Source: Allacma fusca (Eukaryota > Arthropoda > Collembola > Symphypleona > Sminthuridae). Taken from it: a stretch of DNA of 64,000 nucleotides. Positions 1 through 64,000 of the stretch are shown piece after piece; the stretch's first letter is position 1, and each line of letters opens with the position of its first letter. A model generated the notes under the pieces. That model was not told where the DNA came from and did no database searches. It was given only the letters and a program-made list of their open reading frames with translations. The translations under genes and the position numbers were made by a program. Location: the NCBI GenBank assembly GCA_947179485.1, contig OX359247.1, forward strand, positions 37,610,801 through 37,674,800. The letters are read 5' to 3'.

Positions 1-3000
1 CCAGCACTGAAATTAAATAAATCACAATAATAAATTATCCTCAATCAAGGAATTCCATATCCTAAAATTTTCCCACTGCCTACTGCTTACTCAATAATCA
101 ATGAAACAATAGACACTCCAACCATTCAAAACAAAACTTTAAAGGACATGTAACGACATTTCATGTAAATACTCCCCAATTGATTTTTTATATTGATTCC
201 CAGAATCCAAAACAAATCCCTCTATTTGGTCCAAGGCTCTCATTCAGAGTGTAAATTTATATTAATCTATTTTCCAACCCGACACACAACCAACTCTTGT
301 CAGCTACTTCCAGCAAACCTACCAGCCTACCATCAGACAGAACAACCAGAAACAACTGTAAACAACCAAGGTCTTAGCTCTAGACTCAATCAAACAACGA
401 AAAAGAGTTTAACACAACTTTGCAAATTACATCACTTAACAGAACAATATCCCCGCAAAGCATGCCCGCACCACACCATAATCCCTCAACGACTGCACAT
501 TAACAACGCCACACATTATTGTCCTAGCATGTAGCTATTAAGCTATTAACCTCATTAAACGGTCAAATGATACTTTAACGACGCACCTCAAAACTAACAC
601 ACCACATAACCAAAATCCAAGGGCACCATTTAAAGCAAGTCACTGCTCTACACCCTCGTACTTGCATGACAAACATTTTTTGAATAATTTTGAATTTCCT
701 TGATAAAAACAATTATAATTATTACACTTGCCTGCCCTCACAAGGAATTCCACCCTCAATTCCTGTCCGTTTAAAGAGTGAGTCTCCAACGGGAAATATT
801 TCAATGGAGTCAAATCAATTGAACATCTTTTCCCCTTTCGATCCTAAACAAGTCCAACCGGAGATCCAGAGATGACGATAAGACGATGAAATACTGAGTC
901 CGGGTCTGATGTAATAATAAAGCAGGAGAAGGATAAAACGTATGGAATAACGTACAATCTCCAGTGACTTCACAATTGCCGAATGTTCGGAAAAAGTTGA
1001 TGTATGGTAGATGATGATGATACGGGATATGATCCCGTCCTAGTCCGTCCGTGTGTTCAACTCCAACAGATTCCTCCGATAATATTTTCACGTTCACATT
1101 TGAAACTCCCACTGATTTCTTACACTGCCTCAAGCCTCTTGTTATTATGCAATGTAATGTCACTGTATAAACAAACAAATCCCCTCATTACACATACGCA
1201 GCCTTTAGCGTGCCCGTCGCTCTTGTTGTTACGTCAACTCCGATTGGTGTTGAGGCCCCCAGACAAACATGAGTATCTGAGCTCTCCTATTCTTCTAATC
1301 ATTTAATCACGCTCCATGACTGCTATAAAATTAAACTGAGAGGGCTCTATATGAGAAAGAGAGGATAATTAAAAGAATAATAGGATAAGTTAATTAATTT
1401 TTTTTAAAGACGTTTATTTGGTCTTAAATACTAAAGTACGGTGTTTGCAATCATAACACTACAGTGACCTCTTCATAAAGGGACCCTTTTACAAAAATTC
1501 AACTATAAAAGGGTCAGAGTAGAAATGCTCTTAGAGATGTCTCTTCTTTTAAGATCTAAACTATAAGTTATGCGTACAATTACTTCCACAGGGGGGTTCT
1601 TATTTATTTATTACTGCATCATTTTTTTTGTCTTGCTACTGCCAATGATTTTGCCCTGTTATTGTCAAACTGTTTAAACCTGAAAGTCCTACCTGACTTC
1701 TTACGATAAGGTGTAAGTAGGATAAGAGTAAAGTCAAGCAATTTTTTTAATACAGCAGGTTGCATAGTTGATTTTTTCCTATGGGCTCAATAGTGGAATG
1801 ATTTATGAGACCCAAGTCTGCTGGAGCCAATGGTGGAGAAATAAATTCTACCCAAGAGATATGTATGTATGTATTTTAGGGGGTCCCACAACCAAAGTTA
1901 TGGGACACTGCTCAGGCCATCAGTGGGCCCATTGCAGATTACCCTGTCGAACATGTTAATTTACGAATAGCATTGGAAGAGTGAGCATGGGATGTCCACT
2001 TTCCTGAATTTGCTTATCCGATTTCGTATCCCTAAGTTGCTATTTGGGCAACTGCTTTACTAAGATATGCAATCTACTCAAGTTATTTCAGGGGCTCCGG
2101 CTGCTATTCTACCAAGAGTAAAATGCAGGTGAGCCTCTGCACTTTATGCAGAACCTGAGGAATGTGCCAGATATTGGGACACTCACCCCCAAGTCAATAC
2201 CTCAAGGCAATGACGTGGATTCGTGGTAATCACTGCTAAATCAAAATGTCACAAAAGCCTATGGGTGCAAACTACCCGGGAATCAAGTGCTGATTCGGTG
2301 GTGACAAATCACTAACAGCACAAGGTAGCGTTATGGTGCAAGACGCTCGCCCGGTAGACACTTGACAGCAGGGATCACAACTCTCCAAGCAGAGAGACTC
2401 GGGTGGTGGAGACAAAAAAAAGAATTATGTGTCTCAAAGTTTTTATGCAGATCTGCCAAAAGATAAGGGAGCTCAGATGAGCACAACCTCACCTCTCGAC
2501 AGTCCTGTAGCCTACTACCCAAGAGATATATGAAGACATTTTTGTATCGCATTAAGTGACTGTGTGCTTCGGGGATAGATTTACGGGGCCAATCCTGGGG
2601 CCGGTCATGGTAAAAATCTTTAGGACCGTGGTAAAAGAATTTAAGGAAGGCCATCAGATTTACCCTTTTAGACTCATCGGTTGATTTTGATGTTTAGTTG
2701 ATTTTTTAGGATAACAATTTTGTTAGTAGTGCAGGAAATTCAGGCTTCATAACGGCTCTGAGCTGATTACAGGATAAATTCCAGGAACTTATTACACTGT
2801 GGATCTCTGGCTCTATTTGTATAGGAATTGAATGAAGCTTTGTAATCTTACCCGAGAGGGATGAATTCTGAAACAGTGATTCTCCACAGGGTGTAGGATA
2901 GGCGGTTACCTTTGGAATGGACTGACACTTGGAACGTTAGTACGGAGAAGCTATTGTGTCCAGACGAAGGTGTTCCTGTTTGTGGAGTGGAAGTTTAAGA

Positions 3001-4438
3001 ATATGAGTACTTAATTATGAGTATCTAGTAGTGTAGTAGTACTTATTATCTAGAGCACACTATTTTTACTTCGCACAGTTCACACACGGAGTGAGCGGAC
3101 TGATTGTGAGTATGGGAACAAAAACCGACTTGGTTTGCACGATGGCGGAATGACGTCGATAATGTGTCGCTTTTACATGTTATATGAAGGCTTGTTTTGT
3201 TACCTCTCTAAAAGTAACATTCTCTATTTCTGAGTAAGTAACAAAGATGTTATGCGAGCAACGAGCAGTAATAAACGGCTCACGGGGAGATTTCTTTTCA
3301 ATTGGTTTCGGACTCAATGAAAACAGTAATATTTGTAGATAGCCCTTTCCATAAAATTTCCTTCTACAAGTCATTGAAATATTACGCGTATGAAAGTAGA
3401 TATTTCTGTATTTTAAAAATTAGGGAATTGTATAATAATTATAAAGGAACAGCCAGTTGAGCCACTGGTGCTTCCCGTTCGCAGCTTTATTTATTTTTCT
3501 TCCTTTCCTTGGAAATTACATACGAGATAGGAGTATGGACCTGAGAAGTTCCGGTCTGCCAACTGTCGTTGCACCTTATAACGAACTCCTAATCACATCC
3601 AGTCCAAAACAAGTGACGAATAGTACATTGCAACCACTTGTAATTTTTCTCAGGAATTCTTGAATCAGTTAAAGGCCTTGAGAACTAGTTGTGAAAAAAT
3701 TCGTGCAATTCCCAAGAACAGGAAAAAATAAGCTATTTACCTACTTACTACACGGGTTATTGTATCACAGTGCCCATCTGAATGTTAGCAGCATTATAGC
3801 TACGTGTTTTAAAATGATACGGATATATTGCTACACTATTGTAATGATACATACTTACTGAAACGAATAGTAGGGACGAGTTTATAAAGACCTTATAATT
3901 TATTATTATGGATAAATCGATAATAGAAATAACATGAAAGAACCTTCTGGTTACATGTGTCACGATCACCCTCACATCTTCTACACCACCTGTAAATACA
4001 AAGGGGTTCGATTGTTGGCCCGAGCAGTATCCCATTAATTTTGTTTATGGGACCAGTAATTACAAATATACAATACAATAAGAGTAAATACATACAATAA
4101 TAGGAAAGAAAAGCTAAAGCATTTTACAGGAGTGCCTGCACATTTAATTTAACATTACATCAATATTATTTCTTTTATCAAAACCTAATTGAATTAAGGT
4201 ACATACTTGACAGAGCGTCGTGCCGACGCTTAATTTTATTTTTCCCGTCCTCCGTCGGGGGTGGAGTTCGAGTACAAATGCACAAGATGAAACTGTATTT
4301 TTGTTATATGTACATAGGTATGTAATATGAATTTAAAAGTTGATATGGAATTTTTTGACACTTATCGGTAAAAAAAATTATGCTGCGCACAGAACGTATA
4401 AAACTTGATGTTCATTTATTTTTATCACGTATCTGTAA
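1..4438. other. Intergenic, no supported gene
   Basis: I see no coding region with recognisable family motifs, conserved splice structure or RNA-gene signature here. Open frames exist, for example 810-1178 on the minus strand and 1768-1959 on the plus strand, but they are short, low in complexity and resemble nothing I know. Bases 1 to about 800 are rich in A and C and poor in G on the plus strand. The same bias occurs over the minus-strand TER94 introns, so this could be the 5' part of a minus-strand gene running off the left edge; that is only an inference. A short hairpin (GCGTCG...CGACGC) lies near 4,215-4,230. Confidence 0.5.
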
Positions 4439-4443
4439 ATAAC
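4439..4443. repeat. Target-site duplication, left copy (ATAAC)
   Basis: ATAAC directly precedes the 5' LTR and is repeated exactly at 12388-12392 after the 3' LTR. Five bases is the usual duplication length for Ty1/copia integrases. A six-base reading (AATAAC) is possible if the last A of the LTR is counted differently. Confidence 0.9.
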
Positions 4444-4891
4444 TGTTGAAAGTTAAGTCATGGCAGAGTTATGTCTGACCATGCACTTTCAGTAATGTTC
4501 CGTTGAGTAATAATAAGTATTGATTACATCTTTGTGTGATTGTGAGATGCTCGGGCAGTAGCTCAGTGTCAGCACTCCGTGACAGGAAGTGCACACACAG
4601 CAAATACCTTAGTTAAGATGTAAAGGGGATTTCACACCTTGTGTTGAAATCCGGGCATGATGTTATTGGGTAATAAACATTTAACCTTTACTTATGATTA
4701 TGAAATAGTCAAGAATGTATGTATGCACTACATTAGGGTGATTATGACATTATGACCGTTGGTCAATAATATAATAATACCATGACATTTCTGTACCTTA
4801 TAAATATGTGTTTAGTTGTTAATAAAGAACAGTCGAAGAACTGATATTGTGAAGGTATAAGCTTCGGTTTTCAGTCTCTTTTATTTCAATA
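4444..4891 (+). repeat. 5' LTR
   Basis: This 448-bp repeat begins TGTTGAAAG and ends TTTCAATA, so it starts with TG but lacks the usual CA end. It contains a TATA-like TATAAATA at 4799-4806 and an AATAAA at 4821-4826, consistent with promoter and polyadenylation roles. It matches the 3' LTR base for base as far as I can read. Confidence 0.95.
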
Positions 4892-5417
4892 CGTTATCAA
4901 CACGCTCAAACTGTACTGTGAATAAATTAGAAATTTGTCGCAGCAACAGTTCTGAGTTCATCAAGTCACTGAAACAGAAAAGTTTTTGGAAAATATTTTC
5001 AAGTTAGTGAAGTAGCAGTCTAGAAAGTACAGTAATTTCGGACTACGGGGGGACAAGTATAAGTGCGAGCAGTGAACAGTTTTCAGTTATTTTTCTCTCA
5101 AAGAGTGAGGATTCGTTCAAACTACAGTCAATTTGTTTCTGCATAACTGAGAAGGTTATCATTAATAATTTTGACTTCGTGAATTCATCGCAAACTGTGT
5201 GTGAAAAACTAGTACAAACTTACTCTCTCACATCACCCCAACCACGACCTTATAGAAACCAACTTTTATTACGAAAAATTACTGAACAATTACTAGCTTC
5301 CGAGAAGGTTGCAGTTAAGGATCAGAATTTGGAAAGTTTTGGTTGTCAAAAGTAAACTAAACATTTTTGTTAAGCGTTCTACAAATTCGAGAAGAATTTG
5401 AGAATTAATAACAATAT
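4892..5417 (+). other. Retrotransposon 5' leader
   Basis: This 526-nt untranslated leader lies between the 5' LTR and the ATG of the polyprotein. The first bases (CGTTATCAACACGCTC) should hold the primer-binding site. They do not obviously complement the 3' end of a common tRNA, so a half-tRNA primer, as used by Drosophila copia, is possible but unproven. A potential splice donor (AAAA then GTAAAC) near 5351 could serve a subgenomic envelope RNA; this is speculation. Confidence 0.6.
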
Positions 5418-8400
5418 ATGTCAGGCAAAGGAACTACACCACCGGTTAGTCCTAACACAGCGAAAAAGCAAGCTCAAGCTCAAGCTCAGAATCAAGGAGC
5501 AGCAGCTAACGCTATTCCAGTCATGGCAAATCAAACTGTACATCGTACGTACAAATTGGATTCGTCAAAATACCCGAAGCTGGCGGGGGCACATAATTAC
5601 CTCGACTGGCGCAGGGCTCTCCACGCAGTTTTTTGTGGAGCAGATATGCAAGATGTAGTATATGGAACTACTCGTTTTCCTTCAACCGGATCGGATGAAG
5701 AAAAGAAAGAATGGCATCGCACGGATATGGCAGCTTATGGAATTATCCTTATGGCCTTGGATAATAAAGCAACTATCCTCACGCGGTCTTGCAGAACTTC
5801 CACTGAAATGTGGAACAAGCTTAAATCAGCTTATGGAGCGTCAAATTCCTTATCATTGGAAGACCTCAAGGATCAATTCCGGGAATTGAAAGTCACCCCG
5901 GATTGTAATGCAATGGAAGTTTTGGAAAAACTCCAGGATTTGCAAGGCTTAATTAACAGCCAATTGAAACCCGGGAAGGGTCCCTTAGACGAAGACGATG
6001 TCATCAGCCAATGCATCCATGCAATGAAGGGCGGATACTATGAAAGTTTCGTCACCATGTGGAGGGGGCAACCTGAGGTTGAACGGACCATGGGAAATTT
6101 CCAATCCCAGTTACGTCTGTTTATCACACATAAACAGTCTGATGCACCATCAGAACGTGCAATGTTCGCCGGGCACCCAAAGGCACAGGGAGGGAATCCC
6201 AAAGCAAATGGGAACAATGCCAACAATGGGAAGGCGAAGAAAAAACCAGGCACCTGCCACAATTGTGGGAAGAAAGGGCACTGGAAAGCAGAATGCCGCT
6301 CAGAGAAAAAAGAGCGTAAGGAGCAAGCCCCGAAAGAGCAAAAGCAGGAGGGCAACAAGGATGAGAAATCCCAAAAGCCCAAGCAACCTCAAGAAATTAG
6401 AGCCTGTATGTTAAGGCCTATTTACACTCCCGGGAAGACAATTGCCCTCAGCTCAACACACTTCAAGCCCTCAACAGGAAGAATTAGGCGCTCCGCATTC
6501 CAATGGGTATGCGACACAGGGGCCTCAGTTCATTTGTGCGGCCAAAAGGACTGGTTCTCAACTTTTGAAGAATTTGCTGAACCTTGGAAGCTCATGGCGG
6601 TAAGCGACAGGCCTGTGGATTGCCCGGGAAGGGGAACCATAGTGCTTGAAGCAAAAGTCCGTGGTCGTTGGGAACCTCTGGTTTTGGATGATGTCATCTA
6701 TTACCCAGGAGGAATAAATCTGTTCTCCGTCGGAACCTACAACAGGTTGGGATACAGATACATGATGGATGGTACACAGTCTGTGTTTATCAACAAGGCT
6801 ACGGGAGAGGAAACTATCAATGCAACTGAAGTGCATGATAAGATTCACATTATGAACTTCCGACTACCAACAAGTTTTCCCAGGGCACTCGCAGTCATCG
6901 GTATTTCAAGGCCAATAAGTCAACGCTGGCATGAAAGGATGGGCCACATGAACTTTGAGTTCCTCCACAAAACCTTCAAAGATGGCGCGGCACACCTCAG
7001 AGAGGACGACCGCATAGAGAAGAAATATAAGTGTGAGATATGTGCCATCACTAAGATGAACAATGAGTCATTCAAAACTCAAACCCATGACAAGCAGTAT
7101 GAGACAGGAGAACTGTTACATGCTGACCTTGTACATGCAGCAGCTACTTCCAACCAGAGATGCAAGTATTATTTACTTGTGAAAGATCATGCCTCAAACT
7201 ACAGGCTGGGATACTTTCAAGTGGATAAAACAGCTGATTGTACAGTCATCAACCTCATTGATGCAGTGAACTTTATTTCCACTCAGACAAAAAATCCCGT
7301 GAGGCGATTTAAGTCTGATAATGGGACGGAATTTAAAAACTCCAAATGGGCCACATTCTGCTCACAGAGAGGAATTGCTCATGAATTTACCCCTGCTTAC
7401 AATCCTCAATCAAATGGAAAGATTGAACGGGAGGTCCAGACCATCACCAAAATGGCTCGGGCGATGTTAGTGGAAGCAGGTCTTGGAGAGAATCACTGGC
7501 AAGATGCAGTAGCTATGGCTGTGTACTTACTCAACCGAGTTTTAAGTACAACCAACACAAAAATGTCACCTATAGAGATGGTGACTGGAAAGAAACCGAA
7601 TCTTTCCCATCTAAGGATTTTTGGATGCCCTGCCATCAGTGGCAAGCAAAAGGATCCGGCAAAATGGGGCAAACAAGGACGCAAGGGCCTTTATGTAGCA
7701 AATGTCCCAGACACAAAGCAGTATAAAATGTGGGATACTGTAAAAAAGGAATATTTTTACACCCGACATGCACTCTTTTATGAGGAAGTAATGACAACTG
7801 ATGCAGGAGTGGGAAAAAATCCTGGAAAGATTTTTCTCGACCAACTCCCGGAAAGCTCAGTTCAGGAGGTTGAAACCATCTCATCAGATGAAGAACCTGA
7901 GGACATCACAATTGTGAAGCAAGTTCAATTTGTGCCAAATCCTCTACATACTCCTCAAATGCCGGCCCAAATTCCAGCTCCTCCGAGCCCTCAGCCCGTG
8001 TTCACTCCAAGATTGACATCCACTCCTGTAAAAAGGACAACGATTCATCCGGCAGGAATTTCTAAAAAGTATAAGGAGACATTAAAGGCGAGAAGCCCTT
8101 CACTCCTTGATACTTTAGCTCCGGAGGAACCACCCAGACCAGAATCACCCATCCCAGGGTGTAGTACTCGACCATCAGCCCCGGTTCAAGTACAAACTGA
8201 TGATCCAGCAGTCGAATCAGATAGTGATGCACTAGTTATTGACGCTGGAAGTGGCAGTCTTGACTCGGAAACAGATTCTGATGAAGAATTTCAGTCAGCA
8301 AACCTAGACTCCACACAGAGTATTCCTCAAGTTTCATGGAATGACCAGATGGAACAATCAATTGAGGAAGAATTAGCTGATGCCTCCAGGGATACAGTAG

Positions 8401-11400
8401 TAATTCCACATGTACAATCTCCTCCTCCAACTCCAGGGGGGAGCAGCAGAGACACTCAGCCTCAAACAGCTCTCAGACGAACGACCAGGACTACAGCAGG
8501 AATACCCGGACCCAAATTTCAGGCCGGATTTTATGTCGGAGTGGATTGTTTTCATGCAGTTGGAAATTGCCCTCCGGAAAAAATCCCTGACAATTACAAA
8601 GTTCCAAAATCATTCAAAGATGTACGCCGTAATCGGTTTAAATTTGAGTGGGAGGAAGCTATGGACCAAGAACATTGCAGCCTCATTGAAAACAGGACTT
8701 GGAAATTAGTCAAACGTCCCCACAATGCAAAACTACTCAGAAATCGGTGGATTTTTGTAGAGAAAAAGTTACCTGACGGGGGGATTCGCAGAAAAGCTCG
8801 CTTAGTCGTCAAAGGATATGGTCAGCGACCTGAGATAGATTTTCATGAAACTTTCGCACCTGTTGTGAGATACGAAACAGTGCGAGCAGTATTTTTTGCC
8901 ATAGCTCAGCAGAACTTACAAGTCATTCAATTCGACGTGAGTACAGCTTTCCTGAACGCTCCTCTAGACGAGGAGGTTTATATGGAACAGCCGGAAGGCT
9001 ATGAAGTTTCAGGAGGGTATGTCTGTAAACTCGAGAAGGGTTTATATGGACTGAAACAAAGCCCTCGGAACTGGCACAAACTCATAAAGGCAAAACTCAT
9101 CTCCCTTGGATTTGTAAAGTCAGCCTATGACTCCTGCCTCTTCACCTACAACAGTGGAAACACACGAATGATACTCGCACTGTATGTAGACGATGGTCTC
9201 CTTGCGGGAAACAGTAAATCCTCAATGGACCTTATAATGAAAGAATTACGAGCCACCTATAAGATGACGTCAACAGAAGACGTGAGGAAATTCTTGGGAA
9301 TGGAAGTCATCATCACGGACACACAAGTTATGCTACATCAAGAAACGTACATAATGGAAGTTGCAAAACGGTTTAGTATGGAGAAGTGTGAAACTTCCAG
9401 CATACCAATGGCCGCTAATCCGGATTTAGATGTAGACATGTTCTCAAAAGATCATGATCCATCACTACCATACCAAGAGTTAGTAGGAGCTCTACTATTC
9501 ATATCAAGATGTACTAGACCGGACATTTCCTTTGCCGTGGGTAAACTGTCCCGCTACTTTCAATGTTACGAGAGAAAACACTGGGATGCAGCCAAAAGGG
9601 TATTGCGGTACCTAGTAACTACTAAGAAGCTAGGACTCTGTTACACTCGCTTGGCGGAAACGAGTTTTAAAGGATACAGTGATTCCGATTATGCTGGGGA
9701 TAAGAAGACTCGGAAGTCTACCTCAGGCATTATCTTCACTCTTAATGACTCACCTCTGCACTGGAAAAGTCAGAGGCAAACCCTCATCGCTCACTCCTCC
9801 ACGGAAGCTGAGTACGTTGCATTGAGCGAAGCTAGCAAAATGGGGGAATGGCTCAGGAACCTGTTAGCTGACATTGACATATACAATGTCACCCTGCCAT
9901 TCACAATTTTTACTGATAATCAGAGCAGTATGAAATTAGCGGCAAATCCGGAATTTCATGACCGGACAAAGCACATTGATGTGCGACACCACTACATCCG
10001 ATGGTTAGTGGAAACAGGGCAAGTAGAGATCAAATACTTACAAACTGGAAGGTTAGTGGCAGATATACTAACGAAGCCACTGGGTCGGCAACAATTCGAG
10101 CCCAAAATGGAATTACTCTCCCTCACTCGGAAACTGACGGTAGACGTAAAGGAACCTGACCAGCCTCAAACCAGCTCACAAGCAGTAAAGAGGGTATGTG
10201 CACTGTCATCACTGTGGAACGTGATACTGTTCATGCTTTTCTTTCCTCTGGTATTTTGCCAAAAATTCCAGGAGGGTAATGCTGTGATTTGGAGACGGAG
10301 CCTCACCCCAGCCATTGAAGGCTATAACTCTGTAGCTATGAGAATTAGCTTAATTTCGCCATGCAAATTTCTCCCGACGGAAGGCCTGACCACAATGGCC
10401 GCGGAGAGAATAATGAAGCAATGCGAGAATCAATATGAGAAATTATTCTTGGAAGAATTGCGGATGGCATGTCCACCAAAGGACACTCGGCTTCAGCGGG
10501 ACAAACGGGAACTCCTTACCCTAATATTTTTAATAATAGTGGTATGTACGGCAAGCGCCGGGATCGGCATTGGACTTTATGCATTACACAAGATCGATAA
10601 ATTGGAAATCACTCAGTTGGAAATTGAGAGAACTATGGATGACCTGGAGGAAAAAGTAAAGATCAACAGCGTCAACTTGGCCAAATTAAAGTTCGAGGTG
10701 GATAAAATGGCTCAGACGATTAACAATTTAATCAATGACGTTCATTTATTCCAAGAAAAAGTGATTGAGATTAATTATCTTGTATCCTACATAACTTCAA
10801 GATTGTTAGTAGGACGGGGGGTAGTACAAGAAACAAGACGGCTCTGGAATAAAAAGAAGATGGACAATAACTTCTTTGACTTCATGAACGTCTCCCTCCC
10901 GTGCGGTCAGGAATGCCCCATCGAATACGCAGAATTCCGTAGATGTTCGTTGGATCGAGAAGATTCCGAACTGGAACTACTTTTTGCGGTACCTGTTATG
11001 AGTAACATGACAGTGTTAGAGGCCGATCCCTTCTACCTAATGCTTAAGGATAAGGATCAGACATGTAAACTGGAATACATAGGCCCTGAAAATGCTCTTC
11101 TCTCACCTGAAGAGGACTGTCTCCGAGCTGTGGATATGAGGAGGGAATCCTCAACTCAGCTGTTTGCCTCTCGCTCAACTGAGTGTATGGAACTGGAAAT
11201 GGCCAAGGACGAGGGCAAATATTATAAGACCCTGCGTTGCCTTCCGAGCAAACCTGGAGATGAGAAAGAATTTGTTCAAGTTAAGACACATAACAACAAA
11301 TTCTATATATACTGCCCTGGAAGGGAGTATGTTAGAGGTGGCGACAAGAATAAAGTGAAATGCCCAAGCAAGGTGTTCACTTTGCCCCTCACAGCTACTT

Positions 11401-11855
11401 TTTCAATAGACAATTTAACTTATCGAGGAGATATTTTAAACTTGATCTATAATGAGAAAGAGGACCCTTTGCTCCACGAGAAGATTGAGTGGCATCTCTC
11501 CCCGGTCGTTAAATGGGATGATTTGAACGAGACGTTCCCGATACTGGAGCCCTTGGACAAAAATCACTGGACCCGTCAAACTGGAGACGAGATGTATGGT
11601 GCTGGATCCTGGATGCTGATAAGCTTGGTACTATTTCTGGCTGGAATCATCGGCGCTTTTATAGGATACAAAAAGTGCAAGAAGGTGCTGAAGCCACGAA
11701 AATTGAGGAGGGCCAAGAGAAGATATCCCAAGGTTGAATCTACACCGGAAACTGAAATGATCGAGCTGGAGCAGATTGGGGACGAGGACATCAATGAAGA
11801 CGTCCCGTCAGCAGCGAAGAAATTTCATCATGTTGAAGAAATTTCCATAGGTTAA
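5418..11855 (+). CDS. Gag-Pol-Env-like polyprotein of copia element
   Basis: This is a 2,145-residue polyprotein. Residues 1-270 form a copia-type Gag with a zinc knuckle (CHNCGKKGHWKAEC, 280-293). The aspartic protease motif DTGAS is at 366-370. The integrase core has D570, D634 and E670, a DD35E spacing, after a WHERMGH pre-integrase motif. Reverse transcriptase has the YVDD active site at 1256-1259. RNase H runs through TEAEY (1462) to DILTKPLG (1549-1556). From about 1600 the chain looks like a class I envelope protein: a signal-like hydrophobic stretch (1600-1617), a furin-type RDKR (1694-1697), a hydrophobic fusion-peptide-like segment (1699-1723), a heptad-rich region (1728-1790), a Cys-rich ectodomain with four N-glycosylation sequons (NVS, NMT, NLT, NET), a transmembrane helix (2064-2084) and a 61-residue tail. 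No stop or frameshift separates Pol from Env. The envelope assignment rests on architecture; I recognise no specific homologue, though the layout is like insect/baculovirus F proteins. Confidence 0.95.
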   Translation: MSGKGTTPPVSPNTAKKQAQAQAQNQGAAANAIPVMANQTVHRTYKLDSSKYPKLAGAHNYLDWRRALHAVFCGADMQDVVYGTTRFPSTGSDEEKKEWHRTDMAAYGIILMALDNKATILTRSCRTSTEMWNKLKSAYGASNSLSLEDLKDQFRELKVTPDCNAMEVLEKLQDLQGLINSQLKPGKGPLDEDDVISQCIHAMKGGYYESFVTMWRGQPEVERTMGNFQSQLRLFITHKQSDAPSERAMFAGHPKAQGGNPKANGNNANNGKAKKKPGTCHNCGKKGHWKAECRSEKKERKEQAPKEQKQEGNKDEKSQKPKQPQEIRACMLRPIYTPGKTIALSSTHFKPSTGRIRRSAFQWVCDTGASVHLCGQKDWFSTFEEFAEPWKLMAVSDRPVDCPGRGTIVLEAKVRGRWEPLVLDDVIYYPGGINLFSVGTYNRLGYRYMMDGTQSVFINKATGEETINATEVHDKIHIMNFRLPTSFPRALAVIGISRPISQRWHERMGHMNFEFLHKTFKDGAAHLREDDRIEKKYKCEICAITKMNNESFKTQTHDKQYETGELLHADLVHAAATSNQRCKYYLLVKDHASNYRLGYFQVDKTADCTVINLIDAVNFISTQTKNPVRRFKSDNGTEFKNSKWATFCSQRGIAHEFTPAYNPQSNGKIEREVQTITKMARAMLVEAGLGENHWQDAVAMAVYLLNRVLSTTNTKMSPIEMVTGKKPNLSHLRIFGCPAISGKQKDPAKWGKQGRKGLYVANVPDTKQYKMWDTVKKEYFYTRHALFYEEVMTTDAGVGKNPGKIFLDQLPESSVQEVETISSDEEPEDITIVKQVQFVPNPLHTPQMPAQIPAPPSPQPVFTPRLTSTPVKRTTIHPAGISKKYKETLKARSPSLLDTLAPEEPPRPESPIPGCSTRPSAPVQVQTDDPAVESDSDALVIDAGSGSLDSETDSDEEFQSANLDSTQSIPQVSWNDQMEQSIEEELADASRDTVVIPHVQSPPPTPGGSSRDTQPQTALRRTTRTTAGIPGPKFQAGFYVGVDCFHAVGNCPPEKIPDNYKVPKSFKDVRRNRFKFEWEEAMDQEHCSLIENRTWKLVKRPHNAKLLRNRWIFVEKKLPDGGIRRKARLVVKGYGQRPEIDFHETFAPVVRYETVRAVFFAIAQQNLQVIQFDVSTAFLNAPLDEEVYMEQPEGYEVSGGYVCKLEKGLYGLKQSPRNWHKLIKAKLISLGFVKSAYDSCLFTYNSGNTRMILALYVDDGLLAGNSKSSMDLIMKELRATYKMTSTEDVRKFLGMEVIITDTQVMLHQETYIMEVAKRFSMEKCETSSIPMAANPDLDVDMFSKDHDPSLPYQELVGALLFISRCTRPDISFAVGKLSRYFQCYERKHWDAAKRVLRYLVTTKKLGLCYTRLAETSFKGYSDSDYAGDKKTRKSTSGIIFTLNDSPLHWKSQRQTLIAHSSTEAEYVALSEASKMGEWLRNLLADIDIYNVTLPFTIFTDNQSSMKLAANPEFHDRTKHIDVRHHYIRWLVETGQVEIKYLQTGRLVADILTKPLGRQQFEPKMELLSLTRKLTVDVKEPDQPQTSSQAVKRVCALSSLWNVILFMLFFPLVFCQKFQEGNAVIWRRSLTPAIEGYNSVAMRISLISPCKFLPTEGLTTMAAERIMKQCENQYEKLFLEELRMACPPKDTRLQRDKRELLTLIFLIIVVCTASAGIGIGLYALHKIDKLEITQLEIERTMDDLEEKVKINSVNLAKLKFEVDKMAQTINNLINDVHLFQEKVIEINYLVSYITSRLLVGRGVVQETRRLWNKKKMDNNFFDFMNVSLPCGQECPIEYAEFRRCSLDREDSELELLFAVPVMSNMTVLEADPFYLMLKDKDQTCKLEYIGPENALLSPEEDCLRAVDMRRESSTQLFASRSTECMELEMAKDEGKYYKTLRCLPSKPGDEKEFVQVKTHNNKFYIYCPGREYVRGGDKNKVKCPSKVFTLPLTATFSIDNLTYRGDILNLIYNEKEDPLLHEKIEWHLSPVVKWDDLNETFPILEPLDKNHWTRQTGDEMYGAGSWMLISLVLFLAGIIGAFIGYKKCKKVLKPRKLRRAKRRYPKVESTPETEMIELEQIGDEDINEDVPSAAKKFHHVEEISIG

Positions 11856-11931
11856 GAATTACTTAATATTTTGGGTTCTTTAATAATTCTGTGTATGTTT
11901 TAATCAATTTTATTTTACAGCAACTTACATT

Positions 11932-11939
11932 AAGGAGGG
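11932..11939 (+). other. Polypurine tract
   Basis: AAGGAGGG abuts the first base of the 3' LTR. This is the expected primer for plus-strand DNA synthesis in an LTR element. Confidence 0.8.
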
Positions 11940-12387
11940 TGTTGAAAGTTAAGTCATGGCAGAGTTATGTCTGACCATGCACTTTCAGTAATGTTCCGTT
12001 GAGTAATAATAAGTATTGATTACATCTTTGTGTGATTGTGAGATGCTCGGGCAGTAGCTCAGTGTCAGCACTCCGTGACAGGAAGTGCACACACAGCAAA
12101 TACCTTAGTTAAGATGTAAAGGGGATTTCACACCTTGTGTTGAAATCCGGGCATGATGTTATTGGGTAATAAACATTTAACCTTTACTTATGATTATGAA
12201 ATAGTCAAGAATGTATGTATGCACTACATTAGGGTGATTATGACATTATGACCGTTGGTCAATAATATAATAATACCATGACATTTCTGTACCTTATAAA
12301 TATGTGTTTAGTTGTTAATAAAGAACAGTCGAAGAACTGATATTGTGAAGGTATAAGCTTCGGTTTTCAGTCTCTTTTATTTCAATA
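11940..12387 (+). repeat. 3' LTR
   Basis: This is the second copy of the 448-bp repeat, starting TGTTGAAAG and ending TTTCAATA. It is followed at once by the right ATAAC target duplication (12388-12392). It begins 84 bp after the polyprotein stop codon. Confidence 0.95.
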
Positions 12388-12392
12388 ATAAC

Positions 12393-14110
12393 CATACAGG
12401 AGCTATAGATAACTAAAATTTTCAGAGGGTAACTATACATAATTAAGCTGTTGATTGTGCATATATAATGTCTTGATAATTTTTCCTTCTAAAAAATCTC
12501 AACAGATACTCAACACCCATCATCAATTTCATGTTTGATAGCAGTACCATTAATATATTTACAGTAAGCTCGTAATAGCGATAGCAAAGTCATGTGCGTA
12601 GGCTTTACACCGCTAGAGATTATCTCATATTTTAGGGCAAAGGGGTCTGTGTGTATATTTTGGAAGAACTGTCAATTTTAGATTGTAAATACAAACAATT
12701 TACAACTTCATCCCCGTCACGGCCTTAATGCGACGGCATGATTGGTTAAATTAAATGTAAAGGAAGAATACATATATATTAAGTAAACATAATTAGCATT
12801 ATTACACATTTTAACCTTATATTGGGGTTATATCTCTCACTGGAGGACGAGAAATCCTAAAAACAGCACGTCTGAATGCCCTGGTATGTAATTGCAATGC
12901 ACTATCTTTATTTTAATTTAATTTTTGAATATAAATACACTCCTGTGAATTATATGGTACTTGGAATTGTGACATCTGACATCGTCCATGACTTTATCAA
13001 ACCAAAACAAATGAGTTACAGCTTACAGCTTCTAAATCGTAGAGCTACAACAATTTTGTTAGTAAATCATTGTTTTATCAATCGGGAAATATCTGAAAGT
13101 GCATGAAATTTCTCCGGAGGCTATAAACACTTCATTTAATAGATAGGTATGTTTCACCTGCGTAAAAAACTTAAACGTGTAGTGTAAAAATCCGAATTAA
13201 GATGTAAGTTTTTTAGCTTTGTAAAATTCGGGTAGAAGCTTGCGTGTGTGCGTTCGTGCGGCTATCCGTTGGTCCGTGACGTGTTTTGATGTAATTATTT
13301 GGACAATAGTTGCTTGTCAGTCATCATTTGGTGTCTTTTTATATTCCCTGATTATTTGTATGTTTAACTGCTGTTATAAAATGCAGGTCATGTTTATTCG
13401 TGCGGTCGGCCGTGCGTCCGTCGCACAACTTTACTTATTAAAATTGGCGACAGCTTTTGAAGTTATAAATGGCTGAATGGGGTACATTTTTGAGTTAGAC
13501 AGGAATAATGCTTTTAAGTTATGGTTGGGGCCGGTTTTTGGGTTATATGCATAGTGGCGAGTTTTAGGATAATTAGTAGAGGGAGTTATACTGCGTTGGA
13601 AATGGGGGAACCTTATGTGTTAGTGATAGGGGGAGCAGGGGCAAGTTTCTAGGCAAAAGTTTTTAGTTTAAGTTAAGCGTTTAAGATAGGAATAAGAAAA
13701 TAGCTGAAGCTACATACCGAGGTTACAGATAGGCGGGGGAGATATTTGTTTATTTTAGTTTTCAATTAGCAATAATCGCATCTCGGTAAAACCTCATTGA
13801 TTACGACACTGTCCCTGCCAACGCTTTTTTTAATAAAATTTATAAGAATAAAGGATTTAAAGAAAACTCGAATCGGAGCATAAACCCCACATTATTATTA
13901 TTTTTGTTTATTTTAAGTTAGGAATACGGAAATCGTTTTCGGTTTTCAATTAGGATAGAGAACTTTATGCTTTTGGTGTTGTGTTGGGGTAGTGTTTTAA
14001 GAAACGGGTTTTCAACAAGCAGCAACTTTTTCCGCTCGACTTCTAATGTCTCTATTCGATTACATACCAGTACAGTGGCACCGTTCCACGAACGGCTGTT
14101 AGAATAGGCT
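12393..14110. other. Intergenic, no supported gene
   Basis: The region is AT-rich. Open frames such as 12876-13106 and 13240-13476 show no recognisable domain. About 13,490-13,740 is G/T-rich with loosely repeated GTTA and GGGG words, similar in flavour to a block at 53.56-53.98 kb. I cannot assign it a function. Confidence 0.5.
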
Positions 14111-14118
14111 GAAATAAG

Positions 14119-14618
14119 TAGTGGTCGGATCGATTCAATTTGATTCGAATTTTTCAATTTGATTCAATTTGAAGCTTGAATTGAATCGAAGAACCGATTT
14201 TCGATTCAATTTGCCCCAAAGCAATTCAATTCGATTCAATTCACTCAGTGAATCGAATTGAATCGTAAATCGAACGATTCAAGTGGGAAAGTACAAAATT
14301 TTCCTTATGTTACTGGGGTGTCGTATACATATTATAAATGGTATAGTAAAAGCTACGCTAAAATAGCAAACGTTGTGCTATACGTAATATTTGGACTTTG
14401 AATATACGGAAAAAAAGTACCCGTGCCCAGCCGAAGCGGTTTTGCTGAATTGTTTGAATTGCAATTCACAAGATATGATTCGATTCAGTTCAATACCCAA
14501 ATCGAATCATTCGATTTGGCTTTGCTGCAAATCGAATCGAAATACTACTGAATCGAATTGAATCGAATCGAATCGAATCGAAAATTTCCAATTCTGAATT
14601 GAATTGGTCCGACCACTA
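14119..14618. mobile_element. hAT-type MITE 'A' (GATTCAATT motif)
   Basis: This 500-bp non-autonomous element has ends TAGTGGTCGGA / TCCGACCACTA. The exact 8-bp duplication GAAATAAG flanks it at 14111-14118 and 14619-14626. Most of its length is a degenerate array of ATTCGATTCAATT-like words in both orientations; the centre (about 14,290-14,450) is ordinary sequence. It encodes no transposase. The 8-bp duplication and YARNG terminus are hAT hallmarks. Confidence 0.9.
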
Positions 14619-14680
14619 GAAATAAGCATAGCCTGATTTTAATTTAGCTCGCTACAATTGTGACAGCAATTACTTCGATG

Positions 14681-15522
14681 CAGTGCCTGTCATGGGAACG
14701 GGTCACACCCGGGTGTTTGGGTGCAGGAACGGGAACGGGTATGATATGGGTGCAAAATGTTTTCACCCAAAAGTGTGGGTACAGGTTTGGGAACCAACCT
14801 TTCCCATTATAGTATGTGGGAACAGGAACCCATATGGGAACGGGTGCAATACAGGCTGAATGGGATCTGTACCCAACAGGAACGGGAACGGTATGCTCAA
14901 AAACCCGTTTCTGTTCATGCGTACCCGTGTACAGAGCAATCTTGCGAGCTTAACGATAATTACATGATTGATTTGTTTTGGTGTGGTGTGACCGACTATT
15001 TTTGTGTCGTTGTTGTAGTTTAGAGGCAAACGCTCTTTGTTTGAACAGATCATCCCACGTCGAATGATGAAATGTGACAATAAAAATTAATTATATGCGT
15101 ATGTTGTGCTTAGCAGTTGTAAGGTGACTTAAAAATTACAAAATTAATTAAGTAGAATGAAATATAACAAATAGAATGAGTGGAATTGTGTGTATCCATT
15201 GTTAGCAAAAATTGAAACAATAAGTATATATGTATAATGTATAACTTTTATCCTTGAATATATGAACTTCCGTTTCGGGTACGGGAACGGGTTCCAGGGT
15301 TTTGGGTACGGGTTTGGGTGCACCCAAAATTAATTTTTGGGAACAGGAACGGGAACGGGTTTGGGTGCTATAATTTTAAAAATTTCGGGTCTGGGTGCGG
15401 TACTTCTGTTCACAAGATTTCGGGTGCAATTTGGGAATTGGGTTCTGCCTTGTACCCAAACCCGAACTGTGGGAACGAGAATGGGAACGGGGACGACTTT
15501 TCTGTTCCCATGACAGGCACTG
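14681..15522. mobile_element. hAT-type MITE 'B' (GGGAACGGG motif)
   Basis: This 842-bp element has terminal inverted repeats CAGTGCCTGTCATGGGAAC, nearly perfect at the right end, and the exact 8-bp duplication CTTCGATG at 14673-14680 and 15523-15530. Both arms are packed with GGGAACGGG, GGTTTGGGTG and TACCC words. The middle (about 14,930-15,270) is plain AT-rich sequence. The open frames inside are artefacts of the repeat, and no transposase is present. Confidence 0.9.
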
Positions 15523-15530
15523 CTTCGATG

Positions 15531-16030
15531 GTGACCTATGCATAGTAATGTTTGAAGGCAAAAATACTACTCATTTTTATTAATTGTATTCAGAATCACA
15601 ATTGTAGCAACGTAACGAGATAAGTTAAAATCAGGTTTATGATTATTTTGACTTACTGTTCATAGAATGAGTGGGCTCCGCTGGTATAATCATATTATTG
15701 AGTCTTACAATTTGTGATTCACATAAGTATGAAGAAAATTACATACTTGTAGAAGGATTTCGCATACGGAACATGTCTAGGAAAAATTATCAAATTATTT
15801 TTTGGTCAAATTTTTGGTATTCTCATTTAAGTTTCAAATTTGTTCAGCTTTCATTTGTCAAAGATTTTTGTCCAAGACAATCTTTGGGTAATATAAGGTT
15901 TGATTTTAGTCAACTAATGATTTGCATCCCGGTAGGGTTGACTGTAACCATGGACACCTTGTCAGTTCAAAACATTCAAGTTTCTTGCGCTATAATAAGT
16001 GTATGTGAAGAGGCTAGCTAACAGTTTAAT
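15531..16030. other. Spacer between elements, nothing recognised
   Basis: An open frame at 15671-16021 (plus) has no recognisable motif. I see no RNA gene or splice structure. Confidence 0.4.
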
Positions 16031-16308
16031 CTCAAATCACTCCAAAAGTTTGCATGTCTCGTTATCGAATGATTTATTACCCACGGCTCCTCCCGTAAAA
16101 AATTGACCCATCCATACGCGCGAAAATCGTATCGCAATGTTTTTCCATTGCGAGAGCAAAGGATTTCTAGATCAATAGATTTCTATCGCAATGGAAAAAC
16201 ATTGCGATACGATTTTCGCGCGTATGGATGGGTCAATTTTTTACGGGAGGAGCCGCGGGTAATAAATCATTCGATAATGAGACATGCAAACTTTTTGAGT
16301 GATTTGAG
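16031..16308. repeat. 278-bp near-perfect palindrome
   Basis: Two arms of about 120 bp are inverted copies with few mismatches. The left arm starts CTCAAATCACTC and the right arm ends with its complement. The best-matched core includes CCCATCCATACGCGCGAAAA and CGTATCGCAATG in each arm. About 35 bp of unmatched sequence lies at the centre, around AGCAAAGGATTTCTAGATC. I found no convincing target-site duplication. It could be a foldback MITE or a hairpin-RNA locus. Confidence 0.9.
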
Positions 16309-16817
16309 AGTACACCCATTTTTATTATAATTTGACCACGTAACACGAAATTATACGACAAGTGGTAGGATTTACATAAAATTTTACGCTTGCCGTGATA
16401 ACTTTTGACGAGGAATACCAATTTCTATATTAGTTTTATACACGGTTTATATTTTCAAGAATTGGTTAATTTCAGAATGTTCGTTTTAATTATCATTTCA
16501 CCTGTCACTGGTGGGGAGACCAGTTTTTATGTACTCAGCCCTGGGAAAAACACGCTAATAAAGTCAAAACTTGGATTGGATTAGATTTCCGTGGAATTCA
16601 CTTATACAGATAAAAAGGGAAAATATAGTATTGGAATATCCATTTACAATTTACAATACATATAAAACGGGCTCCAACATTAATAAAAAGTACCATTTAA
16701 TGCAGACAAGTGAGCAAGCCAATACCTGGAACCCCTTGTCGCAATGGTATATTGTAAAGTAAACTGTGACATACACCTCAGCATTGATTTTAGTTATTTG
16801 GAGAAGACTGCCAACTG
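16309..16817. other. Spacer, nothing recognised
   Basis: AT-rich sequence between the palindrome and element C. No gene, RNA or repeat structure is visible. Confidence 0.4.
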
Positions 16818-16825
16818 CCACAAAG

Positions 16826-17714
16826 CAGAGCTTCTGCCGGGGACGGGGACGGGACGTCGGGACACTGGACGGACCGGGACGGGACGTCCCCGGGGACAAA
16901 ATAATTGTCCCCATGTCGTAATCGGGACGGGACGGGGACAAAAAAATTGTCCCAATTATATTCGGGACGGGACGGGGACAAAAAAAATTGTCCCCATTAT
17001 ATCAGGGACGGGACGGGGACAAAACAAATTGTCCCCACTATATTCGGGACGGGACGGGGACAAAAACAATTGTTCCCATTATATTCGCGACATGCTTTTT
17101 GGTCGTGTATATAACGTGACGGGACGAGCAAGCATAGCAGAACAAGGATAACGTTTGAGCTTTAATGCTCATGAGTAAACTATTCTGTGAACACTATTTC
17201 ACCGAATGTAAGACATTCGATTTTAGGTTGTAGAAAATGAGGCTTGTTGCTCAAAAAATTCAGGAAGAATCTTGAAGCCACGATTCTATAAATGTGTTTT
17301 TATGTGTTTGGTATAAATATTGTTTGTACGAAATTTTCCTCATGTTCCGATTTTCGGTATGAGAATGTCGACAACTGTTTTCAGTAATTATCGGGACGGT
17401 ACAGGAATTTTGTTCACATGCCACGATTTTCGGGACCGGGGACAATATTTTTTTAATTTTGGGGACGGGACGGGACAACGTTTTTTAAAAATTTTGGGGA
17501 CGGGACGGGGACAAGATTTTTGTCCCCATGTCCCGACTTTCGGGACGGGACCGGGGACAACGTTTTTAAAATTTTTTGGGGACGGGACGGGGACATGGTT
17601 TTTGTCCCCGTGTCCCGATTGACGGGACGGGACTGGGGACAAAGGTTTTTAAAAAATATCGGGACGGGACGGGACGGGGACGGGACAATAATTTTGTCCC
17701 CAATAGAAGCTCTG
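16826..17714. mobile_element. hAT-type MITE 'C' (GGGACGGGAC motif)
   Basis: This 889-bp element has ends CAGAGCTTCT / AGAAGCTCTG and the exact 8-bp duplication CCACAAAG at 16818-16825 and 17715-17722. Each side carries an array built on GGGACGGGACGGGGACA. On the left, units of roughly 50 bp end in small hairpins such as GGGACAAAAAAATTGTCCC. The centre (about 17,100-17,380) is unrelated AT-rich sequence. No transposase is encoded. Confidence 0.9.
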
Positions 17715-17722
17715 CCACAAAG

Positions 17723-18601
17723 TTGTGAAACTACACAAATACAGAATAACTGTCTGCTTAAGTAAGTACACTGAACTCCCATTTTAGTATTGTACACTTA
17801 TTATTGTCAGTATTGCAAATTATACAAAACATGCCATTATATGCGTGCTTCGTTTTCCATTTACGTAATTACATAAGCATACATATGCATGCACACTCAC
17901 TTGTCCAATAAATTTCAATCACCAAGAAACTGAAGCAAACTTACCGATAAAATACTTTTTGTTCTATCCATACGCCAAATGTTCCAAGCATAATAAAAAT
18001 AATGGCATCAGCTTTGGAAGTCTGGGATGACAGCCCAAAATTCTCTCCCATAATATGTCCAACCAAGTTTCTCATAATACATACATATGTACATGCGTTA
18101 CAGCTTACTGTAAAAATTACTCATCCAACATTTTTTCTGACATCAAGTATAAGGGTACACAATTACAACACTTTTGCAGAAAGCCCCGACTTAATATAAT
18201 ATTCTGATCTTGGCCACCTCTATTTTTTTTTACAAGTCTAATAATATTTTAAATTCGAAATCATAATTCTTGAAAAATCAAAGCTAGGTCAATGTCAAAT
18301 CTCAGGTATTTTTAAGTAGCGTGATCTCCGTCTATAAGAGACTCCCTAATAACAGAATATAAATATTCTCTATAAGAGCAAGTAAAATACTTTGAAGACA
18401 TTCCCAATTACTACCACAATTCTTCCTTAATTTCATCCCTCATAGAAGTGCCCAACATTGTGAATATTGTGAGAGTCCCTTGACCCCACTGTGACAGGAG
18501 GTTCTGTATATACATTTAGGTTATTTAAGATTTTTTTCCCTACAGTCTATATTGCTCTCTTGAATCATTTTTGTCCTTATATGAACAACCCAGGGATGTC
18601 A
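17723..18601. other. Spacer, nothing recognised
   Basis: AT-rich sequence between elements C and D. The open frame at 18002-18199 has no recognisable domain. Confidence 0.4.
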
Positions 18602-18609
18602 GTGAGGAT

Positions 18610-19088
18610 TAGTGTTTCTGAACGGTCCAAAAACATGGACTCGACCCGACTCGTCTTCCCGAACCGAAAAAAATCCCTTTTCTGTTCCCGAAACCGGAAC
18701 CGATATGTTCGAGTCCGGGACAATTTTGCCTTCCCGGAACCGATCCGGAAAATAAAATCGGTTCCCGGACAGGTTCCGGTTCCTTCCCGAACCGGCAGAA
18801 AATGCATAGGATTCATTTTCGTGGAAGTCAAAATTGTGTCGCGTTTTCAAATGATAGTTGACAAATGCTTGACAAATTTTATGTTTCGCGTTTTCATCCC
18901 AAAAGGCAGCTTTAGCAAACCCTTCCCGAAAACTTTCGGTTTTGATTTTTGTACCCGAAACCGGACCGAATGTAACGGTTCTTTAAACCGTTGACCCGAA
19001 ACCGGATCGAAATTTAACGGTTCTTTAAATCGTTGACCCGAAACCGTACCGGAACCTCGGGAATTCCCGATACCGAACAGAAACACTA
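18610..19088. mobile_element. hAT-type MITE 'D' (CCCGAAACCGG motif)
   Basis: This 479-bp element has ends TAGTGTTTCTGAACGG / CCGAACAGAAACACTA and the exact 8-bp duplication GTGAGGAT at 18602-18609 and 19089-19096. Its arms carry repeats of CCCGAAACCGG, GTTCCCGG and the unit TAACGGTTCTTTAAA. It encodes nothing recognisable; open frames on both strands across it are repeat artefacts. Confidence 0.9.
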
Positions 19089-19096
19089 GTGAGGAT

Positions 19097-19965
19097 ATGG
19101 ATAAGATGATACTATCACAAATATCGCCAAATTACCCGGAAATATTTCGCACGATATTTATTGTAAATTTTGTTGAGAATATCGGTAAAGTCAAACTCAC
19201 AAGGCGCTGGGTTAATAGAATGCACTTTTACTGTGTAATTTTACTAATCAAAATATTGAAAACGATGCAATTTTTGACAACCTACTACTTCCACTGTATT
19301 ACATATCTGTCATATCTGTCATAAACACCATTAAAAAGAGCTTTAGTAAGTAGTAATTATGAAGGAGTAACTAATTTGTGTGCTTTAAATCAATTCAATC
19401 AACTCTCAAAGCTGCAGCAGAAACTGGTTTAAAGTTTAGACTCAAGTTCCTTTAGTTTTGATACACTGAACCCAGTTCAGAACAGAACTAACAATAAGTT
19501 CTGAACAGAAATAAATTAACAAAGTCTTGCATCACTCAACTGGACACGAAGGTTCCTATGAAATAGATGACAGTATTACAGTGAATATTTATAGGGAAGG
19601 TAGGGCGAAGAGCTGATGCTATAGGGGAATATCTTAAAGGATACATGAACCAGAATATGAACCTGCATACATATACATATTTGAAGAAGAAGACAATTAC
19701 GACTGGCTTAGGCTCCTAATTATCACATCGATAAAGTGGCAGTGTGACCTGTTTGGGCTCCTAAATAATTTTAATCCGTGTACTTATATTAGTGATTATA
19801 CCTATATATTATTGCATGTTACCTCACGACTTACGACCTTAGCAATGTCGTCTGGTTTGCTCATCCCGAGTCAATTTTGAGAAACTAAAAGTGTTTTCTT
19901 GTATCCATACAATTTGTACTATTATTTTCGACCGAAAAATATTATTATTAATAGAAGCTTTGTAG
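19097..19965. other. Spacer, nothing recognised
   Basis: AT-rich sequence between elements D and E, with no supported gene or RNA. Confidence 0.4.
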
Positions 19966-19973
19966 GTTTGGCG

Positions 19974-20401
19974 CAGGGGTCGGATTTTGCAAATCTCCCT
20001 GCGGATGATCATTTCTGAATTTCCCTACTGAATGTAATATCCCTGCAAGGAGGTCCTCAACAATTTAAAAAAATCCCTGCTTAAAAAAGGTCAACAATAT
20101 TCAAAATCCCTGTTAAGAAAAATAATTTTCCCCCAACGCGTCAAATCCCTACCAAAAAAGGTCAACGATTCTAAAAATCCCTGTCTACATAACAAATTTC
20201 CCTGAAACACGAAAACAAATTTTAAAACCCCTGCTAAAAAAACGTGAACAAATTTTAAAACCCCTGCTAAAAAAACGTGAACAAATTTAGAAACCCATGT
20301 TTGCAAAAATGAATCCCTTCCCATTGAGATTTACCCATAGCTAGAAATATTTTTTTCCCTTAGAAGAATCTTCCCGTCTTCCCACAAAACTTCCGCCCCT
20401 G
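19974..20401. mobile_element. hAT-type MITE 'E' (AAAATCCCTGC motif)
   Basis: This 428-bp element has ends CAGGGGTCGGATTTTG / CAAAACTTCCGCCCCTG, an imperfect inverted repeat, and the exact 8-bp duplication GTTTGGCG at 19966-19973 and 20402-20409. The interior is made of AAAATCCCTGC-like words, including a directly duplicated unit of about 40 bp near 20,220-20,285 (ACAAATTTTAAAACCCCTGC). No transposase is encoded. Confidence 0.88.
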
Positions 20402-20409
20402 GTTTGGCG

Positions 20410-21039
20410 AGACCTGCAAATCCGATACACCCAAATTAGCAATATTGGTCATCTTTAATAAAAAAACATAATTTAAAGTCATCATTATACTTTCAGGGGT
20501 TCACTTATTAGAAGAATGCACTGTAATAATTATAAACACGGTCTAAAAAAAAACAGGTGAGAGATACGACTTGGGACAGCTCCGAGCTCAGTCAAACTTT
20601 TTCCGTTAAGTTTGTTATCGAGGGCGGGCTTGGGGTAGTGTGAGACGCTTTCAAAGTTACCGCTTTTAAAAGTAAAGCATCTTCCTCGCGGCTTTTTTCT
20701 TACCCTTCACCGTACACTTGGGCTATAGACTAAATAGCAATCTAACTCCTATACAGACACAGACAAGGACAAGAGTCAGTGTATTGTGTGTGTGTATTGT
20801 ATAATGGCCATCCCGTGTTTCGGTGGGCAGTAAAAATTTGTCGATGAAGAATCTTTTATCATTTTGACCTGTCATCGCCCGCGTCACGTCATAATTTTTC
20901 CACACATTTCCATTCTACGTCTCACTCCAAGAATTAGCATCCGATTTACCAGGTAATATTTTCACTTTTTGTGTTATTTTTCCCGTCCGCTTCCCTCAAC
21001 ACTCTCATCCGCTAGGACTCTTTCCAACATTGTGTGTTA

Positions 21040-21076
<37 letters not shown>

Positions 21077-21702
21077 TGAGTGTGTACATAAGCCGATCTA
21101 TCCAATTAGCGGCATCCACCTTTAATCCCATTTTTTATCCAATACAATTTATCCTTCAAGTCTCATCCGAATTGGTTGTAGTTTGTTGTAATGTTGTGTA
21201 ACATGGGATGATCAAGCAGAGATGTTTCGGTGGATTGGGGGGCTGGAGCAAAAAGTGCGCCGTTATGCCTTTCTGTTTGGTGGAGGGTTAATGCAGGAGT
21301 GTGATGAGTCAAAAATTCTTTCAGGAACTTTTAAGCTAATTTTTGGATTTTGAATGTTTCACTTCAAATGAGGTATATTGATAGGAAGCAGGAAGTTATT
21401 TTGGGGAATTGAGAGGAACGGGTTCATTTAGGGCCGTTGTTGGAGATTTGAATTCGTGTTGGTTTTGGTGGGAGTCATAATTTTTGGAGTGAAGTAATTA
21501 CTTACATTTGACGGAGGAATTTATTGTGTGGGTTGGAGGGTATGACCTGGGTGAAGTTTCTTATGTTAAGGATCCTTTCTGTTGTAGATACTTGACTCAG
21601 TTGAAGCTAGCTCTACTTGACGTAGAAAGGGATCAAAATCCGAAGCGGACTTTGGGGTGCTGTTATTTTGTACAACGAAGTTATTGTGTTGATACGTGGA
21701 TA
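20410..21702. other. Upstream region and likely 5' UTR of Rrp1
   Basis: No coding gene is visible. A donor-like CCAG/GTAATATT at about 20,952 and an acceptor-like TTCTGTTGTAG ending near 21,587 could delimit a 5' UTR intron of the Rrp1 gene. The stretch 20,960-21,700 is G/T-rich on the plus strand, as seen near other gene starts in this window. Confidence 0.5.
21044..21075. repeat. (GT)16 microsatellite
   Basis: An uninterrupted GT dinucleotide run, ended by TCTGAG. It lies upstream of the Rrp1 start codon, probably in a 5' UTR intron. Confidence 0.95.
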
Positions 21703-24068
21703 ATGGGTCGACCTCGTGGTGGTACGGTGAGTTCCAGCTCGGACGCGAAGGCGGATGGGAAATCCAAGCAGATACGTACTTCAACGCGGGAAAGGAAGGA
21801 GCTCATGTCAACTTACGCCGAGGACTCTCATTCCGAGTCGGACCAAGAGGAGAGGGATGAAGACCCCGGTTCGGATTTCAAGGAGTCGTTGTCAGAGAGT
21901 GTTTCGGAGCCTGAGAGCTCAGGGAGTGAGTATGGGGTGAAGAAGAAGAAGGCGAAGGTAAGTAAAGTATCACCGAAGAAGGTCAAGGGGAGGGGGAGGG
22001 GAAAGAAGGCCAGTCCAAAGAGGAAGCCAAAGGCTTCCCCGGCCAAAACTAAGGGGCGTCCGGGTAGGAAGCCCAAAGCTGGTGCCTCCCCGTCAAAGAA
22101 AGCTGATCGACCACAGAGAAGTGCGAACAAGCGCCTGAAATACAAAGAGCGGTCGGACTCTGAAGATGAGGAATCCCCGGTCCTTACTGACGAATCTGAA
22201 GAACCTGAGGAGCAAATCTCCGAGTCGGAGGAGCCATATGAATCTGGAAGTGATTCTGGACGAAAAGGAAGGAAGAGGAAAGCACCTCAGGAGAAACCCA
22301 AAGGTCGAGCAGGACCGGCGAAAAGAGCAGCAGCCGAGGTCTCTGCGAAGAATGGCAAGAAGAAGGTTAAGGATGAGTCTGAAGAGGAAGAAGAAGAAGA
22401 AGAGGAGGAGGAGGAGGTAGTGGAGAAGCCTGTGAAATCTCGAGAAGTTAAGAACGATGTTGGGAAGAAATCGGAACCAGCTCCTGCGGCTGCTGCTTCT
22501 TCCGAGTCTGATGCAAACGGTGAAGGGGAGTCAGCTGAAGAGGATGTTATCATGAAAGATGCTTCCAAGCCGGTTGCGACTGAAGAGAAACCCAAGAAGG
22601 CTGATGTTGAGGATGTGGACATGGATGATGGCGTGGATAAGGAAAGTGTCAAAAGCAAGTCTGATGATGGGGACAAAGGGCCGAAAAATGCCACAGAGAC
22701 TGACTATAGTTCGATCAAGTTTGAATGTGACAAGAAGACTACGAAGGGAGAAGCACCGAATTTGAGAATCGCCTGCTGGAATATTGGCGGCATCAAGTCC
22801 TGGATAAAGGTTTGTAAACTTATTCGTTGGCAAATTAGTAAACACTTGAGCATACACAGTATTACTTACAGTTGTTTACATGAACTAACTAGTATGCCAT
22901 AAACGTAGTGTTATTTATACTCTGTTCAATTCTTTCAGAAAAATGGTTTAGAATACTTGACGAAGGAAAACCCAGATGTGTTGTGCCTCCAGGAAATAAA
23001 ATCATCGGAGAAGACCCAACCTCCAGAAGTGAGCAAGATTGCCAATTACCCGCATTCCTACTGGAGCTTTGCCGAAAGTGCAGGTCATCACGGAGTTGGT
23101 TTGATATCTAAAGTCAAGCCAGAGAAAGTTACTTATGGTTTGCCTATTAAGGATGATGATTCTGAAGAGGACAAAAAGTTGAAGAAAAGTTTCAATACTG
23201 AAGGACGGCTCATTGTGGCTGAATATGACAAGTTCATACTGATTAATGCTTGTAAGCTATTTTAATGCAGCAGCAAATTAACTACTACAATGCATTTGGT
23301 GCTTATCAAAAAACTTCATTATTGAGTTGCAAAAACATTTGTCTAGATGTACCAAATGGTGGCCGTGCAGTGAAGGAGGGCAGCAGTACGAAACCTTATC
23401 CACCGAAGGTGACAAGTGGCGAACGGGGTCATTGGGACCGGTTATTCCGAGCATATGTGAAAGAACTGGACGCTACGAAACCCGTCGTCCTCACTGGGGA
23501 TCTGAATGTGGCACATGAAGAGATAGGTATGTGGAAGATTATTTCGTAACTGTATGAGAATATATGTGCCATTGCATTTTCCCCCAAACAGTTGTAGTTC
23601 ATATAATATCAGCCTGAATATGGACATTAGAAAGTCGTAGATAAGCTCTTCCTTCTGAATTGTACCCCGGCTCTTATCTGTCTTTCAGCTGTCTGATTAT
23701 CTTCAAATGCATTGAAGATAATCGGTTGCACTCATATTCAGTGACGAATTTTTTCTTTGATTGTAGACTTAGCCAATCCTAAGACTAACTCGAGTACTGC
23801 CGGCTTCACCAAAGAAGAGCGCGAGGGTTTCGCAGAGCTGCTTAAAGAAACAAAATTGATTGACTCCTTCCGATCCTTATACCCTGACCAGAAGGGTGCC
23901 TACAGTTTTTGGTCTTACATGCATAACTCCCGGTCGAAGAATATCGGCTGGCGTTTGGATTACTTTCTCATTTCTGAAAAACTCAAGGAGTCCCTAGTTG
24001 AGAACACTATGAGGACCGCAGTTCTTGGATCAGATCACTGTCCCATTGTCTTGTTTTTGCACATTTGA
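21703..24068 (+). CDS. Rrp1: Rrp1-type AP endonuclease (APEX1/ExoIII family)
   Basis: This gene has four exons: 21703-22809, 22939-23251, 23347-23526 and 23767-24068, joined at GT-AG sites in a consistent frame to give 633 residues. The C-terminal third is an APEX1-like nuclease that cuts DNA 5' of abasic sites in base excision repair. Visible motifs are CLQEIKSSE (metal-binding Glu), [26 protein letters not shown] and the catalytic GSDHCP near the end. The first 345 or so residues are a charged Lys/Arg-Ser-Glu tail with AT-hook-like GRPRGG and KGRPGRKPK and a run of about 15 acidic residues. This matches the arrangement of Drosophila Rrp1 (679 residues) rather than compact vertebrate APEX1. 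I chose the ATG at 21703 because MGRPRGG follows an in-frame stretch that looks untranslated; the frame stays open upstream to 21508. Confidence 0.93.
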
Positions 24069-24929
24069 GTGACCAACAAAAACGTGTGTACAAGAGAAAA
24101 TTTAACCAATCAGCAGAAGCACCTGTAATTAAGATTACTACAAACGAAGAAGTGAAAGAAGAAATTAGTAGTATATACAGCTACATATACACACAAATCT
24201 GTTTTTTGCTGCATTTTATTTTTCGAGACACCAGAATACTTTAGCTGTTATTGTTATTACTAGTATAAGGGCTTCATCGTGTATTTTCGATATTAAATGT
24301 ACAGGTACCTATCTTAGTATATATACTAAGAGTAGTTTTTGGCTTACTGCTACTATGTTTTAGCACGTATACATTTTTCAGCTTTTTTTGTGACAAGAGT
24401 TAACTTTTCTGTAGGCATACAGAAAATATTCTACCCCAGGTTAGCCGCCCGTTTTTAACGTATGATGATTGTTGTAACTTTTTAGTGTAGGTTCGTTTCT
24501 ACTTTGCTTTCCAAGCTCTCCCAATTAACTACAACCGTAGTAATTATGCTGTCCAGCTCCAAGTAATCTGTAATTTTTAAGTAGCATTGTAAATTTAGTG
24601 TCATGAAGCGGAGACTATATGCAATAGATACATTCTGAATACCGTCACCTACACTTGTGTATATTTGAAGATATTTGCACGTGACCTCTTGGTTGGCAAT
24701 TTTATTACAAGATGGGTGGAATGGATACCTTTTGTTTGAGACAATTGTTGTCAAGTATGGTATGTAAGTGCATGTAGCTCTACGTAAATGTGCATGTTGT
24801 GTAACAGTATCTACTTTATCTATACCTTTTAATGTGACACTTTAATTTCATAATTATGTGTAAGTGACATTTCCATAAACAATTATTATTAATGTCAACC
24901 AATATAATGTAAAGTAATTTTTTGGATTG

Positions 24930-24935
24930 AATAAA
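24930..24935 (+). terminator. Polyadenylation signal (AATAAA) of Rrp1
   Basis: AATAAA lies about 860 bp past the Rrp1 stop in AT-rich, probably 3' UTR sequence. It is the best candidate in the interval; use was not demonstrated. Confidence 0.5.
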
Positions 24936-25825
24936 TATGGTAGTTCTTGATGTGTGTAGAATTTCCGTCATTGATCCTTTATTTTCATATTTTAACCAAC
25001 TAGCATTTTATTAATTCCTTGCAAAGAAATGGTAGAAAACACTTTCATCGATTAGCCCGTACTTGAGTGAAAATCGTACGAAGAAAGAATATATCAATTT
25101 TATTATTACTCTAACTGAATAATTTTTGCACACAAAAACACCCATGTGAATATAATCAAGTATAATTAACTGTAACAATTAACAATAATTAAGTGTCATA
25201 CTTCATTGAATACCTACATTACAAGTAATAAGGGAAGTTTCCGCAGGAAAACTTTGACTTATAGTAGCTTGCTTTTTTACACTAATATGGATCTGGAACC
25301 CTTATGATTACGACACTAGAAATGAAACCAGAAACTTGACCTTTAACGAAGTTCAGTTACTGCAAAATTGTCTTCTATACAAATAATAACCAAGTTATTA
25401 GATTATCATTTCTTGTGCAACGAGAATAATATGTTGCTTCATTTGCTTCTATCCTTTTCACCCACCTTATAAATCAGCTTTACAATAACAAACAGTATTA
25501 CAATGTGATTTAGTAACTACCATCTCTACTTGTTAACATAACGAGATGAGGAAACTGAAACTAGTGGAACTACGAACTGTAAGAAATATCCGATGCATAC
25601 AACTACACAAATGATGTTTTTATTTAATTACAGGAAACGGTTAAAAAGAAATTTTGTCTGCCCTTCTGAAACTAATTCGGTATTACGGAGCAACCCTGCC
25701 ATGTCGAAATTAAACAGGGTATGTATTTTACACTCATTTTACGCAAATTTGAATGAAAAACTTTAGTTTAATTACTTGAACGTTTTCGAGGGGGTAATGT
25801 CTCAAAAAGAAAAGTGTTTGAATTA
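24936..25825. other. Convergent intergenic region, nothing recognised
   Basis: AT-rich sequence between the 3' ends of Rrp1 (+) and TER94 (-). I see no gene or structured element. Confidence 0.4.
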
Positions 25826-25831
25826 TTTATT
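25826..25831 (-). terminator. Polyadenylation signal of TER94 (AATAAA on minus strand)
   Basis: TTTATT on the plus strand reads AATAAA on the minus strand, about 70 bp after the TER94 stop codon. Confidence 0.6.
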
Positions 25832-25900
25832 CCATTAAATTATTGTTGTTGTTGTGAATTTTTTGTTGTATTTTACTTAAAATCCACTCTCAACAAGTTT

Positions 25901-29834
<3,934 letters not shown>

Positions 29835-32800
29835 GACTCGATGGGACGATTACACTTTTAAATTTAAATAGACTTTTTTTCCGAATTGAACCGGCAGCAA
29901 AAAAAAATCTATGGAAAATTTCCTTTTCTTCCTTCCAATTGCGAACACAGGAGCACTTCTATCTCTATCCTGTCCTGTAAACTAAATCCTGACTCCGTGT
30001 CTTCACAATGCTAGAGCCTAACACTAAATACGAGCTCAAAGCCAGAGATAGTCACAACTCGCCGAACCTAACTCTGTAATAAAAAGCGAAGAACGAACCA
30101 CAAGTTTTCTGACAGCGAGAGAGAGGCAAAGACCTACGAACGATTACGCTTCGTTAATACAATTTGTATTTTACACAGTCATCCTCATATCCCCGCAGAG
30201 TCCGTCAATGTTGAAATGTGTGTGTGGAATGGAACAGCACTGTATGTACACTAATGGACTGTAGGGAGGGAGTAGTAAAACGTGCAACCTCAACCTCTAC
30301 TGGCAGAGGACAGAGTCAACATATACACGGACGGAGGTTGCAATAAAATCTAAACCTGTTTCATGTCAAATTCACTCCCTATATGCAAACGCATATGAAT
30401 ACACAAGTACCATTAAAGAACTTACACGTACATATTATAACTGGCACACACGGACAGACACACACGACACATAAATACACAACACTGTGTGGGAAATAGA
30501 GGACATGCACTTTTACTATGTTTTACGTTCTAGGGATTTTGTTTATATGTATATACTAAAGTATAGCGTACGTTGGATAATTGTGAAGGAAAAAGCTAAC
30601 GAGGGAAGGAGGTCCTACGGAAGGAGTGTTCCTTTTGAATGGGTCCCGAGCAAAGGGTTAAACAAGCGGTGCTCTCCGAGCTATGCGGCTGATACAAACG
30701 TGTGGAGGAGGTTCAGTTTGGGGTAGAACTTCTGTGGTGGTGAGAGTTGAGAGAGCTCTCTTTAAATGCTGTCGTCGTCGAAGTTGGCAGGGTGAGTGAG
30801 ATGTGATGTTGTGGGAAATAAATGGGGAAACGTGAGAACTTTTGAGGAAGATTGGCCGAGGAGGGAGTGATTGTGTGGGCTGACGATGAGCGTTCTTTTA
30901 TTGTTAAAATGGCTAATATGTAATAATTGACGGCTGGTTGAATATGAGTTTCTGATGTTCATTCTGTGGGTGTAAGTTTAAATTGCAATTTACTTGGAGG
31001 GTACTAGAATTCAATTATAGTCAAAGCTCTGTGTTGTCAGTTGTCACGATGCAGGGGACGGGGTATAAGAAATGACCATAGAGAACGAGGACTATTTGGA
31101 AGCTTGAATGTCGTTTGCTAAAAGTTTTTCTTGATATTCAAAATAGAGAAGATTTAGTATACTATATCGAATTTGTAAAACGCCATTAGGGGAAATTAAA
31201 CTAACCGGAAGTTGAACTAGAAGGAGTAGAAATATTAGTCTGACAATAAGAAAATAAGTCGTTTTAATTTATAAAAGCTTGTAAGGATATCAGGTGTTTG
31301 TACCATCAAGATACCATGTTATGTATAATTTTACTATGAAAATACTTGTACAAACATGTGATGCATCGAATATAATTCAATAATTTAGAAATGTAGAAGA
31401 CATTTCGGTTATATTTTTTCAAAATTATATGGATATATGGATCGGGACTGAAAATGCGCCGGTCAATTGAGAGATTGTGACTATTGGGAAGTTGACTACT
31501 CGAAAATCATTTAACATTAGAGTATCTGCAAGAGTCGCCGGGACCGAATTATCTTGTGACTAGAATATCTTCGTAATATTTTGCTAGAAGTATGGAATTA
31601 TTGTGCGCTTATTTAGTACTTGGATTTCAGACGCTCCAGTCGCTTGAAAGTAGTTGTAATTTGCCTTATCTAATGAGATGAAAGCATATTTATATCATAA
31701 TTCGGATGTACTATAAATATTTTGGGCACATGTTAATAATTGTGCGGTTAGGAAGAACCATGCCACGGGCACAAAGACGCTTAATTGAATGGCATTTATG
31801 GTTACATTGTTGTTCCAATTGGTTTCCCCGAGATTATCGGCTGATTGAATTATTGTCAGGAACCGTTTCGTGATTACGAGTCAAGATTATAGTTGAATTC
31901 ATTGTCTGAAAGTTTACTTTTTTGGAGTTCAATTCTATTCATTCGCTGGAAGTGTGTACTGTGCACTAAAATTAAAATTGGTAATTTTAAATACACATGG
32001 CATTTTAATTTTAGAGCCTGAATTTGTACTTGGGTATGAGCAGGCTAGCAGGTGTGTTTTTCTGAATCTTGGAACCTGGGAATGTTGCCTTCGCGTAATA
32101 AAGAGATCGCCAATGACTGTGTATTGTAATTGTAATGAAAGTGTTTGTTCTGCTCTTGGTAAATGCTGTTTGAGACTGAGATAAAGTTAGAGTGGTACAC
32201 ACTGCGTTCCAAAACGATTTGAACTGAATGAGCAGGTTGAAAAATTACGGGTATAGTGTAGATATCAAAGTTGCAGATGCAGATTATATACGACTTATAA
32301 GGTCCCTCTCTGGATTTTAATAGTTATTGCCTTTATCTCAATCTCAGATAGTTCTCCTCTGGTACACAATTTTCACAAGTTACCAAATCATAATAAAGAA
32401 AGAGGGTTGTCAGTTATTTCATCAACGAAGGAGAAGGTGATTCATACTTGCGATTTTGTTCCAGAGGTAATGTTTTATTTTAGTTGGTCTTGAAATTGTT
32501 TTGGACTATTTTTTTCTGGGCGATAGAATTGAAGGATCCTAATTTAATAGCGCCTAAGTGGATTAGGACAAGGTGAGTATTTTGAATGTTCCTAGATTTG
32601 TCATTCCATGCGTGTGACTTGATAACATTTTGTAAAAAGATTTTTACCTAATATTTTGAAGAACTTCTATGCTGGAATTCCATTGCACATGTTATTGACA
32701 AAAAATTATATTTGACAGGTGGGATTTAGTCTTGGTCACCTTTAATTGGAATTGTTACTCACCCTGTGGCGAAGCGGAGTGAATTGCTATGGCGGGGCTT

Positions 32801-33664
32801 AAAGGTGGGTCAAATAATACGAAAAATTGACATGGATGAGTAATGAAAGTTGGGGCATGGGAATAGTAATTATTTCGAAGACACTACTGTGTTTAGGAAA
32901 CGGAAAGGGCATGTTTTAAAAATAGGAGATTGGGGTAGTATAATCTTAGTAAATGAGGTAGTTTAGGAATAGGTTGACGGAGGGATGTTTTGTCGAGAGT
33001 GAAACTATGAGTTTGTTTTGAGCAGGTCATGTTTCATTTTAGTAATTAGAGTAGAATAGAAATACAATGTAGATTTATTAATTAGTTGGCGGGCTGTGAA
33101 CGTGTTTTTAGTTGGTACTTTATTTATTTGTTATTAGGTTGTAGATTTAAGAAAGTACTGTTTGAGGGTAGCTGGCTACGATGTCTTGGCAGGCGGGTTT
33201 AAAGTTTGTTTAGATTCTAAGTAGCTGATTTTCATATTTTGGAATTTGTAGTATGAGATATGAATCAGGGGATGTAGTGCAGGTGGATTCTGCATTTGGA
33301 TGAAAGAAAAGGCTAGTTTCTGTAGTGTTTAAGTAAGTATTATATGCTGAGGTAGTTAGGACCACTCAGGTGATCTTAAACTCTTTCTAGATTTTCTTTT
33401 CGTATTTTGTTGGATGCCATGGGTAATAGTAGTTAAGTTCTTTGCTCCGGAGTTGGTAAATGTTTGGTTGGTTTTGTGTTAAAACTAATTTTTATTTTTT
33501 CCCTGACCCTTTATGGTATTATTGACTTGCATTCCATCTGGTCTATACCCTCCCGCCTTGCTGGATTTTCTCTTTGGGATGATTTTGGACGATTCTTTAA
33601 TTCGGAATCAACTTTCAAATTTCAATGTTGAAATTGTAACAACTCCACTTAATTGATCATCAAA
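29835..33664. promoter_or_regulatory. Divergent promoter region between TER94 and LEPROT
   Basis: No protein-coding gene is supported here. TER94 is transcribed leftward from about 30 kb, and LEPROT coding starts at 33,665. Strand composition flips across the region: A/C-rich on the plus strand over the TER94 introns (28.8-29.8 kb) and T/G-rich from about 30.5 to 33.6 kb. A donor-like GGCAGG/GTGAGTG near 30,790 could end a LEPROT 5' UTR exon, leaving an intron of nearly 2.9 kb. That is inferred, not shown. Confidence 0.4.
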
Positions 33665-34484
33665 ATGAATTTATCGGGACTACTTGTAGCGTGAGTTCTT
33701 GCAATTATATACTGGAATATATTATGATTATATTTGCTATGAACTAATAAAACCGTCATCTGTATCGATCTATAGGAAGATATAAGGATGTGGGAGTTAA
33801 TTGATATATGATTTGGTATTATTTAGTTTGGTAACGCTGGCCTTCTTCGGGTCCGTGGGAATGACGCTGTTGGTTATTGGCTGCGCTCTTTATCAAAAGT
33901 AACATCACATTTTTCACTTTCGTACCATTACTAGTGTAGAAATATCTTTCGGTCTGATTTACAAACCAGACAAGTTTGGATGTTACCTTCATGCCATGTC
34001 CTGAAATCATATTGAACAGTATTCGAAGATGGTACTGCTTGTTTAATTACATCGGAAGTGAATTTGTGTGCGATGACACTAATCAATGTTGAATTTTTCA
34101 GGTGGTGGCCTTTCTTCGTAATTATATTCTACTTACTATCACCATTGCCATTACTAGTTGCTCGCAGATACAATGCAGTGGGCATGGGACCCTCTAACAG
34201 CTGTCAAGAAGCGGCAATATTTATGACAATGGGTATTTTGATCTCAGCATTTGGCCTACCGATAGTAATGGCGCGTCAGGATGTGGTAAGCACCGTTACA
34301 CCATTTTAAAATCTACAAGCCTCAAATTGTATTTGGAAATGACTCAAGTTTTGGTGTTGATTTGATACAGATAGAAGCAGGCGCCTGTTGGTACGTGGTT
34401 GGAGGGAACATCGTTGTCTTTCTCACAATAGCCGGTTTCTTCGTCACATTTGGCAGCGAGGACGTAGACTATTCGATGTGGTAG
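33665..34484 (+). CDS. LEPROT/Vps55-family four-helix membrane protein
   Basis: Exons 33665-33690, 33827-33898, 34102-34285 and 34371-34484 join in frame to give 131 residues, the same length as human LEPROT. This family (OB-RGRP, yeast Vps55) acts in endosome-to-vacuole/lysosome trafficking and limits cell-surface receptor levels. Four hydrophobic segments are visible: one starting MNLSGLLVALVTLAFFGSVG, WWPFFVIIFYLLSPLPLLVA, IFMTMGILISAFGLPIVMA and VVGGNIVVFLTIAGFFVTFG. The family signatures are the WWPFFV...LSPLP motif, the SNSCQE loop and the short C-terminus SEDVDYSMW. The first exon carries only 26 coding bases. AATAAA occurs at 34728-34733. LEPROT and LEPROTL1 cannot be told apart here. 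Confidence 0.95.
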
Positions 34485-36798
34485 ATTATGCTGTAATCTT
34501 GTCACAGAAACGATGTATCTTTAGTTTTTAGCTTCGCAAAATTTTTCAATTACCCGCGTAATTTTTTACCCAGACTTTCTCATACTTCGTTCTTTCTGCG
34601 TACAGTCAAAATTATGTATTTTCTTCCAAAATACTAAGGTTATTTTTATTGATAGGTGAGAATTAAAATTTTTCTTGGAAGCTTGCGAATGCTAGAATTT
34701 ACTTAGTTTATCGTAACTGACAGGAGGAATAAAATCATTTTATTTTCAACAACGATTCAGGGCCATATTATTTCCTGCAATTTACCAAATTTGTGATTTA
34801 TTTGGGGAATAAGTTTCCATTTAAGGTCAGGTCGCAGGACCTATTTATACTACGAGAAATAATATGAAATAGCTCCAATTCAATTTATGTACGTTGAAAT
34901 TTAGAATTTTAAATTATTGTTATTTCATGTGTTTCAATGTGTTATACAATATACTCGCTCGCTGTAGGCATTTAACTAAGGCATCAATCACCGTCATTTG
35001 GAGAATATATCACTACAAATGAGTCGTTTGTTGGAAACTGAATTTGTAAAGTTATCTAGTAATACCACAAGTACCGTCTGGTAGTTGAATGTTGTTAATA
35101 ATTAACAATTAACCAATATTTCAATATTTAGTGAACTTCGATTCCTGATTTCTTCAGTATTGCAAAGATTTGATTTGTAACCTTGATGTTGGCGATGTGT
35201 ATCCCCACTCTTGTTATCATTACACGTAGATATCAGAATTACCGGGAAAAGTACTGCATATAATTATCCATTTGTACTCACTTTAGTTTAGTAGCGAACA
35301 TTTGTAAACAATCACGATTGAAAGTTGAGACTTTTGTATTACATGAATTGAATATAATTTAAAGTGTCTGTCAGCAAACTATTCCTTTTTGTCCACTGTC
35401 AAGAACTTGTTGGTCTGGATGCAATAAAAGACTGATGCTGTCTTTTGCATAATACTTACTAATAAACGATTGCTTAACTTCTTTGAAAGACCCGTCCCAT
35501 ATCATATTCACCCTAAACCAGAGTAGGAACCAGAAAGCTACATACTAAGGTTGGCTCCCTGGGGTTCCTAGTTTCCTAAAGATACTACTACATAATTCTT
35601 ACCTTACAATTAGTGTAAGCAACGCAGTTGCTGAGGCAGGTGTTTATTGCTTTCTCCTTAGGTCAAATTTACTGTGATACCTAAGCATTGAACGTCAGCA
35701 GCAAAGCAACAAGGTATTTCGAAGAACGTCATAGGTCATTAGGACACGTCTCATTTCCCCAGTAAATTCCTCTCCCCACATATAATATTCCCAACGTCTG
35801 GATATAATGCTATATAGTTGCCCCTTGTCTAATAGCTTTTACGGACTGTGTGTTGAACTAATGTAAATTAACAATTTGTTTATTCAGCCTTCCCTTTACC
35901 GTGGACGCAAGGTGTGTATAAACATGAAGAATGGATTTCTATTTGCAAATTCCAACCAAAACCGTGGTTATTTGTTATTTCGGAAGGAACATAAATAAAC
36001 TGTCGAGGCATTTTTTTATTAATAATAATTATTACATAATCCATATCAAATGCATCTCAACTTAACACTCACTCGACCCCTTGAAGCATTGCTACATATA
36101 AACGTTCTTACAATTAAACCTAACTAGTGTTATTTACTTTGTTTACTTCCGTGAGATGGGGCACTTCCCACTCGTTCCCGTAATATCAACATAGAACCTG
36201 AGAACTGCATTAAGAAAGGACGGACCCGCGAAATGCTTAAGTTGTGTCGTTCAACGGATGAGTGTATGTGTGTGTGTCTTCTGGGCTTCGTGTTTTGCTA
36301 CCGAAGTGCAAGCAATTTAAAGCAAAGTATTAATTACCTTTCTTGTTGCACCTAGAGTATATAGCCACTGGGTTGCTAAAGGTCTTCCAGTTTTTGAGGC
36401 TTTCAATAATTTTGACGAATACTTATTTTATAATTTTGTAGACCTTTACATGAGTTCATTGAGTGCTTTACATTAATTTACTAAACCTTAACATATCCTA
36501 CAGTCCGTAATCCAAAACCAGTAATTGACACGTACAAGTTTGATTAAATTGTGTGTTATTATTATCTGCTCCGTTATACCATTCGTAAATTGGTCTTGGC
36601 TGTATTGACATACCTAATTTTTGTGATTGAAGCTGTGAACCATGATTAGCTCAAATAGATCCAGATTTGATGTATGGAAATAATTTGAATTTTTTTTATT
36701 ATATTTAAGGGTGAAGGGTATAGAAGAATGTGGAAGTTGTGAGCATTATTATTGTAGTTATTATGAGTAAATGATTTGTAATTTCTGGAACGTTTCAG
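34485..36798. other. LEPROT 3' UTR and intergenic, nothing else recognised
   Basis: AT-rich sequence. AATAAA at 34728-34733 probably ends LEPROT. No other gene, RNA or repeat is supported. The region just before 36,799 ends in a splice acceptor (CGTTTCAG), so an upstream Nup35 5' UTR exon should lie somewhere here. Confidence 0.5.
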
Positions 36799-37818
36799 AT
36801 GCAAGACTCCCATCTGGGGTACAATCAAAGTCAGAATGTCAGCTTTAATCAGAGCCAGTTCGTGGGTGGCGGTGCTAATCACAGTGGTCATAGCCAAGTG
36901 GAGCCCATGCACCACTCACCTATTTCCTCGCCTACGGATAGAGTTGCGTACCTTCCTTCGTATTTAATGGGTGAGCCGGGAAAGTCTCCGAAGGGGAAAT
37001 TGAGGAATGATGCTGGAAGGGGTCCAAGCTTGGATTTGAGCAATATGGGATCCGGAGGATTAGCTTCAATGAATATGTCAGGAGCTGGTCCGTCCAGTCC
37101 GGGACAGATTTCACCTAATGCAACAAATCCCGTTAATCTTTTTAGCTCGACGTTGGCAAATAATTCCACAGCTGGTGGTCAAGCTTCTACGAGTAAGTGG
37201 GTTGGACAGTTGTGTGGGTGGTTTGGTATTTTCGTTTGGGTTGGTATTACTTTGTGCTTAATATGTTCTTTTTGAAAACAGCTCCGAAGGTTAAAAGTGC
37301 AGGACCACCGAGACATGGGCTGGGGTCTACTCTTAGTGGAACTGCACCTTTAAGTGAGTTCGAAATGGATTTTGGTAGAATTGAATGATTGAGCAAGGAT
37401 GTATAACTAGGTTAGTAATGCTTAATTTGGTTACTTAGGAAGTCCCCCTTCTGAAGCATCCCATGGGAACTGGGTAACAATTTTCGGCTTCCAGCCTGCT
37501 AGCCAACCTTTAGTACTTCAAACTTTTTCCACCGTGGGATCAATAATCGAGTACAAATCTCTTCCTGGTTGCAATTGGATTCATGTTCGCTACTCCAGTA
37601 CCATAGAAGCTCGAAAAGCTTTAGCGAAAAATGGTTGTGTAATCGGAAATAATATTATGATAGGAGTAATGAAATACGAGCCACAAGCAACTTTGTTGGC
37701 GGATGATAATGTGGTGAAAACTAGGATTCGTCCACTCGCTAATGATAATCTGGTAAATCAAATCCCGACACGAGAGACTGGGTTAATGTCAAAAGTTACT
37801 GAGTTTTTTGGTTGGTAA
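36799..37818 (+). CDS. Nup35: Nucleoporin Nup35/Nup53 (MPPN domain)
   Basis: Exons 36799-37192, 37282-37353 and 37439-37818 give 281 residues; the human protein has 326. Nup35 is an inner-ring nuclear pore component that binds Nup93, Nup155 and the membrane. The N-terminal half is Ser/Gly/Asn-rich and disordered-looking. The RRM-like MPPN domain starts at NWVTIFGFQPAS (about 166) and continues through the GCNWIHVRYSS strand and VIGNNIMIGVM. The extreme C-terminus SKVTEFFGW matches the amphipathic membrane-binding end of the family. The ATG directly follows a splice acceptor (CAG/ATG), so a 5' UTR intron is likely. A coding exon further upstream cannot be excluded, since the protein is somewhat short. 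Confidence 0.92.
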
Positions 37819-39569
37819 TTTTTTCTCGAGTGTTTATATATATTTTTTTGTATTTCATTCGTGGGTCAAAAGTCAGTTTTTAACGTGCGTACCGATGTAC
37901 TTCATTTCATGTTCTTACGTTTCTCTTTCTATTAGAGGTTAATTATTACTAAGTTTTATACTGCTATTTAGTCAAGAATCCATCTCTAATCTGCCATAGA
38001 TAACAGGACACTAAATTGAAGCTACCAACCTTTGTATTCTTGTATTTTTCCTTGAATCCTACGTAGAAGTACTGTAGTGTTCTCGAGAACTTACGTAATG
38101 CCTCGTTTTGCACATTAAATACGGTTCAGTCTGTGAGGTAAACACAGCGTATTGGCGCCGTATAATCCTGACTTTACGATCGTTAAACGTTTTCTGTTTG
38201 TATAACTAATATGGTTTTTATCATTTGTGTATTAGTGTAAGTTTCATTACTATAATTCGTATAAGAGCAGTTACCATACTGCTAACTTCTGAAATTATCC
38301 TGCCAAAATTATTTATTTTGCATCAGCACTGGAAATAAAATTAATGTCAAAGTACGTTCTGTTTCTCTTTTCTCTACGACTTCTTCTGCATGTGCAAATA
38401 TGCTATAATACCAGATTTCAGGTTGTAATGGGAAACGGTACTGGTGTACACACATATGTGTACTGTAAGTACTGATGTGATAATGCGAAACTAAGATAAG
38501 TACTTAGTACATACGTTTATTTGTTAGACTATAATACAATAATTGCGACAGTGCTCATGAGCATTTACCTTGTTGTTATCCATAATGCTTCGCTTATTTA
38601 ATATATTCATTCGTTGTAATTGCTTGGCTTGTGGCAGTAATATTGTAACATTGTTGACCTCGTAATCAGCTGTCTGAATTTTGCAAAAAATCAATGCTGA
38701 CCAGAGATATGTGGATTAACCATCAGCTCAAGCACCTGTTCCTGTAAACTAAATTAGCTCGTATGAACAGTGAGTTCATTTTTCAAGTGTTTACTCGAAT
38801 CGAAGAAGCCTGAAGGAAAACTGTTCTAGATAATTAAGTACCATTTATTGTCAGTTAGACTAAACATATCTGTTGAGCATGAAGTCATCTTGGATATGAT
38901 CACATGAAGTTATGGCGACCTGCTATAGTACGTAGTTCTGTCTACAACGGAAATAACAAAATTAAATATTCCGTCACCCTTGGAATGCTGGCAATTGCAG
39001 ATTGCTCGTGTCAACAGTAACTACAAGGCGTTACATAAAGCGTATTCAATCATCGTTATGTCATCTGTGAAGACAAAATTTGAATGGTAGAATATTTGTA
39101 GGATTAGTGTCAAATTGAGAGTTCTTATGCAGATCCGGAAATACGAGGTACCCACTACCAGTTGTTTTGGACTTTCAAATATATAAAGTAATTAATACAT
39201 TACATAAGGTAATTATATAATCTGTCATATAACTTCTACTTCTCTGAAATGTCACAAAGAACATATATGCACATCCTGAGCCATTTTGTCGGTCATAATC
39301 TAATTTTTCCTTACGACGACCTGTAGTCTATTCTTAGCATCGTAATGTTTAAGGTATTTTTGAGGTTTATCCAGGACCAAGTAAAGTTTCATTATTTTGA
39401 CTCAGTAGCCTTGAATTTTATTTAGGTTCAGGATAGTTATAAACCAGTAAGAAATTAAAAATTTAATTATCTGCGAACGATGAAAGTGGTGCAAGATTAG
39501 CGAGCACACTATGGGAGAAGCATTTCCTGGATTGGATCATTATCAGTTCTGTAGTCTAGGAGCCATATA
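37819..39569. other. Nup35 3' UTR and intergenic, nothing else recognised
   Basis: AT-rich sequence. AATAAA at about 38334-38339 is a candidate polyadenylation signal for Nup35. No further gene is supported before the Tc1-like element. Confidence 0.45.
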
Positions 39570-39792
39570 CAGTGCTCGGCCAATAATTTGCATTATAGGC
39601 TTGTACAGAGTGTCCATGGTGGATAACTTTAATGGGACTTCAGCTAAACGGCTGAAATTTTTAGAACAGACAAATAGAGTTGTTAAGAGGAGATAGGTAG
39701 GGAAAAAGTAAGGATTTTGCTGTTCATATCAATATAAAAAATAAATAAAAACAAATAAGTGAGAATTTGGTGTGACAAAAGTTTGCATTATG
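39570..39792. repeat. Left terminal inverted repeat of Tc1-like element
   Basis: About 223 bp, complementary to 41023-41245 with scattered mismatches. TTTGCATTAT words near both its outer and inner ends suggest two transposase-binding direct repeats. Confidence 0.85.
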
Positions 39793-40079
39793 CGTAATGC
39801 ATTCCAGCTCTGTCCGCACAATTCATGAAAAAAGAGCTCTGGATTAGCTCTCATTGTTTTTATTTACAATACAGATTGTTATAATCAAATTAGCTAAGTA
39901 ATCAAGATACGAGAAAAAGATTGAAGCCAGGATTATACAGCTTTAAATGTCCGGTGGTACCTTGACGGTGCTTATATTAAAACACCCTCCGAATTGCTAC
40001 ACGTTTCGTATCCAACTGCTTAAACAGTGATTTTCAGGTGGAGGAGGATCGAAATAATTAAAGGATATCTCACACTGGC

Positions 40080-40990
40080 CGACCAGGGGTTACCAGCAAG
40101 AGATTGGACCGTCAAATAGTCCAGGCAGTCATAAAACATAGGGAGTTGCCACCGAACCTGAACGCTAGCAGCGTAAGTAGCGATGCCAGTGTCAGTATTA
40201 GGGGCCGTACTATAAGGCGAAGACTCAAAAAAATTTATAATAACGGAAATATTGCCTGGAAAAAATCTTTACTCAACAAAAAATATGTTGACAAAAAAGG
40301 CAATAGGGTAACAAAAAAATCCAAATGTGGAGATAACCACCGGGCTTAACTTTTCAGGTCTCCGGATTCCAAAATATGTATCTTTGGTACCAAAGGACAG
40401 TGAATAGTGTGGAGAAGCACAGGAGAAGATCTACAGCCAGAGTTCAACAAGTTTACCGTGAAACACGGAGAAGATAAACTTGCATTTTACAAGCTTAAAT
40501 AAACCACCCAGTAAGCATAACTTTACACCATGTTCATTTTTAGGTGTGTCGATAGCAAGGGGCTGTTTTTCTGCCAATTTCGTAGGGAATCGTTTTAGCT
40601 TTCAAGCCACCATAAAAAAGGAGTTCTATCAGCCCATCCTTGATAAAAATTTGAAGGAATCTACCAAGAAATTAAAACATTTCAGGGAATTATTGCTTCA
40701 GCAGGACACCGTCCTGAAGGGTGCTTTCAAAACTCTACAAGCATGGATTCAGGCGAGCTACATAAATGTCCTCCTGTGAATTACTGAATATCCGGACATG
40801 AATCTCATTCAAAATTTTTTTTGACGAACTTGATCGTAAGCTTCGTGGTGGCCACATCCGGTCATGAATAATCGTGAGCTGCTTCAGATTCTCACTGAAC
40901 AGTGGTATAGTATTCCACCCAAAAAGACGCGAAAACAAGTGTAGTCGGCCCCCTAAAAACCTCAGGAACTTAATAAGGCCCGTGGTGTGG
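40080..40990 (+). pseudogene. Tc1-like transposase remnant
   Basis: Fragments of a Tc1 transposase appear in order but in different frames. A helix-turn-helix region (near 40,104-40,300, with TIRRRLKKIY and NGNIAWKKSLLNKK) is followed by SKICIFGTKGQ, stop, IVWRSTGED and FTVKHGE near 40,368-40,470. Then comes GVSIARGCFSANFVG and LDKNLKES near 40,540-40,660, and finally DMNLIQNFF with, one frame later, DELDRKLRGGHIRS near 40,795-40,865. Stops and frameshifts interrupt it repeatedly, so it cannot encode a working enzyme. Confidence 0.85.
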
Positions 40991-41022
40991 GCCCGCGCTA
41001 TTAAAACTAAAGGGTGGGGGTA

Positions 41023-41245
41023 ATAATGCAAATTTTTGTCTCACCGAATTCTCACTTTTTTTTGTTTTTAAATATTTTTATACTAATTTGACCGACAAAA
41101 TCCTTACCTTTTCCTTACCTATCTCGTCGTAACATCTCTATTTGCATCTTCTAAAAATTGCAGCCATTTAGTACAAATTCCGTTTAAGTTATCCACCGGA
41201 GACCATTTGTACAGAGTTATAATGCAAATTTGTGGCCAGCGAGTG
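41023..41245. repeat. Right terminal inverted repeat of Tc1-like element
   Basis: Inverted partner of 39570-39792. It is followed by TA at 41246-41247. Confidence 0.85.
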
Positions 41246-41773
41246 TATGTATGTGATTTAATCCAAAAAATATTGGCATTATCGCTGGAGACGTGGAGAC
41301 AGACAATGGTATGTACAATGGGCACAAAGGGTTAACTTTGTTCAAGGTATGCTGGATTGAGATGATATAACGAGGGGAACAAATCGTTGCTGATAACACT
41401 TTATTGGTTTACCCCCAGAGTTTTGCACTAACTCTGCAACAGAGCCCAATTTCCTTCATTTCTAAAATAGCAACGAATCTGTGAGTATAAATACTGAAGC
41501 AATCTCGTTCTACCATCACCAATGTGACATTTTTATTTAAAGCGCGTTTTGCATTTATCCCTAAAGGAACATTTAAAGGCTCAAAAGCTTTGCGAAATTC
41601 CGCATTAACTATTATTTAACTATTTGAACGTACACAAGTTGTAATGACAGCTAACATTTCCTCGTGCTGGTTTCCTCTCTAACTGCTAAAAAAAATTCGC
41701 CTGCTGGAGATTTACAAACGCCAAAGAACAAACGTTTCTCATTTAATTTGAGTTTGATTACTTTCTCACAACA

Positions 41774-43092
41774 ATGTCTCTCCTTGTAGTAACTGCCTTC
41801 ATCGTAGATCTCCTGATTCAGTCTCCGGTTCCAAGTGAGTGGAATTTAAATAAAATTAATGGTTTAGAAAATGTTAAGTATCAATAACAAACAACAATAA
41901 TAATAATAATAGCAACTTCAACCCAATAGTAAATTTGTAATAGCAAATATCTTAAAAATTAGGAAGCAGGATGAGTGAACATCACCTCATAATGCTCAGA
42001 CAATTAAAATAAAGCAAATGTCTAATGACTTTGCTTATAGCAAAAGTACAGATACATTCTAAAAATTTTGTAAAGCAGCAAAAGTAACATTACAAAAATT
42101 TAAATGAAAGAATTTGGCTGCTTATGTTGGCCTGTAGATTCGGACTAGTTCAAATTGCTAAAATTTTGTTTTTATGTCTTGTACCAGTTCCAGTTCCCAT
42201 AAAGGTAGTGCAACCTCAAATACCGGAAATTCCTATGGTTACAACTTCCAGACCTCGCCCAGCTGTCAAACCATTTGTAGTGGGAGGTGTACAAGTTGAC
42301 CAGCACCAGTTTCCTTTCATGGTCAGTCTCCAGTTCCGAGGAGAGCATTTCTGTGGGGCTGCAATAATTGGCCCTAATCACATTGCCACAGCTGCCCACT
42401 GCCTCGTAGATTACCCCTTGGAAGAAGTTACAATTGTCGCTGGAAAGCATGACCTTTCCCTTGATGAATCTACAACCCAGATTCGTCCCATTGATGGCAT
42501 TAGTGATCATGAGAAATTCAATCCGTATTACAAGACAGCATATGATTTGTCTATTCTGACTACAAACGAGCCTTTTATTTTTAATCACGCCGTTCAAGCC
42601 ATAACCCTATTTGGGGCTTTTGATGAAGAAGGTAATAATCTAAAATTTCATTTTGCTGACCTTAAATTTAGAGAATTTCAAAAAAAAAATTATTTCTTGA
42701 AATTATTGTAAGTAACTAATAAAAATACTCCTTTGATGTCAGGTGAAGCCACAACAATTGGCTGGGGAAAGCTGGATGAAAATGATGACGACTCTGCTTT
42801 GCCAAATATTTTGAACAGTGTCAATGTTAAAGTTTTTTCTTCACAAACCTGTGACTTCATTTATGGTAATTGTGCGGATTGCCCTACCTACCTTCCGGAA
42901 GCGATGCTATGTGCGGGAAATAAAGATCTTTCGGGGGGCAAGGATGCTTGTCAGTACGACTCCGGCGGTCCTTTAGTAATTAAGCGGGACGGTGTCAACT
43001 ACCTGGCCGGAGTGGTTTCTTGGGGAGTGGGATGCGGGAGGGCTGAGTATCCTGGAGTGTATGCCAGAATATCCACATTGTTAGGTGGTTAA
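41774..43092 (+). CDS. Trypsin-like serine protease homologue, probably impaired
   Basis: Exons 41774-41834, 42188-42631 and 42743-43092 give 284 residues with a signal peptide encoded in exon 1 ([14 protein letters not shown]). The chymotrypsin fold is clear. The triad is present as TAAHC (H91), YDLS (D140) and DSGG (S242), and D236 at the S1-pocket position suggests trypsin-like specificity. Three features are odd. The residue two before the catalytic Ser, normally the oxyanion-hole Gly193, is Tyr (CQYDSGG). The activation site reads KPF/VVGG, not Arg or Lys before IVGG. The protein also stops at ISTLLGG, while the expected C-terminal helix continues in another frame as VRWLKYVI near 43,080-43,110, as if one base had been lost. 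It is either a serine protease homologue or a decaying gene. An intact paralogue lies 1.1 kb downstream. Confidence 0.88.
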
Positions 43093-44219
43093 AATACGTA
43101 ATAATTAAATTTGTAGTAATTTCAACTGAAACAGAATTTGATTTGTAGAGCCGGTCCGTATCGCAATTATCTTAACTTTTACCAATTACACACCTGTACT
43201 TTAAAAGTTAATAGTTTGAGACTTATTATTATATAGTAACTTTCTGATTTAATGGGGGAGCCTAATACAAATGAAAGCAAATCCTCAGGCCCGCTTATGA
43301 CACATGGTACCCTTTTACCCCTACTACTAAAAAGCGTGCACTGAACTTTTACTATTATATTGTATAAGTACCTTTTGACTTTTATTTTCTCTAACGCAAA
43401 AATGATCTTATGTTTTGTTGACATTTATTCACACGCATAACTGGTAATCATTATGCGACAGATTATTTGTCTAAAAAACAAAAATAATTCGAGTATTTGT
43501 TGTAAATGTATGTCGCATATGTATATTTAGTTGTATTACATTTAATTAAACGTTAACTTTTATATTTTTATGAAAATGGAGTTTGGAAGTTTGAAGAAAA
43601 ATAAGTGTAGATGTTATTTATTTACGACATAATAAAAGCCTATGAGTTATTTACGGAAATGTATAAGCATAAATGTATATGTACTTAAATACAGATTATA
43701 CGCATGCACTACTTTTGTATTGTTGTAATTAGTTTTAAGTATAAATAGTAAAAATTCAACATGTATGTATCTTAAAGGCTGAGAATTATTAAAACGATAT
43801 GCTTACAAAAGTAAATGCAAAACGAGACCAGCTTTGTGAATGTTCATGGAATAAATCTCATATCTAAATAATACATAAGGGTATAGTACCTTTCCCTTGT
43901 TTGTTCCCCTTTCACCCTTTTACTGTTAGCACTGTTAGAAGGAAAAAGTTTCTGGAAAATTTAGCCCTATGTGGACTAATTTACAATAAATGAAAGTAGA
44001 ACCACCTGGGATGGTTTAGTACCTGGGATTTTAATAGTATTAAGACAGTGCAGTCATCATTCTTGCAGGACATAAAGTTGTGACTTAAACTATTTGGTTC
44101 AAAAGGTCTTGGGGTCCTCGGTTTAAAAATAGTGGTGTCAGTTGGAGTTCTTTCCCAAAGCATAGGTTTACATTTACTGTGACAACCTTTCACATGCATT
44201 TTAAAGTCCAGTGCTAGAC
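43093..44219. other. Intergenic between the two protease genes
   Basis: 43,080-43,148 retains the out-of-frame C-terminal extension of the first protease. The rest is AT-rich with no supported feature. Confidence 0.5.
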
Positions 44220-45284
44220 ATGGGAAGTTGCCACTACTTTATCCTTTTGACGGTGATAGCAAGCTCTGTTGGTAAGTGTTCGTTTTGTATTTATTACAAT
44301 TTTTAAAAATTAAAATTAAGTCGAAACTTAATATTATTTGGTTTGCTCGAGATGTGTTCAGATTTAATTTACACAGCAAAAATTCAAGTAAAATTATTTC
44401 ACCGTGAAATTTAAAAAAAAATGCTGCTCTTGTAGCTACCCAGGTTTCCTTCCCTCACCGGATCGTTGGAGGAGAAGATGCGAATCCGAATGAATTCCCC
44501 TACCAAGTTAGCATACAAGCTTTCGGTCGTCATTTTTGTGGCGGTTCCATTATTGGACCGGAACAAGTTGTGACAGCGGCTCACTGTTTAAGAGCAATTC
44601 CAGCAGCTTTTGCAGGACTCCATGTGGTGGCAGGGAAGCACAACCTAGCATTGAGGGAAGACTTTAGCCAGACATTACAAGTTGTGAAGATCATTCGTCA
44701 CCCTAAATACGACGTGACTTCCGTTCAAAATGATATTGGGATTCTTATTACGGAGACGCCATTTGAATTCAATGCTGAAGTTCAACCCATCCGTCCCATG
44801 CCAGCAAATTCTACAGAAGAAGGTTAGTTTATACGAAGTTGTGATATACAATTACCATTAGAGTTTCGGAAGGAAAATACAATGATTTTAAAAAATTATT
44901 CCTTTTTAAGGGGATTCAGTAGTCACGGGTTGGGGTGTGGTTTACGAGAACGACACTAGAATCCCAGACATTTTGCAAAAAGTCACAGTTCCAATCTTAC
45001 CACAAAGAACTTGCGTTCGTGTATTGAAGATTGGGAGAGCCCTTTACAACCCTGCGGTAATGATATGTGCTGGAGATTTGGCTGGAGGAAGGGATTCTTG
45101 TCAGGGGGATTCAGGAGGACCGTTAGCTCTTGACACAGTTGATGATAATGGACACAAGACCCGTTACTTGGTTGGAATTGTATCTTGGGGCTATGGATGT
45201 GCTCGAAAAGGATTACCTGGAGTGTACACAAAAGTTTCGTCCTTTCATGATTTCATTTCAGAGGTTCAAAAAGCCTTGAACTGA
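44220..45284 (+). CDS. Secreted trypsin-like serine protease
   Basis: Exons 44220-44271, 44436-44822 and 44911-45284 give a 270-residue zymogen. It has a signal peptide (MGSCHYFILLTVIASSV), a short propeptide and a canonical activation site HR/IVGG after residue 26. The triad is TAAHC (H67), NDIG (D117) and GDSGGP (S214), with Asp in RDSCQGD at the S1 pocket, so it should cut after Arg or Lys. SWGYGC and PGVYTKVSSF are typical C-terminal landmarks, and the final helix is present. Exon structure and intron phases match the upstream paralogue, which indicates a tandem duplication. A digestive role is plausible for a simple trypsin without a clip domain, but nothing here proves it. Confidence 0.95.
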
Positions 45285-48200
45285 ATTTCCCGTTGTTGTT
45301 GGTTACAGTACACGCTGTAAAATATTAGTTCATAAGTCCGAAAGTTAAATAAACATGTGCGGTTAAATTGGCGGAAGGGAGTTCATATTTACATGTATGT
45401 ATGCTTATAGGTAAAAAATAATAATTTAAAGTTGATACAAACATGAGACAAGATAAGTCGAGAGTTACTCGTCAATTATTTATTTTAATATGTAATAATA
45501 CTCCGTAAAAATACGAGAAATAAACTCCAATTTGATGTATTATCTTTTACCATCTCCAGATTAGCTGTATTCATCTCAATAGTACATGATTATATTTATG
45601 CGTACATACTCCCAGACTATAAATTATATTTGAGCAATTCAATGAGTGAATATTCAATCCAACAAATAGTTATTGCAATGCCATGGGTTAGCCAAAGCCA
45701 AATGAATTACTGCTTAGGTTTAAGCCCCATAAAATTATGTACATACCTTTTTGCTTTTAAAAATAACTAAATTATTGACGTTGACAACAATACGCTTTTT
45801 TGAGTAAATGGAGTAGTACATATTGTTTACTTAATTATTTACTTTTCTGTGAAATAATAAATTATTTGCACCTTCGATTTCCTGCAAAGAGCAGTTTTTA
45901 CTGTTTTCAACTCAGAGGATTTTACGCAGCAAAGCTGAAGGAAAATAACTGAGTGAGTAGCCGACAATAGTTGACAATGTCGATCAACTTGTGCCAACAG
46001 AGCGGATTCCTGGCTCGTAATGTGAATGACTAATAAACTAATGACGTGTATGTACACATGGTCAACATCGGGAACAATGAACTAAATAAAAATTCTCATG
46101 TGAAGCAAGCTGATACAAAATTGATATTAATGTAAGATGAGTCACCACATGGGACATTGTACATACATAAATTGAAGTGTCACTATACATTCTTGACAAA
46201 TTCTGTGAGTGGTCGATCATGCAGTACAATTATTAATCTGTCTGTACAATTGTTGTCCAGCCGTGTTACAGTGAGTCATTGCAGACTATTGATAAATCAG
46301 ATTGGATGTGTTGAGTTGCATCGGAAAAAGCATATGACGAATGTTGAATGAATTTGGACGGATTTTTGTAACTTTGCCCCGGTTGTGAAGATTCAGAAGG
46401 ATTTCGCACGAGCCATCGAGAACCAGATTAGAATTAATAAATGTGTATTAATTTGGTATTACATTTGCATAGTTAAATGCATATAATTCCATTGAATAAA
46501 GGAATCTTATGTACATATATATATATATACGTAATTACAATATGAGAATTCATGGGAATTTCCTTTCTTATCTGGACTTTTATCATTCGTACTTGTACCA
46601 TGTGGAGTGCGAAAAACAAATGCAGTGTAGTTAATTTGGTAGATAAATGATAAACATCCTGTTCCAAATATCATACAGCAGACCTTACAAAATGACATGA
46701 CCATGAAGGTGTGTCTAAACATTTAATCAGGTTTCTGCAATTATCAGTCTCTCTCCAATAGTGTTACTATAATAATTATGTTACAGTAAAAATTATCATA
46801 AGGAGTATTTACGCTACATATATTAGAGAATGCTTTTATGCAGAAATAATCCTAATAAGGATGAAACTCACTTGAAAATGTGCGTAGCAACATTTTCAAA
46901 AGCATGTATAAACAATTGAATACACTTCAAAAATCATTGGCATGTATTGGAACAAGTATGTCACAAGAGTGTATTTAATCAATAGATCGCTTAAGCATTT
47001 GAGTGATTACTCAAATACGCACCTACAAGGAGGTAAGTGTAGCTATGTTTTGCATTGGTTACATATTTACAACAGGCATTTCAAGGAGATATACCGATAC
47101 AATGTACTTTTGTGTTTGAGTGTGAGTCCTCACCTTCAAAATATAACAGCCATTATTCTCATAACACGTAGCATCACGTTCATCATGTTCCCGAAAGTTA
47201 CTTGATGAAATAAATGATCAATAAAATTATGCACGCAAACGTTCCATCTCACGATCACCAAGAGAGACGTAGTAATAAATAAATATATTCATGCAATGAA
47301 TTTAGTCTCAAAAATATAACATGTAAATCAGACCAAAATACTAATCAATCCATTAGGAGGACTCGGCCAATACAGACCGAAAGGCTTAAAGGGGTGATTA
47401 CCTTTTAGATAGGTACATGAGTGTGTAGATTCGTAAAATGTATCCTTAGCCAGCTGGTCAGTTCCAATAGATCAAAGTATTTATGCAAAATTACAGTTGA
47501 TTGTGTAACTCAGTTTGAGATTTTAAGCACATTCATAGAAATCTAAACCATGAAAGCTGAATGATAATTATTGCAAAATACACCATGGATGCTAACTATT
47601 ACTTACTCTCTGTATGTTTGACATACTAGCAAATTATGAATTAATTTGTCATTCTTATTACTCCATATGTCGGCCATGAACTGAAGTTCAAAAGCAAGAG
47701 CTAACCTCAATCTGCAAAAAAAGTCTTGTACAACTCCTCCTGACTGCTAATTGTAGAAGATAATGCACGCATGAAAATAAAACGTGCCTGTCTTACTTTA
47801 GGTTCTAAGCTGTCATAATAAAGTATCTGACTAATCGTTCAAAATTGTATTTTGAGGAGTTCCAAATCTTTCTAAACGAACACTGTAAGAGAACTAATAG
47901 TGGAGTTCGAAACTGCATTGATGATCCTTGACCTTTTCTTATCCGCATGTACGCGTGAAGGACAACTTCTAAATTACTGAAAAGGTTAAATGTGAAATCT
48001 AGAATTCATCCAAAAAAATTAATACAAAATTAAACAAAATACCATACCGCTGCAGCTTTATCAATAAGAAATATGTACATATATATGAGCAATAAAATGC
48101 AATCACGTACATAGGATGACCCTATTTATTTTCCCCTGCGCCCATATACAACATGTAGTTACTCATCCAGAATTTTTTAAGCCTTACTCACCATGTTTAT

Positions 48201-49375
48201 TAAGAATATGTACTGAAGCTTGTTTATAGGGAAATTGGATTTTCTAAGGAAATATTTGGTATTCCATACTTTGAGGATTATGGATATGACTGTAGTTATG
48301 AAAGGTTGGAGAAATTCTCCTTCAGGACCTAGATGGAAGATGAATTTTGAAATGTAAACATTTTATCAAGGAAGATCTGGCAGTTATATATATATAAAAT
48401 ATTTCGAAACAGAGTTTTTGTGGATATTAATGAACCCCTTACACTATTAGTCCAAGTCAAAACTAGGCACCACAGTAGCAAATATTACGAGGCAAGGTTA
48501 GCTATGTATGTACATATTATGTCAAAAGGTTGTCATCAAGAAGAAAGGGTTTGGTTTTATTTAAAAAATTGCTCATATTTTTGATAGCTGCGGCACAAAT
48601 CTTGACTTCGAATCCTAACTTTGAAATCCTCAAACATTTCAGACATAGAATTACGTTTATGACCCCTGAATGTTTTATATTATTAGTTAATATTATTACA
48701 ACTAAATTTTCTGAAAATGGAGCGAATCAATTATTTTATAATCCATTCCCTAATGTCGGCCAGGAGGGGGCTGGCAATTGATTATGGTCACCCTGTGTAC
48801 ACAAACTCATCTGTATTTTTGTTGGCTTTGATTCAGCAAGTCAAAGTCCGAATTTCCCCAATGATTCATATCCCGATTTTGAGTTCAAGCCAATCTCAAA
48901 ATCCTTCCACAGAATTATAATATCGCACATTCGCTACTAATGTTTAACATTTTTTTTACAAATCTTAAAAAATCCAGTTGCTAAAAATTATGCATGACTT
49001 CCTTATCAAAGTCATTCTATCGAAACATAAAAGGAGGGAAGTAGAGGAAATATTGTTTTTTTTTCATTTACACCAGATTAAGTAGGAACAGCATCCAATT
49101 CATAAACTTCTGATGACATTTACATGAAACATTGACCTTAAATATCACCAATCTATATTCAACGCACCTACAGTTAGGAAAGTTTTCTCAATTCTCCAAA
49201 AACCATCTTTGTAGGAGTATCAAACTCTGACTTAAGTATCTCTAAATCAAAAACAAAATCTACACAGAACTGTGTTGGGTCTAAATCCTTTCAAAAGTAA
49301 ATACAGAAAGAAAGAGGTTAGTAAGAGGACTTTGTTGTTTACTTATGAGCAGTGAAAGCTAAATTTGAACTTGAG
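45285..49375. other. Intergenic, no supported gene
   Basis: AATAAA at 45348-45353, 64 bp past the stop, probably ends the protease transcript. The remaining 4 kb is AT-rich. Open frames such as 46942-47205, 48530-48781 and 48717-48920 have no recognisable domain. I see no RNA gene. Confidence 0.5.
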
Positions 49376-52300
49376 ATGAAGCTCTTATTAATAACGTCAT
49401 CGTTCCTTCTCTTTGTGTTCTCATCTCTTACGGTAAATTCAGCAGTCATAATTAATCGTGAAATGAAGCTCCACAATGATTTCGAAGTTTTTTGGACAGC
49501 TAACATGGAGAGGAAAAATATTGTGTTCAAAGTTGTAGCCCGCACAAAGGGATTTGTAGGTTTTGGACTCTCCCCTCAAGGGGGAATGAATCATGCTGAT
49601 GTGGTTATGGGTGGGGTCAAGAACGGAGAGCCATATTTTACGGTAAATAAAATACAAATGAATGTTAGATATGTTCGAAGTAACTCATTCCTGACACACA
49701 GCAGACAGGATGTTGCTTGAGGAATTACATGGAATTGGCACAACTACAACACCCGGTGACTATATAGAATGATTAAAAATGCAAGGTTCAACTCCGCCAT
49801 TTTATTTTTATGAAAATTTTAGCTCAATTCTGTAGTGATTACATTCCCTTTAAGAAATGAGTACGGCTAGAAAAACTGAATCCATTTTCAAGTCATGAAA
49901 TTTGCAGATTTCAATTTGAAACAACTCGGTAAATGAAAATGTATTAAATGTAACGCAGGATCGGTTTTCTACTGGAAAGAGCGAACCAAAGATTGACGAC
50001 AACCAAGACTGGACATTGCTAGCCGCAGAAGAAAATGAAACTCACACAACTTTGCAGTTTGAGAGGGAATTGGATACCTGTGATAATGAAGACCTCCCTA
50101 TTAATGTCAGTGTTCGTCGACTTTCCATAAATATTGTTGCTGATACTGACAACTAATAAATGCACATATCAAAATATTGCAAGGATGTACACAACAGAAA
50201 ACCTGTAAATATTACTGAGATTTTGCTATTATTTTGTACTTTACAGGAGGATACAACAAAATTTATTTGGTCTATCGGTGCAACCGGCGATATTAGCTAC
50301 CATGTTAAACGAGGAGTAGCAGCAGTAAATATTTTGGACGTCGCTAATCCCACTGTTGATGTTTCACAGTAAGCTTTAAAGACCTTATGTCATCATAATT
50401 TGTTGACAAAATACTTAAACATAATTTTTTACTTATATACGGTTGAGTCAGCGTGTGCGTTTGAAACTTGAAAAATATTTTTGCTGAAAAAAAAATCCGG
50501 AACTACAGTATATTGGGCTCAGCTATAGCTACGCCACGATCTGAGAGGTCAAACATGGGGCATGGCTATAGGTTCTTGGGGGACATTCTGAACCCTACTC
50601 GACTTCATCAAAATACATTATACATATGTATGTAATTATATTGTTTTAGGAAATATTGATATAGCGTTGTAAACACAAGGAACGAAGGAACCAAGTTTTT
50701 TTTCTTTCGGATATTATAAATAAATTTCATTAATGCCAAGGGTTTAAACATTGCTGTATGAGAACTGGTATAAAAACTTCTGTCTAGTGTAAAATTCATA
50801 GGTACATTTAGGTTTCCATGTAAGTCGATATCGCAGGTTGAATCTGCATATGAACTAAACGTAATTAATAATTAAAATATCATTCCAAAGGCTGACTTTT
50901 TTATTATATGGAACCTTTTCAGGTTCGATTCATGGAAAATAGTAGTCAACACGTCGATTCCTCACACAGACACAAGTTACTGGTGCACTATGCATAAAAG
51001 TCCTACTTACGAGAGCAAGCGACATATAGTTGGGGTAAGGTCGACGGAAAAGTCAAATAAAATTTTAACTTTTAATTTCCTATAATTGTATGTACGCAGC
51101 AGGGTTGGTTTTTTTTTTGTTTTTTTCAAAAAAACCAAACAACCAGGTTTTTTGGTTTAAACAAATTTTCAATCCAAAACATTCATTAATATGCAAAAAC
51201 ATGTGAATTTGAACAAATTTACTTATTTCCCAAACTCAGTAAGTATCACAAAGCATTAAATATTTAATAATTTAGATATAATTTTAACGATAACTTTGCA
51301 GCATACACACAAGTTTGGCATTTTTCATTTTTCATCACAAACGATTCCGAATTTCTAAATTTACAAGACTAAAAGTTAATAGTATTATTTACTTCACTAA
51401 AGTTTAACTACACAATATCACAGAAACTGCACATGTTTTGTGCACGACGAAATATAAGCATTTTGGATTGAAAATACTAAAATTTTAGGTGTTTGGTTTA
51501 AACCATTGGTTTTTATAAAAAACCGTTTGGTTTAAACCAAACCAACCCTGGTACGTAGTAATAAAATTAATTATGTCATTAAATAGATTTATCCAATAAC
51601 TACGTACATGCTAGTTAATTTTGCTTTCACCAATTTCCGGAAACTCGTGATAACTTATAAGTGACACTATAGTAATTTAAAGTGGAAATAATTACTGCAA
51701 ACCTTGTGAAGCTTTGATTAGAATGTTGCTTCATTACAGTTCAAAGTGCTGCTGGAAAATGAGAAGGCTGTGCAGCATAATCATCATCTTATCCTACACC
51801 GCTGCAGAAAACCAGGACATGCAAAGATAGAAGAATTTTACGATGAATTAGTTCAGACACCAGGTGGTCTCTGTTATTTTGCAGATGGTAGTAATATCAA
51901 CGACATTGTGGATACCTGCCAAGCAGTGGTATTTGGATGGGGAAAGGGCGGAAACGTGAGAGAACTATAACAAAATATTCAGTTAGAATTAAACTTCATG
52001 ATTTTCGAAAGTACATTTGGGTATGTAGATGCTCAATCCCCTTTATCATGTTTTTATTCCAATTTACAGAACTGTTTCTGTAAGTAAGTAAATCAAGTTG
52101 TGGAAATATATTTCCGAATTTTTTTACAGCCAGAATATTAGTTTTAATATGTAAAATTGCAATAGCCTCTTATTCTCTTGTTAGTTTTCTTCCACAATGG
52201 TCGTTCTTCCTCTGTTTTCTTCACTGACCTAGGTTACTACTTGGCCCACATTTGTAATAAATGTGAAGCAAAGTCAAATTCAACAATAGGGGGTTATAAT

Positions 52301-55300
52301 TATAAGGATGAGAAACTATGATCACGCCAATCAAAAATAAGGCAGTTCCAGTTTTCATAAAAATTTAAAAATTGTTGACAACAGAAAATTTCTTGCAGCG
52401 CCCCAATTCAGTAATTAAATGGCTAAAATAGGATGTAAAGTGACGCGAAGTTGAATGAAAACAATTTCTATATTTGAATTTTAATGCAAGCGGGGGAAAG
52501 TTTTTGGTCACTGAGCCCGCAATTATTTCAATGAGTGCTCTTACAAAATGTGGAAGAAAAAAATGGGATTTGAAGAGTTGATAGGTTACTCCATTACTCT
52601 CTAATGTTGCATGCAATGGGGATGGGAGTTAAATAATATAACCCTTCTTGTATACGCATATCAATTTTCCATAAAGTAAATATTGGACCACCGTATATAT
52701 GTTTTTGAAAATCAAGTAAAACTGTAATTAAATGTACAGCCTTATTTGTTTCTACCTGAAAACGTTGGCTTTCCATTGAATGAAAATGGAGTCCAAGAAT
52801 ACTTCGTGCTCGAGATTCACTATGACAACATTAAAAATATATCTGGTTTTCAATACGAGACTGGTGTGGAAGTTTACACGACAACTGACCAACGGTAAGT
52901 TACCTGAATTTTTTTTGCGATGCTTCAAACTTTTAATGAAAGAATTAATTTGGACTCTATGGAACAAAAATACTGGACGTTCATTTTTCAGAGAAAACGA
53001 TGCCGGTGTTCTTTTCGTTGCCCATGACTTTGTATTTACCATGATAATACCTCCGGCTACTTCGGATTACGTAGTGAATGGCCACTGCAGTAGTGCATGC
53101 ACTCAAAGCCAATTCCCAGAAAATGGAATAACAGTTTTCAATGTGGGATTGCATTCTCATTTGGCCGGTAATCCTTTCAGCAAATGATCTTCAATTTTTG
53201 TCGTTTATTATTATTTATTTAGTAACACTCATGCATTGGCGCAAAAAATTAGCACATACTTATAATGTATTTATGTATGCACACATAATTGGTGGACCGA
53301 ATGTACCTTTACGAGTATCTGAAATGAAATACCCGGGTACAAATTTCCACTACCTGTACCTCGAATACTTTTATCAGTGCCGGGGAACAAGATAATAGAA
53401 ATTGTATCCATATCCACAGGTGCAGCGTGATTTTGCGCCTTTAACATGACACTATACGTACTACATACAAGTTATAAGGAACCTTTACTTTTATAAAATA
53501 CAAGTGACGTGCTTCTGGGCGTCCGACTACTTTTCCCATCTCAATTGGAGACATCATTTAGGTTACGGATAGGGGCACCTTTTTTTATGGATAAGGGGAA
53601 CTATTTAAGTTAGGGAAGCGGGTGTATTTTGGGTTAAGAATAGGGACAGTTTCATAGATCATGAGTAGGGGAAGCTTTTTAGGTTACGGACAGGCAGGTC
53701 TTTATAGGTTACAAAAAGGAAGATGTTTTTAGGTTATTGGTACTGCAAGCTATATTATCCAAAGGGATAGGTTTTTATGCATTTCACAAGTAGGGAGAAC
53801 TCTAGTATCTGTACATGCATATTTAGGTTAGTGGATGGTGTCTTTTAGGTTGTGGATTGATCAAGATCAAGCACAGGGAAGTACCTTTGGTTTAGGTTAA
53901 GGGAGATGTGTGTTCTAGGGATAGTGCCCACATTTAATTTATGAATATGGAGGTTTTATAGGTTATGAGTAAGGAGTTCTTTTGCAAAGTTATGGTGCAT
54001 GAGTTAGTGATTGCTCTCATCGTTGTGGCTAGGGCTAGATCAATGAATATCAAGTTCATGGTTATTTTAACCTGCTATTGCATCGTAACGTTTATAGAAC
54101 GGGTGTACTCCCTAGTGTCATATAAAATAGACATTATATAAATTGTTAAATATTGTTGATAACATTAAAACTTCCGCCCCAGGTATTTGAACAAACGGGG
54201 GATGGTATCATGGAGGAGGATTGGTACAGTAAAAGGATAGTTTTAAATTCAAGATTTTTTTTCGGTCTTAAATCATATCACACAGTTTTAAAATACACTG
54301 ACTTACACTTACCTGTTACTGACCCTGAATGTTTACCTTTCTGTAAACATGTACATCCATTAATTGTACCCTCGAAATCATCCTATATCTGTAATGCCAG
54401 TTTTCTCGTTTATACAAGTAGGACGAAAAATTAAGCTTCGACAATTTCGAGATGGGGAAGAACTTCCTTGGTTGGCCAATGATGATCATTATGACTTCGA
54501 CTACCAGCAACTGCGGCCTTTATCAGATGCTAAAAACATTCTTAGAGGAGATCAATTGACAATAGGTAACGCGACACAATTTTTTGAATGATAATTGGCT
54601 CGTAAAGTAACTTCTAATTTAGCTGTAAAACGTGTTAGAAGGAAATGTTGAAAGAACTTGTAGGGATATACCAGAGATTAATTGATGATTGATTTTATGA
54701 CAAATGAAATCATAAGACAAATTGATATTACAAGGTACAGTATTTTGAAAGTACGCTAGAGTATATTACTATAGGGGGAGCTACTGTATATACAGAGATG
54801 ACCCAATAAAGAAAGTTGATTGTAAATTGTTTCGTATTGCAGAATGTGCATACGATTCCACCTACAAAAACCCGTCAGCAGCTGTAATTGGAGGTTTGAA
54901 AACAACCAATGAAATGTGTGCAGCATATCTGTTATATTGGCCAAGAATGACAGACTTGGACTTTTGTGCTAGTGTCTTCACTGAATACGGCTGGCTGTAC
55001 TGGAAAATGGGAATAAAATCTGTCAATCGGTGAGTTGGAAAGTTGACCTTTCTCTTCGTTAGAATAGCTCAAGTTTTAGTTCGAATAATTTATTTCTCGT
55101 GCTTGGGCATATGCAGTGATTATCAATACCGGTTTGACCCATTGGTCATGGCACCCGAAACAATGGCTGGGAAACGCTTTTCTGAGGTTGTTAGCACCAG
55201 GGTAAATTGGACATCTGAATTGAAAGAAGAGCTCCAACAAAAAACACGATTTTATGATCATTTTGACATCTGTATGGCCAATGGCATGCAAACATACTCG

Positions 55301-55444
55301 GGGTACCGTTTTGTAAAATTTCCTAAGGAATTCGTGCCGTATGTACCAAAAGATAGCTGCAATTCTGGAAGTCAAGAAATTGCATGTCTTTCCTATATAT
55401 TCATATTTGCAATTTTTGTACAAATGGTTTTGCTTCAAAAATAG
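49376..55444 (+). CDS. DBH-like copper monooxygenase (MOXD1 type)
   Basis: Ten exons: 49376-49642, 49959-50105, 50247-50368, 50923-51034, 51740-51955, 52740-52894, 52992-53167, 54419-54565, 54843-55029 and 55117-55444. They give 618 residues; human MOXD1 has 613. A signal peptide (1-22) precedes a DOMON domain (about 25-165, FVGFGLSPQGGMNHADVVMG), then the two copper type II ascorbate-dependent monooxygenase domains. CuH ligands are HH at 231-232 and H315 in LEIHYDN; CuM ligands are H394 and H396 in GLHSHLAG and M472 in NEMC. The C-terminal 20 residues are hydrophobic, suggesting a membrane or GPI anchor. The family is related to dopamine and tyramine beta-hydroxylases, but the substrate of MOXD proteins is not established. 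Introns carry repeats: a MITE in intron 4 and a degenerate array in intron 7. The start is the first in-frame ATG, just before the signal peptide. Confidence 0.93.
51110..51550 (+). mobile_element. hAT-type MITE 'H', copy 1 (in MOXD intron 4)
   Basis: This 441-bp element has ends CAGGGTTGG / CCAACCCTG and flanking 8-mers GTACGCAG and GTACGTAG, a duplication with one mismatch. TTTGGTTTAAAC words lie inside both ends. The AT-rich core (from TTCAATCCAAAACATTC to GCATTTTGGATTGAAAA) is nearly identical to copies 2 and 3. It has no coding capacity. Confidence 0.92.
53560..53985 (+). repeat. Degenerate G/T-rich array in MOXD intron 7
   Basis: Words such as TTTAGGTTACGGATAGGGG and TTTAGGTTA recur at irregular spacing of roughly 25-45 bp across about 400 bp, heavily biased to G and T on the gene strand. 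It is not a clean tandem repeat and has no coding potential. Confidence 0.55.
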
Positions 55445-55486
55445 ACAATTAGACATCTAGGTTACCGTATATGTATCAGGGTTGGT

Positions 55487-56003
55487 TTGGTTTAAACCAA
55501 ATGATTTAAACCATGGTTTAAACCATGGTTTAAACCAAACGGTTTTTTTATAAAAACCAATGGTTTAAACCAAACACCTAAAATTTTAATATTTTCAATC
55601 CAAAATGCTTATATTTCGTCGTGCACAAAACTTGTGCAGTTACTGTGATATTGTGTAGTTAAACTTTAGTGAAGTAAATAATACTATTAGCTTTTAGTCT
55701 TGTACATTTAGAAATTCGGAATCGTCTGTAAAATTAAAAATGCCAAACCTGTGTTTATGCTGCAAAGTTACCGTTAAAATTATATCTAAATTATTACATA
55801 TTTAATGCTTTGTGATACTTACGGAGTTTGGGAAATAAGTAAATTTGTTCAAATTCACATGTTTTTGCATATTAATGAATGTTTTGGATTGAAAATTTGT
55901 TTAAACCAAAAAAACCTGGTTTAAACCAAAAAAAACCCGGTTTAAACCAAAAAAACCTGGTTGTTTGGTTTTTTCTAAAAAAACCAAAAAAATCCCAACC
56001 CTG
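55487..56003 (-). mobile_element. hAT-type MITE 'H', copy 2 (just past MOXD stop)
   Basis: This 517-bp copy is inverted relative to copies 1 and 3. It has ends CAGGGTTGG / CCCAACCCTG and flanking 8-mers ATATGTAT and AAATGTAT, with one mismatch. Its arms hold more GGTTTAAACC words than the other copies. It starts 42 bp after the MOXD stop codon with no AATAAA between, so it probably forms part of the 3' UTR or supplies the transcript end. Confidence 0.92.
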
Positions 56004-58327
56004 AAATGTATGTAGTGTGCGTGCATATATTAAATTCAGGAGTGCAGTCATAAAAAAATTTCTACCCTGGCCCTCCGCGCTTAAATCAATGGATGGGCCT
56101 CACATATTAAATTGATATGCTAGAACTTCAAATGCAAGGCTTAAAACAAATATTAAAACCATGTCATGACTTAATTGGAGTTTTTGAGAGCTTTATGCTG
56201 CCCCACAATATTTTATTGTTACAATTACATATTTTAGAGTATCAAATTTACATACAAAAAGGATCACTAACACTAACCATTGTAATAAAACAACAATGAA
56301 TTGTGGTTAGCAACGGGATATAAATATCAATGACATTTGGATTCTTTTGTACAAATTATTTTGGTTGATACTTAAATTTAGTCATAGAAAAATGCTTATC
56401 TAGCAAAAGTTAACCAATGTTGTAAAAAATTGTTGGAAATATTTTGAATCCTCTAAGTTTTGGTCCAAATTCCGGAAAATATAATTTGATACTACTGACT
56501 TTTAGGCGACTTTTCCCCAATTTAATTCTTAATTGCGGTTATGATAATTTATAATAGTTGTGTACAAATTAAATTAAATACAAAAATCATTTACAAATGC
56601 CTCACTCTTCTTGAGTGTCTTGAGGTAGGGTTCGTCGTTCCTCCCACTGAAAATAATATCCAGAAGGTAATTTCAAAGTTGTTTTCGACAGTGATTTTAA
56701 AATTATTGTTGACGAATTTCTGAATAATTCTTTTGAAATTCATTAATATTTTTTTTATTGATAATGGATTTATGATTATGTTGATTGTAGGAATTATTAA
56801 AGATTAAATTAAATTAGATTTATTTAGGATTCTTTTCGGACGGCACCCGAAAAACCGTACATTCCGGTTACATCGTTACATGCATTGACGTAGGAATTCA
56901 AGATTCAGCAGGGAGCAATACATTGTTGTCACTGACATCTTTTACATATACTTTTAACAGTAAAAAATTGCTAAAAAGCGGTACTTTAATTTGTAATAAT
57001 CATTTATACAGAAATTCGTTACATATTATACTGATACTTTCGTATATGATGTAATACACACTAGGAAATAGTGTACTGAGTCAATTGTACGGCTACTTCT
57101 TTTGAGATGTAGTGACAATAAATTCTTTATATAATTTGCACGCATAAAATAGACATTCGAACAGTAAAAAAATTTGAATGAATAAAATAGATAAATGCCG
57201 TAATTTTGAGCATACAACCCGAAATCGCCACCCACTGAATTTTTGTCTGGACCCTTAGCGTCTCAACCAGTTTCTATGTAGGATTCATTCAGCTATATAT
57301 GCAGTGTCTACGCAGGCTCATCAGTGGGTTATACATTTACCATGGCAGCTTTGCCGGCTTTGTGGTGAGCAGAACTTAGGATTCGAAACCAGAGCCTGAA
57401 GGCCTCCCGGAAAAAACTTCACGAAGTAACGAGATCGTGAAACCCTATATTTGTAATGGAGTGTCCCTAAAGTGAAAGTAGATAGATACTGACAATGGAA
57501 GTAGACACCTGGTCAGAGAAAGGATTTTGCACTAATCTGTAAATTGGGTGACGTGTCGGGCATTTGTAGGAAGTTCGTACGACATAGTACGGTACTTTAC
57601 GTCTATGATTAGCACGACCAGTGCCGCCCGTATAGCACTCGGTCCATGCGTTGGATATTGATTTACCTTTTCTTATTGTTTTGCGTAATGTTTATTTACT
57701 TTTTGTTATCCTGTCTTCCACATTTGTTGTAAGTACATATGTACTCGCATGTGTTGTGCGAGTTAGTAGGTTCGATTCCTACAAATTTAAATATTAAAAA
57801 TAAAGTTGTTTTAATTTTAGGAATAATTTTTGTTTGTATACCCATGTGTTTATATGGGATTTGGAGCCCCTTTGGCCACTACTTGTAATAGTGGCTACTT
57901 TTAGGGAATCACTGCAATTTCAATGGTACTAATACGCTGGAAAACACACCCTTTATCCACTACTCGTTTGAGCTTTGTAATGAGATTGCCTTTTGAGTCT
58001 CGTGGTGTAACTTGTATCAGTCGCCATTCCCCATTTTATTTTACTGTCATATTCTGTGGATGTACAACAACGTAGTACATACGTACTAGTACACTTTTCT
58101 TGAAATCAACTTTTATTTAATTATTTTGGTTATATACATTACATATTTGAGTATCTCCGAGAACATATTATTTCCTGTATCCTAGGCACATACATATATC
58201 TTTGTACATATATATTTTCCATACCTGAGAACCTACCCTACACCCATTATCTTTCTTGGTTCACAGAGTTAAGTTTTGTGTGTTTTCCACTTGTTAACTC
58301 TAACCCTTTTCTGACAACCTATCTTTA
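56004..58327. other. Intergenic, no supported gene
   Basis: AT-rich sequence with no coding region I can support. A B-box-like GTAGGTTCGATTCCTAC near 57,768 and GGATTCGAAACC near 57,380 recall tRNA T-arms. No full cloverleaf can be drawn around either, so I do not call a tRNA or SINE. Confidence 0.45.
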
Positions 58328-59070
58328 TGAGCGAAGCGATATAATGGAATGATCTCGGTTGACTTTATGGACACAAAGGCTTCCATGGTATTCAACTTAG
58401 CTGGAAAACAAACTCAGTAGCACAACCTCCTGACCACGTAGATGTGCAAACAATTTCAAAATTTTGAAAAAATTCAAAATTCATATTAACGCCTTAAATT
58501 TGGTTTACACGTTCCCCTGACCTCGTGAGTGATCAAACAATCACTTCGAATTTCCAAGTTTTCCAAAATTCCAAAAAATATGGGAAACTTTTCAACAAAC
58601 GTAATCCTGGAACGATCTCGGTTTTGACCTTGTGGGCACAAAGTCTTCTAAACCATTAAGCTTAGATGAAAAGAAATTTGCCCAACACAACCTCCTGACC
58701 ATGTAGATATGCAAACCACTTTGAATTGTTTCATTTTGCGATATTTTGAAAAATTTTAAACCATTTCAAAAGCGTTGTTTACGCTTTAAATTTGGCTTGC
58801 ACATTTCTCTGGACATGTGGATTTCAAACCACTTCATAATTTTCTAAATTTCTAAAACAAAATAGATATCTCATACAAAGCTTGGGCTTGGGTTTTCAGC
58901 TTACGGTCAACATTTCAGCATGCGTGTATGCAAAGCAGTTCATATATTTCAGTTTCTGAGAAATTCGGAAAAATTTCGCTCATAAAAAAACAAATAGCTG
59001 AGAAATGAATTTTCATTTTTAACCATGTGAAACGCATATATACGTCACCCATCGCTTCGATCGTTGAGTT
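58328..59070 (+). mobile_element. Repeat family 'G', copy 1
   Basis: It begins TGAGCGAAGCGATATAATGG, like copy 2 at 60,844, and ends near an inverted CATCGCTTCG. The inside contains two diverged tandem units about 260 bp apart, each with CGATCTCGG followed by a CACAACCTCCTGACCA-type motif. No coding capacity and no clear target duplication were seen. The right boundary is approximate. Confidence 0.65.
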
Positions 59071-59170
59071 ACCGATTCCAATCTTCGATTTTTGTATTAT
59101 TACCTCACCATACCTTGTCATCTGTCTTTGCCCTCCCTTTCCAAAGTGCTCTGAAGTAAATATTAGCTTA

Positions 59171-59663
59171 TTGGTATAGATTCCATTCCATTTACTTGGT
59201 ATAGATTCCATTCCATTTACTTGGTATAGATTCCATTCCATTTACTTGGTATAGATTCCATTCCATTTACTTGGTATAGATTCCATTCCATTTACTTGGT
59301 ATAGATTCCATTCCATTTACTTGGTATATATTCCATTCCATTTATTTGGTATAGATTCCATTCCATTTACTTGGTATAGATTCCATTTACTTGGTATAGA
59401 TTCCATTCCATTTACTTGGTATAGATTCCATTCCATTTACTTGGTATAGATTCCATTTACTTGGTATAGATTCCATTTACTTGGTATAGATTCCATTTAC
59501 TTGGTATAGATTCCATTCCATTTACTTGGTATAGATTCCATTCCATTTACTTGGTATAGATTCCATTCCATTTACTTGGTATAGATTCCATTTACTTGGT
59601 ATAGATTCCATTCCATTTACTTGGTATAGATTCCCTTCCATTTACTTGGTATAGATTCCATCC
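59171..59663. repeat. Minisatellite, 21 units of 25/20 bp
   Basis: Units begin TTGGTATAGATTCC and end CCATTTAC. Most are 25 bp; five are 20 bp, lacking one CCATT. Units are almost identical (single variants such as GTATATATT and TTCCCTTCC), so the array is recently homogenised. It lies about 0.8 kb upstream of the chemoreceptor-like start codon. Confidence 0.97.
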
Positions 59664-60425
59664 AACAGTCGGACTATTTATTTACCCTCTATCTGTAATG
59701 GAGTGGCGCTTAACAATTTTTTTTCTTTCTGCCCCTCCCCTAGTTCACATAAGCTGTCGTGCTAAAACATTTTCCTTCCCCAGTTTGAAAAGAACTTCCT
59801 TGTACATTTTTCAGAAATAATAGCATTGACCTAGGTCAGCGTACAAGGATGTAGGTCAATGCTATACATAGTAAATAGTTGGGAAATCAGTGAAGCAAAG
59901 TAAGGATTTCGGGTTTAGAGATTTTAATACTTTTCCATATTACTACTATTCCATAAGGGCTTACGCGTTTACTATAATTTCCGAATAAGATTACCCAGAT
60001 TAATAACTGATTCCTACTCTGTTTTATCTGTATATAACGAGCATAACTGCGAAGCAACTAAAATAGCAGTGGTTTCCTCAGAGCTATAAATTCCTACCTC
60101 GTATTTATTTATCATTTGACTCCGTTTAACTGTCGCTAAAATTATCTTATTACGGTTTTCTTATCCTTCTATAAAAGAATAGTAACTCTAATTTCTACGG
60201 TACACTAACAATTTAGTAATTATGATTACATTGTTTTACGCAACCTGAATAGGAGACAATATTCCAAGTTCGAAACCAAGAATCTTTCGATGTTATCAGC
60301 CATTTCCAACCACTTCCTTAAGCCGTTACTCTACTTTTGTTTCCTTAAAGTATTGAGGAAACTCTAAAAGGTCTTTACTCTTATTTGAATTGCAAGGAAT
60401 CAAGGAGCAAAACATCCCCAACGAA
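59664..60425. other. Upstream region of the chemoreceptor-like gene
   Basis: No gene is present. A short inverted repeat (TAGCATTGACCTA ... TAGGTCAATGCTA) lies at about 59,820-59,865. I see no clear core promoter. Confidence 0.45.
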
Positions 60426-63006
60426 ATGATCACCTCACGAGCTGTAAAAATCCTCCGTGTTTACTTCCGTGTCATGTCCTTTCATCACACATTTTCATAC
60501 TTCTGGGATCCCAAAAAGTTGGAGTTGATTCCATACACCAGTAGATGGAAAATCGGCTTGGCAGTTATAAATCCTATTTGGATTTTCATCAATATTATTT
60601 TTATGCTGTCATGTGTGATAGAAAATTCATTGAAGGATGAGAGCGAGCAGTACTCATCTTGGATGTCCTTATTTAACTTGTACATCGTAGTTTTATTTAT
60701 TTCGGGCTTCATCTTCCAAATCAACAGCTTGGTGTACCGACATGAGCTGTGTACATTGCATCGGGAAATTCTCTCCTGTCACTACCGGCTTGCAGGTCTT
60801 AAATGATTTTTTAATTGTTGATCATTTGTGGAAATTATTTGTATGAGCGAAGCGATATAATGGAATGATCTCGGTTCTGACCTTGGGGACACATAGGCTT
60901 CCATTCTATTCAACGTAGCTGGAAACCAATTTCAACAGAACAACCTCCTGACGACGTAGATGTGTAAACTGCCTCAAATTTACAAAAACATTTCAAAAAA
61001 GAGCTCTATTTACGCTTTAAATTTGGTTTACACCAGGGTTGGTTTTTTTTTTGGTTTAAACCGGTTTTTTTTTGTTTAAACCAGGTTTTTTTGGTTTAAA
61101 CAAATTTTCAATCCAAAACATTCATTATTATGCAAAAACATGTGAATTTGAACAAATTTACTTATTTCCCAAACTCCGTAAGTATCACAAAGCATTAAAT
61201 ATTTAATAATTTAGATATAATTTTAACGATAACTTTGCAGCATAAACACAGGTTTGGCATTTTTAATTTTACAAACGATTCCGAATTTCTAAATGTACAA
61301 GACTAAAAGCTAATAGTATTATTTACTTCACTAAAGTTTAACTACACAATATCACAGTAACTGCACAAGTTTTGTGCACGACGAAATATAAGCATTTTGG
61401 ATTGAAAATATTAAAATTTTAGGTGTTTGGTTTGAACCATTGGTTTTTATAAAAAAACCGTTTGTGAAAAACCAACCCTGGTTTACACTTTCCCCAGACC
61501 TCGTAAATTATGAAATCACCACTTCGAGTTTTCACGTTTTCCAAAATTCCTAAAATTATGGGATACTTCTAAACAAGCGGAATCATTGAGCGATCTCGGT
61601 TTTGACCTAGTGGGCCATTAAGCTCAGCTAAAAACAATTTGCCCAGCACAAACTCCTGACCATGTAGATGTGTAAAACACTTAATTTTCAAGTACATAAT
61701 TTACGTTTTAAATTTTGCTTGCACATTTCCCTGAACATGGAGCTGCACAAAAAATTTCGAATTTTCCAATTTTCAAAATTTCGAAAAAATAGAGATATCA
61801 TTCCAACTGTGATTGCGTTTTAAATTTTACTTTCAGTATGCAAAAACATTTCAGTATACTTGTATGCATGCAGTTCAAATTTTTCGGTTTTTGAGAACTT
61901 CGGAATAGTTTCAGAAATAAATTCGCTCATAAAAAACAAATTGCGCTACCACAACAAGATGCGAAATATATTTACATTCATACTCCTGTCAAACGCACAC
62001 GACGAGTATCGCTTCGCTCAGCTTCGAGCTGTCGGTCAACCGCTTGCAATTAACGATTTTAAATAATATTTGTATTCTGTGTATTTATTAGTTGACTACA
62101 ATTTAGTTCAGAAAGAAGTGGAGCGCCAAGGAATTGACTTTCTCTCATTTTTGTTCCCTACAATTCTGTCGTATTTCTACAGCATGGGCACCTGCCTGGG
62201 GTTACTTTTCTTTGTAATTTCTGACGCCTCCTATTACATTTACAGTCGTCTCCCGGAATCTCTTGCTTGTCAGATGTGGTTCAAAGTAGCATGGACGTTA
62301 TGGGAACTGTACCAGTATGTGAATCTATTCGCAGTATTTACATTCTACTTAAGCACCATGTTCTTATACGGTTTCATGGTTAGCTTCTGGTTGAAACGCT
62401 TAAAGTAAGCATTTATTATTTAAACACAATAATAGTATATATACATATATAATAATTAATTACAGTGCACTATACATATCGTGAAAAAAGAATCCCTCAT
62501 TGTTTTACTATATTATTTGCGATGCTTAAAGACATGCTAAATTCGGGGGGCTGTCAAAGAAAGGATACATATCGCCATTCAAAGCAATCGAGTGTTACCA
62601 AATTCTGCAGATTATAACTTCGTCGTACAATAACTGCATGAGGTCCTTTGCCTCACCAAATTGTAAGGGAATTCATTTGACAGTCACCATACTCTACACC
62701 TACCAAAGCATTCGCCACATGTCTCACATGCCTTGGGTTATCGCGATGATGTTGCCAGCTGGAACTGTTTTTGGCATCGTTGTCATTGTCCTTCTGTACC
62801 CAACCATAGGAAAGGTGTACGATTTGTGTGACGAATTTCATCACCATGCAAACCAATGGCAAGGTGCTCTTCTCCAGAAGAAGGTTAGGTCCCTTCAGAA
62901 TTATGGTATATTTATGAACAATTGGTACCCGATTAAGAAAATCACTACTCTTTCAATCATGGGATACTTTATGCAATCTATATTTAATCTTTTGATTATT
63001 CTGTAA
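60426..63006 (+). CDS. Seven-transmembrane gustatory-receptor-like chemoreceptor
   Basis: Exons 60426-60795, 62092-62404 and 62532-63006 join in frame to give 385 residues, the usual size for arthropod gustatory receptors. Hydrophobic helices are visible at IGLAVINPIWIFINIIFML, FNLYIVVLFISGFIFQI, FLFPTILSYFYSMGTCLGLL, VNLFAVFTFYLSTMFLYGF, a region around HLTVTILYTYQS, WVIAMMLPAGTVFGIVVIVL and the C-terminal end. The last 30 residues (GIFMNNWYPIKKITTLSIMG...FNLLIIL) have the shape of the conserved GR C-terminal helix. Loops are divergent, as normal in this family. The third acceptor (CTTAAAG/ACAT) is my choice because it restores frame. Intron 1 (1,296 bp) is mostly repeat G with a nested MITE. 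Family assignment is by overall shape, not an exact motif. Confidence 0.7.
60844..62020 (+). mobile_element. Repeat family 'G', copy 2, interrupted by MITE H copy 3
   Basis: It starts TGAGCGAAGCGATATAATGG and ends TATCGCTTCGCTCA, giving an inverted terminal repeat of about 14 bp. It is related along its length to copy 1 (CGATCTCGG and CTCCTGACCA motifs). MITE H copy 3 sits within it at 61034-61480, so G is the older insertion. It fills most of intron 1 of the chemoreceptor-like gene. Confidence 0.75.
61034..61480 (+). mobile_element. hAT-type MITE 'H', copy 3 (nested in repeat G)
   Basis: This 447-bp element has ends CAGGGTTGG / CCAACCCTG and the exact 8-bp duplication GTTTACAC at 61026-61033 and 61481-61488. 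The core is nearly identical to copy 1, with only scattered differences. The unbroken duplication indicates a recent insertion. Confidence 0.95.
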
Positions 63007-64000
63007 AATTTTTAAACACAACTCTAGTACTGAAAATAATCTACAAAAGTGAACGGTGGAGGAAGTGGATTTGACGACCTCACTGGACATAATTTTGTCA
63101 ATTGTAGTAAAAGATTTGATTCCTAACTGCTCTAGAGAAACTAGTTGGTGAAAATAGTGGTTTCAAATCATTTCCACCTTTTATCTAGCGTAATGTAATA
63201 CTGGTTGTTAATTTCAGAAATTTTAAATCTTATCAGTTCGTCAATATTTTATGTTATATTTAAACATTTGGTCCACTTTTGGCCTCGTTGAGTCCCACTA
63301 TCTGCAAATGGCAGAAATATTAAAATCATAATAATTATATAATCATTATTCTACACTCACTTCTTATAACCTGTGATTTCCTCCCTATCCTCACATTAAA
63401 CAAATACATTTGTACCTCAAGGTTCCCTTACATTTTCCCGACAATAAATAATTACATAATTCCCTTTCAGAACAAGTATAGTTGGGAGAGAAACAACAGT
63501 ATCATAGATACGCATATGTGGCAAAACGCATAACCTCTGAACGCATAGTTATATGCATAACCGTCTAAACGTATAAGGTTTAAGGTATCTAAACGTATAA
63601 TAATATAAACATATATAAGCTAACTAAACGCATAATCATCTAAATATATAGAGTATCTAAACGCATAAGGTAATAAAAGATATAATAATGCACAGGTGAA
63701 TATTTGAATTCGTTGAAATTATTGTGGTGTTTTAATTTAGGTCAATTTAGATCAAAACAATATTTGACGTTTTATTGAATACATTGCCTTGCAAGAGCAT
63801 CGTAGTTAAAGAGATTAAATTGTCTATTTGCATATTCACCCCACGTGTACATGCATTTCAATAAAAGGAAAATAGTCTACGTACAGGCAATGTGTACAGG
63901 TTAAACCCATGAAAATAGTCCATGCAATGAATTTAATTTTTCAGGAGGACACCAAGCCAACAGATCGACATTATAACCAGGGACGGGAAGAAATGGAATT
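63007..64000. other. Downstream region with short degenerate tandem repeat
   Basis: There is no gene. From about 63,525 to 63,680, words such as ATCTAAACGCATAA and CTAAACGTATAA recur roughly every 15-30 bp, forming a degenerate array. The rest is AT-rich and runs off the window end. Confidence 0.5.

What the first reader, a model, noticed from the sequence alone, without database searches (positions are those of the whole stretch)
10150..11855. Envelope-like fusion protein in an animal Ty1/copia element
Seen: after RNase H (DILTKPL) the same ORF continues for about 540 residues with, in order, a signal-like hydrophobic stretch, RDKR furin-type site, hydrophobic segment, heptad-rich region, Cys-rich ectodomain with four N-glycosylation sequons, a transmembrane helix and a basic tail. 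Known: domain order PR-INT-RT-RH is copia (Pseudoviridae); animal elements with env are usually Ty3/gypsy (errantiviruses) or BEL/Pao, and copia-type env-like ORFs are known mainly in plant sireviruses. Inference: an independent env capture that could make an infectious or cell-to-cell-transmitted copia lineage.
Basis: partly seen in the sequence, partly recalled or inferred. Interest (0 to 1): 0.92.

Follow-up and report, generated by a model that had tools for sequence, protein, structure and literature searches.

The report
Springtail-type copia element with viral envelope
An intact jumping gene of the copia kind carries, fused to the end of its only protein, a predicted virus-type membrane-fusion envelope, and the same combination turns up in elements of several springtails, which suggests that a group thought to stay inside cells may have gained a way to pass between cells in animals.

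Summary
An intact LTR element (4444-12387; 448-bp LTRs identical; ATAAC target duplication) has one uninterrupted ORF, 5418-11855, in copia order with RVT_2 reverse transcriptase. Its last ~550 residues are envelope-like and no one-off. Among the 136 proteins held, 27 relatives carry the domain, 17 with copia RT and/or RNase H in the same protein, 8 as continuous gag-pol-env proteins of 1824-1949 aa. The 6 named ones are from springtails, two orders. [RK]x[KR]R precedes the fusion segment in 22 of 24 rows; 12 of 14 cysteines are kept. AlphaFold models of moderate confidence (pLDDT 68 and 72) match paramyxovirus/pneumovirus F: all 50 rows listed by Foldseek PDB each time, best E 1.6e-8 and 6.1e-9. 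BFVD adds baculovirus F and arthropod-virus glycoproteins. Envelope and RT diverged together (Spearman 0.85). I conclude: an old F-type class I envelope capture in an animal Ty1/copia lineage, most likely a fusogen. Infectivity is not shown, the donor is unresolved, and ten capped searches of open papers listed no earlier animal case.

The parts
4439..4443 (.). target-site duplication ATAAC (5' copy)
4444..4891 (+). 5' LTR, 448 bp, identical to the 3' LTR, begins TGTTGAAA and ends TTTCAATA
5418..11855 (+). single uninterrupted Gag-Pol-Env ORF, 2145 codons
   Evidence: located; translated only in pieces
5625..6065 (+). copia-type Gag (Retrotran_gag_2, E 2.4e-13)
6249..6299 (+). CCHC zinc knuckle
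6504..6593 (+). Pol_BBD match with a DTGA motif (the label protease region is by motif)
6879..7058 (+). GAG-pre-integrase domain
7104..7406 (+). integrase core (rve)
7584..7793 (+). SH3-like retroviral polymerase domain
8691..9413 (+). reverse transcriptase RVT_2 (Ty1/copia type, E 3.7e-63)
9414..10124 (+). RNase H region, aligned to the copia RT-RH of other elements (no separate Pfam hit)
10212..10259 (+). hydrophobic signal-peptide-like stretch inside the polyprotein
10260..10508 (+). F2-like N-terminal subunit, three conserved cysteines
10497..10508 (+). furin-type cleavage site RDKR; [RK]x[KR]R in 22 of 24 rows, the window included
10509..10586 (+). hydrophobic fusion-peptide-like segment (SAG core in 17 of 24 rows)
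10671..10850 (+). long helix in the models, HR-A-like heptad region
10887..11534 (+). cysteine-rich, mostly beta region with four N-glycosylation sequons
11610..11672 (+). transmembrane helix
11673..11852 (+). basic cytoplasmic tail
11932..11939 (+). polypurine tract AAGGAGGG
11940..12387 (+). 3' LTR, 448 bp
12388..12392 (.). target-site duplication ATAAC (3' copy)

Best explanation
This is a complete, apparently recently inserted Ty1/copia (Pseudoviridae-type) LTR element, of a lineage known by name only from springtails, whose single polyprotein ends in a class I, F-type viral fusion glycoprotein. Inferred mechanism: the ribosome makes Gag-Pol-Env, or a spliced or internally started Env. The internal hydrophobic stretch targets the Env part to the ER. 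Signal peptidase and the element's protease free it from RNase H. It is glycosylated and forms trimers, and a furin-like host protease cuts at RDKR into a short F2 and a membrane-anchored F1. The exposed hydrophobic N-terminus of F1 then inserts into a target membrane, and refolding of the HR-A helix drives fusion, so that particles can leave one cell and enter another (for example soma to germ line). Shown here: the anatomy, its conservation, the long shared history of env and RT, and the predicted fold. Inferred: the processing, fusion activity and transfer between cells.
Confidence: 0.82

Rival explanations
1. The Env is real and F-derived but no longer serves entry. It acts inside the cell, for example in membrane targeting, vesicle-mediated egress or blocking superinfection, and the element is transmitted vertically like other copia elements.
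For: Env and RT share one history, as strict vertical co-descent would give; no expression or infection data; P0019 and P0016 lack the full cleavage motif.
Against: Fusion-specific parts (cleavage site followed at once by a hydrophobic segment, HR-A, transmembrane anchor) are kept while Env identity to the window falls to 21-55%, which is hard to explain without fusion.
Confidence: 0.13
2. The 3' domain is a host membrane protein gene picked up by the element.
For: Ten relatives are short proteins without RT in the same protein; three of them (P0009, P0010, P0018) are gene models on contigs of 4 kb to 3.5 Mb whose surroundings I could not see.
Against: All 17 env-bearing relatives of 714 aa or more have copia RT and/or RNase H; the ten without are 275-570 aa, and one of them (P0005) starts with the RNase H end LTKALP; the fold is viral F.
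Confidence: 0.02
3. Two captures or an exchange: the divergent pair P0036/P0043 got a related envelope separately from the main clade, so env is mobile between copia lineages.
For: In the RT-RH tree the pair groups with four proteins that show no env (95/91), the env label needs 3 changes, starred branches force all 3, and none of 200 bootstrap trees has 1 (one of the changes is the cut protein P0040).
Against: A single clade of the env rows plus P0040 is not rejected (p-AU 0.236; the group was named after the tree was seen); a protein without env may only be cut short, as P0040 next to P0022; env and RT distances agree.
Confidence: 0.25

Closest known systems
Plant sireviruses (SIRE-1 and kin; Pseudoviridae)
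   Same: Ty1/copia elements with an envelope-like product downstream of pol (PMC8515867 and PMC5408687, passages read).
   Different: Plant-restricted, with env in a third ORF. Here env is fused in frame to Gag-Pol, the named hosts of relatives are springtails, and the fold matches an animal-virus fusogen. No alignment to a sirevirus Env or RT was made.
Gypsy errantiviruses of insects
   Different: Ty3/gypsy RT; here the RT is RVT_2 in copia order. No Pfam link between the envelopes.
roo (BEL/Pao) of Drosophila
   Same: One ORF and an env gene (PMC5408687, passages read).
   Different: BEL/Pao pol; env homologous to errantiviruses according to that paper.
Bdelloid rotifer TelKA elements
   Same: A retroelement envelope most similar to paramyxovirus class I F (PMC5408684, abstract and passages).
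   Different: Described there among rotifer retrovirus-like LTR families; I did not look up its RT type and made no sequence comparison.
Paramyxovirus/pneumovirus F and baculovirus F
   Same: Predicted fold, and the order F2 - cleavage site - fusion segment - HR-A - beta domain - transmembrane.
   Different: About 7-14% identity in the fold alignments; no significant sequence match; here part of a retroelement polyprotein.

Membership tests
Ty1/copia (Pseudoviridae) | RT of RVT_2 type and order Gag-PR-IN-RT-RH | tested here: met
   Retrotran_gag_2, zf-CCHC, Pol_BBD, gag_pre-integrs, rve, SH3_retrovirus, RVT_2 (3.7e-63), in that order along the ORF; RNase H by alignment
Ty1/copia (Pseudoviridae) | LTRs with short target duplication and polypurine tract | tested here: met
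   448-bp LTRs, ATAAC, AAGGAGGG; the right end reads TA rather than CA
Ty1/copia (Pseudoviridae) | primer-binding site complementary to initiator tRNA-Met | not tested
   sequence after the LTR seen but not compared with a tRNA
Sirevirus | plant host | tested here: not met
   the six named env-bearing relatives are Collembola; the host of the window itself is not named
Sirevirus | env as a third ORF after gag-pol | tested here: not met
   env in frame in the single ORF
Sirevirus | RT clusters with sireviruses | not tested
   no labelled sirevirus rows in the tree
Errantivirus (Ty3/gypsy) | gypsy-type RT and order RT-RH-IN | tested here: not met
   integrase precedes RVT_2; RVT_1 only at E 0.045
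Class I viral fusion protein, F type | polybasic cleavage site directly before a hydrophobic segment | tested here: met
   [RK]x[KR]R in 22 of 24 rows, R-x-[KR]-R in 18
Class I viral fusion protein, F type | HR-A heptad helix after the fusion peptide | tested here: met
   (start of the heptad region at low confidence)
Class I viral fusion protein, F type | HR-B helix before the transmembrane anchor | tested here: inconclusive
   short helices there but pLDDT mostly under 50
Class I viral fusion protein, F type | overall F fold | tested here: met
   with moderate model confidence and low global TM-scores
Class I viral fusion protein, F type | trimer and membrane fusion activity | not testable with these tools
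   needs experiment
Baculovirus F / errantivirus Env | match to its sequence family | tested here: inconclusive
   no such Pfam hit among the 25 of 26 families shown for 10 members; fold hits in BFVD, best E 7.5e-11

The most novel reading that the evidence does not exclude
Animals harbour an old lineage of envelope-bearing, potentially infectious Ty1/copia retroviruses, spread at least through springtails and with a second, more divergent branch. They descend from a capture of an F-type fusogen that was independent of gypsy, BEL/Pao and plant sireviruses, and they make Env from an internal signal sequence in one Gag-Pol-Env polyprotein.
Probability: 0.6. Interest if true: 0.9.

Novelty: new variant of a known kind. 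Interest (0 to 1): 0.83.

Why it matters
Pseudoviridae are described as having no extracellular phase (PMC8515867, passages read), and a 2017 review says the only copia-group element with env known so far is the plant SIRE (PMC5408687, passages read). A conserved F-type envelope in an animal copia lineage would mean that all three LTR-retrotransposon superfamilies acquired fusogens in arthropods (my inference), and that the copia core can be combined with an entry protein. It makes 'can a copia element leave the cell by its own envelope?' a testable question, with an intact and apparently recent copy and named springtail relatives.

Tried and rejected
Host-gene capture was rejected: all 17 env-bearing relatives of 714 aa or more carry copia RT and/or RNase H; the ten shorter ones cannot tell, and the surroundings of P0009, P0010 and P0018 were not visible. 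Expression of env by retrovirus-like splicing was examined with simple consensus matrices (donors 4880-12200, acceptors 8400-11800). No donor in the leader stands out: the best there is AGA|GTGAGG at 5102 (rank 11 in the element), and CCG|GTTAGT at 5442 (rank 7) lies just inside gag. No strong acceptor lies just before env either, so splicing is neither shown nor excluded. The best donor-like site of the element, at 6597, and an acceptor-like TTTTACAG at about 11919 (seen by eye, outside the scan) recall the spliced gag RNA of Drosophila copia (recalled; the one paper checked, does not mention splicing). Nothing tests it.

Viral contigs held no relative. Pfam gave no envelope family beyond CoV_S2 at E 0.011 in one of 10 members. 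Glycophorin_A (1.1e-4) and TMEM154 (0.0024), one member each, were set aside as weak single-member hits; the part of the protein they matched was not shown. The donor virus could not be decided: BFVD's 28 matches at E<=0.001 mix baculovirus F, arlivirus/lispivirus-type glycoproteins, paramyxovirus F, fish retrovirus Env, a torovirus spike and others. PDB ranks paramyxovirus/pneumovirus F first, but I did not check whether it holds any baculovirus or errantivirus Env structure.

Paper searches listed no animal copia element with env. The listings were capped (for example 30 of 98 and 25 of 190), I saw titles and abstract starts, and only open-licence papers are held. A directly relevant survey of envelope-carrying retrotransposons (PMC13524379, cited in PMC13172572) is not held and was not read, and Repbase was not searched. 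So 'not in print' is limited to those searches.

Limits of the counts: one search listed 120 of 1524 matches and one search scored only the 7997 candidates sharing most words, so more env-bearing relatives may exist. Rows dropped: the RT tree used 17 env rows and a hand-picked 39 others, P0012 (RNase H only) left out; P0034 was left out of the env tree; the distance comparison used 14 elements with both parts.
Full report
What is there. Between 4444 and 12387 lies a complete LTR element. Its two LTRs are 448 bp and identical, and they are flanked by the 5-bp repeat ATAAC. No other copy of its LTR or proteins is in the window at E<=1e-3. One ORF runs without a stop from 5418 to 11855. Pfam matches along it, in order, are copia Gag, zinc knuckle, Pol_BBD (with a DTGA motif), GAG-pre-integrase, integrase, SH3-like domain and RVT_2. 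That is the Ty1/copia order. A polypurine tract AAGGAGGG precedes the 3' LTR.

The envelope part. After RNase H (DILTKPL) the frame continues. It holds a hydrophobic signal-like stretch, then a short N-terminal part with three cysteines. RDKR (10497-10508) follows, with a hydrophobic segment directly after it. Next come a heptad region (29 of 5000 shuffles reach its 3.5-residue periodicity), a cysteine-rich region with four sequons, a transmembrane segment and a basic tail. Pfam and single-sequence PDB comparison recognise nothing convincing.

It is a family. Three protein searches and an Env profile run over the 136 proteins then held find Env in 28 proteins, the window's own piece included, so 27 relatives. 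One search listed only 120 of its 1524 matches, so this is a lower bound. Seventeen of the 27 have copia RT and/or RNase H in the same protein. Eight (P0019-P0024, P0026, P0036; 1824-1949 aa) carry Gag, integrase and RVT_2 domains and nearly the whole Env profile. The other ten are 275-570 aa and without RT; P0005 begins with the RNase H end, and P0009, P0010 and P0018 are Env-only gene models on longer contigs whose surroundings I could not see. Six of the 27 are named: Allacma fusca (P0009, P0014, P0018), Folsomia candida (P0010, P0028) and Orchesella dallaii (P0025), all Collembola, in the orders Symphypleona and Entomobryomorpha. The rest are metagenome or unnamed records. Two relatives, P0036 and P0043, are distant (177 and 113 bits).

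Conservation. In 24 rows that reach the site, [RK]-x-[KR]-R is present in 22 and R-x-[KR]-R in 18, the window included; P0016 and P0019 lack it. Twelve of the window's 14 cysteines in the aligned part are in nearly all rows that span them; C149 and C526 are not, and P0036/P0043 lack three of the twelve. In the heptad test of 22 rows, at most 52 of 1000 shuffles score as high (P0025, the weakest).

History. In an RT-RH tree of 56 rows, 15 env rows and P0040 form a supported set of 16 (98/88). P0040 is a Folsomia protein nearly identical in RT to P0022, probably a cut copy. P0036/P0043 group with four proteins that show no env (95/91); starred branches force three changes of the env label, one of them due to P0040. 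One clade for all env rows plus P0040 is not rejected, p-AU 0.236. The env tree shows the same main groups. Env and RT-RH identities over 91 pairs of 14 elements correlate at 0.85, 0 of 5000 permutations as high. Env has therefore travelled with this pol for a long time.

How it most likely works. Env is encoded without a break after RNase H, here and in the eight long relatives, so at least part of it is presumably made as Gag-Pol-Env, with the internal hydrophobic stretch acting as an ER signal, as in other virus polyproteins (general knowledge). A Met stands near the RNase H end in many relatives but not all, so a separate Env start is possible too. Splice-site scoring was uninformative. 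Cleavage, trimer formation, fusion and transfer between cells are inferred from the F fold.

Known or new. Passages read in PMC8515867 state that pseudoviruses have no extracellular phase and that sireviruses of plants carry env. PMC5408687 (passages) states that Drosophila copia elements have no env, that SIRE is the only copia-group case so far, and that roo (BEL) has env and one ORF. PMC12440569 (passages) lists captures by errantiviruses and Anakin. PMC5408684 (abstract and passages) reports paramyxovirus-like F in bdelloid elements. None of the ten paper searches (capped listings) listed an animal copia element with env. I file it as a new variant: env capture is known, but a copia lineage in animals with an F-type fusogen fused to Gag-Pol is not in what I could search.

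Limits. No expression data, no own-genome search, no DNA of relatives and hence no dN/dS, moderate structure confidence, incomplete literature access.

Noticed in passing
13701-13825 (-): A U4 spliceosomal RNA gene match (67.7 bits, gathering 46) lies about 1.3 kb downstream of the element.
   Followed up: no
6597 and about 11919: The best donor-like site of the element (GCG|GTAAGC) lies at the end of the gag/protease region, and a pyrimidine-rich acceptor-like TTTTACAG sits between the env stop and the 3' LTR; this could give a spliced gag RNA.
   Followed up: partly
16024-16315: Inverted repeat with 136-nt arms, 95% complementary, 20 nt apart.
   Followed up: no
16899-17091 and 17472-17635: Tandem repeats of 41-nt and 82-nt units sharing GGGACGGGGACA-type motifs.
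   Followed up: no
26314-27448 (-): Two ORFs with AAA ATPase domains, looking like exons of a p97/VCP-type gene (the name is recalled; Pfam gives AAA and AAA_lid_3).
   Followed up: partly
42124-42711 (+): Trypsin-domain ORF (E 1.8e-24).
   Followed up: partly
P0027, P0029, P0030, P0032 (not window): Plant (Centaurea, Mikania) protein records each with two copia RT-RH regions, some in pieces, in one gene model, which may inflate their scores.
   Followed up: no
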